Positions 1 to 64,000 are shown, numbered from the stretch's first letter. The stretch is DNA of 64,000 bases from an uncultured Aquimarina sp. (GCF_947500065.1 NZ_CANMQT010000001.1:868001-932000); one strand, 5' to 3'. The notes: a model not told the origin generated them from the sequence alone. A program made the numbers and translations.

Positions 1-272
1 TCCTTTTCCACTTCCAAACTTTCCAAAAAATCACTAGCTACTTTAGGACCTACGGTTTCGTCTCCATTATGAAATTTAGAATCAGCAATGTCATGAAGTA
101 ATGCTCCAAGAGAAACAATAAAATGATCTACATTTTCATCTTTTGCTATGAGCTTAGCATTATTATATACTCTTTCAATATGAAACCAATCATGTCCTCC
201 TTCAGCGCCCTTTAACGTATTTTTTACGAAGTCTATAGTTTTATTTATAACTTGATCTTCTGTCATACGCAT
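1..272 (-). CDS. HD-domain phosphohydrolase (partial, runs off window start)
   Basis: Reverse translation gives MRMTEDQVINKTIDFVKN..GHDWFHIERVYNNA..LGALLHDIADSKF; HD motif; cut by window edge. Confidence 0.8.
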   Translation of the reverse strand, partial: MRMTEDQVINKTIDFVKNTLKGAEGGHDWFHIERVYNNAKLIAKDENVDHFIVSLGALLHDIADSKFHNGDETVGPKVASDFLESLEVEK

Positions 273-279
273 TGACTAT

Positions 280-1281
280 CTATTTAATTAGAGCAGGTTG
301 TACCCATTTGAATTCAAAAACCTCTTCTGGAATTACCAACCGCTCACTAATACGTTGCATCCTCGCTGGTAATCTCATTACAAAATCACGTGCTTTTTCA
401 GCTTCATCAGTAAGATCTACAAGTTTATCTATTTCCCACTTATCAATCAGACGCTGCATAATATCTATATAATCCTGCGCAGTATATACTCCTAATCGCT
501 GTGCCGCATTAGAAAATTCTTCGAAAGCACTACCAATAGTATTTCCAGATTCTCTTAGAAAGACTGCTGGCATCACTATTTTATGTTTCATCATATCACT
601 AAAGGCTACCATCATCTGACTTGGATCGACCTCGAAAATATTTTTCACAAACTCACTATATGCATTGAAATGACGCATTTCATCACCAGCTATAATTTTA
701 CACATTTTGGCAAGTGATTTATTCGAATATCCTTTAGCTAACTTCGCAACTCTACTATGAGAAATATTAGTTGCTAATTCCTGAAAACTAGTATATATGA
801 AATTCTTATAAGGATCACGATCTGTTCCAATATCAAAACCGTCATTAATCAGATGCTGCGTAGTACGTTCTACTTCAATCATATTTACTCTTCCTGATAA
901 ATACAAGTACTTATTTAAAGTATCTCCATGTCGGTTTTCTTCACTAGTCCAATAACGAACCCATCTAGACCAGCCATTTCCTCCTTCACCTTCGTGTTGA
1001 TTTACTCCCTCAACATCCATTAACCAAGATTCATAGGTTGGTAGTGCTTCTTCTGTAATAGTATCTCCAACTAGAACCACCCAGAAGTCATATGGAAGCT
1101 CCTTAGCTAATTCCCTCAATTCTTTAACCTCATCAAAGAAAGTATCATCATTCTGTGAATCAGGTAAAAAGTCAGTGGGTTGCCATACTTTATCAATTGG
1201 AATCAGAAATCTATCAATATAAGATTCAATTTTCTTTTCCAGTAATTGCATTACCTCTAATCTAATATTATCTATAGCCAT
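280..1281 (-). CDS. acyl-[acyl-carrier-protein] desaturase
   Basis: ORF 333 aa; EENRHGD and DEMRH di-iron motifs of acyl-ACP desaturases. Confidence 0.9.
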   Translation of the reverse strand: MAIDNIRLEVMQLLEKKIESYIDRFLIPIDKVWQPTDFLPDSQNDDTFFDEVKELRELAKELPYDFWVVLVGDTITEEALPTYESWLMDVEGVNQHEGEGGNGWSRWVRYWTSEENRHGDTLNKYLYLSGRVNMIEVERTTQHLINDGFDIGTDRDPYKNFIYTSFQELATNISHSRVAKLAKGYSNKSLAKMCKIIAGDEMRHFNAYSEFVKNIFEVDPSQMMVAFSDMMKHKIVMPAVFLRESGNTIGSAFEEFSNAAQRLGVYTAQDYIDIMQRLIDKWEIDKLVDLTDEAEKARDFVMRLPARMQRISERLVIPEEVFEFKWVQPALIK

Positions 1282-1292
1282 GACTATTTAGT

Positions 1293-2051
1293 TTACGTTT
1301 TAATAGTAGAGATCACTCTCTTTTCTGTAATATCTAGTAATTCTTCTGTTTCTATACCGTTTCTTTCTATAGGTTCTTGCACTTCCAAAGTAAGATGTAT
1401 TCCTACTCCCATTGGGAAATTTCCAAATCGCACCAATTTCCAACTATTATTTATAGTAACCGGAACCACTAAAGCTTCTGGAGCATTTTTAAGCAATATT
1501 TTAAGTCCTGTAGGTGCAAATTGCTTTGGTTTTCCATCTCTACTTCTTGTGCCTTCAGGATAAATTACTGCCGAAAACTTATTTTTAGCAATGAATTTTC
1601 CAAATTTAGAAATTTCAGGTATAGATTGTTTTGCATTCTTTCGATCAATTAATGCATGTCCTCCATTTCGTAAATTAAAAGATATACTTGGAATTCCCTT
1701 GCCTAATTCAATTTTTGAAATGAATTTTGGTTTATGAGTATGCAAATACCAAGATATAAGCGGGACATCAAACATACTTTGATGATTAGATACAATAATC
1801 AATGAACGATCTTTGGGTAACGTATAATTATTTTTAAAACTTATGGTTACTCCTAAAACATGCAAACAACGTAATAAACAAAGGTTCATAAGGTTAATCA
1901 TACCTCTATGTCCTTTTGCTCCTCCTAATTTGACTCCTAGCCACTGTAATGGATGAAAAATCAACAGTGTTAGCCCAAAAAATAAATAGAAAACTATCGA
2001 AAGCGGATATGAAATTATCCTTTTTAAAGCCCCCATACCTTCTCTTAGCAA
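1293..2051 (-). CDS. 1-acyl-sn-glycerol-3-phosphate acyltransferase (PlsC family)
   Basis: ORF 252 aa; NHQSMFD and YPEGTRSRDG motifs. Confidence 0.9.
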   Translation of the reverse strand: MLREGMGALKRIISYPLSIVFYLFFGLTLLIFHPLQWLGVKLGGAKGHRGMINLMNLCLLRCLHVLGVTISFKNNYTLPKDRSLIIVSNHQSMFDVPLISWYLHTHKPKFISKIELGKGIPSISFNLRNGGHALIDRKNAKQSIPEISKFGKFIAKNKFSAVIYPEGTRSRDGKPKQFAPTGLKILLKNAPEALVVPVTINNSWKLVRFGNFPMGVGIHLTLEVQEPIERNGIETEELLDITEKRVISTIKT

Positions 2052-2185
2052 TTAATAATTTTTTACTTGTGTTATTGTTGTGCAAGGTCTGATATTATTT
2101 TTAGTTAGCCAATTGTTTAGCCTATAAAATTACAACACCTAAGACATTAGGGAACAAATCTTAACACACAAATTAAACTAAAACA

Positions 2186-2213
2186 AAAACCGTCTGCGAT
2201 TGCAGACGGTTTT
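2186..2213 (-). terminator. rho-independent terminator-like hairpin
   Basis: AAAACCGTCTGC-GATT-GCAGACGGTTTT perfect 12-bp stem downstream of the 2243-2653 minus ORF. Confidence 0.8.
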
Positions 2214-2242
2214 AAATATATCATAAACGGGTAAGCTAATTC

Positions 2243-2653
2243 CTAACAATGCTCATTATAAGCATCCTTAAGATTTTCTGCTATCATATCTGCTGGTCTC
2301 CCTTCAATATGATGACGCTCTAGCATATGTACTAATTCTCCGTTCTTAAATAAAGCCATTGATGGAGAGGAAGGAGGAAATGGCACCATAAATCCACGTG
2401 CTTTATCCGTTGCTTCACGATCTACTCCTGCAAAAACTGTTACTAAGTTATCTGGTTTTTTATCATTTGCCAAAGAAGCTTTTGCTCCTGGTCTTGCGTT
2501 AGCCGCTGCACAACCACAAACTGAATTTACAACTACCAAAGTAGTTCCTTCTTTTTCTATAGCTGCTTCTACATCTGCTGCTGTTTGTAATTCATCAAAA
2601 CCTATATTTGTTAGGTCCTCACGCATTGGCTTTACTAAATCTGCTGGATACAT
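2243..2653 (-). CDS. BrxA/BrxB family bacilliredoxin (YphP/YqiW)
   Basis: 136 aa, MYPADLVKPMREDL..VNSVCGCAAANARPG, CGC motif. Confidence 0.93.
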   Translation of the reverse strand: MYPADLVKPMREDLTNIGFDELQTAADVEAAIEKEGTTLVVVNSVCGCAAANARPGAKASLANDKKPDNLVTVFAGVDREATDKARGFMVPFPPSSPSMALFKNGELVHMLERHHIEGRPADMIAENLKDAYNEHC

Positions 2654-2863
2654 ATTTCTTAACTATTTTTTATTTAAAACTTTCGTACAAAGATACAAAT
2701 AATGTACCATATTCATATGACTGCCAAGTAGTCGTAAAAGATCTTCATTACTATCTAAGAAATTAATTTTCGGTAACGAAATTCATAATTGTGTTACTAA
2801 TAAAATATACTCAGAATCGTGTAAATAATTCAATTATCTTTACACCCTCAAAATTGACTATGA

Positions 2864-3598
2864 ATGATTAAATGGATTGCCGCTTTATTAGGAGGTGTAT
2901 TTTTCAGATTCCCCGGTGCAATATTAGGTTTTATACTTGGCAGCTTATTAGATGCCACTAGAACCAAAGGAAGTGGTGGGTTTACGCAAGTATTCACTCA
3001 AGAAAAACAAGTAAGCCCTGGAGATTTTGAATTAAATTTACTCTCCCTTTCTTCCATCGTAATAAAGGCAGATGGTAGTGTTAACCAAACCGAATTAGAT
3101 TATGTTCGTCAGTATTTTGTAAGCGCTTACGGAAAAGAACGTGCCAACGCCACTTTTAGAACGTTTAATGAGATTATTAAAAATAGAGAAATCTCTTCTC
3201 AACGTATTTGTATGTTTCTTACACAACGCACTCGATATGCGGCTCGGCTACAGATTCTTCATTTTTTGTTTGGAATAGCTAATGCAGATGGAAATGTAAG
3301 TGAAGCTGAAGCCTTAGAAATTCAAAAAATGGCTGGATTTATGCGTGTTAATTTTAGTGATTTTGAAAGCATCAAAGCAATGTTCTTCAAAACTGGAGAT
3401 CATTCTTATAAAATCCTTGAAATAGAAAAAACTGCAACAGATGCCGAAGTTAAAAAGGCATACCGAACTATGGTCAAAAAGTATCATCCGGATAAAGTAC
3501 AGCATATGGATCCAGTACATATTAAAGGAGCTGAAGAGAAGTTTAAGGAAGTACAAAAAGCATACGAGCAAATCCAAAAAGAACGTGGAATAGCATAG
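2864..3598 (+). CDS. TerB/DjlA-like protein with C-terminal J domain
   Basis: 244 aa; N-terminal glycine-rich TM segment, TerB-like middle, C-terminal [30 protein letters not shown] with HPD. Confidence 0.88.
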
Positions 3599-3652
3599 AT
3601 AGTAGCCCATGTAAAAATAAAATCGTTATTTGTAGGTCCTTTGGTTTAATAA

Positions 3653-4714
3653 TTGATGCTTAAACAATACATGAATAAGCTAATACTATTTATTTTAATT
3701 GGCCTATTATCCTTTTACCAATCCAATGGTCAAGATTTTGACAGCATAAACGCTATCGTGCATCTGTATCCCAAAAACTTTAAGACTACAAAAAAACTTG
3801 CAGATCAAATTTCGAAGGATTTTGATTCTGAATTAGATAAAGCCAAAGCGTTATATTCCTGGATAACAAAAAACATATCCTACGATTATAAAGAATCCGG
3901 AAAATACTATACTGATTATGCTAATTCTTATAAATCAGTAAGACATAATCCTTTCCCTAGTTTTCGTTCTACTAATTATATGGATTATGACAAAACAAAA
4001 TCAGGATCCAAAAAACATTTAAAAACTGAGAAAAAATACAGGGAAAAAATTTCCAAACGAGTTATCTCAAATGGAGTTGCTGTTTGTGAAGGATACACGC
4101 AACTATTTAAGGAAGTATGTGATCATCTTAAAATAACTTGCTTTTATGTCTTAGGGAAAGCTAAAAATCAAATTAATCATATCGGAAAAGAATATCGAAT
4201 TGATCACGCCTGGAATATTATTGAAATTGATTTCAAAAAATATTTAATCGATGCTACTTGGGGAAGCACCGGTTATTATGATATTGACACTAAAGAATTC
4301 ATTGACGAACCTAATTATTTTTATTTCGGAACATCTCCTAAAGCATTTATAAAAGAGCACTATCCAGATTTTTATGAAAATAGTTTGCTACAAGAACAAA
4401 TTAGTAAAAAAGCTTTTACTGATGCTCCACTATTCTATAATCATAAAAAATCTCAGGATTTTATTTTAATAACTCCTTCGGATGGAGTTATTAAGAAAGA
4501 AGATAATGCCATTCAGGAATTTGTTATATCATATGATCAACAGGTGTATTCTATTATATATTTGATAAATAACAAACAATACAGCTATCAAGGAAAAATA
4601 ACCTATGACGATGGAAAAGTTGGATTTAAAATTGACTTAACTGACATTCCCAATGCCAAAGAACTTATTCTGATTATAAATGAAATCCCAATGGTGGGTT
4701 TTAAAATCAAATAG
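3653..4714 (+). CDS. secreted transglutaminase-like domain protein
   Basis: 353 aa; signal peptide; KALYSWITKNISYDY, AVCEGYTQLFKE, DHAWNIIEI Cys/His motifs. Confidence 0.85.
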   Translation: MMLKQYMNKLILFILIGLLSFYQSNGQDFDSINAIVHLYPKNFKTTKKLADQISKDFDSELDKAKALYSWITKNISYDYKESGKYYTDYANSYKSVRHNPFPSFRSTNYMDYDKTKSGSKKHLKTEKKYREKISKRVISNGVAVCEGYTQLFKEVCDHLKITCFYVLGKAKNQINHIGKEYRIDHAWNIIEIDFKKYLIDATWGSTGYYDIDTKEFIDEPNYFYFGTSPKAFIKEHYPDFYENSLLQEQISKKAFTDAPLFYNHKKSQDFILITPSDGVIKKEDNAIQEFVISYDQQVYSIIYLINNKQYSYQGKITYDDGKVGFKIDLTDIPNAKELILIINEIPMVGFKIK

Positions 4715-4765
4715 TGAAGATTCTATTAAAACAATCATTGTCTTTGTCATTTTTTTAGAGATTTA

Positions 4766-5002
4766 TTATAACCAGAAATCTACATAATCTTTAGGCATAT
4801 CCATATCCGGAAGCTCTGAGTCTGGATCTAATCCAATGATGGTTCCAGTAATACTTATAAGTTCTTTAAAAACCCTATGATATTCACGTATAGATGCTCT
4901 ATGTTCTTCTGTTCCATCAGGCGCTGCTCGATATCTTTCTGCACAATATCCCAATTGAATTTGTAAGTCATCAATAATCTCCTGTCTCGACATAAAATAC
5001 AA
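4766..5002 (-). CDS. conserved hypothetical protein
   Basis: 78 aa ORF with intergenic spacing on both sides; likely start is the internal M at MSRQEII. Confidence 0.6.
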   Translation of the reverse strand: MYFMSRQEIIDDLQIQLGYCAERYRAAPDGTEEHRASIREYHRVFKELISITGTIIGLDPDSELPDMDMPKDYVDFWL

Positions 5003-5119
5003 TTTAGTTACTTATCAATTAATCATTGTTTTTTAGACATGCCTTCTGATTGTTCTTCCGCTGCACCATTATATTTGTGTCTTTATAGGGAGAAGTACTT
5101 AGATAATAACCATCCAGTT

Positions 5120-8100
5120 TTATTGAATTATGTTGTCACCTTCCCAAGTAATCTCATCATTCGGATCATTGTCTACAATATATTTACCAACACTTCTATG
5201 AAATAGTATGGTTGGTAAATGCTCTTGCAAACGAAATAATAGTGCTCCGTCTGCTTTCTCTGCATCTATGGCGAGTTCACAACGGTTCCAATATTTTGGA
5301 CCATTTTCACGAAAAATAGATTTAGGAAAAGCGCCACAAGCAATTATATCTAAAAGGTTTACCGCAAAATAACCCTCCCATTCAGTTTCGTCTTTTTTAC
5401 TTTTAATAATCACAGGATAGGTTTGCATTGATTCCACACCAGCTCCTTTAAGCAACTCAATAAACCTTCCAGACATTACAGGGATTTTACCCTTATTAAA
5501 ATCAAGTATCGTATCCCCGGTTTTTGCATTGGTAGTAAAAACCATTGGAGTATCTACCGGCACTGTAATTTTAGTCCCCGACAAGAAATCTAATTCACTT
5601 GATATATCTTTAGGAGCATTCACCTTTATTTCTGAATCTAAGGAAGTATCTTCTTTCAATATAAAATACATGCTTTTATCTTCGAGATGCATTTTTTTTA
5701 ATTTCTTGAAATACATAGTCAACGCTTGTGCCTTAGAGGAATATAACCGTTCTTGAATTATTCCTTCTTCGCCAATTGTGCCTGTTTCATAAGTGAATTC
5801 ATGCTCGTCATCTTCAAAAGAAAATGTTCCTGTATTATAAAAGGCTTTTACGCTTAGTTTTTTAAAGGTGTTCGTCTCAGCATTCTCCGTATATTCTTCT
5901 AATTCTATGGTACTCTTATGGTCTTGATCTACTATAAACAGAAATAATTCATCTGTATGATACGCAGCAAAATCACTTTCGTTAAGGAAATCATCTTTGG
6001 TATATTTTCGTTCTAATGCATTTATGACAAATGGTAACATTTCATGAATATCATTTGCCAAGGCATACATACAAGCGATATTAAAATTCATGACCCCTTT
6101 TTCATGTCTGGATTCATCGATTTTACCAAAATAAGGACACAAGACTTCAATACCTTCCTTTAATTGATTACTGGCACAATAAGCCACAATAAGATTCGCT
6201 ATAATATTATCTGATAATGCTCTTTCGGGATTAAAATTTGCCTTATGCTCTAGGAAAATATCAATAGTTTGCTGAGCCTTTCCTAGTCTAATCAGGCTCA
6301 TAAAAAGAATATTTAAGGACTTATTATTAACTTCTAATAATAATGTACGCTCTGCATAATTAGCGGCTTTTGTATAATCTCTTCTAGAGAGATAATATGC
6401 CTGCGCCAAATTTAGATTAATCGTAAACTCATCAGAATATTCTGAAACAATCTCTTCCTCCATTTCCAGAAGCTGATCCCATTCCTGTTGAGAGGCGCAT
6501 CTCATAAATTTAATTTTAAGAAGCTCTTTTTCGGGAGCTGTTGCCTGAGCCTCGGTCAATACATTAATCAATTCATCATTACCAGTTTGATGCGCAAGCA
6601 TCAGAGGGTTTTTGCCATTCTCTGGCATCCCATTAACATCTGCCAAAGCATTTATAAGTAGTTTTGTGATCTCAATAGCTTCATTTTTTATTGAATGATG
6701 AAGTGGTCCTATTCCATTTTCCCTTCCTTCTATGGTAGCGCCAAGGTTAGGATTGGCTTTATGTTCTAAAAGTAATTTTACAAGATCAATATACTTTTGA
6801 TTCTCGCCCTTTGCATAAGAACATACTCTTCTAAGAATAGTTTCCCCTGCAGAATCTCTATGATTTACATCTACTCCTTTTTTTAATAATGCTTCTAAAA
6901 GTATTTTGTTTTCAGATACAAAAAACAATAGATTTTTATTTGATTCTTTGTTTGTATAATTAACATCTATTATATCAGATTCGATACTTTCAAGTAATAA
7001 ATCGGTATGTTCTTTTGGGTTCTGAAACAAGGCTTCTATGTTAAATTTGATTCCTTTGCTTTTAAATAATTTGATAATGGATAGATCTTTCTTTTCTAAG
7101 GTGTCTTCAAGTGCCTTTTCTATAAGGCGATCATCAAATTTTGCTCCTTGATTCAGCAGCTTTTTGATCTTTAAAGAATTAAGCTCTTCGATTGCTTTTA
7201 GTAATGCCTCTCTTTTCTGTTTATTTTCTTTTATATTCTCAACACCTTGAATTACATTGGTTGGAGCGGATTCTAATATTGCTTCTAATATACTATCGAA
7301 ATAGTCCTCTTCTACATATCCTTCTTCTTCATATTCTATTTTATAAGCTTCCAGAACATCTAATAACTTTTGCTGAAGATTATTATCATTAGAATTATTG
7401 ATTGCAGCCACAAAAAGATCATCCATGCAATCTCCTCCATCACTATTGAGCATATCACCAGAAGCTTGTTCTAATAATTTCAGTAATGCTTCTGACTCAA
7501 ATTCTGGAAAGTAAGTATCAATTAATTCATCCTGATTAGTACTACTCCAAGATCGATGACCCGAATCGTAATATTCACAAGCTTCATAAAACTGATCTAC
7601 TATGGCAAGTTGTGCCTCTAGATCTTTTCTTTTAATGATTTCTTCTACTACAAAAGCTGTAGCTTTAAAATTAAAGTATATGTTCTGCAATGTCATCTGA
7701 AAGACATATACCAATGACGAAGATGAAAGTTTATTTATATGTTTCTGAATATATTCGTCCAATATGGGAGTCGCACCCAATTCTTCATCTTTCATCGGTA
7801 CCCCTAGAAATTGAACAAAAGGATGTTTATCTCCACTGTAATAAACATCTACGAGTGTCTTTAAGATAAGAAGTCTATTCTCAAACTCCTTTACATCTTC
7901 TGTTTTTAATTGTTCCAAGGCTATAGAAAAAACAGAAAATTCATCTGGTTGTTTATCTTCTTCATAGCCTTGCTCTAATGTAGCAAGAATAAGATTATCT
8001 GCTTCTTTCTGCGATGTTTCGATATCATCGAAATGCTTTATCTCAATTGTTGCTGTTTGTACCGATTCTCCATTTATGATAATACAAGTAGTCTTTTTTG

Positions 8101-8206
8101 TCGTGATAAGACAAAATTGGGTATTGTTATTTTTTTTAAGAACAAGGTATTTTTCTAAAAGATTCATTGATGTTTGTATTTTTATGAATGTCTCATGGAA
8201 TAACAT
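5120..8206 (-). CDS. ankyrin-repeat / TPR-like protein with Imm11(DUF1629)-like C-terminal region
   Basis: 1028 aa; ankyrin motifs (GETILRRVCSYAKG..LVKLLLEHKANPNLG, GIGPLHHSIKNEAIEITKLLINALADVNG), TPR-like segment, C-terminal GRFIELLKGAGVESMQTYPV..YFAVNLLDII; start may be the internal MNLLEKY. Confidence 0.7.
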   Translation of the reverse strand: MLFHETFIKIQTSMNLLEKYLVLKKNNNTQFCLITTKKTTCIIINGESVQTATIEIKHFDDIETSQKEADNLILATLEQGYEEDKQPDEFSVFSIALEQLKTEDVKEFENRLLILKTLVDVYYSGDKHPFVQFLGVPMKDEELGATPILDEYIQKHINKLSSSSLVYVFQMTLQNIYFNFKATAFVVEEIIKRKDLEAQLAIVDQFYEACEYYDSGHRSWSSTNQDELIDTYFPEFESEALLKLLEQASGDMLNSDGGDCMDDLFVAAINNSNDNNLQQKLLDVLEAYKIEYEEEGYVEEDYFDSILEAILESAPTNVIQGVENIKENKQKREALLKAIEELNSLKIKKLLNQGAKFDDRLIEKALEDTLEKKDLSIIKLFKSKGIKFNIEALFQNPKEHTDLLLESIESDIIDVNYTNKESNKNLLFFVSENKILLEALLKKGVDVNHRDSAGETILRRVCSYAKGENQKYIDLVKLLLEHKANPNLGATIEGRENGIGPLHHSIKNEAIEITKLLINALADVNGMPENGKNPLMLAHQTGNDELINVLTEAQATAPEKELLKIKFMRCASQQEWDQLLEMEEEIVSEYSDEFTINLNLAQAYYLSRRDYTKAANYAERTLLLEVNNKSLNILFMSLIRLGKAQQTIDIFLEHKANFNPERALSDNIIANLIVAYCASNQLKEGIEVLCPYFGKIDESRHEKGVMNFNIACMYALANDIHEMLPFVINALERKYTKDDFLNESDFAAYHTDELFLFIVDQDHKSTIELEEYTENAETNTFKKLSVKAFYNTGTFSFEDDEHEFTYETGTIGEEGIIQERLYSSKAQALTMYFKKLKKMHLEDKSMYFILKEDTSLDSEIKVNAPKDISSELDFLSGTKITVPVDTPMVFTTNAKTGDTILDFNKGKIPVMSGRFIELLKGAGVESMQTYPVIIKSKKDETEWEGYFAVNLLDIIACGAFPKSIFRENGPKYWNRCELAIDAEKADGALLFRLQEHLPTILFHRSVGKYIVDNDPNDEITWEGDNIIQ

Positions 8207-8323
8207 ATCGACACCTCAAAAGTATTTTTTTATCCCTAAACTTTATTCACTGAAAACCGTGATAATTCAAATCTTAGAGTCTGTGAAGTAACAAAACCAG
8301 ATAAATTCAATAAACCTTTCATT

Positions 8324-9466
8324 CTATTTTAAAACACGTTCCCAAATCATCTTTAAGAATTTTTTTATGGGCATGGTCGACATAATCCTAACATCTTCAA
8401 TGAAAGATGTTTCTTCATCTAAAAACCTAAGAATTTTGATAGTTTTATTTCTCCTGAATAATCTTGAAAACAATGCAGCTCCATGTTGATTTTCTTTGGA
8501 CAAAAGATCTAGAAGTAGCAGATCATAATACCAAAATTTGTTTCGCTTTTCGAATTTTGATAGGTCATTATTTTTCTTAAGAAACTTAACAAGCTTTCCT
8601 ACCCTTTTGTCCGAATTATGAAATGTAAAACCAGTACTTGGTTTTGTCCATCCACCAGCAGTTCCTATATGAAGTATATTCTTAGAATTTTGCTTTCTGA
8701 ACTCATAACAGGTCATTGGGATACAACCTTTTTCTTTTTCCGTAATTTGGTACTCTTTGATTCCTTTAGAATCTAAATATGCTTTAATTCCCTTTTCATA
8801 TTCTGATTTAGAAAGAAGATCTTTAGAGAATAATGTATACTCAAACAAGGCTTCAGTTTCTGAAGTTGGTAAAAGATACATAAAGCGTGTATTCCCCAAC
8901 TGATCAACTGTGAAATCCATAAAAGTGGCAGTTTCCTTTTCAAAAATCGGCGTTTCACTTTTTATGAACCAACCAATAAAATGTTGATTTAACAGTGGAT
9001 ACTTTTGCTGGGTTTTAAACTCCTTTGACAACAATACACTATTAAAAATTTTATCTCCAAGATATATTCTTTGATCTGTTTCTACTTCTACAATATCGCC
9101 TTCATCAACAAAGCCAATTAGATTTTCTTGTACGATAGTGATATTTGATTTTTCTTGTAAACGAGCAAAAATAAACTCATAAAAATCTTTACTTCGAATC
9201 AGTTTGTATTGATATGGAGAAATATCTATAGTGTCAGAAAAGCTCTGACTACCAAAAAAAATATGATTCCATTTTTTAGAAACTACAGTGTCCCAAACTC
9301 CCTTTCCTTCTTCCCAAAAACACCAGGTACGATCGTTTTTGTTTTTTATTTCTTTATCAATTAAGAGTATCTGTTTCTTATCAAAAAAAGGATCTATCAC
9401 CATATGATATGCCAACATCAAACCTGATGCTCCTGTACCTGTAATGATATAATCATATTTCTGCAT
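8324..9466 (-). CDS. crtY: lycopene beta-cyclase
   Basis: 380 aa; MQKYDYIITGTGASGLMLAYHM FAD motif, NDRTWCFWE, IGTAGGWTKPSTGFTF typical of CrtY. Confidence 0.9.
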   Translation of the reverse strand: MQKYDYIITGTGASGLMLAYHMVIDPFFDKKQILLIDKEIKNKNDRTWCFWEEGKGVWDTVVSKKWNHIFFGSQSFSDTIDISPYQYKLIRSKDFYEFIFARLQEKSNITIVQENLIGFVDEGDIVEVETDQRIYLGDKIFNSVLLSKEFKTQQKYPLLNQHFIGWFIKSETPIFEKETATFMDFTVDQLGNTRFMYLLPTSETEALFEYTLFSKDLLSKSEYEKGIKAYLDSKGIKEYQITEKEKGCIPMTCYEFRKQNSKNILHIGTAGGWTKPSTGFTFHNSDKRVGKLVKFLKKNNDLSKFEKRNKFWYYDLLLLDLLSKENQHGAALFSRLFRRNKTIKILRFLDEETSFIEDVRIMSTMPIKKFLKMIWERVLK

Positions 9467-10093
9467 CTAAAAGAATAAAAATGTGGTAAAAAAGATAAAT
9501 ATAGCAATGAAAATATGAATCGATATGGTGTATTGCAAGGTTTTATACACTTTTTGAAATAAAAGATGTGCAATAAACGCAGTCACTATCCATCCAACAT
9601 AGTTTTGCAATGGAACTACTCCATCCTTAAACTCCCAAAAATCAAACCTAGGTGCAGAAACCTCGATAATAACATCTAATGCAACCATCAAAACAGCTCC
9701 AATAAACGAGGAAATTATGACATTATGATGTATCTTTTTAGAAATTGCCGAAGTACAATAAACCAATAACCCCCAATTTACCCCTATTATCCATGGAACA
9801 CCAAAGATTTTAATTCCCAAATTTTCACCATACTCATAATCACCAAAAATCAATCCATAATTCACTCCTAAATATTCTACGATCATCCCGATAAAAAAAG
9901 GAATTAATAATCCCAAAATCAGGAGTTGATTGATTTTAGAATTCCAAAGAATCAAAATCAGATATATCGATAAATTAATTGGTGTTAGCCCTAAGAACCA
10001 ATCCTCATTCCCAATAAGAATACCGATGATTCCCGAAATATTGAATAACCAAATTACTATAATAGAAATGAGCAGCTTTCTTTCTGGACGCAT
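9467..10093 (-). CDS. carotenoid biosynthesis membrane protein, CruF-like
   Basis: 208 aa polytopic; FGDYEYGENLGIKIFGVPWIIGVNWGLL, VALDVIIEVSAPRFDFWEF; sits between crtY-like and crtD/crtI-like genes. Confidence 0.8.
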   Translation of the reverse strand: MRPERKLLISIIVIWLFNISGIIGILIGNEDWFLGLTPINLSIYLILILWNSKINQLLILGLLIPFFIGMIVEYLGVNYGLIFGDYEYGENLGIKIFGVPWIIGVNWGLLVYCTSAISKKIHHNVIISSFIGAVLMVALDVIIEVSAPRFDFWEFKDGVVPLQNYVGWIVTAFIAHLLFQKVYKTLQYTISIHIFIAIFIFFTTFLFF

Positions 10094-10096
10094 ATT

Positions 10097-11578
10097 TTAG
10101 GCTTTATAATCTTTCTCAATTAATTCAGAAACTATTTTCCCTGACAGCAAACATAATGGAATGCCACCACCTGGATGAACACTACCTCCACAGAAATAAA
10201 GATTCTCAATTCTTTTTGAAAAATTAGGGTGTCGCAAGAAAGCAGCGTATTTATTATTACTACTAGAACCATATAATGATCCTTGATAAGATTGTGTTTT
10301 ACTTTCGATACTTCTGGGATCCAGAATTTCTTCTGTTTCGATCAATTCCTGGATATTAACATTCAATAATCGTGATAACTTGTCCACAATATTTTTTCGG
10401 GATTGATTTATTATTTCATCCCATTCTTGCCCTTCATTACCCGGTACATTGATCATAACAAACCAATTTTCACATCCTTCTGGAGCATCATTCGACTCAT
10501 TTTTAGCTGTGATATTGACATAAATAGTTGGATCTGCAGAAACCTGTTTCTTTTCAAAAATATACCTGAATTCTTCTTCATAGTTTTTTGAGAAAAAGAT
10601 GTTATGTAAATCCAGCTCCTGGAACTGTTTTTTGATTCCCCAATAAAAAATTAGGGCTGAACTTGATCTGAGCTGTTTTAAAGTTTTTTCTGGAGATTTT
10701 TGATCAGGTAGTAATTTTTGATATGTTGGAACCACATCCATATTTGATATTATGATGTCGGATGCTATATGATCACCATTCACTAAAACTCCAATTGCCT
10801 TTTTATTTGCTACTACTATTTTATCTACCTTCGATTCTAAATGAAAAGTAACACCAAGATCCAATGCTAATTGATACATACTTTTGGTAATACTATACAT
10901 TCCACCTTTCGGAAAAAACGTTCCATAATATTGTTCTAAATGTGGAATCATTGACATAATACCTGGTGTGAGGTAAGGAGAAGAACCATTATATGTTGCA
11001 AATCGATCAAAAAACTGAACTAATTTTGGGTCCTTAAATTGTCTATAATTCAATTTATGTAAATTCGTATTAATCCCTAAACTACTAATTCGTGTAATAG
11101 CCTTTATGGTATCAAAGGATAGATATGTGGATAGCTTATGTAGGGATTTTTCCAGAAATAAGGAAGCTGTTAAATCATATTTGAGTTTGCTTCGTTTAAA
11201 ATATTGAAGGATTTCAGTGCCTTTTACATCAAATACCTTCTCTGCCTCTTTTGCAAATTCTTTAGTATCCGCTAATGCGACAAATCGTGTTCCATCTTCA
11301 TAGAAATAGTTGCAGACCTCTTCTTTTTTTGAATACTCAAAGTAATCTGAAACTTTCCTATTAGAAATAGCAAACAATTCTTCCACAAATTGCGGCATCG
11401 TAAACAATGAAGGTCCACAATCAAACCGATAACCTTTTTGACGAATTTCGGCTAATTTACCTCCGGGATAGGAATTAGCTTCATAAACAGTTACATCAAA
11501 ATTTTGATTCCTTAAACGAATTGCAGTAGCTAACCCTGCAATACCAGATCCTATAATTATTACTTTCTTATTAGACAT
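10097..11578 (-). CDS. carotenoid desaturase, CrtI/CrtD family (likely 1-hydroxycarotenoid 3,4-desaturase)
   Basis: 493 aa; VIIIGSGIAGLATAIRLR..YEANSYPGGK..FDCGPSLFTMP; C-terminal FCGGSVHPGGGIPLCLLSGK. Confidence 0.85.
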   Translation of the reverse strand: MSNKKVIIIGSGIAGLATAIRLRNQNFDVTVYEANSYPGGKLAEIRQKGYRFDCGPSLFTMPQFVEELFAISNRKVSDYFEYSKKEEVCNYFYEDGTRFVALADTKEFAKEAEKVFDVKGTEILQYFKRSKLKYDLTASLFLEKSLHKLSTYLSFDTIKAITRISSLGINTNLHKLNYRQFKDPKLVQFFDRFATYNGSSPYLTPGIMSMIPHLEQYYGTFFPKGGMYSITKSMYQLALDLGVTFHLESKVDKIVVANKKAIGVLVNGDHIASDIIISNMDVVPTYQKLLPDQKSPEKTLKQLRSSSALIFYWGIKKQFQELDLHNIFFSKNYEEEFRYIFEKKQVSADPTIYVNITAKNESNDAPEGCENWFVMINVPGNEGQEWDEIINQSRKNIVDKLSRLLNVNIQELIETEEILDPRSIESKTQSYQGSLYGSSSNNKYAAFLRHPNFSKRIENLYFCGGSVHPGGGIPLCLLSGKIVSELIEKDYKA

Positions 11579-11705
11579 ATTGTAGGCATAAAGATATTAT
11601 GAAAAATCAGAAAGTGATCGTATTTTCTATAATTTGATATAGTTTTTTATCTATCTTTAATTTTAAATACATACAGATCTAGTAGTATTAAATAGATTTA
11701 TCAAT

Positions 11706-12224
11706 TTGAAAGATCAAAAAACCCAAATAAGAGCACTAAAACTATCCGACAAATCTCGATTAGCTAAACTTGCTAATAATGAGAATATCTGGAATAACTT
11801 AAGAGACTATATTCCTTTCCCTTACCACGAAAGTGATGCAGAATTCTTTATTAAACAAACAAAAACACAAGACCCGCAACAAAGTTTTGGTATCATATAC
11901 AAAGATGAATTTTGTGGCGTGATCAGTTTAATAATCCAAAATGACATTTACCACAAATCTGCAGAAATAGGATATTGGATAGGTGAACCATTTTGGGGCC
12001 ATGGAATTGCTACAAAAGCTGTAAAATTAATAACCGAATATGGTTTTGAAAAACTAAATTTAATCCGAATTTATGCAGGTGTATTCCAACATAATATCGC
12101 ATCCATGAAAACACTAGAAAAAAATGGATATCGTAAAGAGGGTATATTTAAAAAAGCTATTATAAAGAAAGGTAGCATTCTGGATGAACATAGGTATTTT
12201 ATAATCAACAAAAACCAAGAATAA
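11706..12224 (+). CDS. GNAT family N-acetyltransferase (RimJ/RimL-like)
   Basis: 172 aa; TTG start; IGYWIGEPFWGHGIATKAVKLITEYGFEKLNLIRIYAGV. Confidence 0.88.
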   Translation: MKDQKTQIRALKLSDKSRLAKLANNENIWNNLRDYIPFPYHESDAEFFIKQTKTQDPQQSFGIIYKDEFCGVISLIIQNDIYHKSAEIGYWIGEPFWGHGIATKAVKLITEYGFEKLNLIRIYAGVFQHNIASMKTLEKNGYRKEGIFKKAIIKKGSILDEHRYFIINKNQE

Positions 12225-12236
12225 AACAAACACTTA

Positions 12237-12659
12237 ATGATAATGAAACAATTCATCTACTTGCTTTTAGTTTTTAGCCCTTTTTTTATAACGGCTCAAA
12301 ATACTACAAAAAAGGCTAAAACTCCACAAATAGTTACTAAGCTTAAAATAGGCAAGACAATTAATTTTGAAACTAAAAGCATACAATTCATAAAAGTAAT
12401 TGAAGATTCTCGTTGCCCAACTTATGTTACATGTATATGGGAAGGACAAGCAAAAGTCTTAATTGGAATATATGAGAATGATACTCTTTTAGAAGAAAAA
12501 CTAATCATTATCGGAGCAAAAGGGATTACTAGCAATAATCCAAAGGAACTACTAAAATCTGGAGATAAAACTATTCATGGATATAATTTAAGTCCGCACC
12601 CATTAAATGAAGAAAAAATAGATCCTGCTAACTATTATCTAGAGTTGCTAGTTAAATAA
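12237..12659 (+). CDS. secreted hypothetical protein
   Basis: 140 aa; signal peptide MKQFIYLLLVFSPFFITAQN; SRCPTYVTCIWEGQAKV motif. Confidence 0.65.
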   Translation: MIMKQFIYLLLVFSPFFITAQNTTKKAKTPQIVTKLKIGKTINFETKSIQFIKVIEDSRCPTYVTCIWEGQAKVLIGIYENDTLLEEKLIIIGAKGITSNNPKELLKSGDKTIHGYNLSPHPLNEEKIDPANYYLELLVK

Positions 12660-12705
12660 ATGTTACTAAAACAATGAATCTTTCTTTATTTAGTTTCTTT
12701 GCCAA

Positions 12706-13629
12706 ATGATTTCTAACAAAGCCAAAGCTCATATTGCATTGTTAAGTGTTAATATGATCTACGGAGCAAATTATCTTATTGCCAAAGGATTAATGCCTGA
12801 CAAAATAGGTGCTTCGGCTTTAGTTTTCCTTAGAATTAGCGGAGCTGGGCTTTTATTCTTTATTCTAAAGTTTTTTATTAAAGAGCGTGTGCAGAAAGAA
12901 GATATTCCAAGATTAGTTCTTTGTGGACTTTTGGGAGTTGCCACGAATCAATTCTTTTCTATGAATGGGCTGAGTTTAACCTCTCCAGTAGATGCGGCAA
13001 TTATTGTTACTGCAATGCCAATATTTACGGTAATTATTAGTTATTTTTTATTAAAAGAACCACTAACATTACCACGAATTTTTGGTATCTGTATTGGTGG
13101 TAGCGGCGCTGTTTTGTTGATTTATTTAGGAAATTCCGGTTTGGGAACAGGGTCTTTACTAGGAAATATATTTATTGGTATTAATGCATTGGCATTTGCT
13201 TTCTACTTGGTTCTTGTAAAACCACTAATGGCAAAATATAAGCCGATCACCGTTATTATATGGACTTTCTTCTTTGGTTTTATCTTTATGTTTCCTTTTT
13301 GTATTGGACAATTATTGGAAACTGATTTTGGCTCTTATGAAACTTCTAATTGGATTTCTTTATTTTATGTGATTATTGGACCTACGTTCTTGGCATATCT
13401 ACTTAACATGTTTGCTTTGCAATTTGTAAAGCCCACAGTTTCCAGCAGCTATATTTATGTCCAGCCTGCTGTGGCAATGTTATTGGTCGCCGGGATTGCT
13501 TATTTTATTGCTAATAGTCAATATAAAGGAGATATTACTGTTTCAAAACTACTATGCTGCGTTTTAATTTTTATTGGAGTGTACTTGATTAGTAGTAACG
13601 GTTCTCTAAAGTGGGCACGAAAAAAATAG
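12706..13629 (+). CDS. EamA/DMT family transporter
   Basis: 307 aa, about 10 TM segments; two EamA-like repeats. Confidence 0.9.
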   Translation: MISNKAKAHIALLSVNMIYGANYLIAKGLMPDKIGASALVFLRISGAGLLFFILKFFIKERVQKEDIPRLVLCGLLGVATNQFFSMNGLSLTSPVDAAIIVTAMPIFTVIISYFLLKEPLTLPRIFGICIGGSGAVLLIYLGNSGLGTGSLLGNIFIGINALAFAFYLVLVKPLMAKYKPITVIIWTFFFGFIFMFPFCIGQLLETDFGSYETSNWISLFYVIIGPTFLAYLLNMFALQFVKPTVSSSYIYVQPAVAMLLVAGIAYFIANSQYKGDITVSKLLCCVLIFIGVYLISSNGSLKWARKK

Positions 13630-13630
13630 A

Positions 13631-13852
13631 TTACCTTTTTAAAAGATGTTTAATGAATAAACTTATTGGCATCACTATTCCAATAGCTAAAATTGCATAT
13701 AAAATCCCTAGGTTTAGTATAAAATATAATAGAGCAAACGTACTCAATAATAACAGAAGAAATAATAATCCCCCTTTTAGGTCAGAAACAAACTGTTTTT
13801 TATTTGATTTATAATCAAACCAATATGCTATTAAAATAATTACAGTAGTCAT
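13631..13852 (-). CDS. small membrane protein, hypothetical
   Basis: 73 aa hydrophobic ORF, same strand as the feo genes. Confidence 0.5.
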   Translation of the reverse strand: MTTVIILIAYWFDYKSNKKQFVSDLKGGLLFLLLLLSTFALLYFILNLGILYAILAIGIVMPISLFIKHLLKR

Positions 13853-13864
13853 TATCCAACTATT

Positions 13865-14017
13865 TTAGTGACAACCACAACCTCCTTTACCACAAGAGCT
13901 AGGTAGTTTTTTGTCTGTAGAAGAAACTTGAGGTTTCCAAAAGAATTTTTTAATCAAAAAACCCACTGCAATTCCAAATATGACAAGTACTAATATGTTT
14001 TGGACAAGAATATTCAT
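13865..14017 (-). CDS. FeoB-associated Cys-rich membrane protein (not in supplied ORF track)
   Basis: Hand translation: MNILVQNILVLVIFGIAVGFLIKKFFWKPQVSSTDKKLPSSCGKGGCGCH*, 50 aa; one TM plus Cys-rich tail, adjacent to feoB. Confidence 0.88.
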   Translation of the reverse strand: MNILVQNILVLVIFGIAVGFLIKKFFWKPQVSSTDKKLPSSCGKGGCGCH

Positions 14018-14056
14018 ATATGTTTAGTCGAATAAAGATACTAAAATTAATTTCGA

Positions 14057-16153
14057 TTATTTTAAAATTTGATATGCAATAAGAGCTACTCCATATGCCA
14101 AGATACTCATAAATATAAGTTGGGTCATTGGCCATCTCCAACTATTAGTTTCTCTTTTTACAATAGCCAAAGTACTCATACATTGCATAGCAAAAGCATA
14201 AAACAGTAATAATGAAATTCCACTGGCTAAATTAAATAAGGGTCCTCCTGTAACTGGATTCACCTCTGCAGCCATTCTATTTTTAATAGTTTCCTCTTCA
14301 TCACTACCTACACTATAGATTGTTGCTAATGTTCCCACAAAAACTTCTCTTGCTGCAAATGAACTGATAAGACCAATCCCTATTTTCCAGTCATATCCTA
14401 ATGGAGCTACAACAGGTTCAATAGCTTTACCAGCGTATCCGATAAAAGAGTATTCTAATTTATGTGAAGCTATTTTTTGGTCCAATTCTTCCTGCGAAAG
14501 GTCGCTATATTTCTCTGCGACAATCTCTTCTGCATTCGTAAAGTTTTCATTAGGCCCAAAACTTGCTAAAACCCATAAAACTATTGAAATTGCTAAAATT
14601 ATTTTTCCTGCTCCAAAAACAAATGCTTTTGTCTTTTCTACCACATTAATCGCCACATTTTTAAATAGTGGTATTTTATAACCAGGCATCTCAATAACAA
14701 AATACGTTTTGCTTTTAATCTTAAGGATTTTATTAAGTAACCAAGCAGATCCAACAGCTGTACCAAATCCTATAAAATACAACAACATTAATGTAAGGCT
14801 TTGATAACTGAATATCCAACCAATCTTTTTATCAGGTATTACTAAAGCAATAATTATTAGATATACTGGTAGCCTAGCAGCGCAGGTTGTAAATGGTACC
14901 ACCAATATTGTGATAAGGCGTTCTTTCCAATTTTCAATATTTCGGGTAGCCATTACAGCCGGAATTGCACAAGCCGTTCCAGAAACTAAGGGAACTACAC
15001 TCTTTCCGCTTAATCCAAACCGTCTCATTACTCTGTCCATCAGAAAAACAACACGACTCATGTATCCACTTTCTTCTAGAATAGAAATAAAAAGGAATAA
15101 AAATGCTATCTGAGGTATAAAAATCACGATCCCTCCTAATCCAGGTATGATACCTTCTGTAATTAAATCTACAAATGGTCCTGACGGTAAAATTGATTTA
15201 GTTGCTTCGCTTAACCAAGCAAAACCTTCATCTATTAAATCCATTGGATACGATGACCAATCATAAATTGCCTGAAAAATCAACAATAATATAGCGAAAA
15301 ATATAAAATAACCCCAAAATTTATGGGTTAACACTCTATCTAATCTTGCTCGCGTTCCTGTGGCTGCCTGTTCATCAACTATCAATCCTTTCTTAAGAAC
15401 TTCATTAATAAATTGATACCTTTTGATCGCCTCCTTTTGCTGGAATCTCTTTAGCTCACTTTCTGATTTAATCTCAAAATCTGGGGCTACTGAAGGCTTC
15501 TTTTTATCAACTTTTCTAAAGTTCACATCTTGAGTAATCACTAACCAAAGCTTATAAAGAGATTGATTAGGAAATGCCTTTTTAAGCCTTTCAAAATATT
15601 CCGGAGCAAATGTCAATGAATCAACACAAGGTTTGGTTGGTAGTGATGTGTAGGAAAGAATTAATTTTTTCAGTTCATCAATACCCTGATTTTTCCTTGC
15701 ACTTACCAAAGCTATTTTGGTATTCAATTCTCTCTCTAGTAAAGGAATATTTAATGAAATCCCCTTTCTATTCATACGATCTGCCATATTAATGACTAAA
15801 ATCGTAGGAATCTCTAAATCCTTAATCTGAGTAAAAAGTAACAGGTTTCTTTTAAGATTCTCTACATCACTCACCACAACCGCTACATCAGGAAAATCTT
15901 TATCTTTTTTATTAAGTAAAATTTCAATGACTACATTTTCGTCTAATGAAGATGCATTAAGACTATAGGTTCCTGGCAAATCCAATATATGAGCTTTTAC
16001 ACCACGTGGCAGCTTACAAACCCCTTCTTTTTTTTCTACCGTAATTCCGGGATAGTTACCAACCTGTTGGTTTAGTCCAGTTAACAAATTAAAAACAGAT
16101 GTTTTACCTGTATTTGGGTTTCCGATAAGTGAAACTTTAATTTGCTTGGCCAT
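14057..16153 (-). CDS. feoB: ferrous iron transport protein B
   Basis: 698 aa; GNPNTGKTSVFN G1, DLPGTYSL, NMAD; Gate domains. Confidence 0.97.
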   Translation of the reverse strand: MAKQIKVSLIGNPNTGKTSVFNLLTGLNQQVGNYPGITVEKKEGVCKLPRGVKAHILDLPGTYSLNASSLDENVVIEILLNKKDKDFPDVAVVVSDVENLKRNLLLFTQIKDLEIPTILVINMADRMNRKGISLNIPLLERELNTKIALVSARKNQGIDELKKLILSYTSLPTKPCVDSLTFAPEYFERLKKAFPNQSLYKLWLVITQDVNFRKVDKKKPSVAPDFEIKSESELKRFQQKEAIKRYQFINEVLKKGLIVDEQAATGTRARLDRVLTHKFWGYFIFFAILLLIFQAIYDWSSYPMDLIDEGFAWLSEATKSILPSGPFVDLITEGIIPGLGGIVIFIPQIAFLFLFISILEESGYMSRVVFLMDRVMRRFGLSGKSVVPLVSGTACAIPAVMATRNIENWKERLITILVVPFTTCAARLPVYLIIIALVIPDKKIGWIFSYQSLTLMLLYFIGFGTAVGSAWLLNKILKIKSKTYFVIEMPGYKIPLFKNVAINVVEKTKAFVFGAGKIILAISIVLWVLASFGPNENFTNAEEIVAEKYSDLSQEELDQKIASHKLEYSFIGYAGKAIEPVVAPLGYDWKIGIGLISSFAAREVFVGTLATIYSVGSDEEETIKNRMAAEVNPVTGGPLFNLASGISLLLFYAFAMQCMSTLAIVKRETNSWRWPMTQLIFMSILAYGVALIAYQILK

Positions 16154-16167
16154 AAAAAGTAATCCTA

Positions 16168-16395
16168 TTAAATAATTTCAATCTCAATTTGTGAAGCAAT
16201 TTCTTTACGAATAGCGAGGTAACTTCCATTGATAGTAAGGTACATAGGACACTGAAATGGCGCTGTTTGTAATAACTGCACTTCATTCCCAGGCAGACAC
16301 CCCATTTCTAATAACTTAAGTGGAATAATATCTGAAGTAATTTCTTTTATCAAAGCACGCTGACCTCGTTTGAGATTTGCAATAGTTATTTTCAA
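16168..16395 (-). CDS. feoA: FeoA domain protein, ferrous iron transport
   Basis: Core LKITIANLKRGQRALIKEITSDIIPLKLLEMGCLPGNEVQLLQTAPF; TTG at 16393-16395 gives 75 aa, a better fit than the 105-aa ORF ending at 16485. Confidence 0.85.
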   Translation of the reverse strand: MKITIANLKRGQRALIKEITSDIIPLKLLEMGCLPGNEVQLLQTAPFQCPMYLTINGSYLAIRKEIASQIEIEII

Positions 16396-16665
16396 ATCTT
16401 TATTTAGATTAATTTTAAACAAGGCAAAAATAGTGGAAAAATATGTACTGAAAAAACTATCCTCTCGAAAAACATATAACAACAAGTTAAAAAAACAGCC
16501 TTTACTTTTTCCACTCAGGTATGATATGTATCAAATATAACAGTTTATCACCCTATTCATAATAGGGTAAACAACCCAAAATCAGTCCAGAATCTTTGAA
16601 TTTCAAAATTTTAGGATATTCATCAATACTTCGGCCTGTAATTTCACCTCATCTAAATTTAGAAA

Positions 16666-16701
16666 AAGGCGGAAACCGAAAAGCCTTAGAACAGAGTAAG
16701 T
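16666..16701 (+). promoter_or_regulatory. conserved leader element copy F (stem + 12-nt loop + AGAGTARGT box)
   Basis: AAGGC-GGAAACCGAAAA-GCCTT-AGAAC-AGAGTAAGT upstream of the lipoprotein ORF at 16727; same architecture as elements at the RiPP locus. Confidence 0.7.
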
Positions 16702-16726
16702 ATATAATAACTCATAAAACCATACA

Positions 16727-17191
16727 ATGATGAAAAATTTAAGAAACCTATTATTTAGGGCCATGACTATTTGCTTGATTATTACAATATCATCTTGCGA
16801 AAAAAAAGATATTGAACAAGGAAATCTCTCTTTGTTAGAGGATAACAAACTAAATAAAATTGAAAAATACGATGAGTATACTATTGAAAAACCAGAAAAG
16901 GATGGTGTCCATTTGGTTGGAAAAAACGAACGAACAGGTAGTGTCTTATCTATACGTATTCGAAGAGGGAAAGTTATTGGCTTTCAGATTCTAAAAAAGG
17001 ATCAAAACCTCACGATATTTGATAAGTTAGTAATACCTACTTCACAAAATTTACCGCCTTGGAAACCTATTTCTTGCCCTGATGGTTGGGATGGAAAACT
17101 GATTTGTTATACAAATAAAGATGGCATCCCTGTTTCTTATTTTCGATGTACTCCAACATCATTTACCATTGGTCTAGAGCCTAAGTGGTAA
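16727..17191 (+). CDS. putative lipoprotein, hypothetical
   Basis: 154 aa; signal peptide ending ISSCEKKD lipobox. Confidence 0.65.
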   Translation: MMKNLRNLLFRAMTICLIITISSCEKKDIEQGNLSLLEDNKLNKIEKYDEYTIEKPEKDGVHLVGKNERTGSVLSIRIRRGKVIGFQILKKDQNLTIFDKLVIPTSQNLPPWKPISCPDGWDGKLICYTNKDGIPVSYFRCTPTSFTIGLEPKW

Positions 17192-17232
17192 AATAAATCT
17201 TATCATTCTAAATTAATTAAAACCTTACAATA

Positions 17233-18897
17233 ATGAAAAAATTTAAAATTAGCATTTGGATGTATTCCTTTGCAATACTTCTATTTGCATGTGAAAAAAC
17301 CGATTTCGATGAATCAAAAAGCAATAGCCCTGAACAGTTATCAAAAATTTCAGATACAGAAGCTAAGATTACCTTAGCCAATGGAAACATAGTTCGTTTT
17401 CATAAAATTGATGATGGAGAACTTCAGGGAACTTTTATCATGGAAGAAAGTGATTGTAATGAATGTTCTATATTAAATAATATTACGGAAATAGCAGGAC
17501 GAGAATTATCGGACCAAGAAGCCTTTTGGGCACTTTCACAACCAGGTACTAAAGTTCCATCTTTTCTAGAAAGAAAAAAAGAAGATATTTCCTCTAAAAA
17601 AAATGAATTGCAACAACAAGGATGGGCAAGAGAAATTGCTTCGGATTTTCCTATAACGGATGAAGGGATTCCTACTCGCGTAATTGCTTGTAAAAATCAG
17701 GACTTTACTAGTTCTATAGCTTATGGATTTTTAGGGACTCCAGAATTTATAGCATTAGACAAAACTCCTGACAATTACTTTGGTTTTGTTAACGATTGTG
17801 CTAGTGTTCCAGGTTCTTATTGTAACAAAGGACCTAGATATAAACTTCATGCCGTAATGAGTGGTATTAAGAAGTGGAAAGGTAAAATTTGTAGCAAAGC
17901 TGTTCAGAATCGAAACAATGATCACATTGCCTCCAATACATCCGGAGGATTCTGTCAAAGCCCTCCTTGTGATGCTTATAAGGGTCCCGAATTATATTTT
18001 GAGTACTATGCTAGTGGAAAATGGAAATCTATGAAAAATCCAAACGGATTATATCCAGAAGGTTTTGAAGTTCCTGCTAATACAACCAAAGTGTATACAT
18101 ACTCCTGGAATACAAAAACGAATACCTCTTTTCGTCTGCGTGTGAAGAATGCAATGGGTAAAGATCAATTTGATTTTATGATGGATCGAGAAGATGTAGT
18201 CATTGATGATGGGAATGATGGGGATGGAGGAGGAAATGGTGATGAAACACCAAATCCTGATGATTTTCCTCAATTACCGGATTATGTTGATCTTTCATAC
18301 GGAACTCTCGGAATGCAGAATTACAGGATAGAAGTAGATTTTACCAATATTATTGACAACAAACCTACTATAAAACTTCCTGTTCAATTCTTGCCTGTAC
18401 TTCCGGAATATGATGGAGAAGTAATTTTTCCAAATAACTTCTGCGGAATCAGGGTTATCAAAGCATCACGCTTTATTTGGTTAGATAATGGCGGACAAGT
18501 AGTAGATACTCATCCATATAACTATGTTCCGGAAAACACTTCTATTCAAGCGCTATTTGGTGACACTCCTTATCTTGGTGGAATCGAATTAACAGGTGCG
18601 ATTGGAGCGTGTTCTGAAGCAAATGAAAATTGGATGTTCCCATTTCCATTAACTCAAACAGAAACTGTAATGAATCAACCTCTTAAATTGGTTATAGAAC
18701 TAGAACAGAATTCTGAAATTGAGTTTTTGAATTATAATATTAAACCTCAGGAACCTTTAGACGTAGATGAACTTTTTGAGGAAGTAGATTTCAACGAACT
18801 TATTGAATTCTTTAACGAAACATTTTATGAAGGATTTGAAAACTGGATTGATGCCGTATGTGCAGAAAACCCAGGGGATTGTCCACTTCAAGATTAA
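17233..18897 (+). CDS. putative lipoprotein, hypothetical
   Basis: 554 aa; lipobox LLFACEKTD; follows the 16727 lipoprotein in tandem. Confidence 0.7.
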   Translation: MKKFKISIWMYSFAILLFACEKTDFDESKSNSPEQLSKISDTEAKITLANGNIVRFHKIDDGELQGTFIMEESDCNECSILNNITEIAGRELSDQEAFWALSQPGTKVPSFLERKKEDISSKKNELQQQGWAREIASDFPITDEGIPTRVIACKNQDFTSSIAYGFLGTPEFIALDKTPDNYFGFVNDCASVPGSYCNKGPRYKLHAVMSGIKKWKGKICSKAVQNRNNDHIASNTSGGFCQSPPCDAYKGPELYFEYYASGKWKSMKNPNGLYPEGFEVPANTTKVYTYSWNTKTNTSFRLRVKNAMGKDQFDFMMDREDVVIDDGNDGDGGGNGDETPNPDDFPQLPDYVDLSYGTLGMQNYRIEVDFTNIIDNKPTIKLPVQFLPVLPEYDGEVIFPNNFCGIRVIKASRFIWLDNGGQVVDTHPYNYVPENTSIQALFGDTPYLGGIELTGAIGACSEANENWMFPFPLTQTETVMNQPLKLVIELEQNSEIEFLNYNIKPQEPLDVDELFEEVDFNELIEFFNETFYEGFENWIDAVCAENPGDCPLQD

Positions 18898-18960
18898 TAG
18901 ATATTATATCCATTTATATATGCTGTCACATCTAACACCTGGATGTTATATGTGGCAGTT

Positions 18961-19629
18961 TTATTTTTCTAGCTTCAACACTTCAATATCTTCTAGCAAG
19001 CGATCTATCTCTTCTTCTTTTGTCCCATCATAGAAACCACGAATACGTTTCTTTTTGTCAACTAAGACAAAGTTTTCTGTATGGATCATATCATAAGGAC
19101 CTCCATCACCATCTGTTTTAGCAACCAGATAGGATTTTCTTGCTAAATCATAAATATGCTTTTTATTACCAGTGACTAAATTCCATTTCGTATCATCCAC
19201 GCCTTTTTCAACAGCATATTTTTTTAATTGCGGTACATTATCGGTCTCAGGAATAACAGTATGTGATAATAATAAAACCTCTTGGTCATTTTTTAACTCT
19301 TCCTGAATTTTTTTCATATTCCCTGTCATTATTGGGCAAATAGTTTGACAAGTTGTGAAGAAAAAATCTGCAACATAAATCTTATTTTCATAATCAGTCT
19401 GAGTTATCTCTTTACCATTCTGATTTAATAAACTAAAATTGTTTATTTTATGGTATTTTCTAACGTGCTGCACTGTACTGTCAACCAATTCTATATTCAC
19501 CATATCTGGCTCATAAATTTGAAGAATTCGCTTTGGTTTTAAAATAGAATAAATAATAGAAATGATAATCGCTGATAGTATAAATAAAACTATGGCAAAG
19601 AATTTGTACTTAGCAAAGAATCGAAGCAT
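18961..19629 (-). CDS. SCO family protein (SCO1/SenC/PrrC)
   Basis: 222 aa; YVADFFFTTCQTICPIMTGNM (CxxxC) and later His. Confidence 0.92.
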   Translation of the reverse strand: MLRFFAKYKFFAIVLFILSAIIISIIYSILKPKRILQIYEPDMVNIELVDSTVQHVRKYHKINNFSLLNQNGKEITQTDYENKIYVADFFFTTCQTICPIMTGNMKKIQEELKNDQEVLLLSHTVIPETDNVPQLKKYAVEKGVDDTKWNLVTGNKKHIYDLARKSYLVAKTDGDGGPYDMIHTENFVLVDKKKRIRGFYDGTKEEEIDRLLEDIEVLKLEK

Positions 19630-19786
19630 ACTTACATTTTAGAGTTGCAAAATTACGAGGATTATCTTTTACAGAATTACTGTTTTCGCTAAAAAAATAT
19701 TAAAACCTTAATCTGTATACTAGATTTCTTTCATAAACTACTCTAAAAGGTTACTTTTGCGTGATTTAATTTTGAAATAAGACCAT

Positions 19787-21127
19787 ATGAGTCCATTTTT
19801 TATAAAAGCAATTCAGCTGTTGTTGAGTTTATCTTTCCTTATCGTTCTTCATGAATTAGGACATTTTATTCCAGCTAAGTTATTTAAAACCCGAGTAGAA
19901 AAATTCTATCTATTTTTTGATGTAAAATATTCACTATTTAAGAAAAAAATAGGCGATACAGTATATGGTATCGGATGGTTACCCTTAGGTGGTTATGTGA
20001 AAATTTCCGGAATGATCGATGAGAGCATGGATAAGGAACAAATGGCTGGTCCTCCACAACCTTGGGAGTTTAGATCTAAACCCGCTTGGCAGCGCTTGAT
20101 TATTATGGTTGGTGGTGTAACTGTTAATATTATTCTAGGAGTCTTAATATATATCTGCATTATTTTTACGTGGGGTCAAAATTACTCAAAAGGTAATGAC
20201 ATTAAGTATGGTTTTGGAGTCACCAAAACCTTAGAAAATTATGGGTTCCAGCAAGGCGATAAACTTATTACTGTAAATGGAGAAGAAATGTTCGATGACA
20301 TGGACATTGGGAGATACTTGATGGTCCGTGAGGTAAAGTCCGTTACTGTTAAACATCCTAATGGAGAAACTCAAACAATTCAACTTCCTGAAGATATTGG
20401 TTCAGAGATTTTTAAATCTGGCCAAACAAATGCAATTACATTTCGCTATCCATTTAAGTTAGATTCTATAACTGAGGGTGGACCAGCGGAAAAAGCAGGG
20501 CTTTTAAAAACTGACAAAATTCTGAAAATCGGTGGTATGCCAATAAATTACCAAACGGATTTTGCTTATGCTCTTAATAATCATCGAAAAAATGATAGTA
20601 CCGCTGTTATAACCTATGAAAGAAACGGAATTGCAAAAGAACTTGATTTGGTTCTTGACAAGGACAAAAAGATTGGTGTAATAATGGTCTCTACTGATAA
20701 AGAAGCTCTAAAATTAAATAATGTTGATTATAGTTTCGGAGCTAGTATTTCAGAAGGTCTCAATTTTGGATATTGGACACTGCACGATTATATAGCTCAG
20801 TTTAAATATGTATTTACCAAAGAAGGAGCTACGCAAGTAGGAGGCTTTGGAGCCATTGGTAATTTATTCCCTCCTGTATGGGATTGGGCTGCTTTTTGGA
20901 GTACTACAGCATTTATCTCTATTATTTTAGCCTTTATGAATATATTACCGATTCCTGCACTAGATGGTGGACACGTAATGTTTTTATTGTATGAAATTAT
21001 TGCAGGTAGAAAACCTAACGATAAATTCATGGAGTATGCTCAACTAGTTGGTTTCATTATTCTTATTGCATTGTTACTTTTCGCAAATGGTAATGATATT
21101 TATAGAGCAATTTCAAAATATTTTTAA
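19787..21127 (+). CDS. rseP: RIP metalloprotease RseP (site-2 protease)
   Basis: 446 aa; HELGHF, PDZ region, LPIPALDGGH. Confidence 0.95.
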   Translation: MSPFFIKAIQLLLSLSFLIVLHELGHFIPAKLFKTRVEKFYLFFDVKYSLFKKKIGDTVYGIGWLPLGGYVKISGMIDESMDKEQMAGPPQPWEFRSKPAWQRLIIMVGGVTVNIILGVLIYICIIFTWGQNYSKGNDIKYGFGVTKTLENYGFQQGDKLITVNGEEMFDDMDIGRYLMVREVKSVTVKHPNGETQTIQLPEDIGSEIFKSGQTNAITFRYPFKLDSITEGGPAEKAGLLKTDKILKIGGMPINYQTDFAYALNNHRKNDSTAVITYERNGIAKELDLVLDKDKKIGVIMVSTDKEALKLNNVDYSFGASISEGLNFGYWTLHDYIAQFKYVFTKEGATQVGGFGAIGNLFPPVWDWAAFWSTTAFISIILAFMNILPIPALDGGHVMFLLYEIIAGRKPNDKFMEYAQLVGFIILIALLLFANGNDIYRAISKYF

Positions 21128-21165
21128 AAAAATGAAAAAAACTTTTCGAGTATCAAAAAATAATA

Positions 21166-21205
21166 TATATTTGCACTCGCAAAAGAGAAAAACTTTCTAT
21201 ATTTG
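21166..21205 (+). promoter_or_regulatory. two tandem Bacteroidetes-type -7 boxes (TATATTTG)
   Basis: TATATTTG at 21166-21173 and 21198-21205 upstream of tRNA-Asn, matching the TAnnTTTG consensus. Confidence 0.6.
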
Positions 21206-21216
21206 CAAACATAAAT

Positions 21217-21290
21217 TCCTCCTTAGCTCAGTTGGTTAGAGCATCTGACTGTTAATCAGAGGGTCCTTAGTTCGAGCCTAAGAGGAGGAG
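21217..21290 (+). tRNA. tRNA-Asn (anticodon GTT)
   Basis: Acceptor TCCTCCT/AGGAGGA, anticodon stem-loop TCTGA-CTGTTAA-TCAGA, T-arm GTTCGAGCC; CCA not encoded. Confidence 0.95.
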
Positions 21291-21297
21291 CAAAATT

Positions 21298-21330
21298 AAG
21301 TCTTAACTTACTAAAGTTAAGACTTTTTTG
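21298..21330 (+). terminator. rho-independent terminator after tRNA-Asn
   Basis: AAGTCTTAACTT-ACTA-AAGTTAAGACTT followed by T-run. Confidence 0.85.
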
Positions 21331-21634
21331 TTTTTCACAATCTTTATATGGCTTATTCTTCTCCTTTCCAAACCTACTAGAAGGGCATCTTACATAGCTA
21401 TGCTTTATAGTTATCCTTACCAGTTACATCATAAATAGAATCATTTCGTTTCTTCAATAGCCATTCATTTTAACGCTAATTGTATGATAATTATAGAAAT
21501 AAAAGCTAAATTTATGTCATATAGGGGTTTTTGAACCCTGTATATTATCCGACAAATAGTCTTTTAAAACCTATAATAACACACATTATCATTTATGTTT
21601 TCAATGTATAAATGATATTAAATCTTCTTATCCA

Positions 21635-23101
21635 ATGGAAACAATCACTAAACAACCACAGGTAAAAAACTATATAGATGGTCAGTTCGATAGAAATGGC
21701 CAAAACTCAATGGATATTATAAGTCCCCTTGACGGAACTGTCATCTCTACACTTCCATTATCCACAGGTCAAGATGTTGATAAAGCCGTAAAGGCTGCAA
21801 AAAAAGCATTTCCTGCCTGGTCATCTATGACCTTTAAAGAAAGAGTGCAAATCTTTTTTAGATATCGATCTCTACTGGAGAAAAACATGGATGAATTAAC
21901 CAATTTAGTACGCATCGAAAATGGTAAAACCTATGGAGAAGCTAAAGCTGAAGTAGAAAAAAGTATGGAGTTATGTGAGTTTGCTGTATCCATACCACAA
22001 ATCATTGTCAATGAAGTACAAGAAGTTAGTAAAGGAGTAGAATGTAGGATAGAGCGTAAACCATTAGGAGTGGTTGCATCTATAACACCATTTAACTTCC
22101 CTAATATGGTTCCTCATTGGACAGTGCCTAATGCATTAGTACTTGGCAACACCATGGTTATGAAACCATCAGAATTAGTTCCATTAAGTACAGTTCGAAT
22201 GGCAGAACTACTAAAAGAAGCTGGTTTACCCGATGGAGTGTTTAATATTATCAATGGTGGAAAAGAAGTTGTAGAGTCCATTTGTGATCATCCGGACATT
22301 GAAGCAGTATCCTTTGTAGGTTCTACAAAGGTTGCTAAAATCGTATATAAAAGAGCCACCTCTAACCTAAAACGATGCGTGGCTTTGGGCGGTGCAAAAA
22401 ATCATTTGTTGGTTTTTCCAGATGCCAATCCAGAAATGACAGCGTCTAATGTTGTAGCTTCTATGGTAGGTTGCGCAGGTCAACGTTGTATGGCTGCATC
22501 AGTTATGGTTGGTGTAGACAAAGTGCAACATATAATTGATAAAATGGTAATCGAAGCTAAAAACATAGTTCCTGGCGAAAATTTAGGCTCCGTAATCAGT
22601 GCCGAAGCTAAAAAACGTATCGAAGCATATATTTCAGAAGCAGAAGCCGATGGTGCTACCATATTAGTAGATGGCAGAAACACCGCTGTTAAAGGAAAAG
22701 AAGGAGGTTATTATGTGGGTCCTACAATTATCGATCATGTAACAACGGATATGTCAGTGGCCAGAGAAGAAATTTTTGGTCCTGTAATATCAATTGTAAG
22801 AGCTAAAGATTTAGATGAAGCCATTGAGATCGAAAACGGATCGAATTATGGTAATGCGGCAGCTGTATTCACACAAAGTGGTGGATTAGCAAAACAGGTA
22901 ATGGAACGTGCTAGTGCCGGAATGATTGGTGTTAATATTGGAGTACCTGTACCTCGTGAGCCTTTTTCTTTTGGTGGATGGAATGAATCAAAATTTGGAG
23001 TAGGTGATATTACAGGACGCAGTTCCATTGAGTTTTGGACACAAAATAAAAAAACTACTGTTAAATGGAATCCAGAAGCTCGAACCAATTGGATGAGTTA
23101 A
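21635..23101 (+). CDS. mmsA: CoA-acylating (methyl)malonate-semialdehyde dehydrogenase
   Basis: 488 aa ALDH; SITPFNFPNMVPHWTVPNAL, GCAGQRCMA, REPFSFGGWNESKFG. Confidence 0.9.
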   Translation: METITKQPQVKNYIDGQFDRNGQNSMDIISPLDGTVISTLPLSTGQDVDKAVKAAKKAFPAWSSMTFKERVQIFFRYRSLLEKNMDELTNLVRIENGKTYGEAKAEVEKSMELCEFAVSIPQIIVNEVQEVSKGVECRIERKPLGVVASITPFNFPNMVPHWTVPNALVLGNTMVMKPSELVPLSTVRMAELLKEAGLPDGVFNIINGGKEVVESICDHPDIEAVSFVGSTKVAKIVYKRATSNLKRCVALGGAKNHLLVFPDANPEMTASNVVASMVGCAGQRCMAASVMVGVDKVQHIIDKMVIEAKNIVPGENLGSVISAEAKKRIEAYISEAEADGATILVDGRNTAVKGKEGGYYVGPTIIDHVTTDMSVAREEIFGPVISIVRAKDLDEAIEIENGSNYGNAAAVFTQSGGLAKQVMERASAGMIGVNIGVPVPREPFSFGGWNESKFGVGDITGRSSIEFWTQNKKTTVKWNPEARTNWMS

Positions 23102-23171
23102 TATTATTCTGGAATCGATATCCATTTAAAGACACAAAAAAATTCTGTTCTACTAAAATTAAACTATCTGA

Positions 23172-24506
23172 ATGAGCGACCAACAAATTGTAAAAAACAA
23201 TCTTGACTACACCTTGTTTTCCTGGGCTAAACAAGGAAATCTAAATCCTATAAATGCATCCCATGCTAAAGGTTCATATTTCTATGATAGAGAAGGCAAA
23301 AAATATCTTGATTTTTCCTCTCAATTGATGAATGTAAATATCGGTCATGGCGATCAACGTATCACTGAAGCAGTAACAAAGCAGATGAAAGAAGTTAGTT
23401 ACGTTTATCCTGGAATGGCTACCGATGTGCGCGGAGAATTAGGAAAAAAGATAGCAGAAATCACTCCAGGCAACCTTACTAAAACTTTTTTCACCCTTGG
23501 CGGAGCCGAAGCTATTGAAAATGGTATCAAACTAGCTAGAATGTACACAGGTCGACACAAAATTATCACACATTACAGGGCATATCATGGTGCTACCTAT
23601 GGAGCAATTTCTGCTGGTGGAGACCCTAGAAGGTTTCCGGTAGATAGTCAGGCAATGCCTAATGTGGTTCATGTCGAAAATCCTTACGCCTATCGGTGCC
23701 CATGGAATTCGAGTTCAATCGAAGAATGTGGCGAACTTGCGCTAGCACATTTAGAACGGGTAATCCAATTCCAAAACCCTGATAGTGTAGCTGCGATACT
23801 ATTCGAAGGAGAATCAGGTTCATCTGGATGTATTAAATATCCACCGATGTATTTAAAGAAAGTTCGAAAGATTTGTGATGCATATGGTATCTTATTAATT
23901 GTAGACGAAGTAATGAGTGGTTTTGGCAGAACCGGAAAAATGTTCGGTATAGATCACCATAACGTCACTCCTGATATCATGTGTTTGGCAAAAGGCCTAA
24001 CATCAGGTTATTTGCCATTAGGAGGTACTGTAGTTACAGATACTATTGCTAACTATTTTAACGATCATCCAATGATTATCGGTCTAACATATTCTGCGCA
24101 TCCTACTTTATGCGCTGCTGCATTAGAGAACATTCGGATTATTGAAGAAGAGCAGCTAGTCGAAAGAGCTAGTAAAATGGGAGCTTATATTGAAGCAGAA
24201 ATCGAAAAGCTAAAAACTAAACATCCATCGATTGGAGATTTTAGAAATACAGGATTATTAGGTTGTGTAGAATTGGTTAAAAATCGAAAAACTAAGGAAC
24301 CCATTACTCCCTGGAATGCAAAACCAGATCAAATGGAAGTAACCAACAAAATGGCTGCTAAAATTAGAGAATTAGGCATGTTCACTTTCGTACGATGGAA
24401 TTGGATTTTTATTGCACCACCTTTAAATGTAAGTAAAGAAGAAGTTGATGAAGGGTTAAAAATCGTTTCACAAGCAATTGCGATTGCTGATCAATATTGT
24501 AATTAA
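23172..24506 (+). CDS. class III aminotransferase (probable beta-alanine aminotransferase)
   Basis: 444 aa; LIVDEVMSGFGRTGK, GGAEAIENGIKLAR; embedded in the pyrimidine catabolism cluster. Confidence 0.85.
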   Translation: MSDQQIVKNNLDYTLFSWAKQGNLNPINASHAKGSYFYDREGKKYLDFSSQLMNVNIGHGDQRITEAVTKQMKEVSYVYPGMATDVRGELGKKIAEITPGNLTKTFFTLGGAEAIENGIKLARMYTGRHKIITHYRAYHGATYGAISAGGDPRRFPVDSQAMPNVVHVENPYAYRCPWNSSSIEECGELALAHLERVIQFQNPDSVAAILFEGESGSSGCIKYPPMYLKKVRKICDAYGILLIVDEVMSGFGRTGKMFGIDHHNVTPDIMCLAKGLTSGYLPLGGTVVTDTIANYFNDHPMIIGLTYSAHPTLCAAALENIRIIEEEQLVERASKMGAYIEAEIEKLKTKHPSIGDFRNTGLLGCVELVKNRKTKEPITPWNAKPDQMEVTNKMAAKIRELGMFTFVRWNWIFIAPPLNVSKEEVDEGLKIVSQAIAIADQYCN

Positions 24507-24509
24507 TTT

Positions 24510-26222
24510 ATGAGCAAGGATATAGTTGAATTACAAGAAGACGTCTCTCAATCACCTTTATATAGTGAAGATTTAGCACCTGTTTCGGCCAACAAAAGAA
24601 CTTGGAGCAAATGGCATTTGGCTGCTATTTGGGTAGGCATGGCGGTTTGTATACCTACCTATTTATTGGCATCTTATATGATCAAAACCGGTTTAAATTG
24701 GTACGAAGCACTAATCATTATAGGACTTGCAAACCTGATTATTACTATTCCAATGGTACTTAATGGTCATGCAGGAGTAAAATACGGTATTCCATTTCCT
24801 GTCATAGGTCGTGCTGCTTTTGGTACTAAAGGTGTACATCTTGCTTCTGTAGCAAGAGGTATTATTGCCTGTGGATGGTTTGGAGTGCAGACTTGGATTG
24901 GCGGATTAGCTATATATGCTATTTTTCATGCAGTAATGGGAACGCAAGCTGAATTAGGTTTGTCTATCGGAAAATTTGTCGGGTTTGGAGTTTTCTGGTT
25001 TATTAATATCTATTTTATTTGGAAAGGAACTGAGAGTATTAAATGGCTGGAAACCTATTCTGCACCTATTTTAGTGCTCATCGGATTAGCTTTGATTTAT
25101 TGGAGTTATGCTGAAGCTGGTGGTGTTTCTATTGTATTAGATCAAAGTCAACAACTAGAACAAACAGCCGCTACCATCACCCAAAAAGATAAGAAACTAT
25201 ATCTTAATTTAAAATCACTAAGGGACAAAGAAGGAAATCTAAAAGTAGACGAATACAAGATCATTTCTGATGAAAAAAGCAGTTGGATATCTTTTATCGA
25301 ACAACCTATAGCAATAACAGATCAGAAAAAAATTGAAGATATCATTTCTGGCAAAGAAAAAGTGCAACTTCAATTTAGAAATACCGAAAGAAAAACTCCT
25401 GTAGTATCAAGTGTAGTAACAGCAATAACTGTATCTCCAGGCACTAAGAAATCAGGAAACAAATTATGGAGTTATCTACTTTGGTTAACAGCAATGGTTG
25501 GTTTTTGGGCAACTATGTCAATAAGTATAGCAGATATAACACGTTTTGCCGCTACTCAAAAAGATCAGATTGTAGGTCAGTTTGTTGGTCTTCCATTGAC
25601 AATGATGTTATATTCCTTTGTTGGGATATTTGTTACCTGTGCCGCTATCATTAATTTCAAAGACATATTAATCGCTAACGATGCGCCTTGGGATCCAGTT
25701 TCTCTTATTTCTAAGTTTAAAAGTCCTACAGTGGTTATCGTTGCCCAAGTTTTTATGCTCATCGCCACTTTGAGCACCAATATTGCGGCAAACGTTATTG
25801 CTCCTTCCAATGCTTTTTCCAATCTATGGCCTAAAAAAATAAGTTTTAGAGTTGGTGGTATTATCACCGGAATTATCGGAATCTTAATAGCTCCCTGGTG
25901 GCTACTTAATGAAATTTCTGGGTTTTTAATTTTTGTCAGTGGACTACTTGGCCCTGTTCTGGGGATCCTGATAGCTGATTATTATTTGATTAGAAAAAAG
26001 AAATTAGAACTCCCTGAACTATACAAAGAAGAAGGTATTTATTCTTATGGAAAGTCTGGATATAATAAAGCGGCTATGATCGCTCTCTTAGTTGGTGTGT
26101 TTTTAGCATTAATTGGATATTGGGTACCTCAACTTAAATTCTTGTACTCTCTTTCGTGGTTTACTGGTTTTATAATCTCGTTTGTATTGTATTATATATT
26201 AATGAAGAAAAAACAGAATTAA
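24510..26222 (+). CDS. NCS1 family nucleobase:cation symporter
   Basis: 570 aa; GRAAFGTKGVHLASVARGIIACGWFGVQTWIGG, MVGFWATMSISIADITRFA; hydrophilic insertion at ~25135-25465. Confidence 0.9.
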   Translation: MSKDIVELQEDVSQSPLYSEDLAPVSANKRTWSKWHLAAIWVGMAVCIPTYLLASYMIKTGLNWYEALIIIGLANLIITIPMVLNGHAGVKYGIPFPVIGRAAFGTKGVHLASVARGIIACGWFGVQTWIGGLAIYAIFHAVMGTQAELGLSIGKFVGFGVFWFINIYFIWKGTESIKWLETYSAPILVLIGLALIYWSYAEAGGVSIVLDQSQQLEQTAATITQKDKKLYLNLKSLRDKEGNLKVDEYKIISDEKSSWISFIEQPIAITDQKKIEDIISGKEKVQLQFRNTERKTPVVSSVVTAITVSPGTKKSGNKLWSYLLWLTAMVGFWATMSISIADITRFAATQKDQIVGQFVGLPLTMMLYSFVGIFVTCAAIINFKDILIANDAPWDPVSLISKFKSPTVVIVAQVFMLIATLSTNIAANVIAPSNAFSNLWPKKISFRVGGIITGIIGILIAPWWLLNEISGFLIFVSGLLGPVLGILIADYYLIRKKKLELPELYKEEGIYSYGKSGYNKAAMIALLVGVFLALIGYWVPQLKFLYSLSWFTGFIISFVLYYILMKKKQN

Positions 26223-26226
26223 TTTT

Positions 26227-27741
26227 TTGATAACCAAGTACGTCATATTATTTATCTATTTCCTAATCCTGTTTTTAATAGGATATTTTGCATCTAAACG
26301 TATTAAAAATACGAAGGATTATTATGTAGGAGGTAAAAAACTAGGGTTTTGGGTAGTCGCATTTTCCGCCAGAGCCACTGGAGAATCTGCATGGTTACTA
26401 TTGGGGCTTACCGGACTTGGAGCTATGGTCGGAGTTTCTGCTTTTTGGGTAGTTCTGGGTGAAGTTTTGGGAGTCGCATTTTCCTGGTTTTTAATGGCAA
26501 AAAAATTCAAAGTGTTATCTGACACCTATAATTCTATAACGATACCGGATTATCTGGTTAGTCGATTTAAATCTAGCACACATACCTTAAGAATTGTAGC
26601 AGCAACAGCACTTTCTCTATTTGTAGTTATTTATGTGAGTGCACAAATCGATGCTACAGGTTCAGCATTCGAGTCATTTTTAGGGTGGAATTATTTTACC
26701 GGAGCAATCGTAGGTTTCTTTATCGTTTTAGCCTATATATTTTCTGGAGGATTTGTCGCTGTTGCCTGGTCCGATTTATTTCAGGGATTAATTATGCTTA
26801 TAGGTTTAGTTGCTTTGCCAATTGTTGCCTATTATTCTATTAGTTCCGATGTTTCAATTTCTAATGAATTAACAAAACTAGATCCTTCTTTCCTTAATAT
26901 TTGGGGAGATGGTGGTTTTACGACGATCAACTTCTTTACTATTTTGGGGTTTGCCTTTATCGGATTAGGATTTATGGGATCACCCCAGTTATTTGTCCGT
27001 TTTATGTCGATTAAAGATATTTCCGAAATTAAAAAAGGACGCTGGGTAGCTATTGTATTTACAATACTGACGGATTCATGTGCCGTATTGATCGGAATAT
27101 TCGGAAGATATTTATTGACCTCCATAAATACAGATCCTGAGGAGATTTTAGGGAATGGAGCCCAAAATGTACTACCTATGTTGGTAGAAAGAATCATGCC
27201 GCTTACTCTAATAGGTATATACATCGCAGCCGTGTTATCGGCAATTATGTCAACTATCGACTCCCTTTTAGTAGTCGCATCTAGTGCTATTTCGAGAGAT
27301 TTCTATCAACAAATTTTTAAACCAAATAAATCCGAAAAACAACTCGCCAATATTTCAAGAATCATCACACTAGCACTCGCAGTATTTGCACTTATGATTG
27401 CAATGATTGTAGCTATAAGTGTTCCGGAAAGAACAATTTTTTGGTTTGTTATTTTTGGATGGTCAGGAATCGCAGCTACTTTTTGCCCTACTATAATTCT
27501 TTCAATTTTTTGGACTAAGTTTTCTGAAAAAGGAGCAATTGCTTCCATGATAACCGGTTTTTTATCCATACCTCTTTTCAAATTTGGTTTGACTTCATTA
27601 GATACTATCGGAATTTATTTTGAAAAACTTGGAGAACTTGGTCCTTCATTCATTTTAGCTATAGCAGTTGGTGTACTTGTTAGTCTTGTTACAACGAAAC
27701 AAAAACCAGAAAATGAGTTAAATACAAGTAATAGTGATTGA
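26227..27741 (+). CDS. sodium:solute symporter (SSS family, PutP-like)
   Basis: 504 aa; TTG start; FSARATGESAWLLLGLTGLGA, ISAVLSAIMSTIDSLL-type motif. Confidence 0.88.
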   Translation: MITKYVILFIYFLILFLIGYFASKRIKNTKDYYVGGKKLGFWVVAFSARATGESAWLLLGLTGLGAMVGVSAFWVVLGEVLGVAFSWFLMAKKFKVLSDTYNSITIPDYLVSRFKSSTHTLRIVAATALSLFVVIYVSAQIDATGSAFESFLGWNYFTGAIVGFFIVLAYIFSGGFVAVAWSDLFQGLIMLIGLVALPIVAYYSISSDVSISNELTKLDPSFLNIWGDGGFTTINFFTILGFAFIGLGFMGSPQLFVRFMSIKDISEIKKGRWVAIVFTILTDSCAVLIGIFGRYLLTSINTDPEEILGNGAQNVLPMLVERIMPLTLIGIYIAAVLSAIMSTIDSLLVVASSAISRDFYQQIFKPNKSEKQLANISRIITLALAVFALMIAMIVAISVPERTIFWFVIFGWSGIAATFCPTIILSIFWTKFSEKGAIASMITGFLSIPLFKFGLTSLDTIGIYFEKLGELGPSFILAIAVGVLVSLVTTKQKPENELNTSNSD

Positions 27742-27851
27742 AAAAAATTGTAAATTTAGAAAATAGACTCTTCTAAATCTGTTGTTCTTAGTACTCAACG
27801 GGATGTTTGGAGTTTAAAATCAGCTACATTTAAATTCACACAAACAAAGAC

Positions 27852-29237
27852 ATGTCAATTTTAATACAAAACGGACGTATTGTAACTGCTTCAGAAACTT
27901 ATCTGGCGGATCTTTATATTGAAGGAGAAAAGGTCATGGCAATAGGTCAAAATCTACCTCATAAAGCAGATAAAATAATCGATGCCACAGGTAAATTAGT
28001 GTTTCCCGGAGGAATTGATCCTCATGTACATTTGGACATGCCTTTTATGGGAACACATTCTAGTGATGATTACGAAACTGGTACCAGAGCAGCTTTATAT
28101 GGAGGTACAACTATGGTCATAGATTTTATCCTGCAAACTCAAGGAGACACCTTGTACAATGCTCTGAAAACCTGGCAGCAAAAATCACAAGGAAAAGCTG
28201 TTGGTGATTATTCATACCATATGGCAGTTACTGATTTTAACGACACTACCGCAAAAGAAGTTGTACAAATGATAGAGGAAGAAGGGATTTCGTCCTTTAA
28301 GACATTTATGGCCTATAAAGGCGCTTTGATGATTGATGATGGGCAAATGGTTCAACTCATGAAAGTTGTAAAAAAACATGGTGGACTGGTAACCGTTCAT
28401 GCCACTAATGGAGATATGATAGATTCATTAATTGCCAAGAATCGGGCTGAAGGAAACTTATCACCGCTATATCATTATTTATCTCAGCCAGAAGTAACCG
28501 AAGCTGAAGCATCTGCTAGATTTGCCGATATGTTGAATTATACCGGATGTCCTGGCTATATCGTTCATATGACTTGCGAGGGTGCACTCAATGCGGTACG
28601 AAATGCAACACAACGAAACCAGAAAATATTTGTAGAGACCTGCACTCAATATCTGATATTAGACGCATCTTTATATGAAAAAGATTTTGAAGGAGCCAAA
28701 TGGGTAATGAGCCCACCTTTGCGTGAGAAAAAAGATCAGGAAGCCTTATGGTCCGGAATCAATCAAGGACTAGTTCAAGTTGTTGGGACCGATCATTGCC
28801 CATTTATGTGGGAACAGAAGAAAATGGGACAAGATGATTTCTCTAAAATTCCGAATGGTCATCCCGCTATAGAACATCGTATCGAACTTTTATATTCTGA
28901 AGGTGTCCATACGGGTAAAATATCACTTACTAAGTTTGTAGAGGTCAGCGCTACCAACGCTGCAAAGATTTTTGGGATGTATCCTCAAAAAGGTACCATT
29001 GCGATTGGTAGTGATGCAGATATTGTGGTTTTCGATCCTAAAAAAGAGCATACCATTTCTGTAAAAACACATCATATGAATTGTGATTATTCTGCATATG
29101 AAGGTCAAAAAGTAATAGGAAAAACAGAAACTGTCATTCTTCGAGGGCAAATAGCTATCGAAAACGAAGAATGCAGGCTAAAACCAGGATTTGGAAAATT
29201 TATTAAAAGAAGTAAGACTTCAAAAACAGTAATTTAA
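27852..29237 (+). CDS. hydA: dihydropyrimidinase
   Basis: 461 aa; GGIDPHVHLDMPF metal-binding motif, SFKTFMAYKG carboxy-Lys, GTDHCPF. Confidence 0.93.
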   Translation: MSILIQNGRIVTASETYLADLYIEGEKVMAIGQNLPHKADKIIDATGKLVFPGGIDPHVHLDMPFMGTHSSDDYETGTRAALYGGTTMVIDFILQTQGDTLYNALKTWQQKSQGKAVGDYSYHMAVTDFNDTTAKEVVQMIEEEGISSFKTFMAYKGALMIDDGQMVQLMKVVKKHGGLVTVHATNGDMIDSLIAKNRAEGNLSPLYHYLSQPEVTEAEASARFADMLNYTGCPGYIVHMTCEGALNAVRNATQRNQKIFVETCTQYLILDASLYEKDFEGAKWVMSPPLREKKDQEALWSGINQGLVQVVGTDHCPFMWEQKKMGQDDFSKIPNGHPAIEHRIELLYSEGVHTGKISLTKFVEVSATNAAKIFGMYPQKGTIAIGSDADIVVFDPKKEHTISVKTHHMNCDYSAYEGQKVIGKTETVILRGQIAIENEECRLKPGFGKFIKRSKTSKTVI

Positions 29238-29338
29238 TGGAAAGAAAATAACACAAATTATCAAGATAGATACAGTTAAAAAACTGCGATAACCAGCCAA
29301 ACCAGTGTTATCAGTGTTCCATAAAAAAGAATAAAATT

Positions 29339-30205
29339 ATGCCAAGAATAGTAAAATCAGGACTGATACAAATGAGTCTCCCTATGACTGAAGGAGAAGG
29401 TAGTATAGAAGAAATTATGCAGGCAATGTATGATAAGCATATCCCCTATATTGAAGAAGCCGGAAAACAAGGTGTTCAAATTTTATGTCTTCAGGAAATC
29501 TTCAATACTCCTTATTTCTGTCCTGGACAAGATAAAAAATGGTATGCATCTGCAGAATCAGTTCCTGGACCGACTACAGAAAAAATGCAAGTGTTAGCCA
29601 AAAAACACAATATGGTTATTATCGTTCCTGTGTATGAAAAAGAGCAAGCTGGAGTATTTTATAATACTGCCGCGGTAATCGATGCTGATGGTACATATTT
29701 GGGAAAATACAGGAAAAATCATATTCCACATACTACTGGGTTTTGGGAAAAGTTCTTTTTTAAACCGGGAAACTTAGGATATCCTGTTTTTCAAACCAAA
29801 TATGCAAAAGTGGGTGTCTACATTTGTTATGACCGTCATTTTCCGGATGGTGCCAGAGTACTTGGTTTAAATGGTGCAGAAATCGTCTATAACCCTTCCG
29901 CTACAGTCGCTGGATTAAGTGAATATCTCTGGAAACTGGAACAACCAGCACACGCAGCTGCCAATGGATATTTTATGGGTTGTATCAATAGAGTTGGTGA
30001 AGAAAAACCATGGAACCTCGGCAAATTTTATGGACAATCATATTTTGTCAACCCACGTGGACAAATATTTGCAGAAGCATCTCGCGATGATGATGAATTA
30101 TTAGTTTCAGAATTTGATCTGGATCTAATTGATGAAGTACGTTCTACTTGGCAGTTTTTCAGAGATAGAAGACCTGAAACTTATGATAAGCTTACAGAAC
30201 TTTAA
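29339..30205 (+). CDS. nitrilase-superfamily hydrolase, probable beta-ureidopropionase
   Basis: 288 aa; CLQEIFNTPYFCPGQ, KYRKNHIP, VGVYICYDRHFPDGAR. Confidence 0.92.
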   Translation: MPRIVKSGLIQMSLPMTEGEGSIEEIMQAMYDKHIPYIEEAGKQGVQILCLQEIFNTPYFCPGQDKKWYASAESVPGPTTEKMQVLAKKHNMVIIVPVYEKEQAGVFYNTAAVIDADGTYLGKYRKNHIPHTTGFWEKFFFKPGNLGYPVFQTKYAKVGVYICYDRHFPDGARVLGLNGAEIVYNPSATVAGLSEYLWKLEQPAHAAANGYFMGCINRVGEEKPWNLGKFYGQSYFVNPRGQIFAEASRDDDELLVSEFDLDLIDEVRSTWQFFRDRRPETYDKLTEL

Positions 30206-30265
30206 TTTTCACGTGTTCGGGAACTACTGAAATCAAATCTTTCTTTAACAGTAATCAATCATCAA

Positions 30266-31591
30266 ATGGCAGAATATAAAAGACCAAAATCAGAAGCAGA
30301 ATTCAAAAAGAATTTTAAGCAGAAAAAAACTTTGATGAATGATACCGAAGCTTTTTATGAAAGTTCCAGATGTCTCTTCTGTTATGATGCTCCTTGTATA
30401 CAAGCTTGTCCCACACATATTGACATTCCACTTTTTATAAAGCAGATTCATACCGATAATGTAACCGGATCTGCAAAGACAATTTTTGATGCCAATTGGC
30501 TAGGGAATGCCTGTGGAGTCGTATGCCCTACTGGTGTTTTATGCGAAGGTGCTTGTGTCTATAATCATCAGGATGTACCTCCTATTCAGATTGGGAGATT
30601 ACAAAATTATGCAACCAGTACAGTCATAGATTCTGCTAAAGAAATTTTTAAACCTGCAGCATCAAACGGTAAACGAGTAGCTGTCATTGGAGCCGGTCCG
30701 GCAGGAATTGCCTGTGCGTGTGAACTAAGAACTTTAGGATACGATGTAGATATTTTGGAAGCCAAAGAGAAACCCTCCGGTTTGGTTTTTCATGGCGTAG
30801 CACCTTATAAAATTACAAATGAAGAGGCTTTAAAAGAGATAACATATTTACAGAATCAACTTGGATTTATTATAAAATATAATAATGCTATTGTATCAAA
30901 AGAACAATTAAAGGATATAGAATCCAACTACGATGCGATTTTTCTTGGTGTTGGTTTAGGAAAAACGGCAACCCTTCATATGGAAGGCGAGGACAAGGAA
31001 AATGTAATAGGTGCTGTGGAGTTTATTGAAGAATTACGCCTGAAGCATCACAAGACAAAAGTTCCAAATAAAGTGGTCGTAATTGGTGGCGGGAACACAG
31101 CTATGGATGCCGCTTCAGAATCTGCAAGAATGGGCGCAAGAAAAACGGTATTAGCCTATAGAAAATCAAAAGAAGAAATGGGTGCCTATGGTTTTGAATA
31201 TGATCTTGCAATAAGCGCTGGTGTAGATAGCTTATTTAATGTTACACCCGTTGCCATTATTGGAAATAAAAAAGTAGAAGGTGTAAAATTCGCTAAAACA
31301 GAAATGATAGATGGAAAACTGCATATCAAAAAGAATGATGTGTTTATTGTAAAATGTGATATGGTCATCAAAGCTACCGGACAAGCAAAACAAGGAGAAT
31401 TGTATGACCTTATTGACAATTTAGAGGTTGATCGTAAAACAAGAATAAAAGTAAACGAAAGAACATTCCAGACGTCAAATCCAAAATACTTCGCCGGTGG
31501 AGATGCTATTAATGGTGGTGCAGAAGTTGTAAATGCTGCTTATGATGGAAAAATGGCTGCAAAAGGAATTCACCAATGGTTATATAAATAA
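30266..31591 (+). CDS. preT: dihydropyrimidine dehydrogenase subunit PreT-like (NAD(P)/FAD Fe-S oxidoreductase)
   Basis: 441 aa; CLFCYDAPCIQACPTHIDIP, CGVVCPTGVLCEGAC, VIGAGPAGIACA, VVIGGGNTAMDAA. Confidence 0.92.
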   Translation: MAEYKRPKSEAEFKKNFKQKKTLMNDTEAFYESSRCLFCYDAPCIQACPTHIDIPLFIKQIHTDNVTGSAKTIFDANWLGNACGVVCPTGVLCEGACVYNHQDVPPIQIGRLQNYATSTVIDSAKEIFKPAASNGKRVAVIGAGPAGIACACELRTLGYDVDILEAKEKPSGLVFHGVAPYKITNEEALKEITYLQNQLGFIIKYNNAIVSKEQLKDIESNYDAIFLGVGLGKTATLHMEGEDKENVIGAVEFIEELRLKHHKTKVPNKVVVIGGGNTAMDAASESARMGARKTVLAYRKSKEEMGAYGFEYDLAISAGVDSLFNVTPVAIIGNKKVEGVKFAKTEMIDGKLHIKKNDVFIVKCDMVIKATGQAKQGELYDLIDNLEVDRKTRIKVNERTFQTSNPKYFAGGDAINGGAEVVNAAYDGKMAAKGIHQWLYK

Positions 31592-31609
31592 TATAAGACA
31601 CAAAAAGAC

Positions 31610-32950
31610 ATGATAGATTTATCAATAAACTTTGCAGGTATTAAAGCTCCTAATCCTTTTTGGTTAGCTTCTGCTCCACCGACAAATTCTGGTTATCAAA
31701 TTATGAAAGCTTTTGAAGCAGGTTGGGGAGGTGCAGTATGGAAAACTCTTGGTGTTCCCGTTGTTAATGTATCCAGTCGATATGGCTCGGTAAACTATAG
31801 AAACACCCGAATGATGGGTTTCAATAATATCGAGTTGATTACAGATCGCCCACTAGCTGATAATCTTCGAGAAATTGAAGAGGTTAAAAAGTATTTTCCT
31901 GATCATGCAGTAATCGCATCATTAATGGTAGAGAGCAGGGCTGAATGGGTACAAATCATAAAAGATGTAGAAAACGCCGGCGCAGATGGTATTGAACTTA
32001 ATTTTGGATGTCCACACGGAATGTGTGAGCGCGGGATGGGTTCTGCTGTTGGTCAGGAACCAGAAGTTTTAAAAACTATCGTAGAATGGGTTAAAGACGC
32101 AGCAAAGACACCTGTGATTACAAAACTTTCACCCAATATTTCTCATATAATCGATCCTGGTTTGGCTGCCGTACAAGGAGGAACAGATTCTATTTCTCTA
32201 ATAAACACCGTAAAAAGTATTGTTGGTATCAATCTGGATACCTATGCCCCACTTCCGGAAGTAGATGGTAAAGGAACCAACGGAGGATACTGCGGTCCAG
32301 CAGTAAAACCAATTGCAATGCATATGGTTAAAGATTTAGCCCAACACCCTGAAATTGGTAAAGTTCCTATTTCTGGTATTGGTGGTATTGAAACCTGGCG
32401 TGATGTAGTAGAATTTATTCTACTCGGCGCAACCTCCGTACAAGTATGTACCGCAGTGATGCATTATGGGTTCGGAATTGTACGTGAAATGGAAGCAGGT
32501 TTACGACAGTTTATGGAAGAGAGAAATTATAAAACCATTTATGATTTTGCAGGCAAAGCGTTACCAAATGTTACCGAATGGAAACATTTAAACCTGAAGC
32601 ACCAAGTAATTGCAGAAATTAATCCTGATAAATGTATTGGATGCGAATTATGCTATATCTCCTGTGATGATGGCGCACATCAGGCTATTGCTTTATCTGA
32701 TGACCGTACCAATAGGATTCCAAGCATTATAGAAGAGAATTGTGTAGGTTGCAATTTATGTTCTTTGGTTTGTCCTGTTGAAGATTGTATTACTATGATC
32801 AAAAAAGATGATGGGAGTCAACATCTTACTTGGGACGAAAGAAGTATCAACAATGATATTCCGGTAACCTTTGATGATGATAGAGCTGGCGGTAAAGGAC
32901 ATTTTGTTCCAAAACCAACGGATGCTTTAAAAGCAAAATCTAATTCTTAG
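31610..32950 (+). CDS. preA: NAD-dependent dihydropyrimidine dehydrogenase subunit PreA
   Basis: 446 aa; NPFWLASAPPTNSGYQ, NFGCPHGMCERGMGSAVGQ; C-terminal CIGCELCYISC and CVGCNLCSLVCPVEDC ferredoxin motifs. Confidence 0.95.
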   Translation: MIDLSINFAGIKAPNPFWLASAPPTNSGYQIMKAFEAGWGGAVWKTLGVPVVNVSSRYGSVNYRNTRMMGFNNIELITDRPLADNLREIEEVKKYFPDHAVIASLMVESRAEWVQIIKDVENAGADGIELNFGCPHGMCERGMGSAVGQEPEVLKTIVEWVKDAAKTPVITKLSPNISHIIDPGLAAVQGGTDSISLINTVKSIVGINLDTYAPLPEVDGKGTNGGYCGPAVKPIAMHMVKDLAQHPEIGKVPISGIGGIETWRDVVEFILLGATSVQVCTAVMHYGFGIVREMEAGLRQFMEERNYKTIYDFAGKALPNVTEWKHLNLKHQVIAEINPDKCIGCELCYISCDDGAHQAIALSDDRTNRIPSIIEENCVGCNLCSLVCPVEDCITMIKKDDGSQHLTWDERSINNDIPVTFDDDRAGGKGHFVPKPTDALKAKSNS

Positions 32951-32962
32951 CAGAACATCTAA

Positions 32963-33712
32963 TTATTTTTGTTCCCATGCTTCATAAAAGTAATGAGCTC
33001 TTAAGAACTTTATGTTTCTCAAGCTGTCAGTCATATAACTTTTGCGTTCCGCATTAAGAAGGAGTCCTGTTTTATTTTCATAGTGTAAGTTCTCAATATA
33101 GCTATATGTAGTACCATGGTGAACCATATTCCCAACTAATTTATTTGTTTTTTGATCAAAATAGTACCACCAAGTATTTGCAGGAGAACCATCATTATTG
33201 AAATAATTTGCTTTTATAACGCTTACCGATTTTCCATCTATAATTTCTTCTCCTGAGTAAGAAAGGGTAACATCTTTATCTAATAATTTATAAGGTTGCC
33301 AAATTACATAGTTTGCTGCGATAACAGCTTTGTAATATTTTTCCTGGAGCTTAGGATCGTTTTGAAGCAAGTCATCAAAATAAACAGTGATTTTATCATC
33401 TCTTAACACTACCCGTTTATGAATAGAATCTTCTGTCCAGTTCATTTCTGCCCTAAACTTAGGACTAAATATGTTCTTATGTTTTTGAACAATTTTCTTT
33501 TCTACATTTCCTAAACTATCATACAGTATTGTTGTCTTAAGATAAGAGATTTCCTTTATGCTTTCCCACTTTTTAATTCCGCCATGAGCTTCTAAGGATT
33601 TTAGAACAATTTCGGTGGTTTTAGATCCATTCTGGCATGAGCTAATAAAAAAAGTAGCGCAAAATAACAGTATTATTAAAAACGATTTTTTGTTCATGAA
33701 ACTATACTTCAT
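32963..33712 (-). CDS. lipoprotein, DUF6503-like
   Basis: 249 aa; lipobox FFISSCQNG; LEAHGGIKKWESI start typical of this family. Confidence 0.65.
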   Translation of the reverse strand: MKYSFMNKKSFLIILLFCATFFISSCQNGSKTTEIVLKSLEAHGGIKKWESIKEISYLKTTILYDSLGNVEKKIVQKHKNIFSPKFRAEMNWTEDSIHKRVVLRDDKITVYFDDLLQNDPKLQEKYYKAVIAANYVIWQPYKLLDKDVTLSYSGEEIIDGKSVSVIKANYFNNDGSPANTWWYYFDQKTNKLVGNMVHHGTTYSYIENLHYENKTGLLLNAERKSYMTDSLRNIKFLRAHYFYEAWEQK

Positions 33713-34529
33713 TTTTAATCATATTTACCAAATACGGAAAATTAGAAAACTTATATTCTTCATCTTTTTCACCTATAACAGTAGCTTCAGTTTTAAAGAC
33801 ATCGAATCTTTTAGGTTGATCAGTATTTTCTCCCCAAATTCGTTTGGGAATGCATAATAATAGACCATTTTGATCTCCCATTGCCCACCAAAAACTGCTG
33901 TCCTTAGGATATACATCTAACGCTAACTTCTGATGTAGTATTTCTGATTCTTTGTGTTGATCATCGACAACAAAGGCTATTTCACTAACATTTAGGATAT
34001 CCCTAGATGTAAACGCTCCAGATGAACTATTTTTTAGATCATGGCGAGCAATATACTCCAGAAGATTACCTGCAGGATCCCAAAAGAAAATGGAATGTGC
34101 ATTCCAATTCCTAAAATGCCTTACATCATCCGGAAAATTAGGATCTCTAGCTCGTTTGGGAGTAGGAATCAAATCAGTCTTTTCTAATTGCCAGGCTCTA
34201 GCTTTACGCAATTTATTTTCTGGAATATTAAAGGCAAAATGATACCAAGGATCACCTAAAGTTGAATCTATTTTAATAAAAGTTATGGTGGATTTACCAG
34301 CTACAAAAGTAATTTCTTTATCTTCTTTCTCATATGCTAAGGATAATCCCAATTTCTCAACATAAAACGCCTTCATTTGAGAAATTGGAGTACTTGTAAG
34401 TAGTCTAATACTTTTTATTAAATCTTGCTTAGCATTAGCATTATGGACAAAACAAGTTTCAGGATGAAGTGCAATCAGCATCATCCCAAGCGAAGAGTCT
34501 TTTACAAATTTCCTTCTTGTAATTCCCAC
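33702..34529 (-). CDS. VOC/glyoxalase-like protein with Tat-type signal
   Basis: 275 aa; N-term MGITRRKFVKDSSLGMMLI; FYVEKLGLSL and WDPAGNLLEYIAR VOC features. Confidence 0.75.
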   Translation of the reverse strand: MGITRRKFVKDSSLGMMLIALHPETCFVHNANAKQDLIKSIRLLTSTPISQMKAFYVEKLGLSLAYEKEDKEITFVAGKSTITFIKIDSTLGDPWYHFAFNIPENKLRKARAWQLEKTDLIPTPKRARDPNFPDDVRHFRNWNAHSIFFWDPAGNLLEYIARHDLKNSSSGAFTSRDILNVSEIAFVVDDQHKESEILHQKLALDVYPKDSSFWWAMGDQNGLLLCIPKRIWGENTDQPKRFDVFKTEATVIGEKDEEYKFSNFPYLVNMIKNEV

Positions 34530-34586
34530 TTTTTAAGTCCTAAACCTAAATTTACGATAAAATACAATAGAAACCCAGTATTTAAA

Positions 34587-35480
34587 TCAGACGATCTCTT
34601 TGTTTTTTTTGAATTTTCTAATTCCCCATGCTACTTTATAAGTTCTATAGAGTAAATCATAGATCACCATTTCGTGTAAGCGATTTTTGGATCTAAATAA
34701 CCTATTCATTAGCATATGAATATAACTACCCATCATATCATCTAATTCTGACTTACTGACAACAGATAGAATATCTCTAGTCAAAGCTTCACTATTCTTA
34801 CTTTTCTCTTCTAAAACATCAATAATAGGAGCATAATCAGCATCCATTTCTCTTTTAAAATTCAAAAAATTCTTAATCTTATCATGTTCATTTCTGAATT
34901 TCTTATCCATCTGTTTCTTAAGGTTCTTATTCATTCCAAACTCTGCTCCAAAACCTATCTTTAATTTTTCCATCAAAGCTAGTTTCTCATCTTCATTATA
35001 ACCAAAATCCTTAAGTTTTTGATCTATTGCTCTTACTCCAAATAACCATCTCAATTCTTCTCCTTCATCTCCATCAATCATATCCAAGAAATCTACTATC
35101 ATCTTACTATCCAGAAAAAACAGTTCTTCTGATTGATCCATCGTTTTTACTCCATAGCGTTCTATCTCCCGTTGATAGGTATCTAGTTGTATTTTCCATA
35201 TTAGGTCTTCATCAGAAAATTCTTTAAGCGATGTATATAATGAATTAATAATTCCAGCAACATTTTCAGGGTTGTTGTAATGGAATCTTACCCTAATATG
35301 ATGTTTTGGATCATTATATCTGATAAAAAACCATTTATCAATAGTATTGTTTTCTAATAAACTCATTGCAGCAGGTCTAATAATATCCGTCAGAACTAAA
35401 TCTGAGGTCTTAGGACCAGTGTAAATTTTATAATACAACCATTCACTACCCACAATAAAGGATCTTTGTACATCAACCAT
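34587..35480 (-). CDS. thiopeptide-type biosynthesis protein / LanB elimination domain (SpaB_C-like)
   Basis: 297 aa; SEWLYYKIYTGPKTSDLVL, KWFFIRYNDPKHHIRVRFH; 1-nt overlap (TAATG) with the LanB N-terminal gene. Confidence 0.88.
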   Translation of the reverse strand: MVDVQRSFIVGSEWLYYKIYTGPKTSDLVLTDIIRPAAMSLLENNTIDKWFFIRYNDPKHHIRVRFHYNNPENVAGIINSLYTSLKEFSDEDLIWKIQLDTYQREIERYGVKTMDQSEELFFLDSKMIVDFLDMIDGDEGEELRWLFGVRAIDQKLKDFGYNEDEKLALMEKLKIGFGAEFGMNKNLKKQMDKKFRNEHDKIKNFLNFKREMDADYAPIIDVLEEKSKNSEALTRDILSVVSKSELDDMMGSYIHMLMNRLFRSKNRLHEMVIYDLLYRTYKVAWGIRKFKKNKEIV

Positions 35481-37714
35481 TAATTCTGCAAATTTTTTAA
35501 TTTCTTTTCATTATAAAATGACATTACAATTTGATTTGTAAATGTTTTTGTCCCTTCCTTTACAACACTTCCTTTAGCATGTAAAAATTCTTTAAGTCTA
35601 AATTTACCTCTCTTTTTTACCGTATTCAATAGCATTTTCATGGATGTGGTATTATTAGAATTAGTCAACAATTCATTATCTCCATCCACTAGAAGTACAA
35701 ACTGAGGTATATTTTTATTTTTCACAAACTTATCTAGTTCTTTACAAAATTCCTTTTCATCGTTCAAGTTCTTTAATAAAGGTTCAATTTCTGATAACGA
35801 AACATTCCAAGTAGCATTAGAAAATATAATATCATTATACTCTACTCTTGGCAAAAAATCATATTCATCTGCAAACGGTCCCCAATCAAAAGAAATACCT
35901 CCTCTTTGATTCTGAGTTTGCATATTCGCTAAAAACTGATAAATAGGCAAAGCATTACTAGAAAAATTATGTGCATTAGTTAGGTGCGGAACCACTTCTT
36001 TATTGAATTTTTTAGATCTCAACGTCACTTTCCCTCTTGCACTAGCAGAAATCATTAAATCATCCAACAAAAGTTGGTTTTCATCATTAAGAATAGACTT
36101 TGCCAGATACGGAATTTCATATTTTCTAAAACTAGGTCTCATCAAAATATTCCCTACTCGAGACTCAGGCAAATGCACAATTTCTGCAAGAATTTTATCA
36201 GGATTTAACTTTGTTTCTACATCAATTATTTCCTTCGTATATGTATCTAAATCTTCATCTCCATGACAAAAGCGTCCTAATAAATTTGCAGCACTTGAAC
36301 CGCCACAACTAGACATGATTATTTTTTCAGTATTATCTATATTTACTAATTCAATCATAGAAGAAATAGTATCCGGTATATCCTCCCAGTTTTCTTCAAA
36401 ATCATTAAAGTCTTTGTCATTCAATACCAAAATGGTTTGCTGCTGTTTAATACATTCTATTAATTTTTCATGAAGAATTGAATGTACTGGAGACCACTTA
36501 ACCTCTTTTACGACATTTTTTTCTTGCTTATATGGTAATACAAGGTCATCAATTATCTGACTTACATCTCCTGAGTCTTTATCCTGCAAAAACCCAATTC
36601 CTAACTCTACATCAAGTGCTTTTGACAAAGGAACTTCTCTGCTTTCATATCGTTCATAAAAAGCTGATTTAAATCTAGAAATATATGTTTCTTTTGACGG
36701 TAATGTCAATTTATTGAGTAATGACAAGCCTTTCTTTATCTTCTTTACAGTATCATAGCTTAGCGTATTAGTTTCTAATGATAGACTCATATCTGTTTGA
36801 AACATATATTTTAGCTCAAAACCAGTTCCTAACTTCTTTAAGGACTCGCTAAGCTTTATGTATTCATCAGCAGAGTTTCCAATATTCTTATCAATATTAT
36901 GCAGTGTAAGTTGCACACTTTCTAGCTCAGAAATGATATGTTCAGTTCCCGATATTTTTTTTAAAACAGGTACTATTTGATCTAAAAACTCCGGACCTGA
37001 AACGGATGGTTCCAATTCACTAATTAATAATTGACTTTCTACTAATTGATCTATAAACCCTGAAGCTTCTTCATTACTAATTTCATCATCTACTAATGCC
37101 TCTGCTAAATCACAAAGAAGTGATCCCTTTCTTGCTTCAGAAAGCACTTTTTCCAAATATTCCGAATCTTCTACAGCCACAATATGATGTACTCTTCTGC
37201 TTTCTACATAAGTGTATTCTACATATCTAATTTGTTTTCCGGCTTTATATATACTGGTATTCGGGTAAAATAAAAGCTGATCTTTAATAGTTTTGTCCTT
37301 AACGATATCCTGAGACATTGCTACCAAATAATTCATATCCAATCGGGTATGGCGATTGTTTTTTGATTTATCAGAAAGCTCCATAGTCGTAGTCTCTGAA
37401 AACTCTCCTACTGCTGTTCCTGCAAAAAGCCCAAATGGTGTACATCGGGAGGACATTCGACTAATGTATTTTAATACTGAATACATCATCCGTTCTGATG
37501 TTTCCTTATCTTTTATAGCTCCTTTTAGCCATTTTTCAAATTCCTGATATAAAGAAGGTGAAGCTAAAAAAATAGCTTCTTTGATAATTTTGTCGGAGCA
37601 AATTTGTTTTAGATCATCTTCTCCTAGTATTTTATTCTGAGTTAGTTCTTTGTAAAATGAAAAGGAAAACAGTGGAGTACGTAAAACGTATTTTGGAAAA
37701 TTTTTATAGCTCAT
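35480..37714 (-). CDS. lantibiotic dehydratase family protein (LanB glutamylation domain)
   Basis: 744 aa; YVLRTPLFSF, MSSRCTPFGLFAGTAVGEF, HTRLDMNYL typical of the LanB N-terminal domain. Confidence 0.9.
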   Translation of the reverse strand: MSYKNFPKYVLRTPLFSFSFYKELTQNKILGEDDLKQICSDKIIKEAIFLASPSLYQEFEKWLKGAIKDKETSERMMYSVLKYISRMSSRCTPFGLFAGTAVGEFSETTTMELSDKSKNNRHTRLDMNYLVAMSQDIVKDKTIKDQLLFYPNTSIYKAGKQIRYVEYTYVESRRVHHIVAVEDSEYLEKVLSEARKGSLLCDLAEALVDDEISNEEASGFIDQLVESQLLISELEPSVSGPEFLDQIVPVLKKISGTEHIISELESVQLTLHNIDKNIGNSADEYIKLSESLKKLGTGFELKYMFQTDMSLSLETNTLSYDTVKKIKKGLSLLNKLTLPSKETYISRFKSAFYERYESREVPLSKALDVELGIGFLQDKDSGDVSQIIDDLVLPYKQEKNVVKEVKWSPVHSILHEKLIECIKQQQTILVLNDKDFNDFEENWEDIPDTISSMIELVNIDNTEKIIMSSCGGSSAANLLGRFCHGDEDLDTYTKEIIDVETKLNPDKILAEIVHLPESRVGNILMRPSFRKYEIPYLAKSILNDENQLLLDDLMISASARGKVTLRSKKFNKEVVPHLTNAHNFSSNALPIYQFLANMQTQNQRGGISFDWGPFADEYDFLPRVEYNDIIFSNATWNVSLSEIEPLLKNLNDEKEFCKELDKFVKNKNIPQFVLLVDGDNELLTNSNNTTSMKMLLNTVKKRGKFRLKEFLHAKGSVVKEGTKTFTNQIVMSFYNEKKLKNLQN

Positions 37715-37734
37715 AGTTTTTTTGCTATTTAGGA

Positions 37735-38949
37735 TTAGCTAATCATTAAACATTCGTTCCATTGATTTTCTGACGGTGTTAAATATGAGATCATTGACAA
37801 CCCTATTCCGGCAATTCCTTCTAACAAATTAGTTTCATTTTGCCATGCTTCTTTATCACCTCTCCATTGTTTATATCCTGCATGCCCATCTGTATACGTG
37901 TCCATTTTTAATGCTTCTCCCATCCAAAAGTCTGCTGTTTCTTTAAATATTAATTCTTTAGTTTCTATATGCATAAAATTGAACATAGAGACGATTCCAA
38001 ACACTCCATGACACAATCCAGTATCATTGATTCGTGCTTCTTCTGCATCTCTTCTTTTGGCAGCATGTTTTAACACGTCTATTGCCAATTCCTGATATTC
38101 TTTATTTTCTAGTACTTTACCAACTTTCCAAAGAGAGATACCTATCCCTAAGTCTCCATAACACCAGGCCAATCTACTATTCGTATATTTTTCCATCTCT
38201 GGATACACCCAACTTGGAAAAAGAGAACTCTGGTTTTCGTTAGGGTATTTACAATTGATTATAAAATCTGCTGCACCAACTAGCAAATCTTTTGTTACCT
38301 CCTGAAAATCTTCATATGAGTACAATCTACTTAAAAAATTAATGACACTTGCCATTCCATGTGACAAACTTAAATTAGCGCCTCTAAGGTTCTCTTTTTT
38401 TCGTAACTCATACATCCAAAACACCCCTCTATCATCTTTTTGAGCACTATTTTTAAGAGCATCTATGAGACGTAAAAGATATGTTGTATACCTTTCTTTT
38501 AGTGGCTGTGATTTTGTGTTTTGATACCTTTTTAAGAAATAATACCCATATCCTATTGCTCCGTGTAAAAAATCGAAATTTTCATTTTTGATATCTGCAT
38601 TCATCGATTCAAAAAGATAGCTGTCTAACTCTGATAAAAGATCATCACTGTTAATATCTATAAATTCTTCTTCATTTAGCAATTCTAACACCCATCCAGC
38701 TCCAGCAATACCCGCACAAAAAGTAGGAAAAGAATACCCATCATTCATGCGCTGTATGGTTTCTGATATAACCTCTACGCCTACATCTGCAATCTGTTCA
38801 TCCTCTACAAAACGCGCATAATAAAACTGGAATACTGAGATTCCGGACATACCTGCTAAAACACCTATGTGTTCTTTGTTGTTATAATTTTCTTTTAAAA
38901 CATGATGTATTTCCTTTAATTTCTCTTTTAAAACTGCAGTAGTATTCAT
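37735..38949 (-). CDS. LanC-like lanthionine synthetase
   Basis: 404 aa; Zn-ligand-like motifs LAWCYGDLGIG and TGLCHGVFGI; SLSHGMAS. Confidence 0.9.
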   Translation of the reverse strand: MNTTAVLKEKLKEIHHVLKENYNNKEHIGVLAGMSGISVFQFYYARFVEDEQIADVGVEVISETIQRMNDGYSFPTFCAGIAGAGWVLELLNEEEFIDINSDDLLSELDSYLFESMNADIKNENFDFLHGAIGYGYYFLKRYQNTKSQPLKERYTTYLLRLIDALKNSAQKDDRGVFWMYELRKKENLRGANLSLSHGMASVINFLSRLYSYEDFQEVTKDLLVGAADFIINCKYPNENQSSLFPSWVYPEMEKYTNSRLAWCYGDLGIGISLWKVGKVLENKEYQELAIDVLKHAAKRRDAEEARINDTGLCHGVFGIVSMFNFMHIETKELIFKETADFWMGEALKMDTYTDGHAGYKQWRGDKEAWQNETNLLEGIAGIGLSMISYLTPSENQWNECLMIS

Positions 38950-39050
38950 TAAAAACTGATTAGTGCTATTATTCTTGGTCTAATTTAGTGTCTAAAAGGA
39001 TAAATGAAAAATTATACTCCCCTATATTAGACAAAATGAGGAAAAAAAAT

Positions 39051-39072
39051 CCCCAAGAAGTACATCTTGGGG
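39051..39072 (-). terminator. terminator between precursor (39098) and lanC
   Basis: CCCCAAGA-AGTACA-TCTTGGGG with A8 on + strand (T-run on minus). Confidence 0.8.
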
Positions 39073-39097
39073 AAACTCGAAAACAATTTAATTAAGA

Positions 39098-39289
39098 TTA
39101 TTTAGCAACACATCCTATTCCTCCTTCCCAAATAGGAACAGAATTACATAGCGCATTTGTAGCACCCGATCCAACGCATCCTAATGATAGTGCTCCAGTG
39201 CCTGTAAGATTACCTCCATTAACTGATTTTTTCTCTAATCTACTTATCGTTTGTTTTTTAAGCCCTAAACTCTTTAATGATTTTTTCAT
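39098..39289 (-). CDS. putative class I lanthipeptide-type precursor peptide (leader family 1)
   Basis: MKKSLKSLGLKKQTISRLEKKSVNGG / NLTGTGALSLGCVGSGATNALCNSVPIWEGGIGCVAK; GG leader, Ser/Thr and three Cys in core; next to lanC/lanB. Confidence 0.85.
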   Translation of the reverse strand: MKKSLKSLGLKKQTISRLEKKSVNGGNLTGTGALSLGCVGSGATNALCNSVPIWEGGIGCVAK

Positions 39290-39309
39290 GATATAAAATT
39301 TAAAAATAC

Positions 39310-39343
39310 ACCTACTCTATTCTAAGGTTTTCGGCTTCCCCTT
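39310..39343 (-). promoter_or_regulatory. conserved leader element copy A
   Basis: Minus strand: AAGG-GGAAGCCGAAAA-CCTT-AGAAT-AGAGTAGGT upstream of the 39098-39289 precursor. Confidence 0.75.
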
Positions 39344-39398
39344 ATCAAAAATTGATCTGACTAAAGTAGGCTACAACTTAGAGGCTTAAAAATAAAAA

Positions 39399-39424
39399 CT
39401 CCGCAGTTTGTTCAAACTGCGGAG
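39399..39424 (-). terminator. terminator downstream of the 39480 precursor
   Basis: CTCCGCAGTTTG-TT-CAAACTGCGGAG perfect stem with T-rich tail on minus strand. Confidence 0.8.
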
Positions 39425-39479
39425 CTAATTTTGGGTTACTTAAATTTGTGTTTATTATTAGGAAATTACTGCCTAATAT

Positions 39480-39638
39480 TTAATAAGCTGTACTGTCATT
39501 ACACTTAACATAAGAATCTTCAATATCTATGGTAGTAGGATGACTACTACCACCATGAACTTGAACCATCTCTGACATTGTAATTCTAGCTATAGTAAGC
39601 TTTTTCAGATTTATTTCGTTTGTTTTCTTGTTTTTCAT
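39480..39638 (-). CDS. putative RiPP precursor peptide (leader family 2)
   Basis: MKNKKTNEINLKKLTIARITMSEMVQVHGG / SSHPTTIDIEDSYVKCNDSTAY; track start at 39671 also possible. Confidence 0.75.
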   Translation of the reverse strand: MKNKKTNEINLKKLTIARITMSEMVQVHGGSSHPTTIDIEDSYVKCNDSTAY

Positions 39639-39789
39639 GAGTTTAAAATTTGTGTTTTTGAGTATATACAAAATGTGCTATTAAGCATCATAATATTTAG
39701 ATGTCGAAATATACTTTATATGTGTTTTCAATCATAATTAGTATACCTCAAATTGTCCAATTTGCGCTTCTTCTACTGCACAAAAAAAT

Positions 39790-41550
39790 TCACGTATACT
39801 CGGTCGCTAATTTTTCTAAATTCTTGATATAATAGGATGGATTGATCCCAGTTTTAGCCCTAAAATGTTTTGTAAATGAATTATCACTCTTATAGCCTAT
39901 TTCTGAAGCTATTGATTTAATCGAAAAAGATCTAAACTTTTTATCTTTCTTTAATCGCCTAAGCACATACTCAATTCTTAGGTCATTGATATACTCATTA
40001 AAGTTTTTCATTTTATACGTACTAATAATCTTAGATAAATAGGTTGCATTACTTTTTACCTTTTTTGCCATTCCTCTCAGATTACAATCTGATTTCAGGA
40101 AATATTCCTGCTCCTCTAATTTTTCTAATTTATGCAGTATATCATTAACTTTTTGATCATCGATATTTAATTCCTTTGTAAATATCTTGCCACTTTTTAC
40201 TGTTTCTTTAGCTTCTAGCTGGTCTATTTTTTCAACTAATTGTACAAACGTATTTTTACTGTTTTGTTGCTTTTTAAAATAAATACCTACAATACTTACA
40301 AGAAGTAAACAAATAGTAATTAAAATACTATTCGTTACATAATTAGTTTTGTTTTCCTCTATCATTTCACTTTGCAAAACATCTATTTGCGACTCTAGTT
40401 GCAGAGTTTCTTTCTTGTAAATTTTATTTACTGTTTTGTCTTTATGTATTTGATAATATTTGTTGAGCCTTACATATTCGTCATTCCAGAATAACGCTTG
40501 TTTGTAATCTTTTTTTGCTCTATAACAATTGGCTAACAACAGATGCAATTGAATTACGGGTTCTTTGTTTTTATCACTTTCTTTTAAGGTATCAATACTT
40601 TTACGAGCATAAGTGATTGCTTGGTTATATTTTTGCTGTTGATAATAACAACTAGCCATAAAATAGTTGATATTAACTGTGGGGAAAAACTTGTTTTCAA
40701 TATCTTCTGCTGCTAAAATCTTCTCAGATTTGATTAGATAATCGAGTGCTTTATTATAGTTTTTTTGATGATAGAAAACCATTCCCTTTTTTATATATAA
40801 ATCAAGAAGTCCCGCTTTAAAATCAATAGATTTACTAATCTCAATTCCCTCATCAGCATACTGCAACACTTTGTCATACATCTCTTTAGCTAAATACACA
40901 TCATTAATCGTTGTATATATACGCACATGATTTTCACTATTTACAAATGAAGTAAGATAGATATTCTGTATCATATGCTCAGATATCTCAAGCGCTTTGT
41001 CTAACTGATTCATTCGTGTAAGCACTATAATAAGACCGGACTTGGTTATCATTTCTCTATCAATATCACCAGTTGTAATCGCAATATCTATGGCTGCATA
41101 ATATGCATCCAATGCTTGTTGATCATGACCTTCTCTCAAATACACATGTCCCTTTAAACTATATGCCTTGCCTAGCTGTTTTAATTCTTTTTTTGCTTTA
41201 GCTATTAATATGGCTTGGTCTAAAAATTTCAAACTTTTTAAATATGCTTCTTTGTCGTAGAAAAAGCGACCCATTTCGTAATATTTTTCGGCAATATGTA
41301 TCTCTAGATTTTGATTATCCAAAAGTGCTTTTTCGTATACACCAATTTCTCCTGGATATGTTTTTTTTATTAATTCTATTAATTCTTCGGTGGTTTTGTT
41401 TTGCATGCTATCGGGAATTACCGTTGGTTGTTGTTGCCCGTATATTTTTGTTAGTAAAAAAACAGATGCGAATACATAAAGAAGTAAATGTCTAGCGATA
41501 CATCTTTTAACAAAAGAAATCATTTGGATCGATATTGTGTGATGATCCAA
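39790..41550 (-). CDS. membrane-anchored TPR / AraC-type HTH regulator (paralog 1)
   Basis: 586 aa; signal peptide, TPR-like repeats, TM (NSILITICLLLVSIVGIYF), C-terminal AraC HTH (FSIKSIASEIGYKSDNSFTKHFRAKTGINPSYYIKN). Confidence 0.9.
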   Translation of the reverse strand: MDHHTISIQMISFVKRCIARHLLLYVFASVFLLTKIYGQQQPTVIPDSMQNKTTEELIELIKKTYPGEIGVYEKALLDNQNLEIHIAEKYYEMGRFFYDKEAYLKSLKFLDQAILIAKAKKELKQLGKAYSLKGHVYLREGHDQQALDAYYAAIDIAITTGDIDREMITKSGLIIVLTRMNQLDKALEISEHMIQNIYLTSFVNSENHVRIYTTINDVYLAKEMYDKVLQYADEGIEISKSIDFKAGLLDLYIKKGMVFYHQKNYNKALDYLIKSEKILAAEDIENKFFPTVNINYFMASCYYQQQKYNQAITYARKSIDTLKESDKNKEPVIQLHLLLANCYRAKKDYKQALFWNDEYVRLNKYYQIHKDKTVNKIYKKETLQLESQIDVLQSEMIEENKTNYVTNSILITICLLLVSIVGIYFKKQQNSKNTFVQLVEKIDQLEAKETVKSGKIFTKELNIDDQKVNDILHKLEKLEEQEYFLKSDCNLRGMAKKVKSNATYLSKIISTYKMKNFNEYINDLRIEYVLRRLKKDKKFRSFSIKSIASEIGYKSDNSFTKHFRAKTGINPSYYIKNLEKLATEYT

Positions 41551-41640
41551 ATGTAACGATTACTTTCTTAAAACGATTTCAATAGATTGTATACGAATCT
41601 AAAACCCTTTTGTTAATTGCATTAAAATTATATCAAATAA

Positions 41641-41680
41641 AAACTCCCAAAAAACATGAGCTGTTCTCTGGGAGTTTCCT
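41641..41680. terminator. hairpin, possible bidirectional terminator
   Basis: AAACTCCCA ... TGGGAGTTT stem in intergenic DNA. Confidence 0.5.
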
Positions 41681-41739
41681 GTATTCCTATGAAATATACT
41701 GTTATTTAATGTTTTACCATCTAAAGGAATTCCTTCTCC

Positions 41740-41868
41740 TTGGGCGACAGCGTAACAATGATGAGCGAGACGAAGCGTTAAAGTTAGCCCGCCTGACCTA
41801 ACGGGCAGGGATGAGGGGTTTTGACAATAAAACCCCTCACCTTAATCCTCTCCCAGAGGGAGAGGAAA
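41740..41868. repeat. intergenic multi-hairpin element
   Basis: Three consecutive inverted repeats: GCCCG(41787-41791)/CGGGC(41802-41806); GAGGGGTTTT-GACAAT-AAAACCCCTC (41813-41838); CCTCTCCC-AGA-GGGAGAGG (41847-41865); base composition differs from flanks. Confidence 0.6.
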
Positions 41869-41937
41869 CATAAAATTCGTAATTACACCTAATTAGATTT
41901 TACTTATACTTTTTCTTATATCGAACTACCTTATAGA

Positions 41938-42090
41938 TTACTTCGTAACCTCATCTGTATTTTTAGTGACACAATCAATAACAGTATGACAAAACATAGA
42001 GTTAGCTACTGAACCACCATGGACCTTAGTTAGGTTTAGATTACTAATAATCTGCTTTTTAAGTTCTAAACTTTTTAATGATTTTTTCAT
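41938..42090 (-). CDS. putative lanthipeptide-type precursor peptide (leader family 1; not in ORF track)
   Basis: Hand translation: MKKSLKSLELKKQIISNLNLTKVHGG / SVANSMFCHTVIDCVTKNTDEVTK*, 50 aa; leader nearly identical to the 39098 ORF. Confidence 0.82.
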   Translation of the reverse strand: MKKSLKSLELKKQIISNLNLTKVHGGSVANSMFCHTVIDCVTKNTDEVTK

Positions 42091-42113
42091 GATATTAATA
42101 TTATTTTAAAAAC

Positions 42114-42148
42114 ACCTACTCTTATTTACTAGCTTTTCGGTTTCCGCT
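42114..42148 (-). promoter_or_regulatory. conserved leader element copy B
   Basis: Minus strand: AGC-GGAAACCGAAAA-GCT-AGTAAATA-AGAGTAGGT upstream of the 41938-42090 precursor. Confidence 0.75.
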
Positions 42149-42304
42149 CAATATAATTTTATACTCAGGTCTAAACTATGGTGAGTTAGAGGGTATTAAA
42201 AATAAAGTATGGTCAGATTTATAAAATTGACGATGTTGACTCGCTGAGAATTTGTTTGTATTCTAATACATTTTAAGTATGGTATAATAAATAAAAACAA
42301 AAAA

Positions 42305-42329
42305 CCCTGAAGCTTTATGAGTTTCAGGG
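42305..42329 (-). terminator. terminator downstream of the 42340 precursor
   Basis: CCCTGAA...TTCAGGG hairpin with T-rich 3' side on minus strand. Confidence 0.65.
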
Positions 42330-42339
42330 AAAATGAAAA

Positions 42340-42495
42340 TTAATGTAATGCTTGATAACAATATCCACCTAAGCAATTACCATTACAAAGAGCTAAACAA
42401 TAGCCTCCTAGATAATCTATACCAGCCTTGATCGATTGCTGTTCTGTTCTCTTTAGTTCAGACACTCCTTCTAAATTTAAAATATTCTTAAGCAT
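42340..42495 (-). CDS. putative bacteriocin-like precursor peptide (leader family 3; not in ORF track)
   Basis: Hand translation: MLKNILNLEGVSELKRTEQQSIKAGIDYLGGYCLALCNGNCLGGYCYQALH*, 51 aa, four Cys. Confidence 0.8.
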   Translation of the reverse strand: MLKNILNLEGVSELKRTEQQSIKAGIDYLGGYCLALCNGNCLGGYCYQALH

Positions 42496-42512
42496 AATTA
42501 TACGTTTTAATT

Positions 42513-42546
42513 ACCTACTCTTTACAAAGGTTTTCGGTGTACCCTT
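42513..42546 (-). promoter_or_regulatory. conserved leader element copy C
   Basis: Minus strand: AAGG-GTACACCGAAAA-CCTT-TGTAA-AGAGTAGGT upstream of the 42340-42495 precursor. Confidence 0.75.
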
Positions 42547-42618
42547 AATAAAATTTATATACTAACTAATTAGGTTTTGTTATTTACATAGTACCCCCTA
42601 AAAGAAAGTAAAACAAAA

Positions 42619-42665
42619 GAGGCTGTCTAAAAAGCGATGTTTTTGGTTACTTTTTAAACAACCTC
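42619..42665 (-). terminator. terminator downstream of the 42676 precursor
   Basis: GAGGCTGTCTAAAAAG / CTTTTTAAACAACCTC long stem with G-U-compatible mismatches. Confidence 0.65.
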
Positions 42666-42675
42666 ATTTTTTGAA

Positions 42676-42849
42676 TTAATGTAGCATTTGATAACACGTT
42701 CCATTTGGGGAACAAGTCCCAGAGCAACTCGCAACACATGCATGAAATGCAGCACCTGGGCAGCTTGAACAGTGTCCTGCTATAACAGATTGTTGTTCTT
42801 TTTTATTTAGTTCAGATACTCCTTCTAAATTTAAAATGTTCTTAAGCAT
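42676..42849 (-). CDS. putative Cys-rich bacteriocin-like precursor peptide (leader family 3; not in ORF track)
   Basis: Hand translation: MLKNILNLEGVSELNKKEQQSVIAGHCSSCPGAAFHACVASCSGTCSPNGTCYQMLH*, 57 aa, six Cys; leader matches the 42340 ORF. Confidence 0.8.
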   Translation of the reverse strand: MLKNILNLEGVSELNKKEQQSVIAGHCSSCPGAAFHACVASCSGTCSPNGTCYQMLH

Positions 42850-42866
42850 AATTGTATGTTTTAATT

Positions 42867-42900
42867 ACCTACTCTGTCTTAAGGTTTTCGGTTTCCCCTT
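42867..42900 (-). promoter_or_regulatory. conserved leader element copy D
   Basis: Minus strand: AAGG-GGAAACCGAAAA-CCTT-AAGAC-AGAGTAGGT upstream of the 42676-42849 precursor. Confidence 0.75.
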
Positions 42901-42937
42901 ATCAAAATCAATTGTCGACACTAGCTTGATTTTGATA
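42900..42937. promoter_or_regulatory. perfect 12-bp inverted repeat, possible operator
   Basis: TATCAAAATCAA-(14 nt TTGTCGACACTAGC)-TTGATTTTGATA abutting leader element copy D. Confidence 0.55.
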
Positions 42938-43003
42938 CTAAACTAGATTGAAAAAAAGAGGATAAAAAACAAAACAACCCTGTTTTGGATGAAACAGGGT
43001 CAT

Positions 43004-43036
43004 AAAAAAACCCTACAAAATATGCAGGGTTTTTTT
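43004..43036. terminator. terminator-like hairpin downstream of the 43060 precursor
   Basis: AAAAAAACCCT...AGGGTTTTTTT; a second hairpin AACCCTGTTT...AAACAGGGT lies at ~42976-43000. Confidence 0.75.
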
Positions 43037-43059
43037 AAATAATTTTAATCTGTATTTAA

Positions 43060-43206
43060 TCATGGATTTGCAAGACAAGGTTCATCATTTGTATGTCTCG
43101 GACCTGTATGCATGCTACTACCTCCTTTAATTTTGCGCATAGCATCCGTATTGATCCTAGCAATCGTTAGCCTTTTTAGACTGATTTTGTTTTGTTGTTG
43201 TTTCAT
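43060..43206 (-). CDS. putative RiPP precursor peptide (leader family 2; not in ORF track)
   Basis: Hand translation: MKQQQNKISLKRLTIARINTDAMRKIKGG / SSMHTGPRHTNDEPCLANP*, 48 aa; leader matches the 39480 ORF. Confidence 0.78.
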   Translation of the reverse strand: MKQQQNKISLKRLTIARINTDAMRKIKGGSSMHTGPRHTNDEPCLANP

Positions 43207-43230
43207 AAACAAGATGATTTAGTTAGTGTT

Positions 43231-43263
43231 TCTTACTCTTTTTTGGATTTTCAGAATCCCCCA
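43231..43263 (-). promoter_or_regulatory. conserved leader element copy E (divergent)
   Basis: Minus strand: TGGG-GGATTCTGAAAA-TCCA-AAAA-AGAGTAAGA upstream of the 43060-43206 precursor; 9/12 loop positions match consensus. Confidence 0.6.
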
Positions 43264-43349
43264 TATTAATATTCTTATTGAAATATATTTTTTCTGGAGC
43301 ACTAATCACAATACATCTACCCTTTATTAGACAAAAACGGGTTGTTTTT

Positions 43350-45074
43350 TTATGCTCTTTTAGGAATAACATCTTCTCGTTGCAACTTTTCTATATTCTT
43401 AATATAATATGATGGGTTTAACCCTGTTTTTGCTTTAAAACGTTTTGCAAAAGCATCATCACTTTTATACCCTACTTCTGCAGCAATTGACTTCACAGAA
43501 AAAGCTCTGAATTTTTTATCATTTTTTAATCGTTGCAATGCGTACTCAATTCTTAAATCCGTGATATACTCATTAAAATTCTTTCCTTTATGTGCATGAA
43601 TAATCTTAGTAAGATAGGTGGTATTGGTCTTTACTTTTTTCGCCATCAACCCCAAGCCACATTCAGATTTTAAAAAATATTCCTGATCTTCCAGCTTATC
43701 CAAACCTTTTAATACTGCTGTAACCTTATCATCATCAATTACAATTGTTGCACTACTATTTTTCGTAGCTTTTTTACTTTTTTCTACCTCTAAATGATTG
43801 ATTTTTTCAAGTAATTCCGAGAACATTATTTTGTTGGATTGCTGCTTTTTATAATATCTAAATCCTATTAGTAGTAGTACCAAAGAAATCGCAATAGAAC
43901 TGATCAATAGATACGTTGCGATGCTTTCTTTACTTTTTAATTCTCTTATTTCTTTCTCATGCTTTTCAATTTCTTTCTCATAAATTATATCTACTGTTTT
44001 GTCTTTATCCTCCTGATAGCTACTATTTAAGTTTATATAACTACGCTCCCAATAATGTCCTTGTTCAAAATCTTTCTTTTTAAAATAACAATTAGCTAAT
44101 AACAGATGTGATTGGATTACCGGCCGTATACTTACATCTTCTTCCTCTATAAAATCCATAGTCTTGCACAGATAATAAATTGCCATATCATAGTTTTGTT
44201 GTTCATAATAACAACCCGCCATATAGTAATTGACTTTTACTGTTGGAAAAAACTCATTACCAATATCATAATGCTCCAAAATATTTTTGGCTTTTTTTAA
44301 ATTATCAAAAGCCTGATCAAACTCTTTTTTATAGTAATAGACAATCCCTTTTTTAATATATAAATCTACAAGGCCTTCTTTTAAATCAATAGATTTGCTC
44401 ATGTCAATACCTTTATCCGCATAGTATAATACGGAATCGTATTGTCCTTTATCTAAGTATACTTCATTGATATTAGTAAATATGGCTACATGACTCCTGC
44501 CATTTTTAAAAGAAGTTTTATCAATAGCTTGTAACATTTCTTTAGAAATTTCTAAAGCTTTATCCAATTTATTCATTTTCTGCAATACGAGTATTCGACC
44601 AGAATTTGCAATAATTATGTTTTCCAGGTTTTCTTGCTGTTGCGCAATTTGTAGCGCATTATAATAGTAATCATATGATTTCTGATGTTTTCCCTGTCGT
44701 AAAAAACTTGACCCTATTATTATATGTGCTCGAAATATTAGTTTATCATCCGATAGTTCGTCTTCAATATCAAAAAGTTTATTAGCATATTTGATACTTC
44801 TTTTAAAATCTTCTTTTCTGAAAAAAAATTGTCCTAATTGGATATATATTTTTCCAATAACCGTGTCTTTTTTATGAAAACCTTCCAACATTTCTTCATA
44901 AACTTCTATTTCTGTAACATCAGAAGACTTAATCAAGTCTACCAGCTCGTTTGGCGTTTTAGTTTTTAGACTATCAGGTATACTAAAGTTGGTATCCTGT
45001 GCATTCGTAGCAACAGGTATTGCTGTAAATAGTACTAAGAAAAGGAAATATATCTGTGTTTTAAAAAAAGCCAT
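43350..45074 (-). CDS. membrane-anchored TPR / AraC-type HTH regulator (paralog 2)
   Basis: 574 aa; same architecture as the 39790-41550 ORF; FSVKSIAAEVGYKSDDAFAKRFKAKTGLNPSYYIKN. Confidence 0.9.
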   Translation of the reverse strand: MAFFKTQIYFLFLVLFTAIPVATNAQDTNFSIPDSLKTKTPNELVDLIKSSDVTEIEVYEEMLEGFHKKDTVIGKIYIQLGQFFFRKEDFKRSIKYANKLFDIEDELSDDKLIFRAHIIIGSSFLRQGKHQKSYDYYYNALQIAQQQENLENIIIANSGRILVLQKMNKLDKALEISKEMLQAIDKTSFKNGRSHVAIFTNINEVYLDKGQYDSVLYYADKGIDMSKSIDLKEGLVDLYIKKGIVYYYKKEFDQAFDNLKKAKNILEHYDIGNEFFPTVKVNYYMAGCYYEQQNYDMAIYYLCKTMDFIEEEDVSIRPVIQSHLLLANCYFKKKDFEQGHYWERSYINLNSSYQEDKDKTVDIIYEKEIEKHEKEIRELKSKESIATYLLISSIAISLVLLLIGFRYYKKQQSNKIMFSELLEKINHLEVEKSKKATKNSSATIVIDDDKVTAVLKGLDKLEDQEYFLKSECGLGLMAKKVKTNTTYLTKIIHAHKGKNFNEYITDLRIEYALQRLKNDKKFRAFSVKSIAAEVGYKSDDAFAKRFKAKTGLNPSYYIKNIEKLQREDVIPKRA

Positions 45075-45157
45075 TACAATGTATGTGGAGTGTGAATCCC
45101 AAATGTAATGATTCTTTTTAATCTGTTTTTTTAGTTGAAAGTATAGGCTGAAAAATG

Positions 45158-45544
45158 CTATCTAAAATTAATAGTACAACTTTGTGATTGTCCAAACCAT
45201 TTTACTCGGTTACGAGAAGCTAATCTATAAATCCCATCACGCAACATTCTAGGTATAAATGCTAATAGTGCTCCAACACGTTTCCACTTAGGGATTTTGG
45301 AAATAATCTTTAAAAAACCATCAGAATGTGTATGTGATCCATTTTCATCAATAAGAATTACTGTATCTAAACGCTCCGTTGGATATCCGTGTTGTTTAAG
45401 TAATTCTTGTCCTCTTGGGGATTGAAAAGGAATAAATTGGAAAATATCTTCTGGAGCAAATTGAATTAACCAACCTACAACACCATTACATAGATTACAC
45501 TCACCATCGAATATAATAACACTTTTATCTAAAGAAGTTTCCAT
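45158..45544 (-). CDS. thiol-disulfide oxidoreductase DCC family protein (DUF393)
   Basis: 128 aa; IIFDGECNLCNGVVGWLI. Confidence 0.9.
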   Translation of the reverse strand: METSLDKSVIIFDGECNLCNGVVGWLIQFAPEDIFQFIPFQSPRGQELLKQHGYPTERLDTVILIDENGSHTHSDGFLKIISKIPKWKRVGALLAFIPRMLRDGIYRLASRNRVKWFGQSQSCTINFR

Positions 45545-45571
45545 TTTATTGATTTTTAAGTTTTTACACGA

Positions 45572-46240
45572 TTATAGTCGTATAGAACCGTCAATCATTT
45601 CAATAGTACGATGAGAATTATGATAAATTTTTGGATTATGGGTTGCGATAACTACAGTTTTGTTTTTACGTTCCGTAATTTCTTTCAATAAATCAAATAT
45701 TACTCCTGAATTTTTTTGATCTAAATTTCCTGTAGGTTCATCCGCTATTATTACAGAAGGATCATTAATCAAAGCTCTGGCAATAGCTACCCGCTGTTGC
45801 TGTCCTCCTGAAAGTTGATATGATGGTCGTTTTGCAAAATCTTTCATACCTACTTCATTCAACAGAGACAACGCATCTTTTTTCATCTCTTCTTTACTCT
45901 TTTGAGCTAACTTCATTGCAGGGAGCATTACATTTTGTAACACATTAAATTCTGGAAGCAAATAATGAAATTGGTATACAAACCCAATGTACTTGTTTCT
46001 AAAATCTGTCAGAGCAGAAGATGTGAGTTTTTTAATGTCTTGATTTTTTATACTCAAATTTCCTTCAAAACCTGTATCCAACGTTGATAGAATATACAGT
46101 AGTGTGGATTTTCCACTTCCGGATTCTCCATATACAGAAACCAGCTCTCCTTCAGAAATGGATAAAGAAATATCTTTTAATACCTGATGTTTTTCTGGTT
46201 CCAAAAAATACTTGTCTATATGTTGTGCTTCTATAATCAT
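45572..46240 (-). CDS. ABC transporter ATP-binding protein (MacB/LolD type)
   Basis: 222 aa; GESGSGKST Walker [27 protein letters not shown]. Confidence 0.93.
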
Positions 46241-47451
46241 ATTCCTCTAATAATGGTTACAGGATCTACCTTGCTTGCTTTCTTAGAAGGAAAGTACCCC
46301 GCAAAAATGGTTGTCACGACTCCAAAAGAAAAACCTAAAACATAATATGACATCTTAAAATTAATTGGATAGGTATCTACAATAATAAAATCCGATGTAT
46401 CCAAGGGCGTAGTAGAAATTAGATAGCTAATTACATATCCTAGAACGCTTCCTAAAATAGCTCCTAACACACCAATAATTATAGATTGAACCAGAAAAAT
46501 GAAAACAATATCATTACTAGAATATCCTATGGTTTTCAGAACGGCAATATCTTTCCTCTTCTGAATAACAGTAATATTCAAAATATTATAAATCCCAAAT
46601 CCAGCAACTAAAAGCAATGCAAATGACACTGACCAAGTAAGGATATCCCGAACTTTATTACCTATGACAATTGTCTTGTTACTATCTTTCCAATCTTCTG
46701 TGGTAACGTTATCGATATTCTCAATTAGATAGCTCTTTAGACGAACGTCATCTCTGTCCTTTAGTTTTATATGGATATTAGAAATACTATTTTGGCCTAA
46801 TAGATGCTGCAAGGTAGTTGCAGAAACATAGGTTCTTACATTATCAATCGTAGTAATTCCAAAACTAAATATGCCAGAAACTGTTAACGTTGTATTCTTC
46901 CCGTTTGGAAGTATCATTTTAATTTGATCCCCTACAGAAACTTGTAATCGTTTGGCAAGACTAATTCCTAAGAGAATAGTATTCTCCGTTGACAAGCTCT
47001 GGAAACCTTCTCCTTCTATTAATCGTCTTTCCAGGTCTACCATATTGCGTTCCTGATCAGGAAAAACACCATTAATGCTACCAGGAAATTGTTTAGCATC
47101 ACTAATCAAAATTGCTGGTGAAATGATTTGATGTGCAAAAGATTGAACATTTGTATTTTCTTTCAAAAGATCATCGATCCTTTTACTATGTTCGATAGCA
47201 TTAACTCCAATATTAAATCCTTTCTTTTCATGCTGTTTTCTTGTAGTAGCACTTACAATAATATCAGGACTTCCATTAAAAACAGCATCATCCAGAAAAT
47301 CGTTCACACCTGTCATAAAGTTGATCATGACAATAAACGTAGTCACACCAAGCAATACTCCTATTGTAGCTAAAAAACTTTGTTTCTTACGTGCGGATAA
47401 ATACTGTAATGCAATAAATATGTTCGTTTTAGTAAAAACTTGCTTGGACAT
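46237..47451 (-). CDS. ABC transporter permease (MacB/FtsX family)
   Basis: 404 aa; N-terminal TM, periplasmic MacB-PCD-like domain, three C-terminal TMs; overlaps the ATPase gene. Confidence 0.9.
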   Translation of the reverse strand: MSKQVFTKTNIFIALQYLSARKKQSFLATIGVLLGVTTFIVMINFMTGVNDFLDDAVFNGSPDIIVSATTRKQHEKKGFNIGVNAIEHSKRIDDLLKENTNVQSFAHQIISPAILISDAKQFPGSINGVFPDQERNMVDLERRLIEGEGFQSLSTENTILLGISLAKRLQVSVGDQIKMILPNGKNTTLTVSGIFSFGITTIDNVRTYVSATTLQHLLGQNSISNIHIKLKDRDDVRLKSYLIENIDNVTTEDWKDSNKTIVIGNKVRDILTWSVSFALLLVAGFGIYNILNITVIQKRKDIAVLKTIGYSSNDIVFIFLVQSIIIGVLGAILGSVLGYVISYLISTTPLDTSDFIIVDTYPINFKMSYYVLGFSFGVVTTIFAGYFPSKKASKVDPVTIIRGI

Positions 47452-47570
47452 AGCTCATAGGTCGAGAAAGCAACTTAGAGATTACAGAGATCAATTAATA
47501 ATGTAATATTGAAGTAATTTGAAAAACCTATAAAAACTAGTTTTATTTAAGCTTTTTGTTCCTTTTTTTG

Positions 47571-47647
47571 GATTCCAGCCTACGCTGGAATGACAGAAGC
47601 AGAAAGTATAATAGCTAAGGTTTGTAATTCCGACGTAGGTCGGAGTC
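47571..47647. repeat. pair of related intergenic hairpins
   Basis: ATTCCAGC-CTAC-GCTGGAAT (47572-47591) and ATTCCGAC-GTAG-GTCGGAGT (47627-47646). Confidence 0.6.
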
Positions 47648-47687
47648 CATATAATCAACTTTTTTAAATGGGATTGTTCTGAAAAGT

Positions 47688-48050
47688 TTATTTTCTTTTT
47701 TTACTACGTTTGGCAAGTGGATTAAAATCTAAACATAACTGTATCCAATATTCCAGATCTTCATCCAGGTCAAATCCATCCGCCGTGACAAAAACATATC
47801 CCTTCATAGGTCTCCCCGTAAAGTCCATAGGATGACAACCCTCTCTATCTATTGCTTTTTCATATGCTAATTCTCCTATACGAGCCATCAACAGGTCAGT
47901 TTCCTTTTTTTTGTCATAATGAATACCACAACACATTTTATCATCTACCATAAAACAAAGACCACCCATCATTTTTTTGGCATAGAAATTTGCTCTTTTC
48001 TCATGAAGAATCTGATGAATTCGATCTGCTATGTATTCGCTATATGCCAT
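47688..48050 (-). CDS. TfoX N-terminal domain protein
   Basis: 120 aa; FYAKKMMGGLCFMVDDKMCCGI. Confidence 0.88.
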   Translation of the reverse strand: MAYSEYIADRIHQILHEKRANFYAKKMMGGLCFMVDDKMCCGIHYDKKKETDLLMARIGELAYEKAIDREGCHPMDFTGRPMKGYVFVTADGFDLDEDLEYWIQLCLDFNPLAKRSKKRK

Positions 48051-48715
48051 TATTGAATTGCTTTAGTTAAATACTCATTTACAGGATGCATCACTTTCCA
48101 ATAATTCATAAGTTCTTCAATAAGAGACTCGCTAGTAATAAGAGATGGAGCTTCTTCTCCAACAAAATAAAATTGTTTATTAGCAATCAAAGGCTCCTTC
48201 TTATAGGCTTCTTTCCATTCTTTAGGAATCCGTTTTAAAGCTCTGCCTTTGATCTCCCCAAATTTTTGAACAAAATCACTATCCTCTATTAATTTTCTAA
48301 ACGCTGCGGGATCCCGATCAATTTTAGTTCTTACATTATGTAATTGTTCCTTCGAAATACCAAAACATCCTCCCATAACACCTACCATCTCCGGAGAAAA
48401 ACGTAAAAACATTCCTGGAACACTCTTGTCCTTTCGACCACCTCTGGATACAAATGCTGTATAATGTAAATTATATGGCGATTTTTCTTTAGAAAAACGA
48501 ATGTCTTTATTAATACGAAGTATACAATCCTTAGGCTCAATCTCTAGTTTAGGGTCATATTTTTGTATTTCCTGAATCATTTTGCCAATAAAAACCTCAA
48601 AAGGTTTCTTAACGCTTGCTTCATATCTCTTTTTATTAGCGTGAAACCATTCTTTATGATTGTTCTTTGATAGTTCTTCAAAAAAGTCGATAAAATCGTC
48701 AGTAAAATATTGCAT
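48050..48715 (-). CDS. DUF2461 family protein
   Basis: 221 aa; FFEELSKNNHKEWFHANKKRYE, DIRFSKEKSPY. Confidence 0.88.
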   Translation of the reverse strand: MQYFTDDFIDFFEELSKNNHKEWFHANKKRYEASVKKPFEVFIGKMIQEIQKYDPKLEIEPKDCILRINKDIRFSKEKSPYNLHYTAFVSRGGRKDKSVPGMFLRFSPEMVGVMGGCFGISKEQLHNVRTKIDRDPAAFRKLIEDSDFVQKFGEIKGRALKRIPKEWKEAYKKEPLIANKQFYFVGEEAPSLITSESLIEELMNYWKVMHPVNEYLTKAIQ

Positions 48716-48851
48716 ACCCTAAATTATTAATATTTAAATATAATCAAACTGTCAGTTAGAGTGAAATCAAAACTTATGCGCTTTGGTTTATGTATTAGAA
48801 TTCCAAAATTGCTATCTTTTGGTCTCACTCTAGATGACAACTAACAAAATA

Positions 48852-49214
48852 TTAAGCCATAGAATGAAATGCTACTCTATTTCCTTCTGTATCCAGAAAA
48901 ATCGCCATAAAACCATTTTCTCCAATAGAAGTTTTCGGCATTAAAATTTTCCCACCTGCTTTCTCTACACGAGCTAATGGGACAGACAGATCATCTCCTC
49001 CATTAAGATATGCAAACGTTCCTTCTTTAGAAGGAGTATTACCATTTCCGTGTGTTACACAACCACCTACTCCTCCATCTTTATAAGGGAAAAAGGCCAT
49101 TTTAAACTCCATTTCCATAGGCTGTAGTTCTGCATCCAAAAGTTCATTGTAAAACTTTACTGCTCTTTCAAAATTGGTGCTTGGTATTTCAAACCAGCTA
49201 ATTGCATTTGACAT
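48852..49214 (-). CDS. VOC family protein
   Basis: 120 aa; WFEIPSTNFERAVKFYNELL..FLDTEGNRVAFHS. Confidence 0.9.
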   Translation of the reverse strand: MSNAISWFEIPSTNFERAVKFYNELLDAELQPMEMEFKMAFFPYKDGGVGGCVTHGNGNTPSKEGTFAYLNGGDDLSVPLARVEKAGGKILMPKTSIGENGFMAIFLDTEGNRVAFHSMA

Positions 49215-49307
49215 AATAATATATTGTATTGATTAAGAATAACTCAAAGGTATAGGATAGAAATCAGTAAGAAAAACATTATTTTTGAAAAAACATAGGT
49301 TTCTAAA

Positions 49308-50699
49308 ATGAAAAAAAACGAAGAATTATTCTTTCTAATCAAATCATTAACCAAAAGCGAAAAGCGTTATTTCCGACTCAGTTCTAAAGGAGGAGAAGAC
49401 TCAGAATACCTATTGCTTTTTGATACCATAGAAGCTCAAAAAAAATACGATGAAATATTAATCAAAGAAACTTTTTCGGACAGGTCTTTTACAAATCAAT
49501 TGACCACTATAAAAAACTACTTAAAACAACGTATTTTACAATCGTTAAGAAATTATCATTCTAGAATCTCCATACAAGCAGAATTGACAGACATTATTCG
49601 CAATGTAGAAATACTATTCCATAAAGGTTTATATACTATTTGTAATAGCGAACTGAATCGGGCAGAAAAAAAGGCCCTAAATTTTCAGCAAGATGTATTA
49701 TTATTCCAGATAAAAGACTGGAAAAGAAAAGTACATCAAGCATTACATCCGCAAGATTTCGAAACGTTAAAAAACATCATCACAGAACAGAAAAGCTCAT
49801 TAAATTCTACCAATAACTATATCACTCTTTTACTAGCTAACATAGACCCTATAAACTCTTCATTATCTCATAAAAAAACGCATCATCTTCAGAATAGAAC
49901 CCTCAAAACATTACATTTATACAGAAAACAGCTCGCTGCGAAAAATTATGAAAAAGCAAAACAAACCATCGAAAAATTACTAAAAGAATGGGAACAAAAC
50001 CCAGAATTACTTAAAGAATATTTTACTACTTATTTTTCAGTCTATAATAGCTATCTTGGATATCTTGTATATGAAAAATCATACAAAGAAGCTTTTGTTA
50101 GAATCCTAGTATTAAAACAAAAAGCAAAAGAGATTACTTCCTCATCTGCTTCATTGATAAAAGAAACATTACGTCTTTACAATATTGAACTTGAAATTCA
50201 TAGACACCTAAAAGACCTTCATAATACACAAAAGGTTATTGAGAATATTCAGGACTTCATCCTAAAAAACAAGACGGTAATCCCAGAGAACTACTGGCTC
50301 TCTTTTCGTTTCCAGTTTGCTAATATTTATTTTCAAAAAAAGGATTATAAAAAAGCTTTACATTGGATTAATGACATCTTAAATCATCAAACAAAAAAAG
50401 ACAGAAAAGACTTAATCACATACACCTATTGGCTTAACCTTTTGACTCACTATGAGCTTGAAAATGATTTCACATTGAGATACCTGATTAATGCTATCAA
50501 AAAACATATAAAAAAGCAAAAAAACATAGATTCCTATGAAAAGATACTATTAAAATTTCTAGCTAAAACAGTCGAATATCCAGAAAAAGAAAAGAAAAAT
50601 GCTTTTCGACAACTATCTATTCAGTTACAAGAATACCCTATTCCTAAATTTATTTTGGGTTATGTAGATTTTGACGAATGGATCGGTCGTAAATATTAA
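49308..50699 (+). CDS. helical/TPR-like protein, hypothetical
   Basis: 463 aa; KSLTKSEKRYFRL N-terminus, helical repeat composition. Confidence 0.7.
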   Translation: MKKNEELFFLIKSLTKSEKRYFRLSSKGGEDSEYLLLFDTIEAQKKYDEILIKETFSDRSFTNQLTTIKNYLKQRILQSLRNYHSRISIQAELTDIIRNVEILFHKGLYTICNSELNRAEKKALNFQQDVLLFQIKDWKRKVHQALHPQDFETLKNIITEQKSSLNSTNNYITLLLANIDPINSSLSHKKTHHLQNRTLKTLHLYRKQLAAKNYEKAKQTIEKLLKEWEQNPELLKEYFTTYFSVYNSYLGYLVYEKSYKEAFVRILVLKQKAKEITSSSASLIKETLRLYNIELEIHRHLKDLHNTQKVIENIQDFILKNKTVIPENYWLSFRFQFANIYFQKKDYKKALHWINDILNHQTKKDRKDLITYTYWLNLLTHYELENDFTLRYLINAIKKHIKKQKNIDSYEKILLKFLAKTVEYPEKEKKNAFRQLSIQLQEYPIPKFILGYVDFDEWIGRKY

Positions 50700-51409
50700 A
50701 TCTTATGATTATCCCTTTCTACAAGCAAGGAAAAGAAACGATTCTTATATGTATTCCCAATGGATAGTTGTTTGTCCAAAACCTCTACGTAATCGTTCCC
50801 ATATGCTTTAATTTTATCAATTGCCAAAATATAAGATTTATGAATACGTATGAACTGGTTTTCTGGGAGTAGTTTTTCTAAATCTACTAGTTTATGATAG
50901 ACTACCAAATGCTTATTTTCCAGATGAATTCTCACATAATTACTAAGCCCTTCAATATATAAGATCTCATCATAATCCACTCTAATATTTTTTCGATCTA
51001 CTTTAAAATATTCATACGTTTTGGGTGCAGTTTTAAGTTCCGCATCGTCTGTATTTTTATCGGTGTGTACTTTATTTACTGCTTTTAAAAACCTTTCGAA
51101 AGAAAAAGGTTTTAATAAATAATCTATTACATTTAATTCATATCCCTCTAAAGCAAACTCTCTATATGCCGTAGTAATAATAGTGGCAGGTGGATTTGGT
51201 AAAGTCTTTAGAAAACTTAACCCTGTTATTTTAGGCATTTCGATATCAAGAAATAAAACATCAATCGTATGATCTTGAAGTACTTTTAATGCCTCCATCG
51301 CATTATCACAGATGCCAAACACTTCAAGAAACGGAGTGTCTTCCACGAAGCCCCTTACAATATTCTGAGCAATAGGCTCATCATCGACTATCAGACATTT
51401 AAGATTCAT
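50696..51409 (-). CDS. LytTR family response regulator
   Basis: 237 aa; receiver (FLDIEMPKITG) plus LytTR domain (YIEGLSNYVRIHLENKHLVVY). Confidence 0.95.
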   Translation of the reverse strand: MNLKCLIVDDEPIAQNIVRGFVEDTPFLEVFGICDNAMEALKVLQDHTIDVLFLDIEMPKITGLSFLKTLPNPPATIITTAYREFALEGYELNVIDYLLKPFSFERFLKAVNKVHTDKNTDDAELKTAPKTYEYFKVDRKNIRVDYDEILYIEGLSNYVRIHLENKHLVVYHKLVDLEKLLPENQFIRIHKSYILAIDKIKAYGNDYVEVLDKQLSIGNTYKNRFFSLLVERDNHKI

Positions 51410-52439
51410 CCTGAACCAATTTAATCGTTAAGTTAACCATAAAAGCGCTATCCGTTTTATTAATGGACAACTCTTTATTCGCTCCATAAATCAATTCCAA
51501 ACGACGAGAGACATTCTGAAGCCCAAGCCCTCCTCCATTATGCTGCTTTTCTAATTTAGAAATACTATTGTTAATTTCAAAAGATACTATATTACCTACA
51601 ACTTTGATATGGATTTTTATCCATCCTTTTTTTATTTCATTCTTTAACCCATGCTTGAATGAATTTTCTATAAAAGGCACAAGAATTAATGGTGGAATTT
51701 TAACTCCCTCCACATTGCCTTCGACTTTATAGTCTATGTCAACTCGTTTTTCATAACGTTCTTTTTCTAAGGCGATTATATTTTCTATCAACATTAACTC
51801 CTTACTTAATGCTACCTTTTCTGTATTAGATTCGTATAATGTATAACTAAGAATATCTGAAAGTTTTAAAATAAGTCCTGGTGTCTTAGTTGAGTTTTCT
51901 AATGCGAGTCCATAAATACTATTCAATGTGTTAAACAAAAAATGAGGGTTGGTCTGAGACTTTAAAAATTTTAATTCCGCATTCGCCTTTTCTTGTTTTA
52001 AAACCTCGGTCTCATTACGTTGTTTAAACCAATCACTGTATAATTTGAAACCTGTTGTAAATGCAACAGTAGTAGCTATAAGCATAACACATTGTACTAA
52101 TCTGAAAAAATTTAAAGGATTAAGAGGTTTTCCATCGATCCATTGCGGAAAAAACATGGGATATCCCCAATATAACACAAAATATCGATGTACGATTGCG
52201 GTAATTATGAATAATAAAATGAGTAAAAAAAGATAGAACCCAAAGTTATTTTTATATAAAAATCTAGGAATCAAAACAAACCAATTTACATATACTGCAA
52301 TTATTCTAGTAGGCAAATACAATAGTTCAAAAACTACAGCATCTTTAATTGATTGTCCATGGCCCCATTCTGAAATAGCAAACAATATTATAATTGCTAA
52401 CCAAAATAATATGTGATATGAAATACGTTTTAAATTCAA
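51399..52439 (-). CDS. sensor histidine kinase (LytS/YehU-like)
   Basis: 346 aa; QTNPHFLFNTLNSIYGLAL, PFIENSFKHGLK; overlaps response regulator by 11 nt. Confidence 0.95.
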   Translation of the reverse strand: MNLKRISYHILFWLAIIILFAISEWGHGQSIKDAVVFELLYLPTRIIAVYVNWFVLIPRFLYKNNFGFYLFLLILLFIITAIVHRYFVLYWGYPMFFPQWIDGKPLNPLNFFRLVQCVMLIATTVAFTTGFKLYSDWFKQRNETEVLKQEKANAELKFLKSQTNPHFLFNTLNSIYGLALENSTKTPGLILKLSDILSYTLYESNTEKVALSKELMLIENIIALEKERYEKRVDIDYKVEGNVEGVKIPPLILVPFIENSFKHGLKNEIKKGWIKIHIKVVGNIVSFEINNSISKLEKQHNGGGLGLQNVSRRLELIYGANKELSINKTDSAFMVNLTIKLVQDES

Positions 52440-52683
52440 GTTTTTAAATTAAGGTGATATACAAAATTAATCTTTCAGCATCAGTCGCATTAGTTTTTAT
52501 GCGAACTAAAGCAGTATTTATGTGAAATTAATATTTAATGGTTGACATAAATACAATTAGAATATACAGAATAGGGATTACTACTCATATAAAAACCTGA
52601 AAACTTATGCTTTATCTAATTACTTTTATAAAAATTCATCTTTCATCAATCAAAAAACAATAGTTAATTAAGATAAAAACGTC

Positions 52684-53187
52684 ATGAACAGAAAACAATT
52701 TTTAAGATCAAGTATAATAACAACAGGTGTTCTGGCAGTAGCACCATATATTGGATATAGTAATCCACAAGATGAGCCTCAATTGAACAAAAAAATAGTT
52801 CAGGAATTTGTTGGTGCAGGTCATGGTAAATTTGACAAAGTAAAAGAACTTTTAGAAGAATATCCCACACTAATTAACGCAGCACATGATTGGAAATATG
52901 GTGATTTCGAAACTGCCTTAGGAGCAGCCAGCCATGTTGGTCATAAGGAATTAGCTACATATTTAATTAACAAAGGTGCTCAAGCCAATATATTTACCGC
53001 CGCTCTTTTTGGAAAAATGACTATTATCACCTCCATGTTGGAATATTTTCCGAATACACTTCATGCAAAAGGTCCTCATGGATTCACACTCTTACATCAT
53101 GCACAGCGAGGTGGAGACGATGCTAAAGAAGTAGCAGAATATCTTGTTTCATTAGGAGCCAAAGAAACCAAAATCAAGCTGTATTAA
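52684..53187 (+). CDS. secreted ankyrin-repeat protein
   Basis: 167 aa; N-terminal signal; ALGAASHVGHKELATYLINKGAQANIFTAALFG. Confidence 0.8.
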   Translation: MNRKQFLRSSIITTGVLAVAPYIGYSNPQDEPQLNKKIVQEFVGAGHGKFDKVKELLEEYPTLINAAHDWKYGDFETALGAASHVGHKELATYLINKGAQANIFTAALFGKMTIITSMLEYFPNTLHAKGPHGFTLLHHAQRGGDDAKEVAEYLVSLGAKETKIKLY

Positions 53188-53253
53188 AAACAATGATAGC
53201 AAATGGAAAATAATATCCGACCTAGCATTCAAAACCTTAATTTCTAATAAAAA

Positions 53254-53278
53254 AACCCGTAGTTAAAAACTACGGGTT
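53254..53278 (+). terminator. rho-independent terminator-like hairpin
   Basis: AACCCGTAGTT-AAA-AACTACGGGTT. Confidence 0.7.
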
Positions 53279-53376
53279 AACTTGATTTACAGCTATCGAT
53301 CTGAAAAACTTGGTGAGCATAATTTAGTTATAAAAATCGAACTATAAATCTACTTTAAACAAACTACATTCATTAA

Positions 53377-54687
53377 TTATTCGAGTAAAATACCTGCTAA
53401 TTGAAGTAAGTTTATCTCTGCTATTTTAAGGTCATATTTTGCTTTTGCATAATTATTTAATGCGTTGAAAAGATTAATCTGAGCCTGCCTGAATTCAATT
53501 GCAGAAATTTGACCAAGGCTAAATTGCTTTTGTGTTCTATTAAAATTTAATTCATTAGTCGTAATGTTTTTATTTTCAGCGCTTAATGTAAATTCTTTGT
53601 TAGAATAATCTTCATACGCATTATAGACTTCCGCTTTTAATTCTTCCCTTGCTCTATAAAGTTCTATTTCTCGATTCTGTCTTGTTATTTTTGATGTTTG
53701 AACTTTCGTTTTTGTTTTTCCTCCGTCAAATAAGTTCCAAGACAAACTCAACCCTAAATTAACACCATACGTTTCATTATTAAGCGCAAATGAAGTAACC
53801 GGATTTATACTTTCATTCCAATTATAGCTTGCACTGCCATTAATTTTTGGAAGAAATTTAGCCTTGTTTATTTTAATATCTAACTCACTCAATAATACAT
53901 TTTGTTGATTCAACAAGGATGTTACATTATTTTCAACAGCACTTTGAAGAATAAAATCTTCCTTAAGTTTTTCTAAAAAAACTACTGTTGTGTCTATGGT
54001 ATACTCAATTACAATATCTCTTCCCAATAATAGATTCAGGTTACGTTTTGTGTTTTTAAAATCTTTGTATGCCGAAGCATATGAAATACTATCGTTATTG
54101 AGATCTACTTGAGCATTTAACTCATCTAATTTTGTTCCTTGACCATACTTAAGTTTTCGTTTTGTACGTTCTAAACGATCTTTAGAATTCTCGATATTTA
54201 ACAATAAATTGTCAGCGATCTGTTTTTGATACGCTACATTATAATAGGTATCATATAATAATACAATGGTATTTTCTATTAACTGTCGTTCTTCTATTGT
54301 TTTTAGACTGAAATTTTGCTTGTTTTTTAGGCTATTGAATTTTCGTTCCAATCCATCAAAAATTGTGTACTCTGTAGTTACTGAAGCATTATATGATTCT
54401 GTTATCGCATGATCAATATTAGTATTGGTCCCATCAGAAAATGTTACATTTTGAGCTTCATCAGAATAGTTAATGCCTCCAGAAATAGAAACTGTTGGTA
54501 GATAGCCACTGTTGAATATCTCTTTTTCGATATTAGAAATTTCTGTATTGTTTTTTCCAATACGTACATCGTAGTTTTTTTCTACAGCAATTTTTACGGC
54601 TTCTTCTACAGTAAGCACATTTTGTGAAAAAACAGGTGAAATAATCACAAAAGTAAATACTGTTATCAAAATTTTAAAATTTTTCAT
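53377..54687 (-). CDS. TolC family outer membrane efflux protein
   Basis: 436 aa; signal peptide; helical repeats, GLSLSWNLFDGGKTK. Confidence 0.92.
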   Translation of the reverse strand: MKNFKILITVFTFVIISPVFSQNVLTVEEAVKIAVEKNYDVRIGKNNTEISNIEKEIFNSGYLPTVSISGGINYSDEAQNVTFSDGTNTNIDHAITESYNASVTTEYTIFDGLERKFNSLKNKQNFSLKTIEERQLIENTIVLLYDTYYNVAYQKQIADNLLLNIENSKDRLERTKRKLKYGQGTKLDELNAQVDLNNDSISYASAYKDFKNTKRNLNLLLGRDIVIEYTIDTTVVFLEKLKEDFILQSAVENNVTSLLNQQNVLLSELDIKINKAKFLPKINGSASYNWNESINPVTSFALNNETYGVNLGLSLSWNLFDGGKTKTKVQTSKITRQNREIELYRAREELKAEVYNAYEDYSNKEFTLSAENKNITTNELNFNRTQKQFSLGQISAIEFRQAQINLFNALNNYAKAKYDLKIAEINLLQLAGILLE

Positions 54688-57600
54688 GCGCTACTCTTTG
54701 TTCTATGATTGCACGTTCTACTTCTTCTCTAGTTGGTTTTTTACCCGTCATCAAATATTTAATATAAACTTTAATAGTATTTGAAAACGAAAGAAAAACA
54801 GGTAGTATAAACAGTGTTAATATGGTTGCTACTGCTATGCCATACGAAATAGCAATAGCCATAGGTATTAGGAACTGTGCCTGAAGACTTCGCTCTAACA
54901 TCAAAGGGGCAAGACCTGCTATTGTGGTTATCGAGGTTAAGAAAATAGCTCTAAAACGTGCTCTTCCAGTTTCATACAAGGCATCTTCAAATTTTAAACC
55001 TTCTTTTAAAAACGAATTAAACTTGTTAGTAAATACCAAACCATCATTTACGAAAATACCGATTAAACCAATGATACCTAAATAGGACAAAATACTCATT
55101 GGAAATCCATGTAGATAATGACCCCAAGCCACTCCTATAAGACTAAAAGGAATAAGCGCCAATAGTATAAAAGGTTGACTAAACGACCTGAAAGTAAATA
55201 CAATAACCACATAAATTAAAAAAATAATAACAGGAAAAACGGCTAAAGCAGAATCGGCAATTTTACTAGCTTCTCTATTCTGACCTTCTGCAGAAACGAT
55301 GACTTCGGGATACTTCTCTTCAATCAAATCAGTAACTCTTGTTCTTAAATCTTGCATAATATCTGCTGAGCTAACTTTTGGGTTTACAATATCTGCTTCT
55401 ACAGTAACTTCACGGATACCATTTAAATGATTAATCGCTACTTCGCCTCTTTCAATACTATAGGAAGCAACCTGTGATAATGGAACACGTCCATTAGCTG
55501 TGCTAATTTCAATAGTATTTATGCTATTGATTGTCGATCGATTTTGTTTATCATATCGTACCCAAATTTTCACTTCATCTTGACCTCGTTGAACTCGTTG
55601 AACTTCATTTCCATAGAACGCATTTCTAACCTGTGTCATTAAACTATTATAACTTATTCCTAAAAGTTGCGCATTGTCTTTGAGTTTCAAGTTAATTTCT
55701 TTGATTCCTTTAGGGCTAGAATCTGTAATATCCTTTACATCTGGATTTTTCTTTAATTCTGTAAATACTATTTCTTTTGCCTTATTAATTTGTTCAATAT
55801 TTTCGCCTTGCAAGGATACCGAAATAGGTGCGCCACCAACATTAGCTCCAGAATTAAAGGATAATTTTTCAAGAATTGGAATATTCCCTACAGAGGCGCG
55901 AATTTTATCAGTAATTTCAACAGAAGAAATAGAACGTGTTTCACTAGGTGATAAGTTTACCGTAATACTGCTTGATGAACTGCTGGGTCCAATACGTTTT
56001 ACCGTACCAATAATGTGAGAATCGTTTATTTCATTTGAACCTAAATCTTGGTTGATTTCCCAAACAATGTTTTCCACATAGGATGCAATAGAATCTGTAA
56101 CACGTTCACTTGTGCCTTGCGGTGTATTTATAGTAGCAACAATTTGATCACTTGCATTGGTTGGAAAAAAAGATAATTTTATAATACCACTCGTAAAAGC
56201 TCCGATAGTTATAATAAACAGGAACAAGATAATAGTGAATGATAAAAACTTATGCTGAAGACATTTTTTATAAACAGGACTATATATTTTATCCTTTAAA
56301 TAATCCATGAATTGCTCACCTAGTTTATTAAACTTACTAATTTTATGGATCTTCTTAATATCTCTAGAATGCGCTAAATGAGCCGGAAGAATGAGCAAAG
56401 CTTCTATTAAAGACACTAATAACGTAAGAATGACTACAAGCGCAATATCACCAAAAAAATCCCCAATTTGACCATCTAAAAAGAAAAAGGTGGAAAATGC
56501 CAATATTGTAGTTGCAATGGCAGAAAGAATGGGCTTTAAAACTTCTAATGTTCCATTTACAGCTGCTTGTATCGGTGATTCACCTTTTTCACGTCTGCTA
56601 TAAATATTTTCAGCAATTACAATACCATCATCTACTAATATTCCTATAACCAGAATCATCCCAAACATGGAAAGCATATTTAATGTTACTCCATAATTCG
56701 GCAAAAGAATGAACATACCAAAGAAAGATATTGGCAGCCCAAAAGCTACCCAAAAAGCTACACTTGGCCGTAAAAAGAATGATAATAGTATTAATACTAA
56801 AAACATCCCAACAAGGGCATTTTCTAATAAAAGAGAAATTCTATCTTGTATTAGATCTGCTGTATTGAAAGTTGATTTTAGCTCAATGTTTTTGTTCTTA
56901 GCATTAAAATCATTTATATAGTTTTTTACACTTTCTACACTACTAATTAAATCTTCAGAATTGGTGTTCTTTAAATCAATTTGAACAGCCTGCTCTCCAT
57001 TGTAGAATAATTTGTCCGGATTTTCACTAAATCTGTCATTCAGTTTTGCAATATCTCTAAGGTATACTTTAGAGCCATCAACAGAAGATTTTACCTCTAT
57101 ATTTTTAAGATTATTCGCAAAATATCCCTTGTTATCAGCTCTAATCAAAAACTCCTCATTTTTAGTTTTTATAGAACCTCCAGAAATAATAATGTTAGCT
57201 TCGGCAATTGACTTTGCAACCTCTTCAAATGTTAGATCATAAGTTCTAAGTTTGGCTTCGGAAATGGCAATTTCTATTTCTTCCTCTGGAAATCCGGTCA
57301 ATGAAATCTGAGAAATCCCATCAATTCTAAGCAAGTCATCTTCTATATCCTGAGCATATTCTTTCAAAATACGAAGGGGAATATCCTTACCTGTTACAAT
57401 AAACGAAATAGCAGGTCGTGTAGGTTTAATAGTCTCAATTACTGGTGGTTCTATTGTCTTCGGGAATGAAGGGATTTTATCTACTGAATTTTTAACTTCA
57501 TCTAGGACTAAATTGACATCAAAATCAGATAAAGTTTCAATAGTTATAGAAGCTTTATTTTCTTGAGAAACAGAACTTACTCTATCAATTCCCGTAATAC

Positions 57601-57820
57601 CTTTAAGGTTACGTTCGATTTTCTCCACGACACCTTCTTCAACCTCTTCTGGCGAGGCTCCTGGGTATGTTACTGTAATCTGTATAGTTTTTGCTTCGGA
57701 TAAAGGAAAAAAAGAAGAATTCATTTTTTGATATCCTAAAAAACCAAAAATTAAAAATCCAACTATAAAAATGTTTACGGCAACAGGATATTTAATAAAG
57801 TAACCAAGAAAGTTTTTCAT
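54674..57820 (-). CDS. efflux RND transporter permease
   Basis: 1048 aa; PGASPEEVEEGVVEKIE, GILVDDGIVIAENI. Confidence 0.95.
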   Translation of the reverse strand: MKNFLGYFIKYPVAVNIFIVGFLIFGFLGYQKMNSSFFPLSEAKTIQITVTYPGASPEEVEEGVVEKIERNLKGITGIDRVSSVSQENKASITIETLSDFDVNLVLDEVKNSVDKIPSFPKTIEPPVIETIKPTRPAISFIVTGKDIPLRILKEYAQDIEDDLLRIDGISQISLTGFPEEEIEIAISEAKLRTYDLTFEEVAKSIAEANIIISGGSIKTKNEEFLIRADNKGYFANNLKNIEVKSSVDGSKVYLRDIAKLNDRFSENPDKLFYNGEQAVQIDLKNTNSEDLISSVESVKNYINDFNAKNKNIELKSTFNTADLIQDRISLLLENALVGMFLVLILLSFFLRPSVAFWVAFGLPISFFGMFILLPNYGVTLNMLSMFGMILVIGILVDDGIVIAENIYSRREKGESPIQAAVNGTLEVLKPILSAIATTILAFSTFFFLDGQIGDFFGDIALVVILTLLVSLIEALLILPAHLAHSRDIKKIHKISKFNKLGEQFMDYLKDKIYSPVYKKCLQHKFLSFTIILFLFIITIGAFTSGIIKLSFFPTNASDQIVATINTPQGTSERVTDSIASYVENIVWEINQDLGSNEINDSHIIGTVKRIGPSSSSSSITVNLSPSETRSISSVEITDKIRASVGNIPILEKLSFNSGANVGGAPISVSLQGENIEQINKAKEIVFTELKKNPDVKDITDSSPKGIKEINLKLKDNAQLLGISYNSLMTQVRNAFYGNEVQRVQRGQDEVKIWVRYDKQNRSTINSINTIEISTANGRVPLSQVASYSIERGEVAINHLNGIREVTVEADIVNPKVSSADIMQDLRTRVTDLIEEKYPEVIVSAEGQNREASKIADSALAVFPVIIFLIYVVIVFTFRSFSQPFILLALIPFSLIGVAWGHYLHGFPMSILSYLGIIGLIGIFVNDGLVFTNKFNSFLKEGLKFEDALYETGRARFRAIFLTSITTIAGLAPLMLERSLQAQFLIPMAIAISYGIAVATILTLFILPVFLSFSNTIKVYIKYLMTGKKPTREEVERAIIEQRVAHEKF

Positions 57821-57822
57821 AA

Positions 57823-58935
57823 TTATTTAGAAATTTCTACTAGCATACCTGGATAGGCATTAGCGATACTTTGATTAACAATAAGAATTCCTTCTTCTAA
57901 ACCCGTCACAACTACCATATCACCTTGATAATTAACAACTTTAACTGGCTTCAGCTCTAATAAATTCTCTCTTACGGTATAGACCATATTATTTTCCAGA
58001 ATAAGAGCATTATCTATTTTAAATACGTTAGCCACATTTCCTCCATCGATTTTCGCTTTTAGGTATTGACCGTCTTTTAAACTTTTATCACTAACTTCAA
58101 CAATAACTATAACACTCTGTGTATCCTTGTTTATTTTACCATTGACACGTATTATTACACCAGAAAATGATTGAGAATTATCAATAGTTTGTAAATTAAC
58201 TTTAGTTCCGTTTTCTAAGAATTTATTTTCAGAAGCAGGAATGGATAATTGCAATTCATATGCAGAATCATCTACAAATTCACCAATTTTTTGACCACTC
58301 CTAATTAATGTCCCTACATGAACTTCAGACTCTGTAACAATGCCATTAAAAGGTGCTGTTATATGATATTTGGCAAGACGTTCTTCTAAATTTCTAATAT
58401 TATAATATGTACTATAAATATTTTTACCAGAAACAAATAACTTTTCTTCATTAGAACTGAACTTCGGTAATTCTGATATTGAAAGGTTAACATTAAGGTT
58501 TTCTAAATAGGTTTCCCATTTTTTATAGATATTAGGATAATCTATTTCCATATCAGGTAACATAGCAGCTATTTGATTCATTAAATCGCTTCTAGCCGAT
58601 TTGATTTGGGCAACATATTCTTTGCTATCTAAGGCAATTAAAACTTGTCCTTTTTTAAATCTATTACCAATTTTAAAAGAAGTATTTGTTTTTTGAAGCA
58701 TTCCTTGTACTTCACTATACAATTCTAATTTTTCTTTAGCCTGAAGTATGCCTGTACCTTCAATCGCGTATGGAATATTTGTTAAAATAACTGGTTTTAC
58801 CTTTACTAATTTTATAGGTGTCTTAGCTATGATCTCCGTAGTACGCGTATTGTTTCCTTTATTCAATAAACTGAACGCTAGTACACCCATAATCACTACT
58901 AAAACCCCTATAACAATGCTTACATACTTTTTCAT
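57823..58935 (-). CDS. efflux RND transporter periplasmic adaptor subunit
   Basis: 370 aa; YHITAPFNGIVTESEVHVGTLIRSGQKIGEFVD lipoyl/barrel features. Confidence 0.93.
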   Translation of the reverse strand: MKKYVSIVIGVLVVIMGVLAFSLLNKGNNTRTTEIIAKTPIKLVKVKPVILTNIPYAIEGTGILQAKEKLELYSEVQGMLQKTNTSFKIGNRFKKGQVLIALDSKEYVAQIKSARSDLMNQIAAMLPDMEIDYPNIYKKWETYLENLNVNLSISELPKFSSNEEKLFVSGKNIYSTYYNIRNLEERLAKYHITAPFNGIVTESEVHVGTLIRSGQKIGEFVDDSAYELQLSIPASENKFLENGTKVNLQTIDNSQSFSGVIIRVNGKINKDTQSVIVIVEVSDKSLKDGQYLKAKIDGGNVANVFKIDNALILENNMVYTVRENLLELKPVKVVNYQGDMVVVTGLEEGILIVNQSIANAYPGMLVEISK

Positions 58936-58940
58936 TATGT

Positions 58941-59309
58941 TTATATTTTCATATGTTTCCTCATATGTTTCCTCATATTTGGTGCTACATCATCTTCATA
59001 TTTTTCTAACTGTACCGGTGTCAATACTTTTTCTAGTTCATTAGATTTGTTTTGTTTTATTCTTTTCATGTCTCCCATCTTTCCAAACATACTTCCGTTT
59101 GCTTCCATTAAGACAACTATTTTTTCTGAATACTTTAGGTTAATAGATTCTATTTCTTTTGTTTGATCTTTATCAAGTTCAAGCTCTATAACCATTGTTT
59201 TTGTTTGATAATTGGCCATTTCTAAAGCATTCATTTTTTGTTGAGCCAATGCACTAATACTGCTTACAACCACTATTACAATTGTTAAAATATTATTTCT
59301 CATCTTCAT
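58941..59309 (-). CDS. small periplasmic protein, Spy/CpxP-like (LTxxQ)
   Basis: 122 aa; signal peptide, LTPVQLEKYE; C-terminal MRKHMRKHMK. Confidence 0.65.
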   Translation of the reverse strand: MKMRNNILTIVIVVVSSISALAQQKMNALEMANYQTKTMVIELELDKDQTKEIESINLKYSEKIVVLMEANGSMFGKMGDMKRIKQNKSNELEKVLTPVQLEKYEDDVAPNMRKHMRKHMKI

Positions 59310-59315
59310 ATTTTT

Positions 59316-60575
59316 TTAATTAAACTTCAATTTCCTAAACCAAATATCTTTAAGACTTATATTCACATTTATCATATTAAAATTCTCTTCTACCAGTATT
59401 CCTGAAACATTTCCTCTCTGACCTGTGGTGTAAGAGATATTGATCATAGATCCTCTTCTAATACTAATTGGAATTCCAAATCCAGCTGTTAAGCTATAAC
59501 TATCAATTGCCTTGTCATTTACTTTTAAATATCCTGAATCATAATTAAAACCTGCTCTAAATTCAATATTTTGCCAGTATTTTAAACCTAATTCTTTCAC
59601 TTTGTATTGAGCTCCAAAGCTGAAAATACTTTGATCTACATAATCCCCAATATCATCACTTTGATCAGTAAACCCCCATAGATTTCCTTTATAATCGAGA
59701 TTAACAATAAGTGAATTAAAAAAAGTAGCCTTGGCTCCAAAACCAAGTTCTAAAGGCAGTTTAAAACTATCTATTTCCAGATCGTTTTCATCTTCTACAT
59801 CAGTAGGAATAAAATCAAGACTTTTAAAAACCCTCCTATCCTGAGATCCTTGGAGGGATGTTGGGAAATCAGTAGTAAAGCCTACAGTATATTGGTTGTC
59901 TATCTGATATTGTAATCCAAGTCCAAGTCTAAAACCATTATAAAAACTTTCTTCTGTTATATTCAGAAAAGTTTCATCAAAAATAATATTCTCGGTCTGA
60001 TCAATAGCACCAAATAAAAATGACCCTTTCATCCCTAAGCTTAGATTGTCATATAACTTGTATCCATAATGAATACTAAGATCATTAAGACCTCCTGAAC
60101 CAATAATATTACTAATGAATTTATCCTGAGAACCTTCTATATTGGTTTCAATACCAATCAATGCATACCCTACATCTGTAAACGGAACCATCGATAGACC
60201 CATACCCGACTTTTCGTTAAGACTAAATGCTATTGCCAAATTAGAAAAGTTGGCAGAAAACCTCTTCTCATTTTTATCATCAGTAGAAACCTTATTAAAT
60301 TCTCCCAAAAAACCAATATCCAACAAAAAACTCTTATTAGAAATACCAGTAAAAGATGCTGGATTTAGAGTATTTATCAAATGATCACTTTCTAACGCAA
60401 TACCTCCTTTTCCTAAAGCACTATTTCTCCCTATATTAGCATTAGTTTGTACTCCTAGTCCAAACAAAGAATACGGAGATCCAGTTAGGGAATTGGTTTG
60501 CGCAGTAATAAATTGAGTTCCAAACATGAACACTCCATAAATTATTCGATACTTATTCTTCATCATAAATAGCAT
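59316..60575 (-). CDS. outer membrane protein, hypothetical
   Basis: 419 aa; signal peptide, beta-rich, SPYSLFGLGVQTNANIGRNSALGKGGIAL. Confidence 0.75.
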   Translation of the reverse strand: MLFMMKNKYRIIYGVFMFGTQFITAQTNSLTGSPYSLFGLGVQTNANIGRNSALGKGGIALESDHLINTLNPASFTGISNKSFLLDIGFLGEFNKVSTDDKNEKRFSANFSNLAIAFSLNEKSGMGLSMVPFTDVGYALIGIETNIEGSQDKFISNIIGSGGLNDLSIHYGYKLYDNLSLGMKGSFLFGAIDQTENIIFDETFLNITEESFYNGFRLGLGLQYQIDNQYTVGFTTDFPTSLQGSQDRRVFKSLDFIPTDVEDENDLEIDSFKLPLELGFGAKATFFNSLIVNLDYKGNLWGFTDQSDDIGDYVDQSIFSFGAQYKVKELGLKYWQNIEFRAGFNYDSGYLKVNDKAIDSYSLTAGFGIPISIRRGSMINISYTTGQRGNVSGILVEENFNMINVNISLKDIWFRKLKFN

Positions 60576-61899
60576 ATGTCAATATTAGCCGAGCTCTAAA
60601 ATCTGTGCTGCTTTCACCCTCAAGTACAATACGGTCTAAGGTCTGATTAAAATTTTGTGAAAAAAGCACTAAGGCGTTATCAATAATCGGAGCTTCTTCT
60701 AATTCTTGCTCTAAATAAAACCCAACAGGTATTTCATATATCACTTCATTAAATTCTATATTTTCTTCATTAATTATTGCAAAAACACTTCCTTGTCCAT
60801 TAAATAATCTATCTACCAAATCATTGTTTTGATCTGCGATATCTACAAAAAGAGAATCTCTAATGGGTAATAAATCATTAAAAGTTTCTGGAGGAGGTTT
60901 TATTTGAAGGTTTGCACTAAGAATTGTCCCTGTACCTGGAATATCATGAATTTTACGAATAGAAGGAAATCGAATACGCGTAGCATACCCTATCCCTGCT
61001 TGAATATAACTTTTGTTTTCGCTATCTCTAGACAACAAATTAATTTCTTGATCTACTAATGACTCAAGAAAAGTTCCTGTCACATTGCTTCTGATATTAT
61101 TAAATGACTTAGGGTCTATTCCTCCAAGATTAATTAATAAATCAAAAGTTTCTTCATCATCGCCAAATTCTCCAGGAATGGTATAAAAAAACCTCAAGTA
61201 TGTATTTTCTTGATTTTTTGAAAATCCTAGGATTGAAGACTCATCTGCATCTCCAGGTTGTAATGTAAATCCTTTAAAATTCCTTCTTAATTCTTCGTCA
61301 TCATTTATATCTCCTTCTCTTATCATATCGAATAAATTCTGGCCAAAAGTTATAGGCATGGAAATATGAAGTGAATCCTCATCAAAAGGCTCAGGAAGAT
61401 AGTTTCTTGTAACTGTCGGAATGGACTCAAAAGGAAGTACACTGGTATTATAGAACACATCGTCTTCGGGTTTTACTTCATCAGTAAGCACATGCACATT
61501 TATTTGCGCTACCCTAGTAGTATCACCATAAAAATATCGATCATATCCTAAAATTAAAGCAATACTATCTAACTCTGCATCATCAGGCAAATTGTAATCG
61601 AATGTCCCAAGTTCAAAATAATTAGACGCTCGAATGGTACCAAAAAGCTCATCCTGGTATTGCCCTAAAAGCAGTCTACTACTGCTGGATGTGTTAATGC
61701 TATCAAATTTAAATGTTGATAATTCAACTGCAAACGTATCAATGGAAATGATCCGAACATTCGAATCTGTAAAATCCTGCCCCACCTCTAATGTAGGAAT
61801 ATCTTCCTCTCTATCTGAACAAGATATCAAGAACAAAAATGTTATTATTATACCCAATAGTTTTTTCATATTTTTTGGCATTTCTAAGCAACAAAACAA
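60553..61899 (-). CDS. DUF4270-like lipoprotein
   Basis: 448 aa; LLGIIITFLFLISCSD lipobox; LLLGQYQDELFGTIRASNYFEL. Confidence 0.85.
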   Translation of the reverse strand: MFCCLEMPKNMKKLLGIIITFLFLISCSDREEDIPTLEVGQDFTDSNVRIISIDTFAVELSTFKFDSINTSSSSRLLLGQYQDELFGTIRASNYFELGTFDYNLPDDAELDSIALILGYDRYFYGDTTRVAQINVHVLTDEVKPEDDVFYNTSVLPFESIPTVTRNYLPEPFDEDSLHISMPITFGQNLFDMIREGDINDDEELRRNFKGFTLQPGDADESSILGFSKNQENTYLRFFYTIPGEFGDDEETFDLLINLGGIDPKSFNNIRSNVTGTFLESLVDQEINLLSRDSENKSYIQAGIGYATRIRFPSIRKIHDIPGTGTILSANLQIKPPPETFNDLLPIRDSLFVDIADQNNDLVDRLFNGQGSVFAIINEENIEFNEVIYEIPVGFYLEQELEEAPIIDNALVLFSQNFNQTLDRIVLEGESSTDFRARLILTYAIYDEE

Positions 61900-62098
61900 A
61901 AAGACTATTCGGAATTATGAAACTATAATATACTGAAAGCGAATACTTCTATACGAAACCTTGGTTTCATCCTACTAATTGGTTAAAAAGATGTTTGTAG
62001 ATATAAAATCAATTTTGGTATAGAAAAAGTAATACCTTGTATATCTTTTTTTTTAGAAGCTTCTACTCTATTCTATTTTTACAAAAAATCCTTACATA

Positions 62099-63007
62099 GT
62101 GAAGCATCATTTTATATTTATAATCTTCTTTTCGGGAATCACCAATACTCTATGGAGTCAGCGCCCAAAAGGCGAAATAGGAGGTTTTGAATATTCAATT
62201 ATTCCCTCTGTTGGCGATACTCAAATCGAAAAATACGCGGTCAATCTAAATTTTGGGACCAAACTTGGGAAAAACCTGTTAGGTTTTGGTTTTTCATATA
62301 CTTATTACGATTTTTTATATAAAAAGGATTCGTTTATAGATTTTGATCTTGCTCCTTATGAAACAATCCATAATATACAATTCAGATTCTTTTATAAGTA
62401 TTCGATTGGTGATTCTTGGTCTGGTATTTTTATGTTTTCACCATCTATATCTTCAAATTTACAAGGAAGTCTCAGCGGTAATGATCTAATTATAAATTCA
62501 ATCGCCTCAATCTCTAAAAAATGGGGAGATAATGATACATTTTCATTATTCACATTTGGAATTGGCTTTGGCACCCCTTTTGGAGAACCTCAGTTATTTC
62601 CAGCTATTTCCTTTAGAAAAAAAGTAAATTCACAATGGAACTATGTGCTAGGTCTCCCGGAAACAAGTTTGAATTATAATTATGGGGAAAGACACACTTT
62701 CAGTGGAAAAGCAACTTTTAATGGGCTTTTTGGAAATGCATCTTCATCAACAATTCTACCTGACAACAGTCTACAAACAGATACCAAGCTACAGTTCAAC
62801 TCATTGAATACCGGTTTTCAATATAACTATAGAATTCAACCCAATTGGACTACTGTAATTAGCCTTGGATATACACCTTGGAATCAATTAAGGGTATTAG
62901 ATAACCATAATAACGAACTATACGATCTCGGGTCAAATAGCTCTTTTTATATATCCATGGGATTAAAGTTTAACATAAATAAAATGATGAATGAAAACAA
63001 AAATTAA
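62099..63007 (+). CDS. outer membrane beta-barrel protein (DUF6268-like)
   Basis: 302 aa; GTG start; signal-like N-terminus, alternating beta strands, C-terminal FYISMGLKFNINK. Confidence 0.7.
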   Translation: MKHHFIFIIFFSGITNTLWSQRPKGEIGGFEYSIIPSVGDTQIEKYAVNLNFGTKLGKNLLGFGFSYTYYDFLYKKDSFIDFDLAPYETIHNIQFRFFYKYSIGDSWSGIFMFSPSISSNLQGSLSGNDLIINSIASISKKWGDNDTFSLFTFGIGFGTPFGEPQLFPAISFRKKVNSQWNYVLGLPETSLNYNYGERHTFSGKATFNGLFGNASSSTILPDNSLQTDTKLQFNSLNTGFQYNYRIQPNWTTVISLGYTPWNQLRVLDNHNNELYDLGSNSSFYISMGLKFNINKMMNENKN

Positions 63008-64000
63008 TCTATTTACAATGAATTCATTCCAGTTACAAAAATGTTTGTTCCTGGTCATGATTTGCCTAGTCACTACCGCATGTTCGGATGATGATGATGA
63101 TGAACTATTGGGGAACTGGGTAGATCGATCCGTTTTTGATGGAACTCCCAGAAGTAGTGCAATAGCTTTTACTATTGATAAGAATGGTTATATGGGTACA
63201 GGTTTTGATGGAGATGATTATTTAAAAGATTTCTGGAAATATGATCTAGAGGGAAATTTCTGGAGTCAACTAGCAGATTTTCCTGGTTTAGAGCGTAGTG
63301 CAGGAGTTGGGTTTACAATTAATGGCAATGGTTATGCAGGAGCTGGTTTTGACGGAGACAATGAATTAAGTGATTTTTATCAATATAATCCTTCGACAAA
63401 TACATGGTCTGCGATTGCTAATTTTGCTGGTGGTGCCAGAAGAGGAGCTGTTGCATTTAATTCCAATTCTTTAGGGTATGTAGGAACCGGATTTGATGGT
63501 GACAATGATAAAAAAGACTTCTGGAAATACAATCCCATCACCGATGAGTGGACTGAATTAGTAGGTTTTGGAGGAGATAAAAGAAGAGATGCAATCACCT
63601 TTGCAATAGATGACAAAGTATATCTTGGAACAGGAATATCTAATGGTTTAAATCAGGAGGATTTTTGGGTATTCGATACCACTACCGAAATCTGGAGTGT
63701 ATTGAAAGACCTTGATGATAATGATGACTACCAAATCATAAGAAATAATGCTGTAGGATTTAGCATTGGAAACAAAGGATATGTTGCTTGCGGAAATATT
63801 GGTTTTGGACCATCATCCACCGTATGGGAATATAATCCTACAACAGATCTTTGGGAAGAAAAAACAGCCTATGAAGGAATTACAAGAGAGGATGCGATTG
63901 CTTTTTATAATGGTTCGCGAGCTTTTATTGCATTAGGCAGAAGCGGAACACTATATCTAGATGATAATAGAGAGTTTTTTCCTCTAGAAACGGAAGACGA
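62991..64000 (+). CDS. Kelch-like repeat lipoprotein (partial, runs off window end)
   Basis: Hand translation from 62991 (alternative ATG 63018): ..FLVMICLVTTACSDDDDDELLGNWVDR.., repeats GYMGTGFDGDDYLKDFWKYD / GYAGAGFDGDNELSDFYQYN / GYVGTGFDGDNDKKDFWKYN; overlaps the preceding gene by 17 nt. Confidence 0.85.
   Translation, partial: MKTKINLFTMNSFQLQKCLFLVMICLVTTACSDDDDDELLGNWVDRSVFDGTPRSSAIAFTIDKNGYMGTGFDGDDYLKDFWKYDLEGNFWSQLADFPGLERSAGVGFTINGNGYAGAGFDGDNELSDFYQYNPSTNTWSAIANFAGGARRGAVAFNSNSLGYVGTGFDGDNDKKDFWKYNPITDEWTELVGFGGDKRRDAITFAIDDKVYLGTGISNGLNQEDFWVFDTTTEIWSVLKDLDDNDDYQIIRNNAVGFSIGNKGYVACGNIGFGPSSTVWEYNPTTDLWEEKTAYEGITREDAIAFYNGSRAFIALGRSGTLYLDDNREFFPLETED

Follow-up and report, generated by a model that had tools for sequence, protein, structure and literature searches.

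The repeated sequence in front of a row of small-peptide genes in this Aquimarina contig raises the question of what it is, a new cis-regulatory RNA as the initial annotation proposed, or something else, and of what it does there. In the window (the whole 64-kb stretch of DNA analysed), six copies of one element of about 34 bases were found at the positions claimed earlier, five of them within 39309-43264 on the minus strand and the sixth, copy F, at 16666-16702 on the plus strand (Table 1). The pattern GAAAA-n-AGAGTAR has exactly six matches in the 64 kb, namely these six copies, compared to 0.75 expected, and none of 100 shuffles reached six; the stricter pattern CCGAAAA...AGAGTA has five matches in the window against 0.02 expected. 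All six copies are located shortly 5' of an ATG, at a measured 20-28 nt, which agrees with the roughly 20-30 nt originally stated.

Table 1. DUF805b RNA copies, the genes behind them, and the associated lanthipeptide genes in the 64-kb window.
Feature	Position	Strand	Profile match	Structure or product	AGAGTA end to ATG (nt)
Copy A, DUF805b RNA	39309..39344	(-)	RF02914 45.9 bits (gathering 35.6)	Stem 1 AAGG/CCTT, 39343-39340 with 39327-39324; L1 GGAA; stem 2 GCC (39335-39333) with GGT (39312-39310); boxes GAAAA 39332-39328 and AGAGTA 39318-39313; ATG at 39289	23
Copy B, DUF805b RNA	42113..42150	(-)	RF02914 32.0 bits, E 3.7e-5, slightly under gathering	Stem 1 AGC/GCT (3 bp); stem 2 ACC (42141-42139) with GGT (42116-42114)	26
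Copy C, DUF805b RNA	42512..42547	(-)	RF02914 36.6 bits	Stem 1 AAGG/CCTT; L1 GTAC; stem 2 ACC (42538-42536) with GGT (42515-42513)	20
Copy D, DUF805b RNA	42866..42901	(-)	RF02914 43.2 bits	Stem 1 AAGG/CCTT; L1 GGAA; stem 2 ACC with GGT	20
Copy E, DUF805b RNA	43230..43264	(-)	RF02914 34.2 bits, E 6.5e-6, slightly under gathering	Stem 1 TGGG/TCCA; stem 2 TCT (43255-43253) with AGA (43233-43231), compensated form	27
Copy F, DUF805b RNA	16666..16702	(+)	RF02914 45.0 bits	Stem 1 AAGGC/GCCTT; stem 2 ACC with AGT (2/3 pairs, C-A mismatch)	28
Gene under copy A	39098..39289	(-)		ORF; 63-aa GG-leader precursor-like peptide beside lanthipeptide synthesis genes
Gene under copy B	41938..42090	(-)	Weak bacteriocin-like match under cut-off	ORF; 50-aa GG-leader peptide
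Gene under copy C	42340..42495	(-)		ORF; 51-aa peptide, KAG leader end, four Cys
Gene under copy D	42676..42849	(-)		ORF; 57-aa Cys-rich peptide, paralogue of the copy C gene
Gene under copy E	43060..43206	(-)	NF038153 lant_leader_L1a 24.6 bits (cut-off 22)	48-aa class I lanthipeptide precursor
Gene under copy F	16727..17191	(+)		ORF; 154-aa predicted lipoprotein, lipobox-like ISSC
LanB C-terminal part (Lant_dehydr_C / thiopep_ocin)	34587..35480	(-)	PF14028 4.7e-73
LanB N-terminal part (Lant_dehydr_N)	35480..37714	(-)	PF04738 3.3e-143
LanC-like cyclase	37735..38949	(-)	PF05147 3.2e-46
Lanthipeptide precursor without element	39480..39638	(-)	lant_leader/GG_sam_targ, slightly under cut-off
TPR protein with AraC-type HTH	39790..41550	(-)
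TPR protein with AraC-type HTH	43350..45074	(-)

The five genes behind copies A-E are RiPP-precursor-like, as originally described: their products are 48-63 aa long, the leader carries a GG or AG motif, and the genes adjoin LanC and LanB genes. Only the copy E peptide passes the NCBIfam lant_leader cut-off. The gene setting in the window is the same as in Bacteroidota class I lanthipeptide clusters (lant_leader_L1a precursors, split LanB, LanC). One precursor of the cluster lacks the element, yet its paralogue behind copy E has one. On either side of the peptide genes lies a gene for a TPR protein that carries an AraC-type helix-turn-helix at its C-terminus; the two proteins are paralogues and likely regulators of the cluster. 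The copy F gene had no family match in the profile searches.

All six copies align with RF02914 (DUF805b RNA of Rfam, typed Cis-reg, clan CL00115) over the whole model, positions 1-35. The gathering score of 35.6 bits is passed by four of the six (A, F, D and C), and E and B are slightly below it. A 4-bp hairpin with the 12-nt loop GGAAnCCGAAAA and the 3' AGAGUAGG box are common to RF02914 and all six aligned copies. The repeated leader is a genuine RNA, structured and located in cis, of a family that is already in Rfam, where it is catalogued without a function. The claim of a new class falls because all six copies match RF02914, an outcome that the annotation itself had named as decisive against it. 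RF02913, considered as a sister DUF805 model, proved to be pemK; the DUF805 model was not seen in a scan of 17 loci, and no account of the DUF805 RNA was found in the accessible papers. What is added here are new instances of a described, functionally orphan family, stronger support for its structure and a sharper picture of its targets.

The whole genome (6.57 Mb) carries 23 DUF805b copies, and the element is present in 51 of 55 congener genomes, in 119 of 396 sampled Bacteroidota genomes and in none of the 14 control genomes. The same element-peptide pair occurs on a congener contig (G008:C3; loci L034 and L169). The pattern also matched records bearing the labels Gastranaerophilales, Ruminiclostridium, Phycisphaerales and Domibacillus (L106, L120, L128, L143), which is likely due to chance or to mis-binned contigs; in L106, two downstream genes have the element. 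A phage origin was rejected, only 10 viral stretches having matched. Two contigs of the viral collection with a DUF805b copy (L249 and L254) each also contain a permuted tmRNA.

The structure line printed for RF02914 is the hairpin alone; a second stem, between the loop and the 3' tail, was added in the present analysis. Altogether, 292 distinct copies were collected, but the main covariation test was limited to 96 distinct copies found by the Rfam profile (alignment A3), in order to avoid circularity, given that the printed structure of the profile lacks the second stem. In the structure tested on A3, stem 1 joins columns 2-5 to 18-21, and stem 2 joins columns 10-12 to 36-38. Standard pairs occupy 96.5% of the cells, and two-sided changes are found in all seven pairs (7/7). 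The covariation score of both stems is 0.647, compared to 0.173 +/- 0.014 in shuffles and at most 0.134 with slid partners; for stem 2 alone, it is 0.513 compared to 0.178, with slid partners reaching at most 0.093. The first pair of stem 2 appears as GC in 37 copies, AU in 23, UA in 16, and CG and GU in 6 each. When all column pairs of the profile-found set are ranked by APC-corrected mutual information, pairs of stems 1 and 2 make up six of the best seven, and an independent set, collected with a DNA pattern that left the first pair of stem 2 free, agrees with the profile-found set. The loops GGAA (GUAA in some copies), GAAAA and AGAGUA show hardly any variation or none.

Because both the hairpin and the loop:tail pairing covary, the folding of the element as an H-type pseudoknot is well supported. 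Stem 1 (3-6 bp) closes the loop GGAA-[NCC]-GAAAA, and NCC pairs with the GGN located directly 3' of AGAGUA, forming the 3-bp stem 2. The proposal of an RNA structure rather than a plain protein-binding site is thus borne out by compensatory changes in the 4-bp hairpin and in the loop:tail stem, and the covariation in homologs, the absence of which would have counted against it, is strong across the 96 distinct copies. The compensatory changes in the stems as first drawn also hold, with two corrections: the stem of copy B has only 3 bp, and that of copy E includes a G-U pair. The pseudoknot itself stands, but its supposed failure in copy F does not, two of the three pairs being kept, so that it is weakened rather than broken; about a tenth of the copies, F included, are short of one stem 2 pair.

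In this genome, the genes behind the 23 copies were sorted by reading into 13 short peptides with GG-type leaders, five lipoproteins or secreted proteins and five others, the non-peptide targets including lipoproteins and T9SS proteins. Across genomes, a crude sort of 257 distinct downstream proteins, by a script combined with profile hits and with many peptides lacking a family match, yielded 76 GG-leader-like and 33 other short proteins, 92 that carry a signal or lipoprotein sequence and 56 others. The leader families among the profile hits are class I lanthipeptide, TIGR04149, NHLP, CCPGW and Chryseobacterium bacteriocin-like; the other hits include the SdpC toxin family, T9SS cargo, outer membrane barrels, subtilases, a caspase, a tail-collar protein, a mannan-binding lectin and DUF805 itself. 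Peptides, lipoproteins and other proteins that are exported or of conflict type make up most of the targets, and the family listings of 201 downstream proteins show no pathway, transporter or biosynthesis gene in common.

The link to RiPPs is accordingly partial: 13 of the 23 copies precede double-glycine-type peptides, but the other copies are elsewhere, and most lanthipeptide precursors lack the element. Of the class I lanthipeptide precursors inspected across the genus, about 38 in all, about four have it, and the precursor at 39480-39638 has none; the element therefore marks a subset of peptide genes. A general lanthipeptide leader is ruled out by the same count, and the element does not belong to the cluster type.

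The distance to the start codon is tightly constrained. Where a start codon is close by (256 copies), AGAGTA is separated from it by a median of 25 nt (IQR 23-27; 89% within 19-32), which places the 3' end of the pseudoknot about 20-24 nt from the start codon (median about 22). A Shine-Dalgarno (SD)-like stretch is present in just 4 of 244 spacers, and the stretch between the element and the start codon is too short for a terminator. Ribosomes of Bacteroidia do not use the SD sequence; what they need is upstream adenines and little structure (PMC9976891). The tight spacing, the lack of an SD sequence and the lack of room for a terminator therefore favour an effect on translation initiation, where the element would act by adjoining, but not covering, the initiation region. 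Instead of controlling translation, the element may also affect the stability of the mRNA or act in a transcription-coupled way.

From the observed structure, position, distribution and kinds of targets, we infer that the element regulates, and the step and partner proposed here are to be taken in the same sense. Probably, the DUF805b pseudoknot, located in the 5' UTR, binds a putative trans partner through its fixed loops and thereby gates translation initiation, in one direction or the other. The conserved loops, exposed on variable stems, would constitute the binding site of the partner, for which an RNA-binding protein, a signalling molecule and the 30S subunit itself are candidates, and formation of stem 2 would decide the access of 30S to the open A-rich initiation region immediately 3'. 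Given that the targets share no metabolic pathway and are largely peptide, exported or conflict-type genes, the partner probably reports the general state of the cell, not an end product; and because the targets are scattered and pathway-free, an RNA-binding protein or a general signal is more likely than an end-product metabolite.

As to the nature of the partner, a putative dedicated RNA-binding protein is a tentative candidate, the element then being the pseudoknot target of a CsrA-like post-transcriptional regulon. Many scattered copies in front of unrelated genes, 23 in this genome, are what such a regulon predicts, and the single-stranded letters are invariant.

A riboswitch for a metabolite or signalling nucleotide, in which a ligand would lock stem 2 of a preQ1-I-like aptamer and change translation, appears somewhat unlikely. 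DUF805b resembles the preQ1 class I riboswitch as a minimal H-type pseudoknot in a leader, where the loop of a short hairpin pairs with the 3' tail, and preQ1-I riboswitches act on translation in several bacteria (PMC11625349); the invariant loops carried on variable stems also fit an aptamer. The likeness is limited to the layout, however: the conserved letters and the targets differ, and preQ1-I often occludes an SD sequence, which DUF805b leaders lack. Membership in preQ1-I fails, because no preQ1 family of Rfam gave a covariance-model match in the window at E up to 1 and no queuosine synthesis or transport genes are among the families listed for the 201 downstream proteins. The lack of a pathway, transporter or biosynthesis gene common to the targets argues against a riboswitch of this kind. 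It is unlikely that DUF805b is a ligand-sensing pseudoknot of preQ1-I size, and with it a riboswitch of a new class, by which genes for peptides, bacteriocin-like products and exported proteins are controlled in their SD-independent translation across Bacteroidota.

The tight start-codon spacing and the association with short or exported proteins are also consistent with a constitutive translation enhancer or an mRNA-stabilising 5' structure that touches 30S without a sensor role, but the loops are conserved beyond the need of a passive structure and, within one precursor family, the element is limited to part of the members, which makes this reading unlikely.

An TTGCGCAA-type palindrome is located 4-8 nt upstream of stem 1 in a number of copies (L009, L028, L032, L036, L043, L050, L051, L140, L194, L203, L210 and others), where it is about 44 times denser than across the loci at large, and other copies have palindromes of different sequence centred at about the same upstream place. 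These palindromes may be an operator or an extra hairpin. Dyads with arms of at least 6 number 34 upstream of stem 1, compared to about 11 in shuffles, but are confined to a minority of copies, and a general 5' hairpin was rejected on these grounds. Despite the TTGCGCAA palindrome next to some copies, it is very improbable that the element itself is DNA-level, an operator or promoter part, a reading contradicted by the crossing compensatory pairs in the two stems and by the even spread of TAnnTTTG, with no -7 promoter motif at a fixed place upstream of the element.

With its well-supported pseudoknot, its closely constrained spacing from the start codon and targets rich in RiPP or bacteriocin-like and exported products, DUF805b becomes a testable orphan regulator of SD-independent translation, and would offer a handle on the timing of peptide production by marine Bacteroidota.
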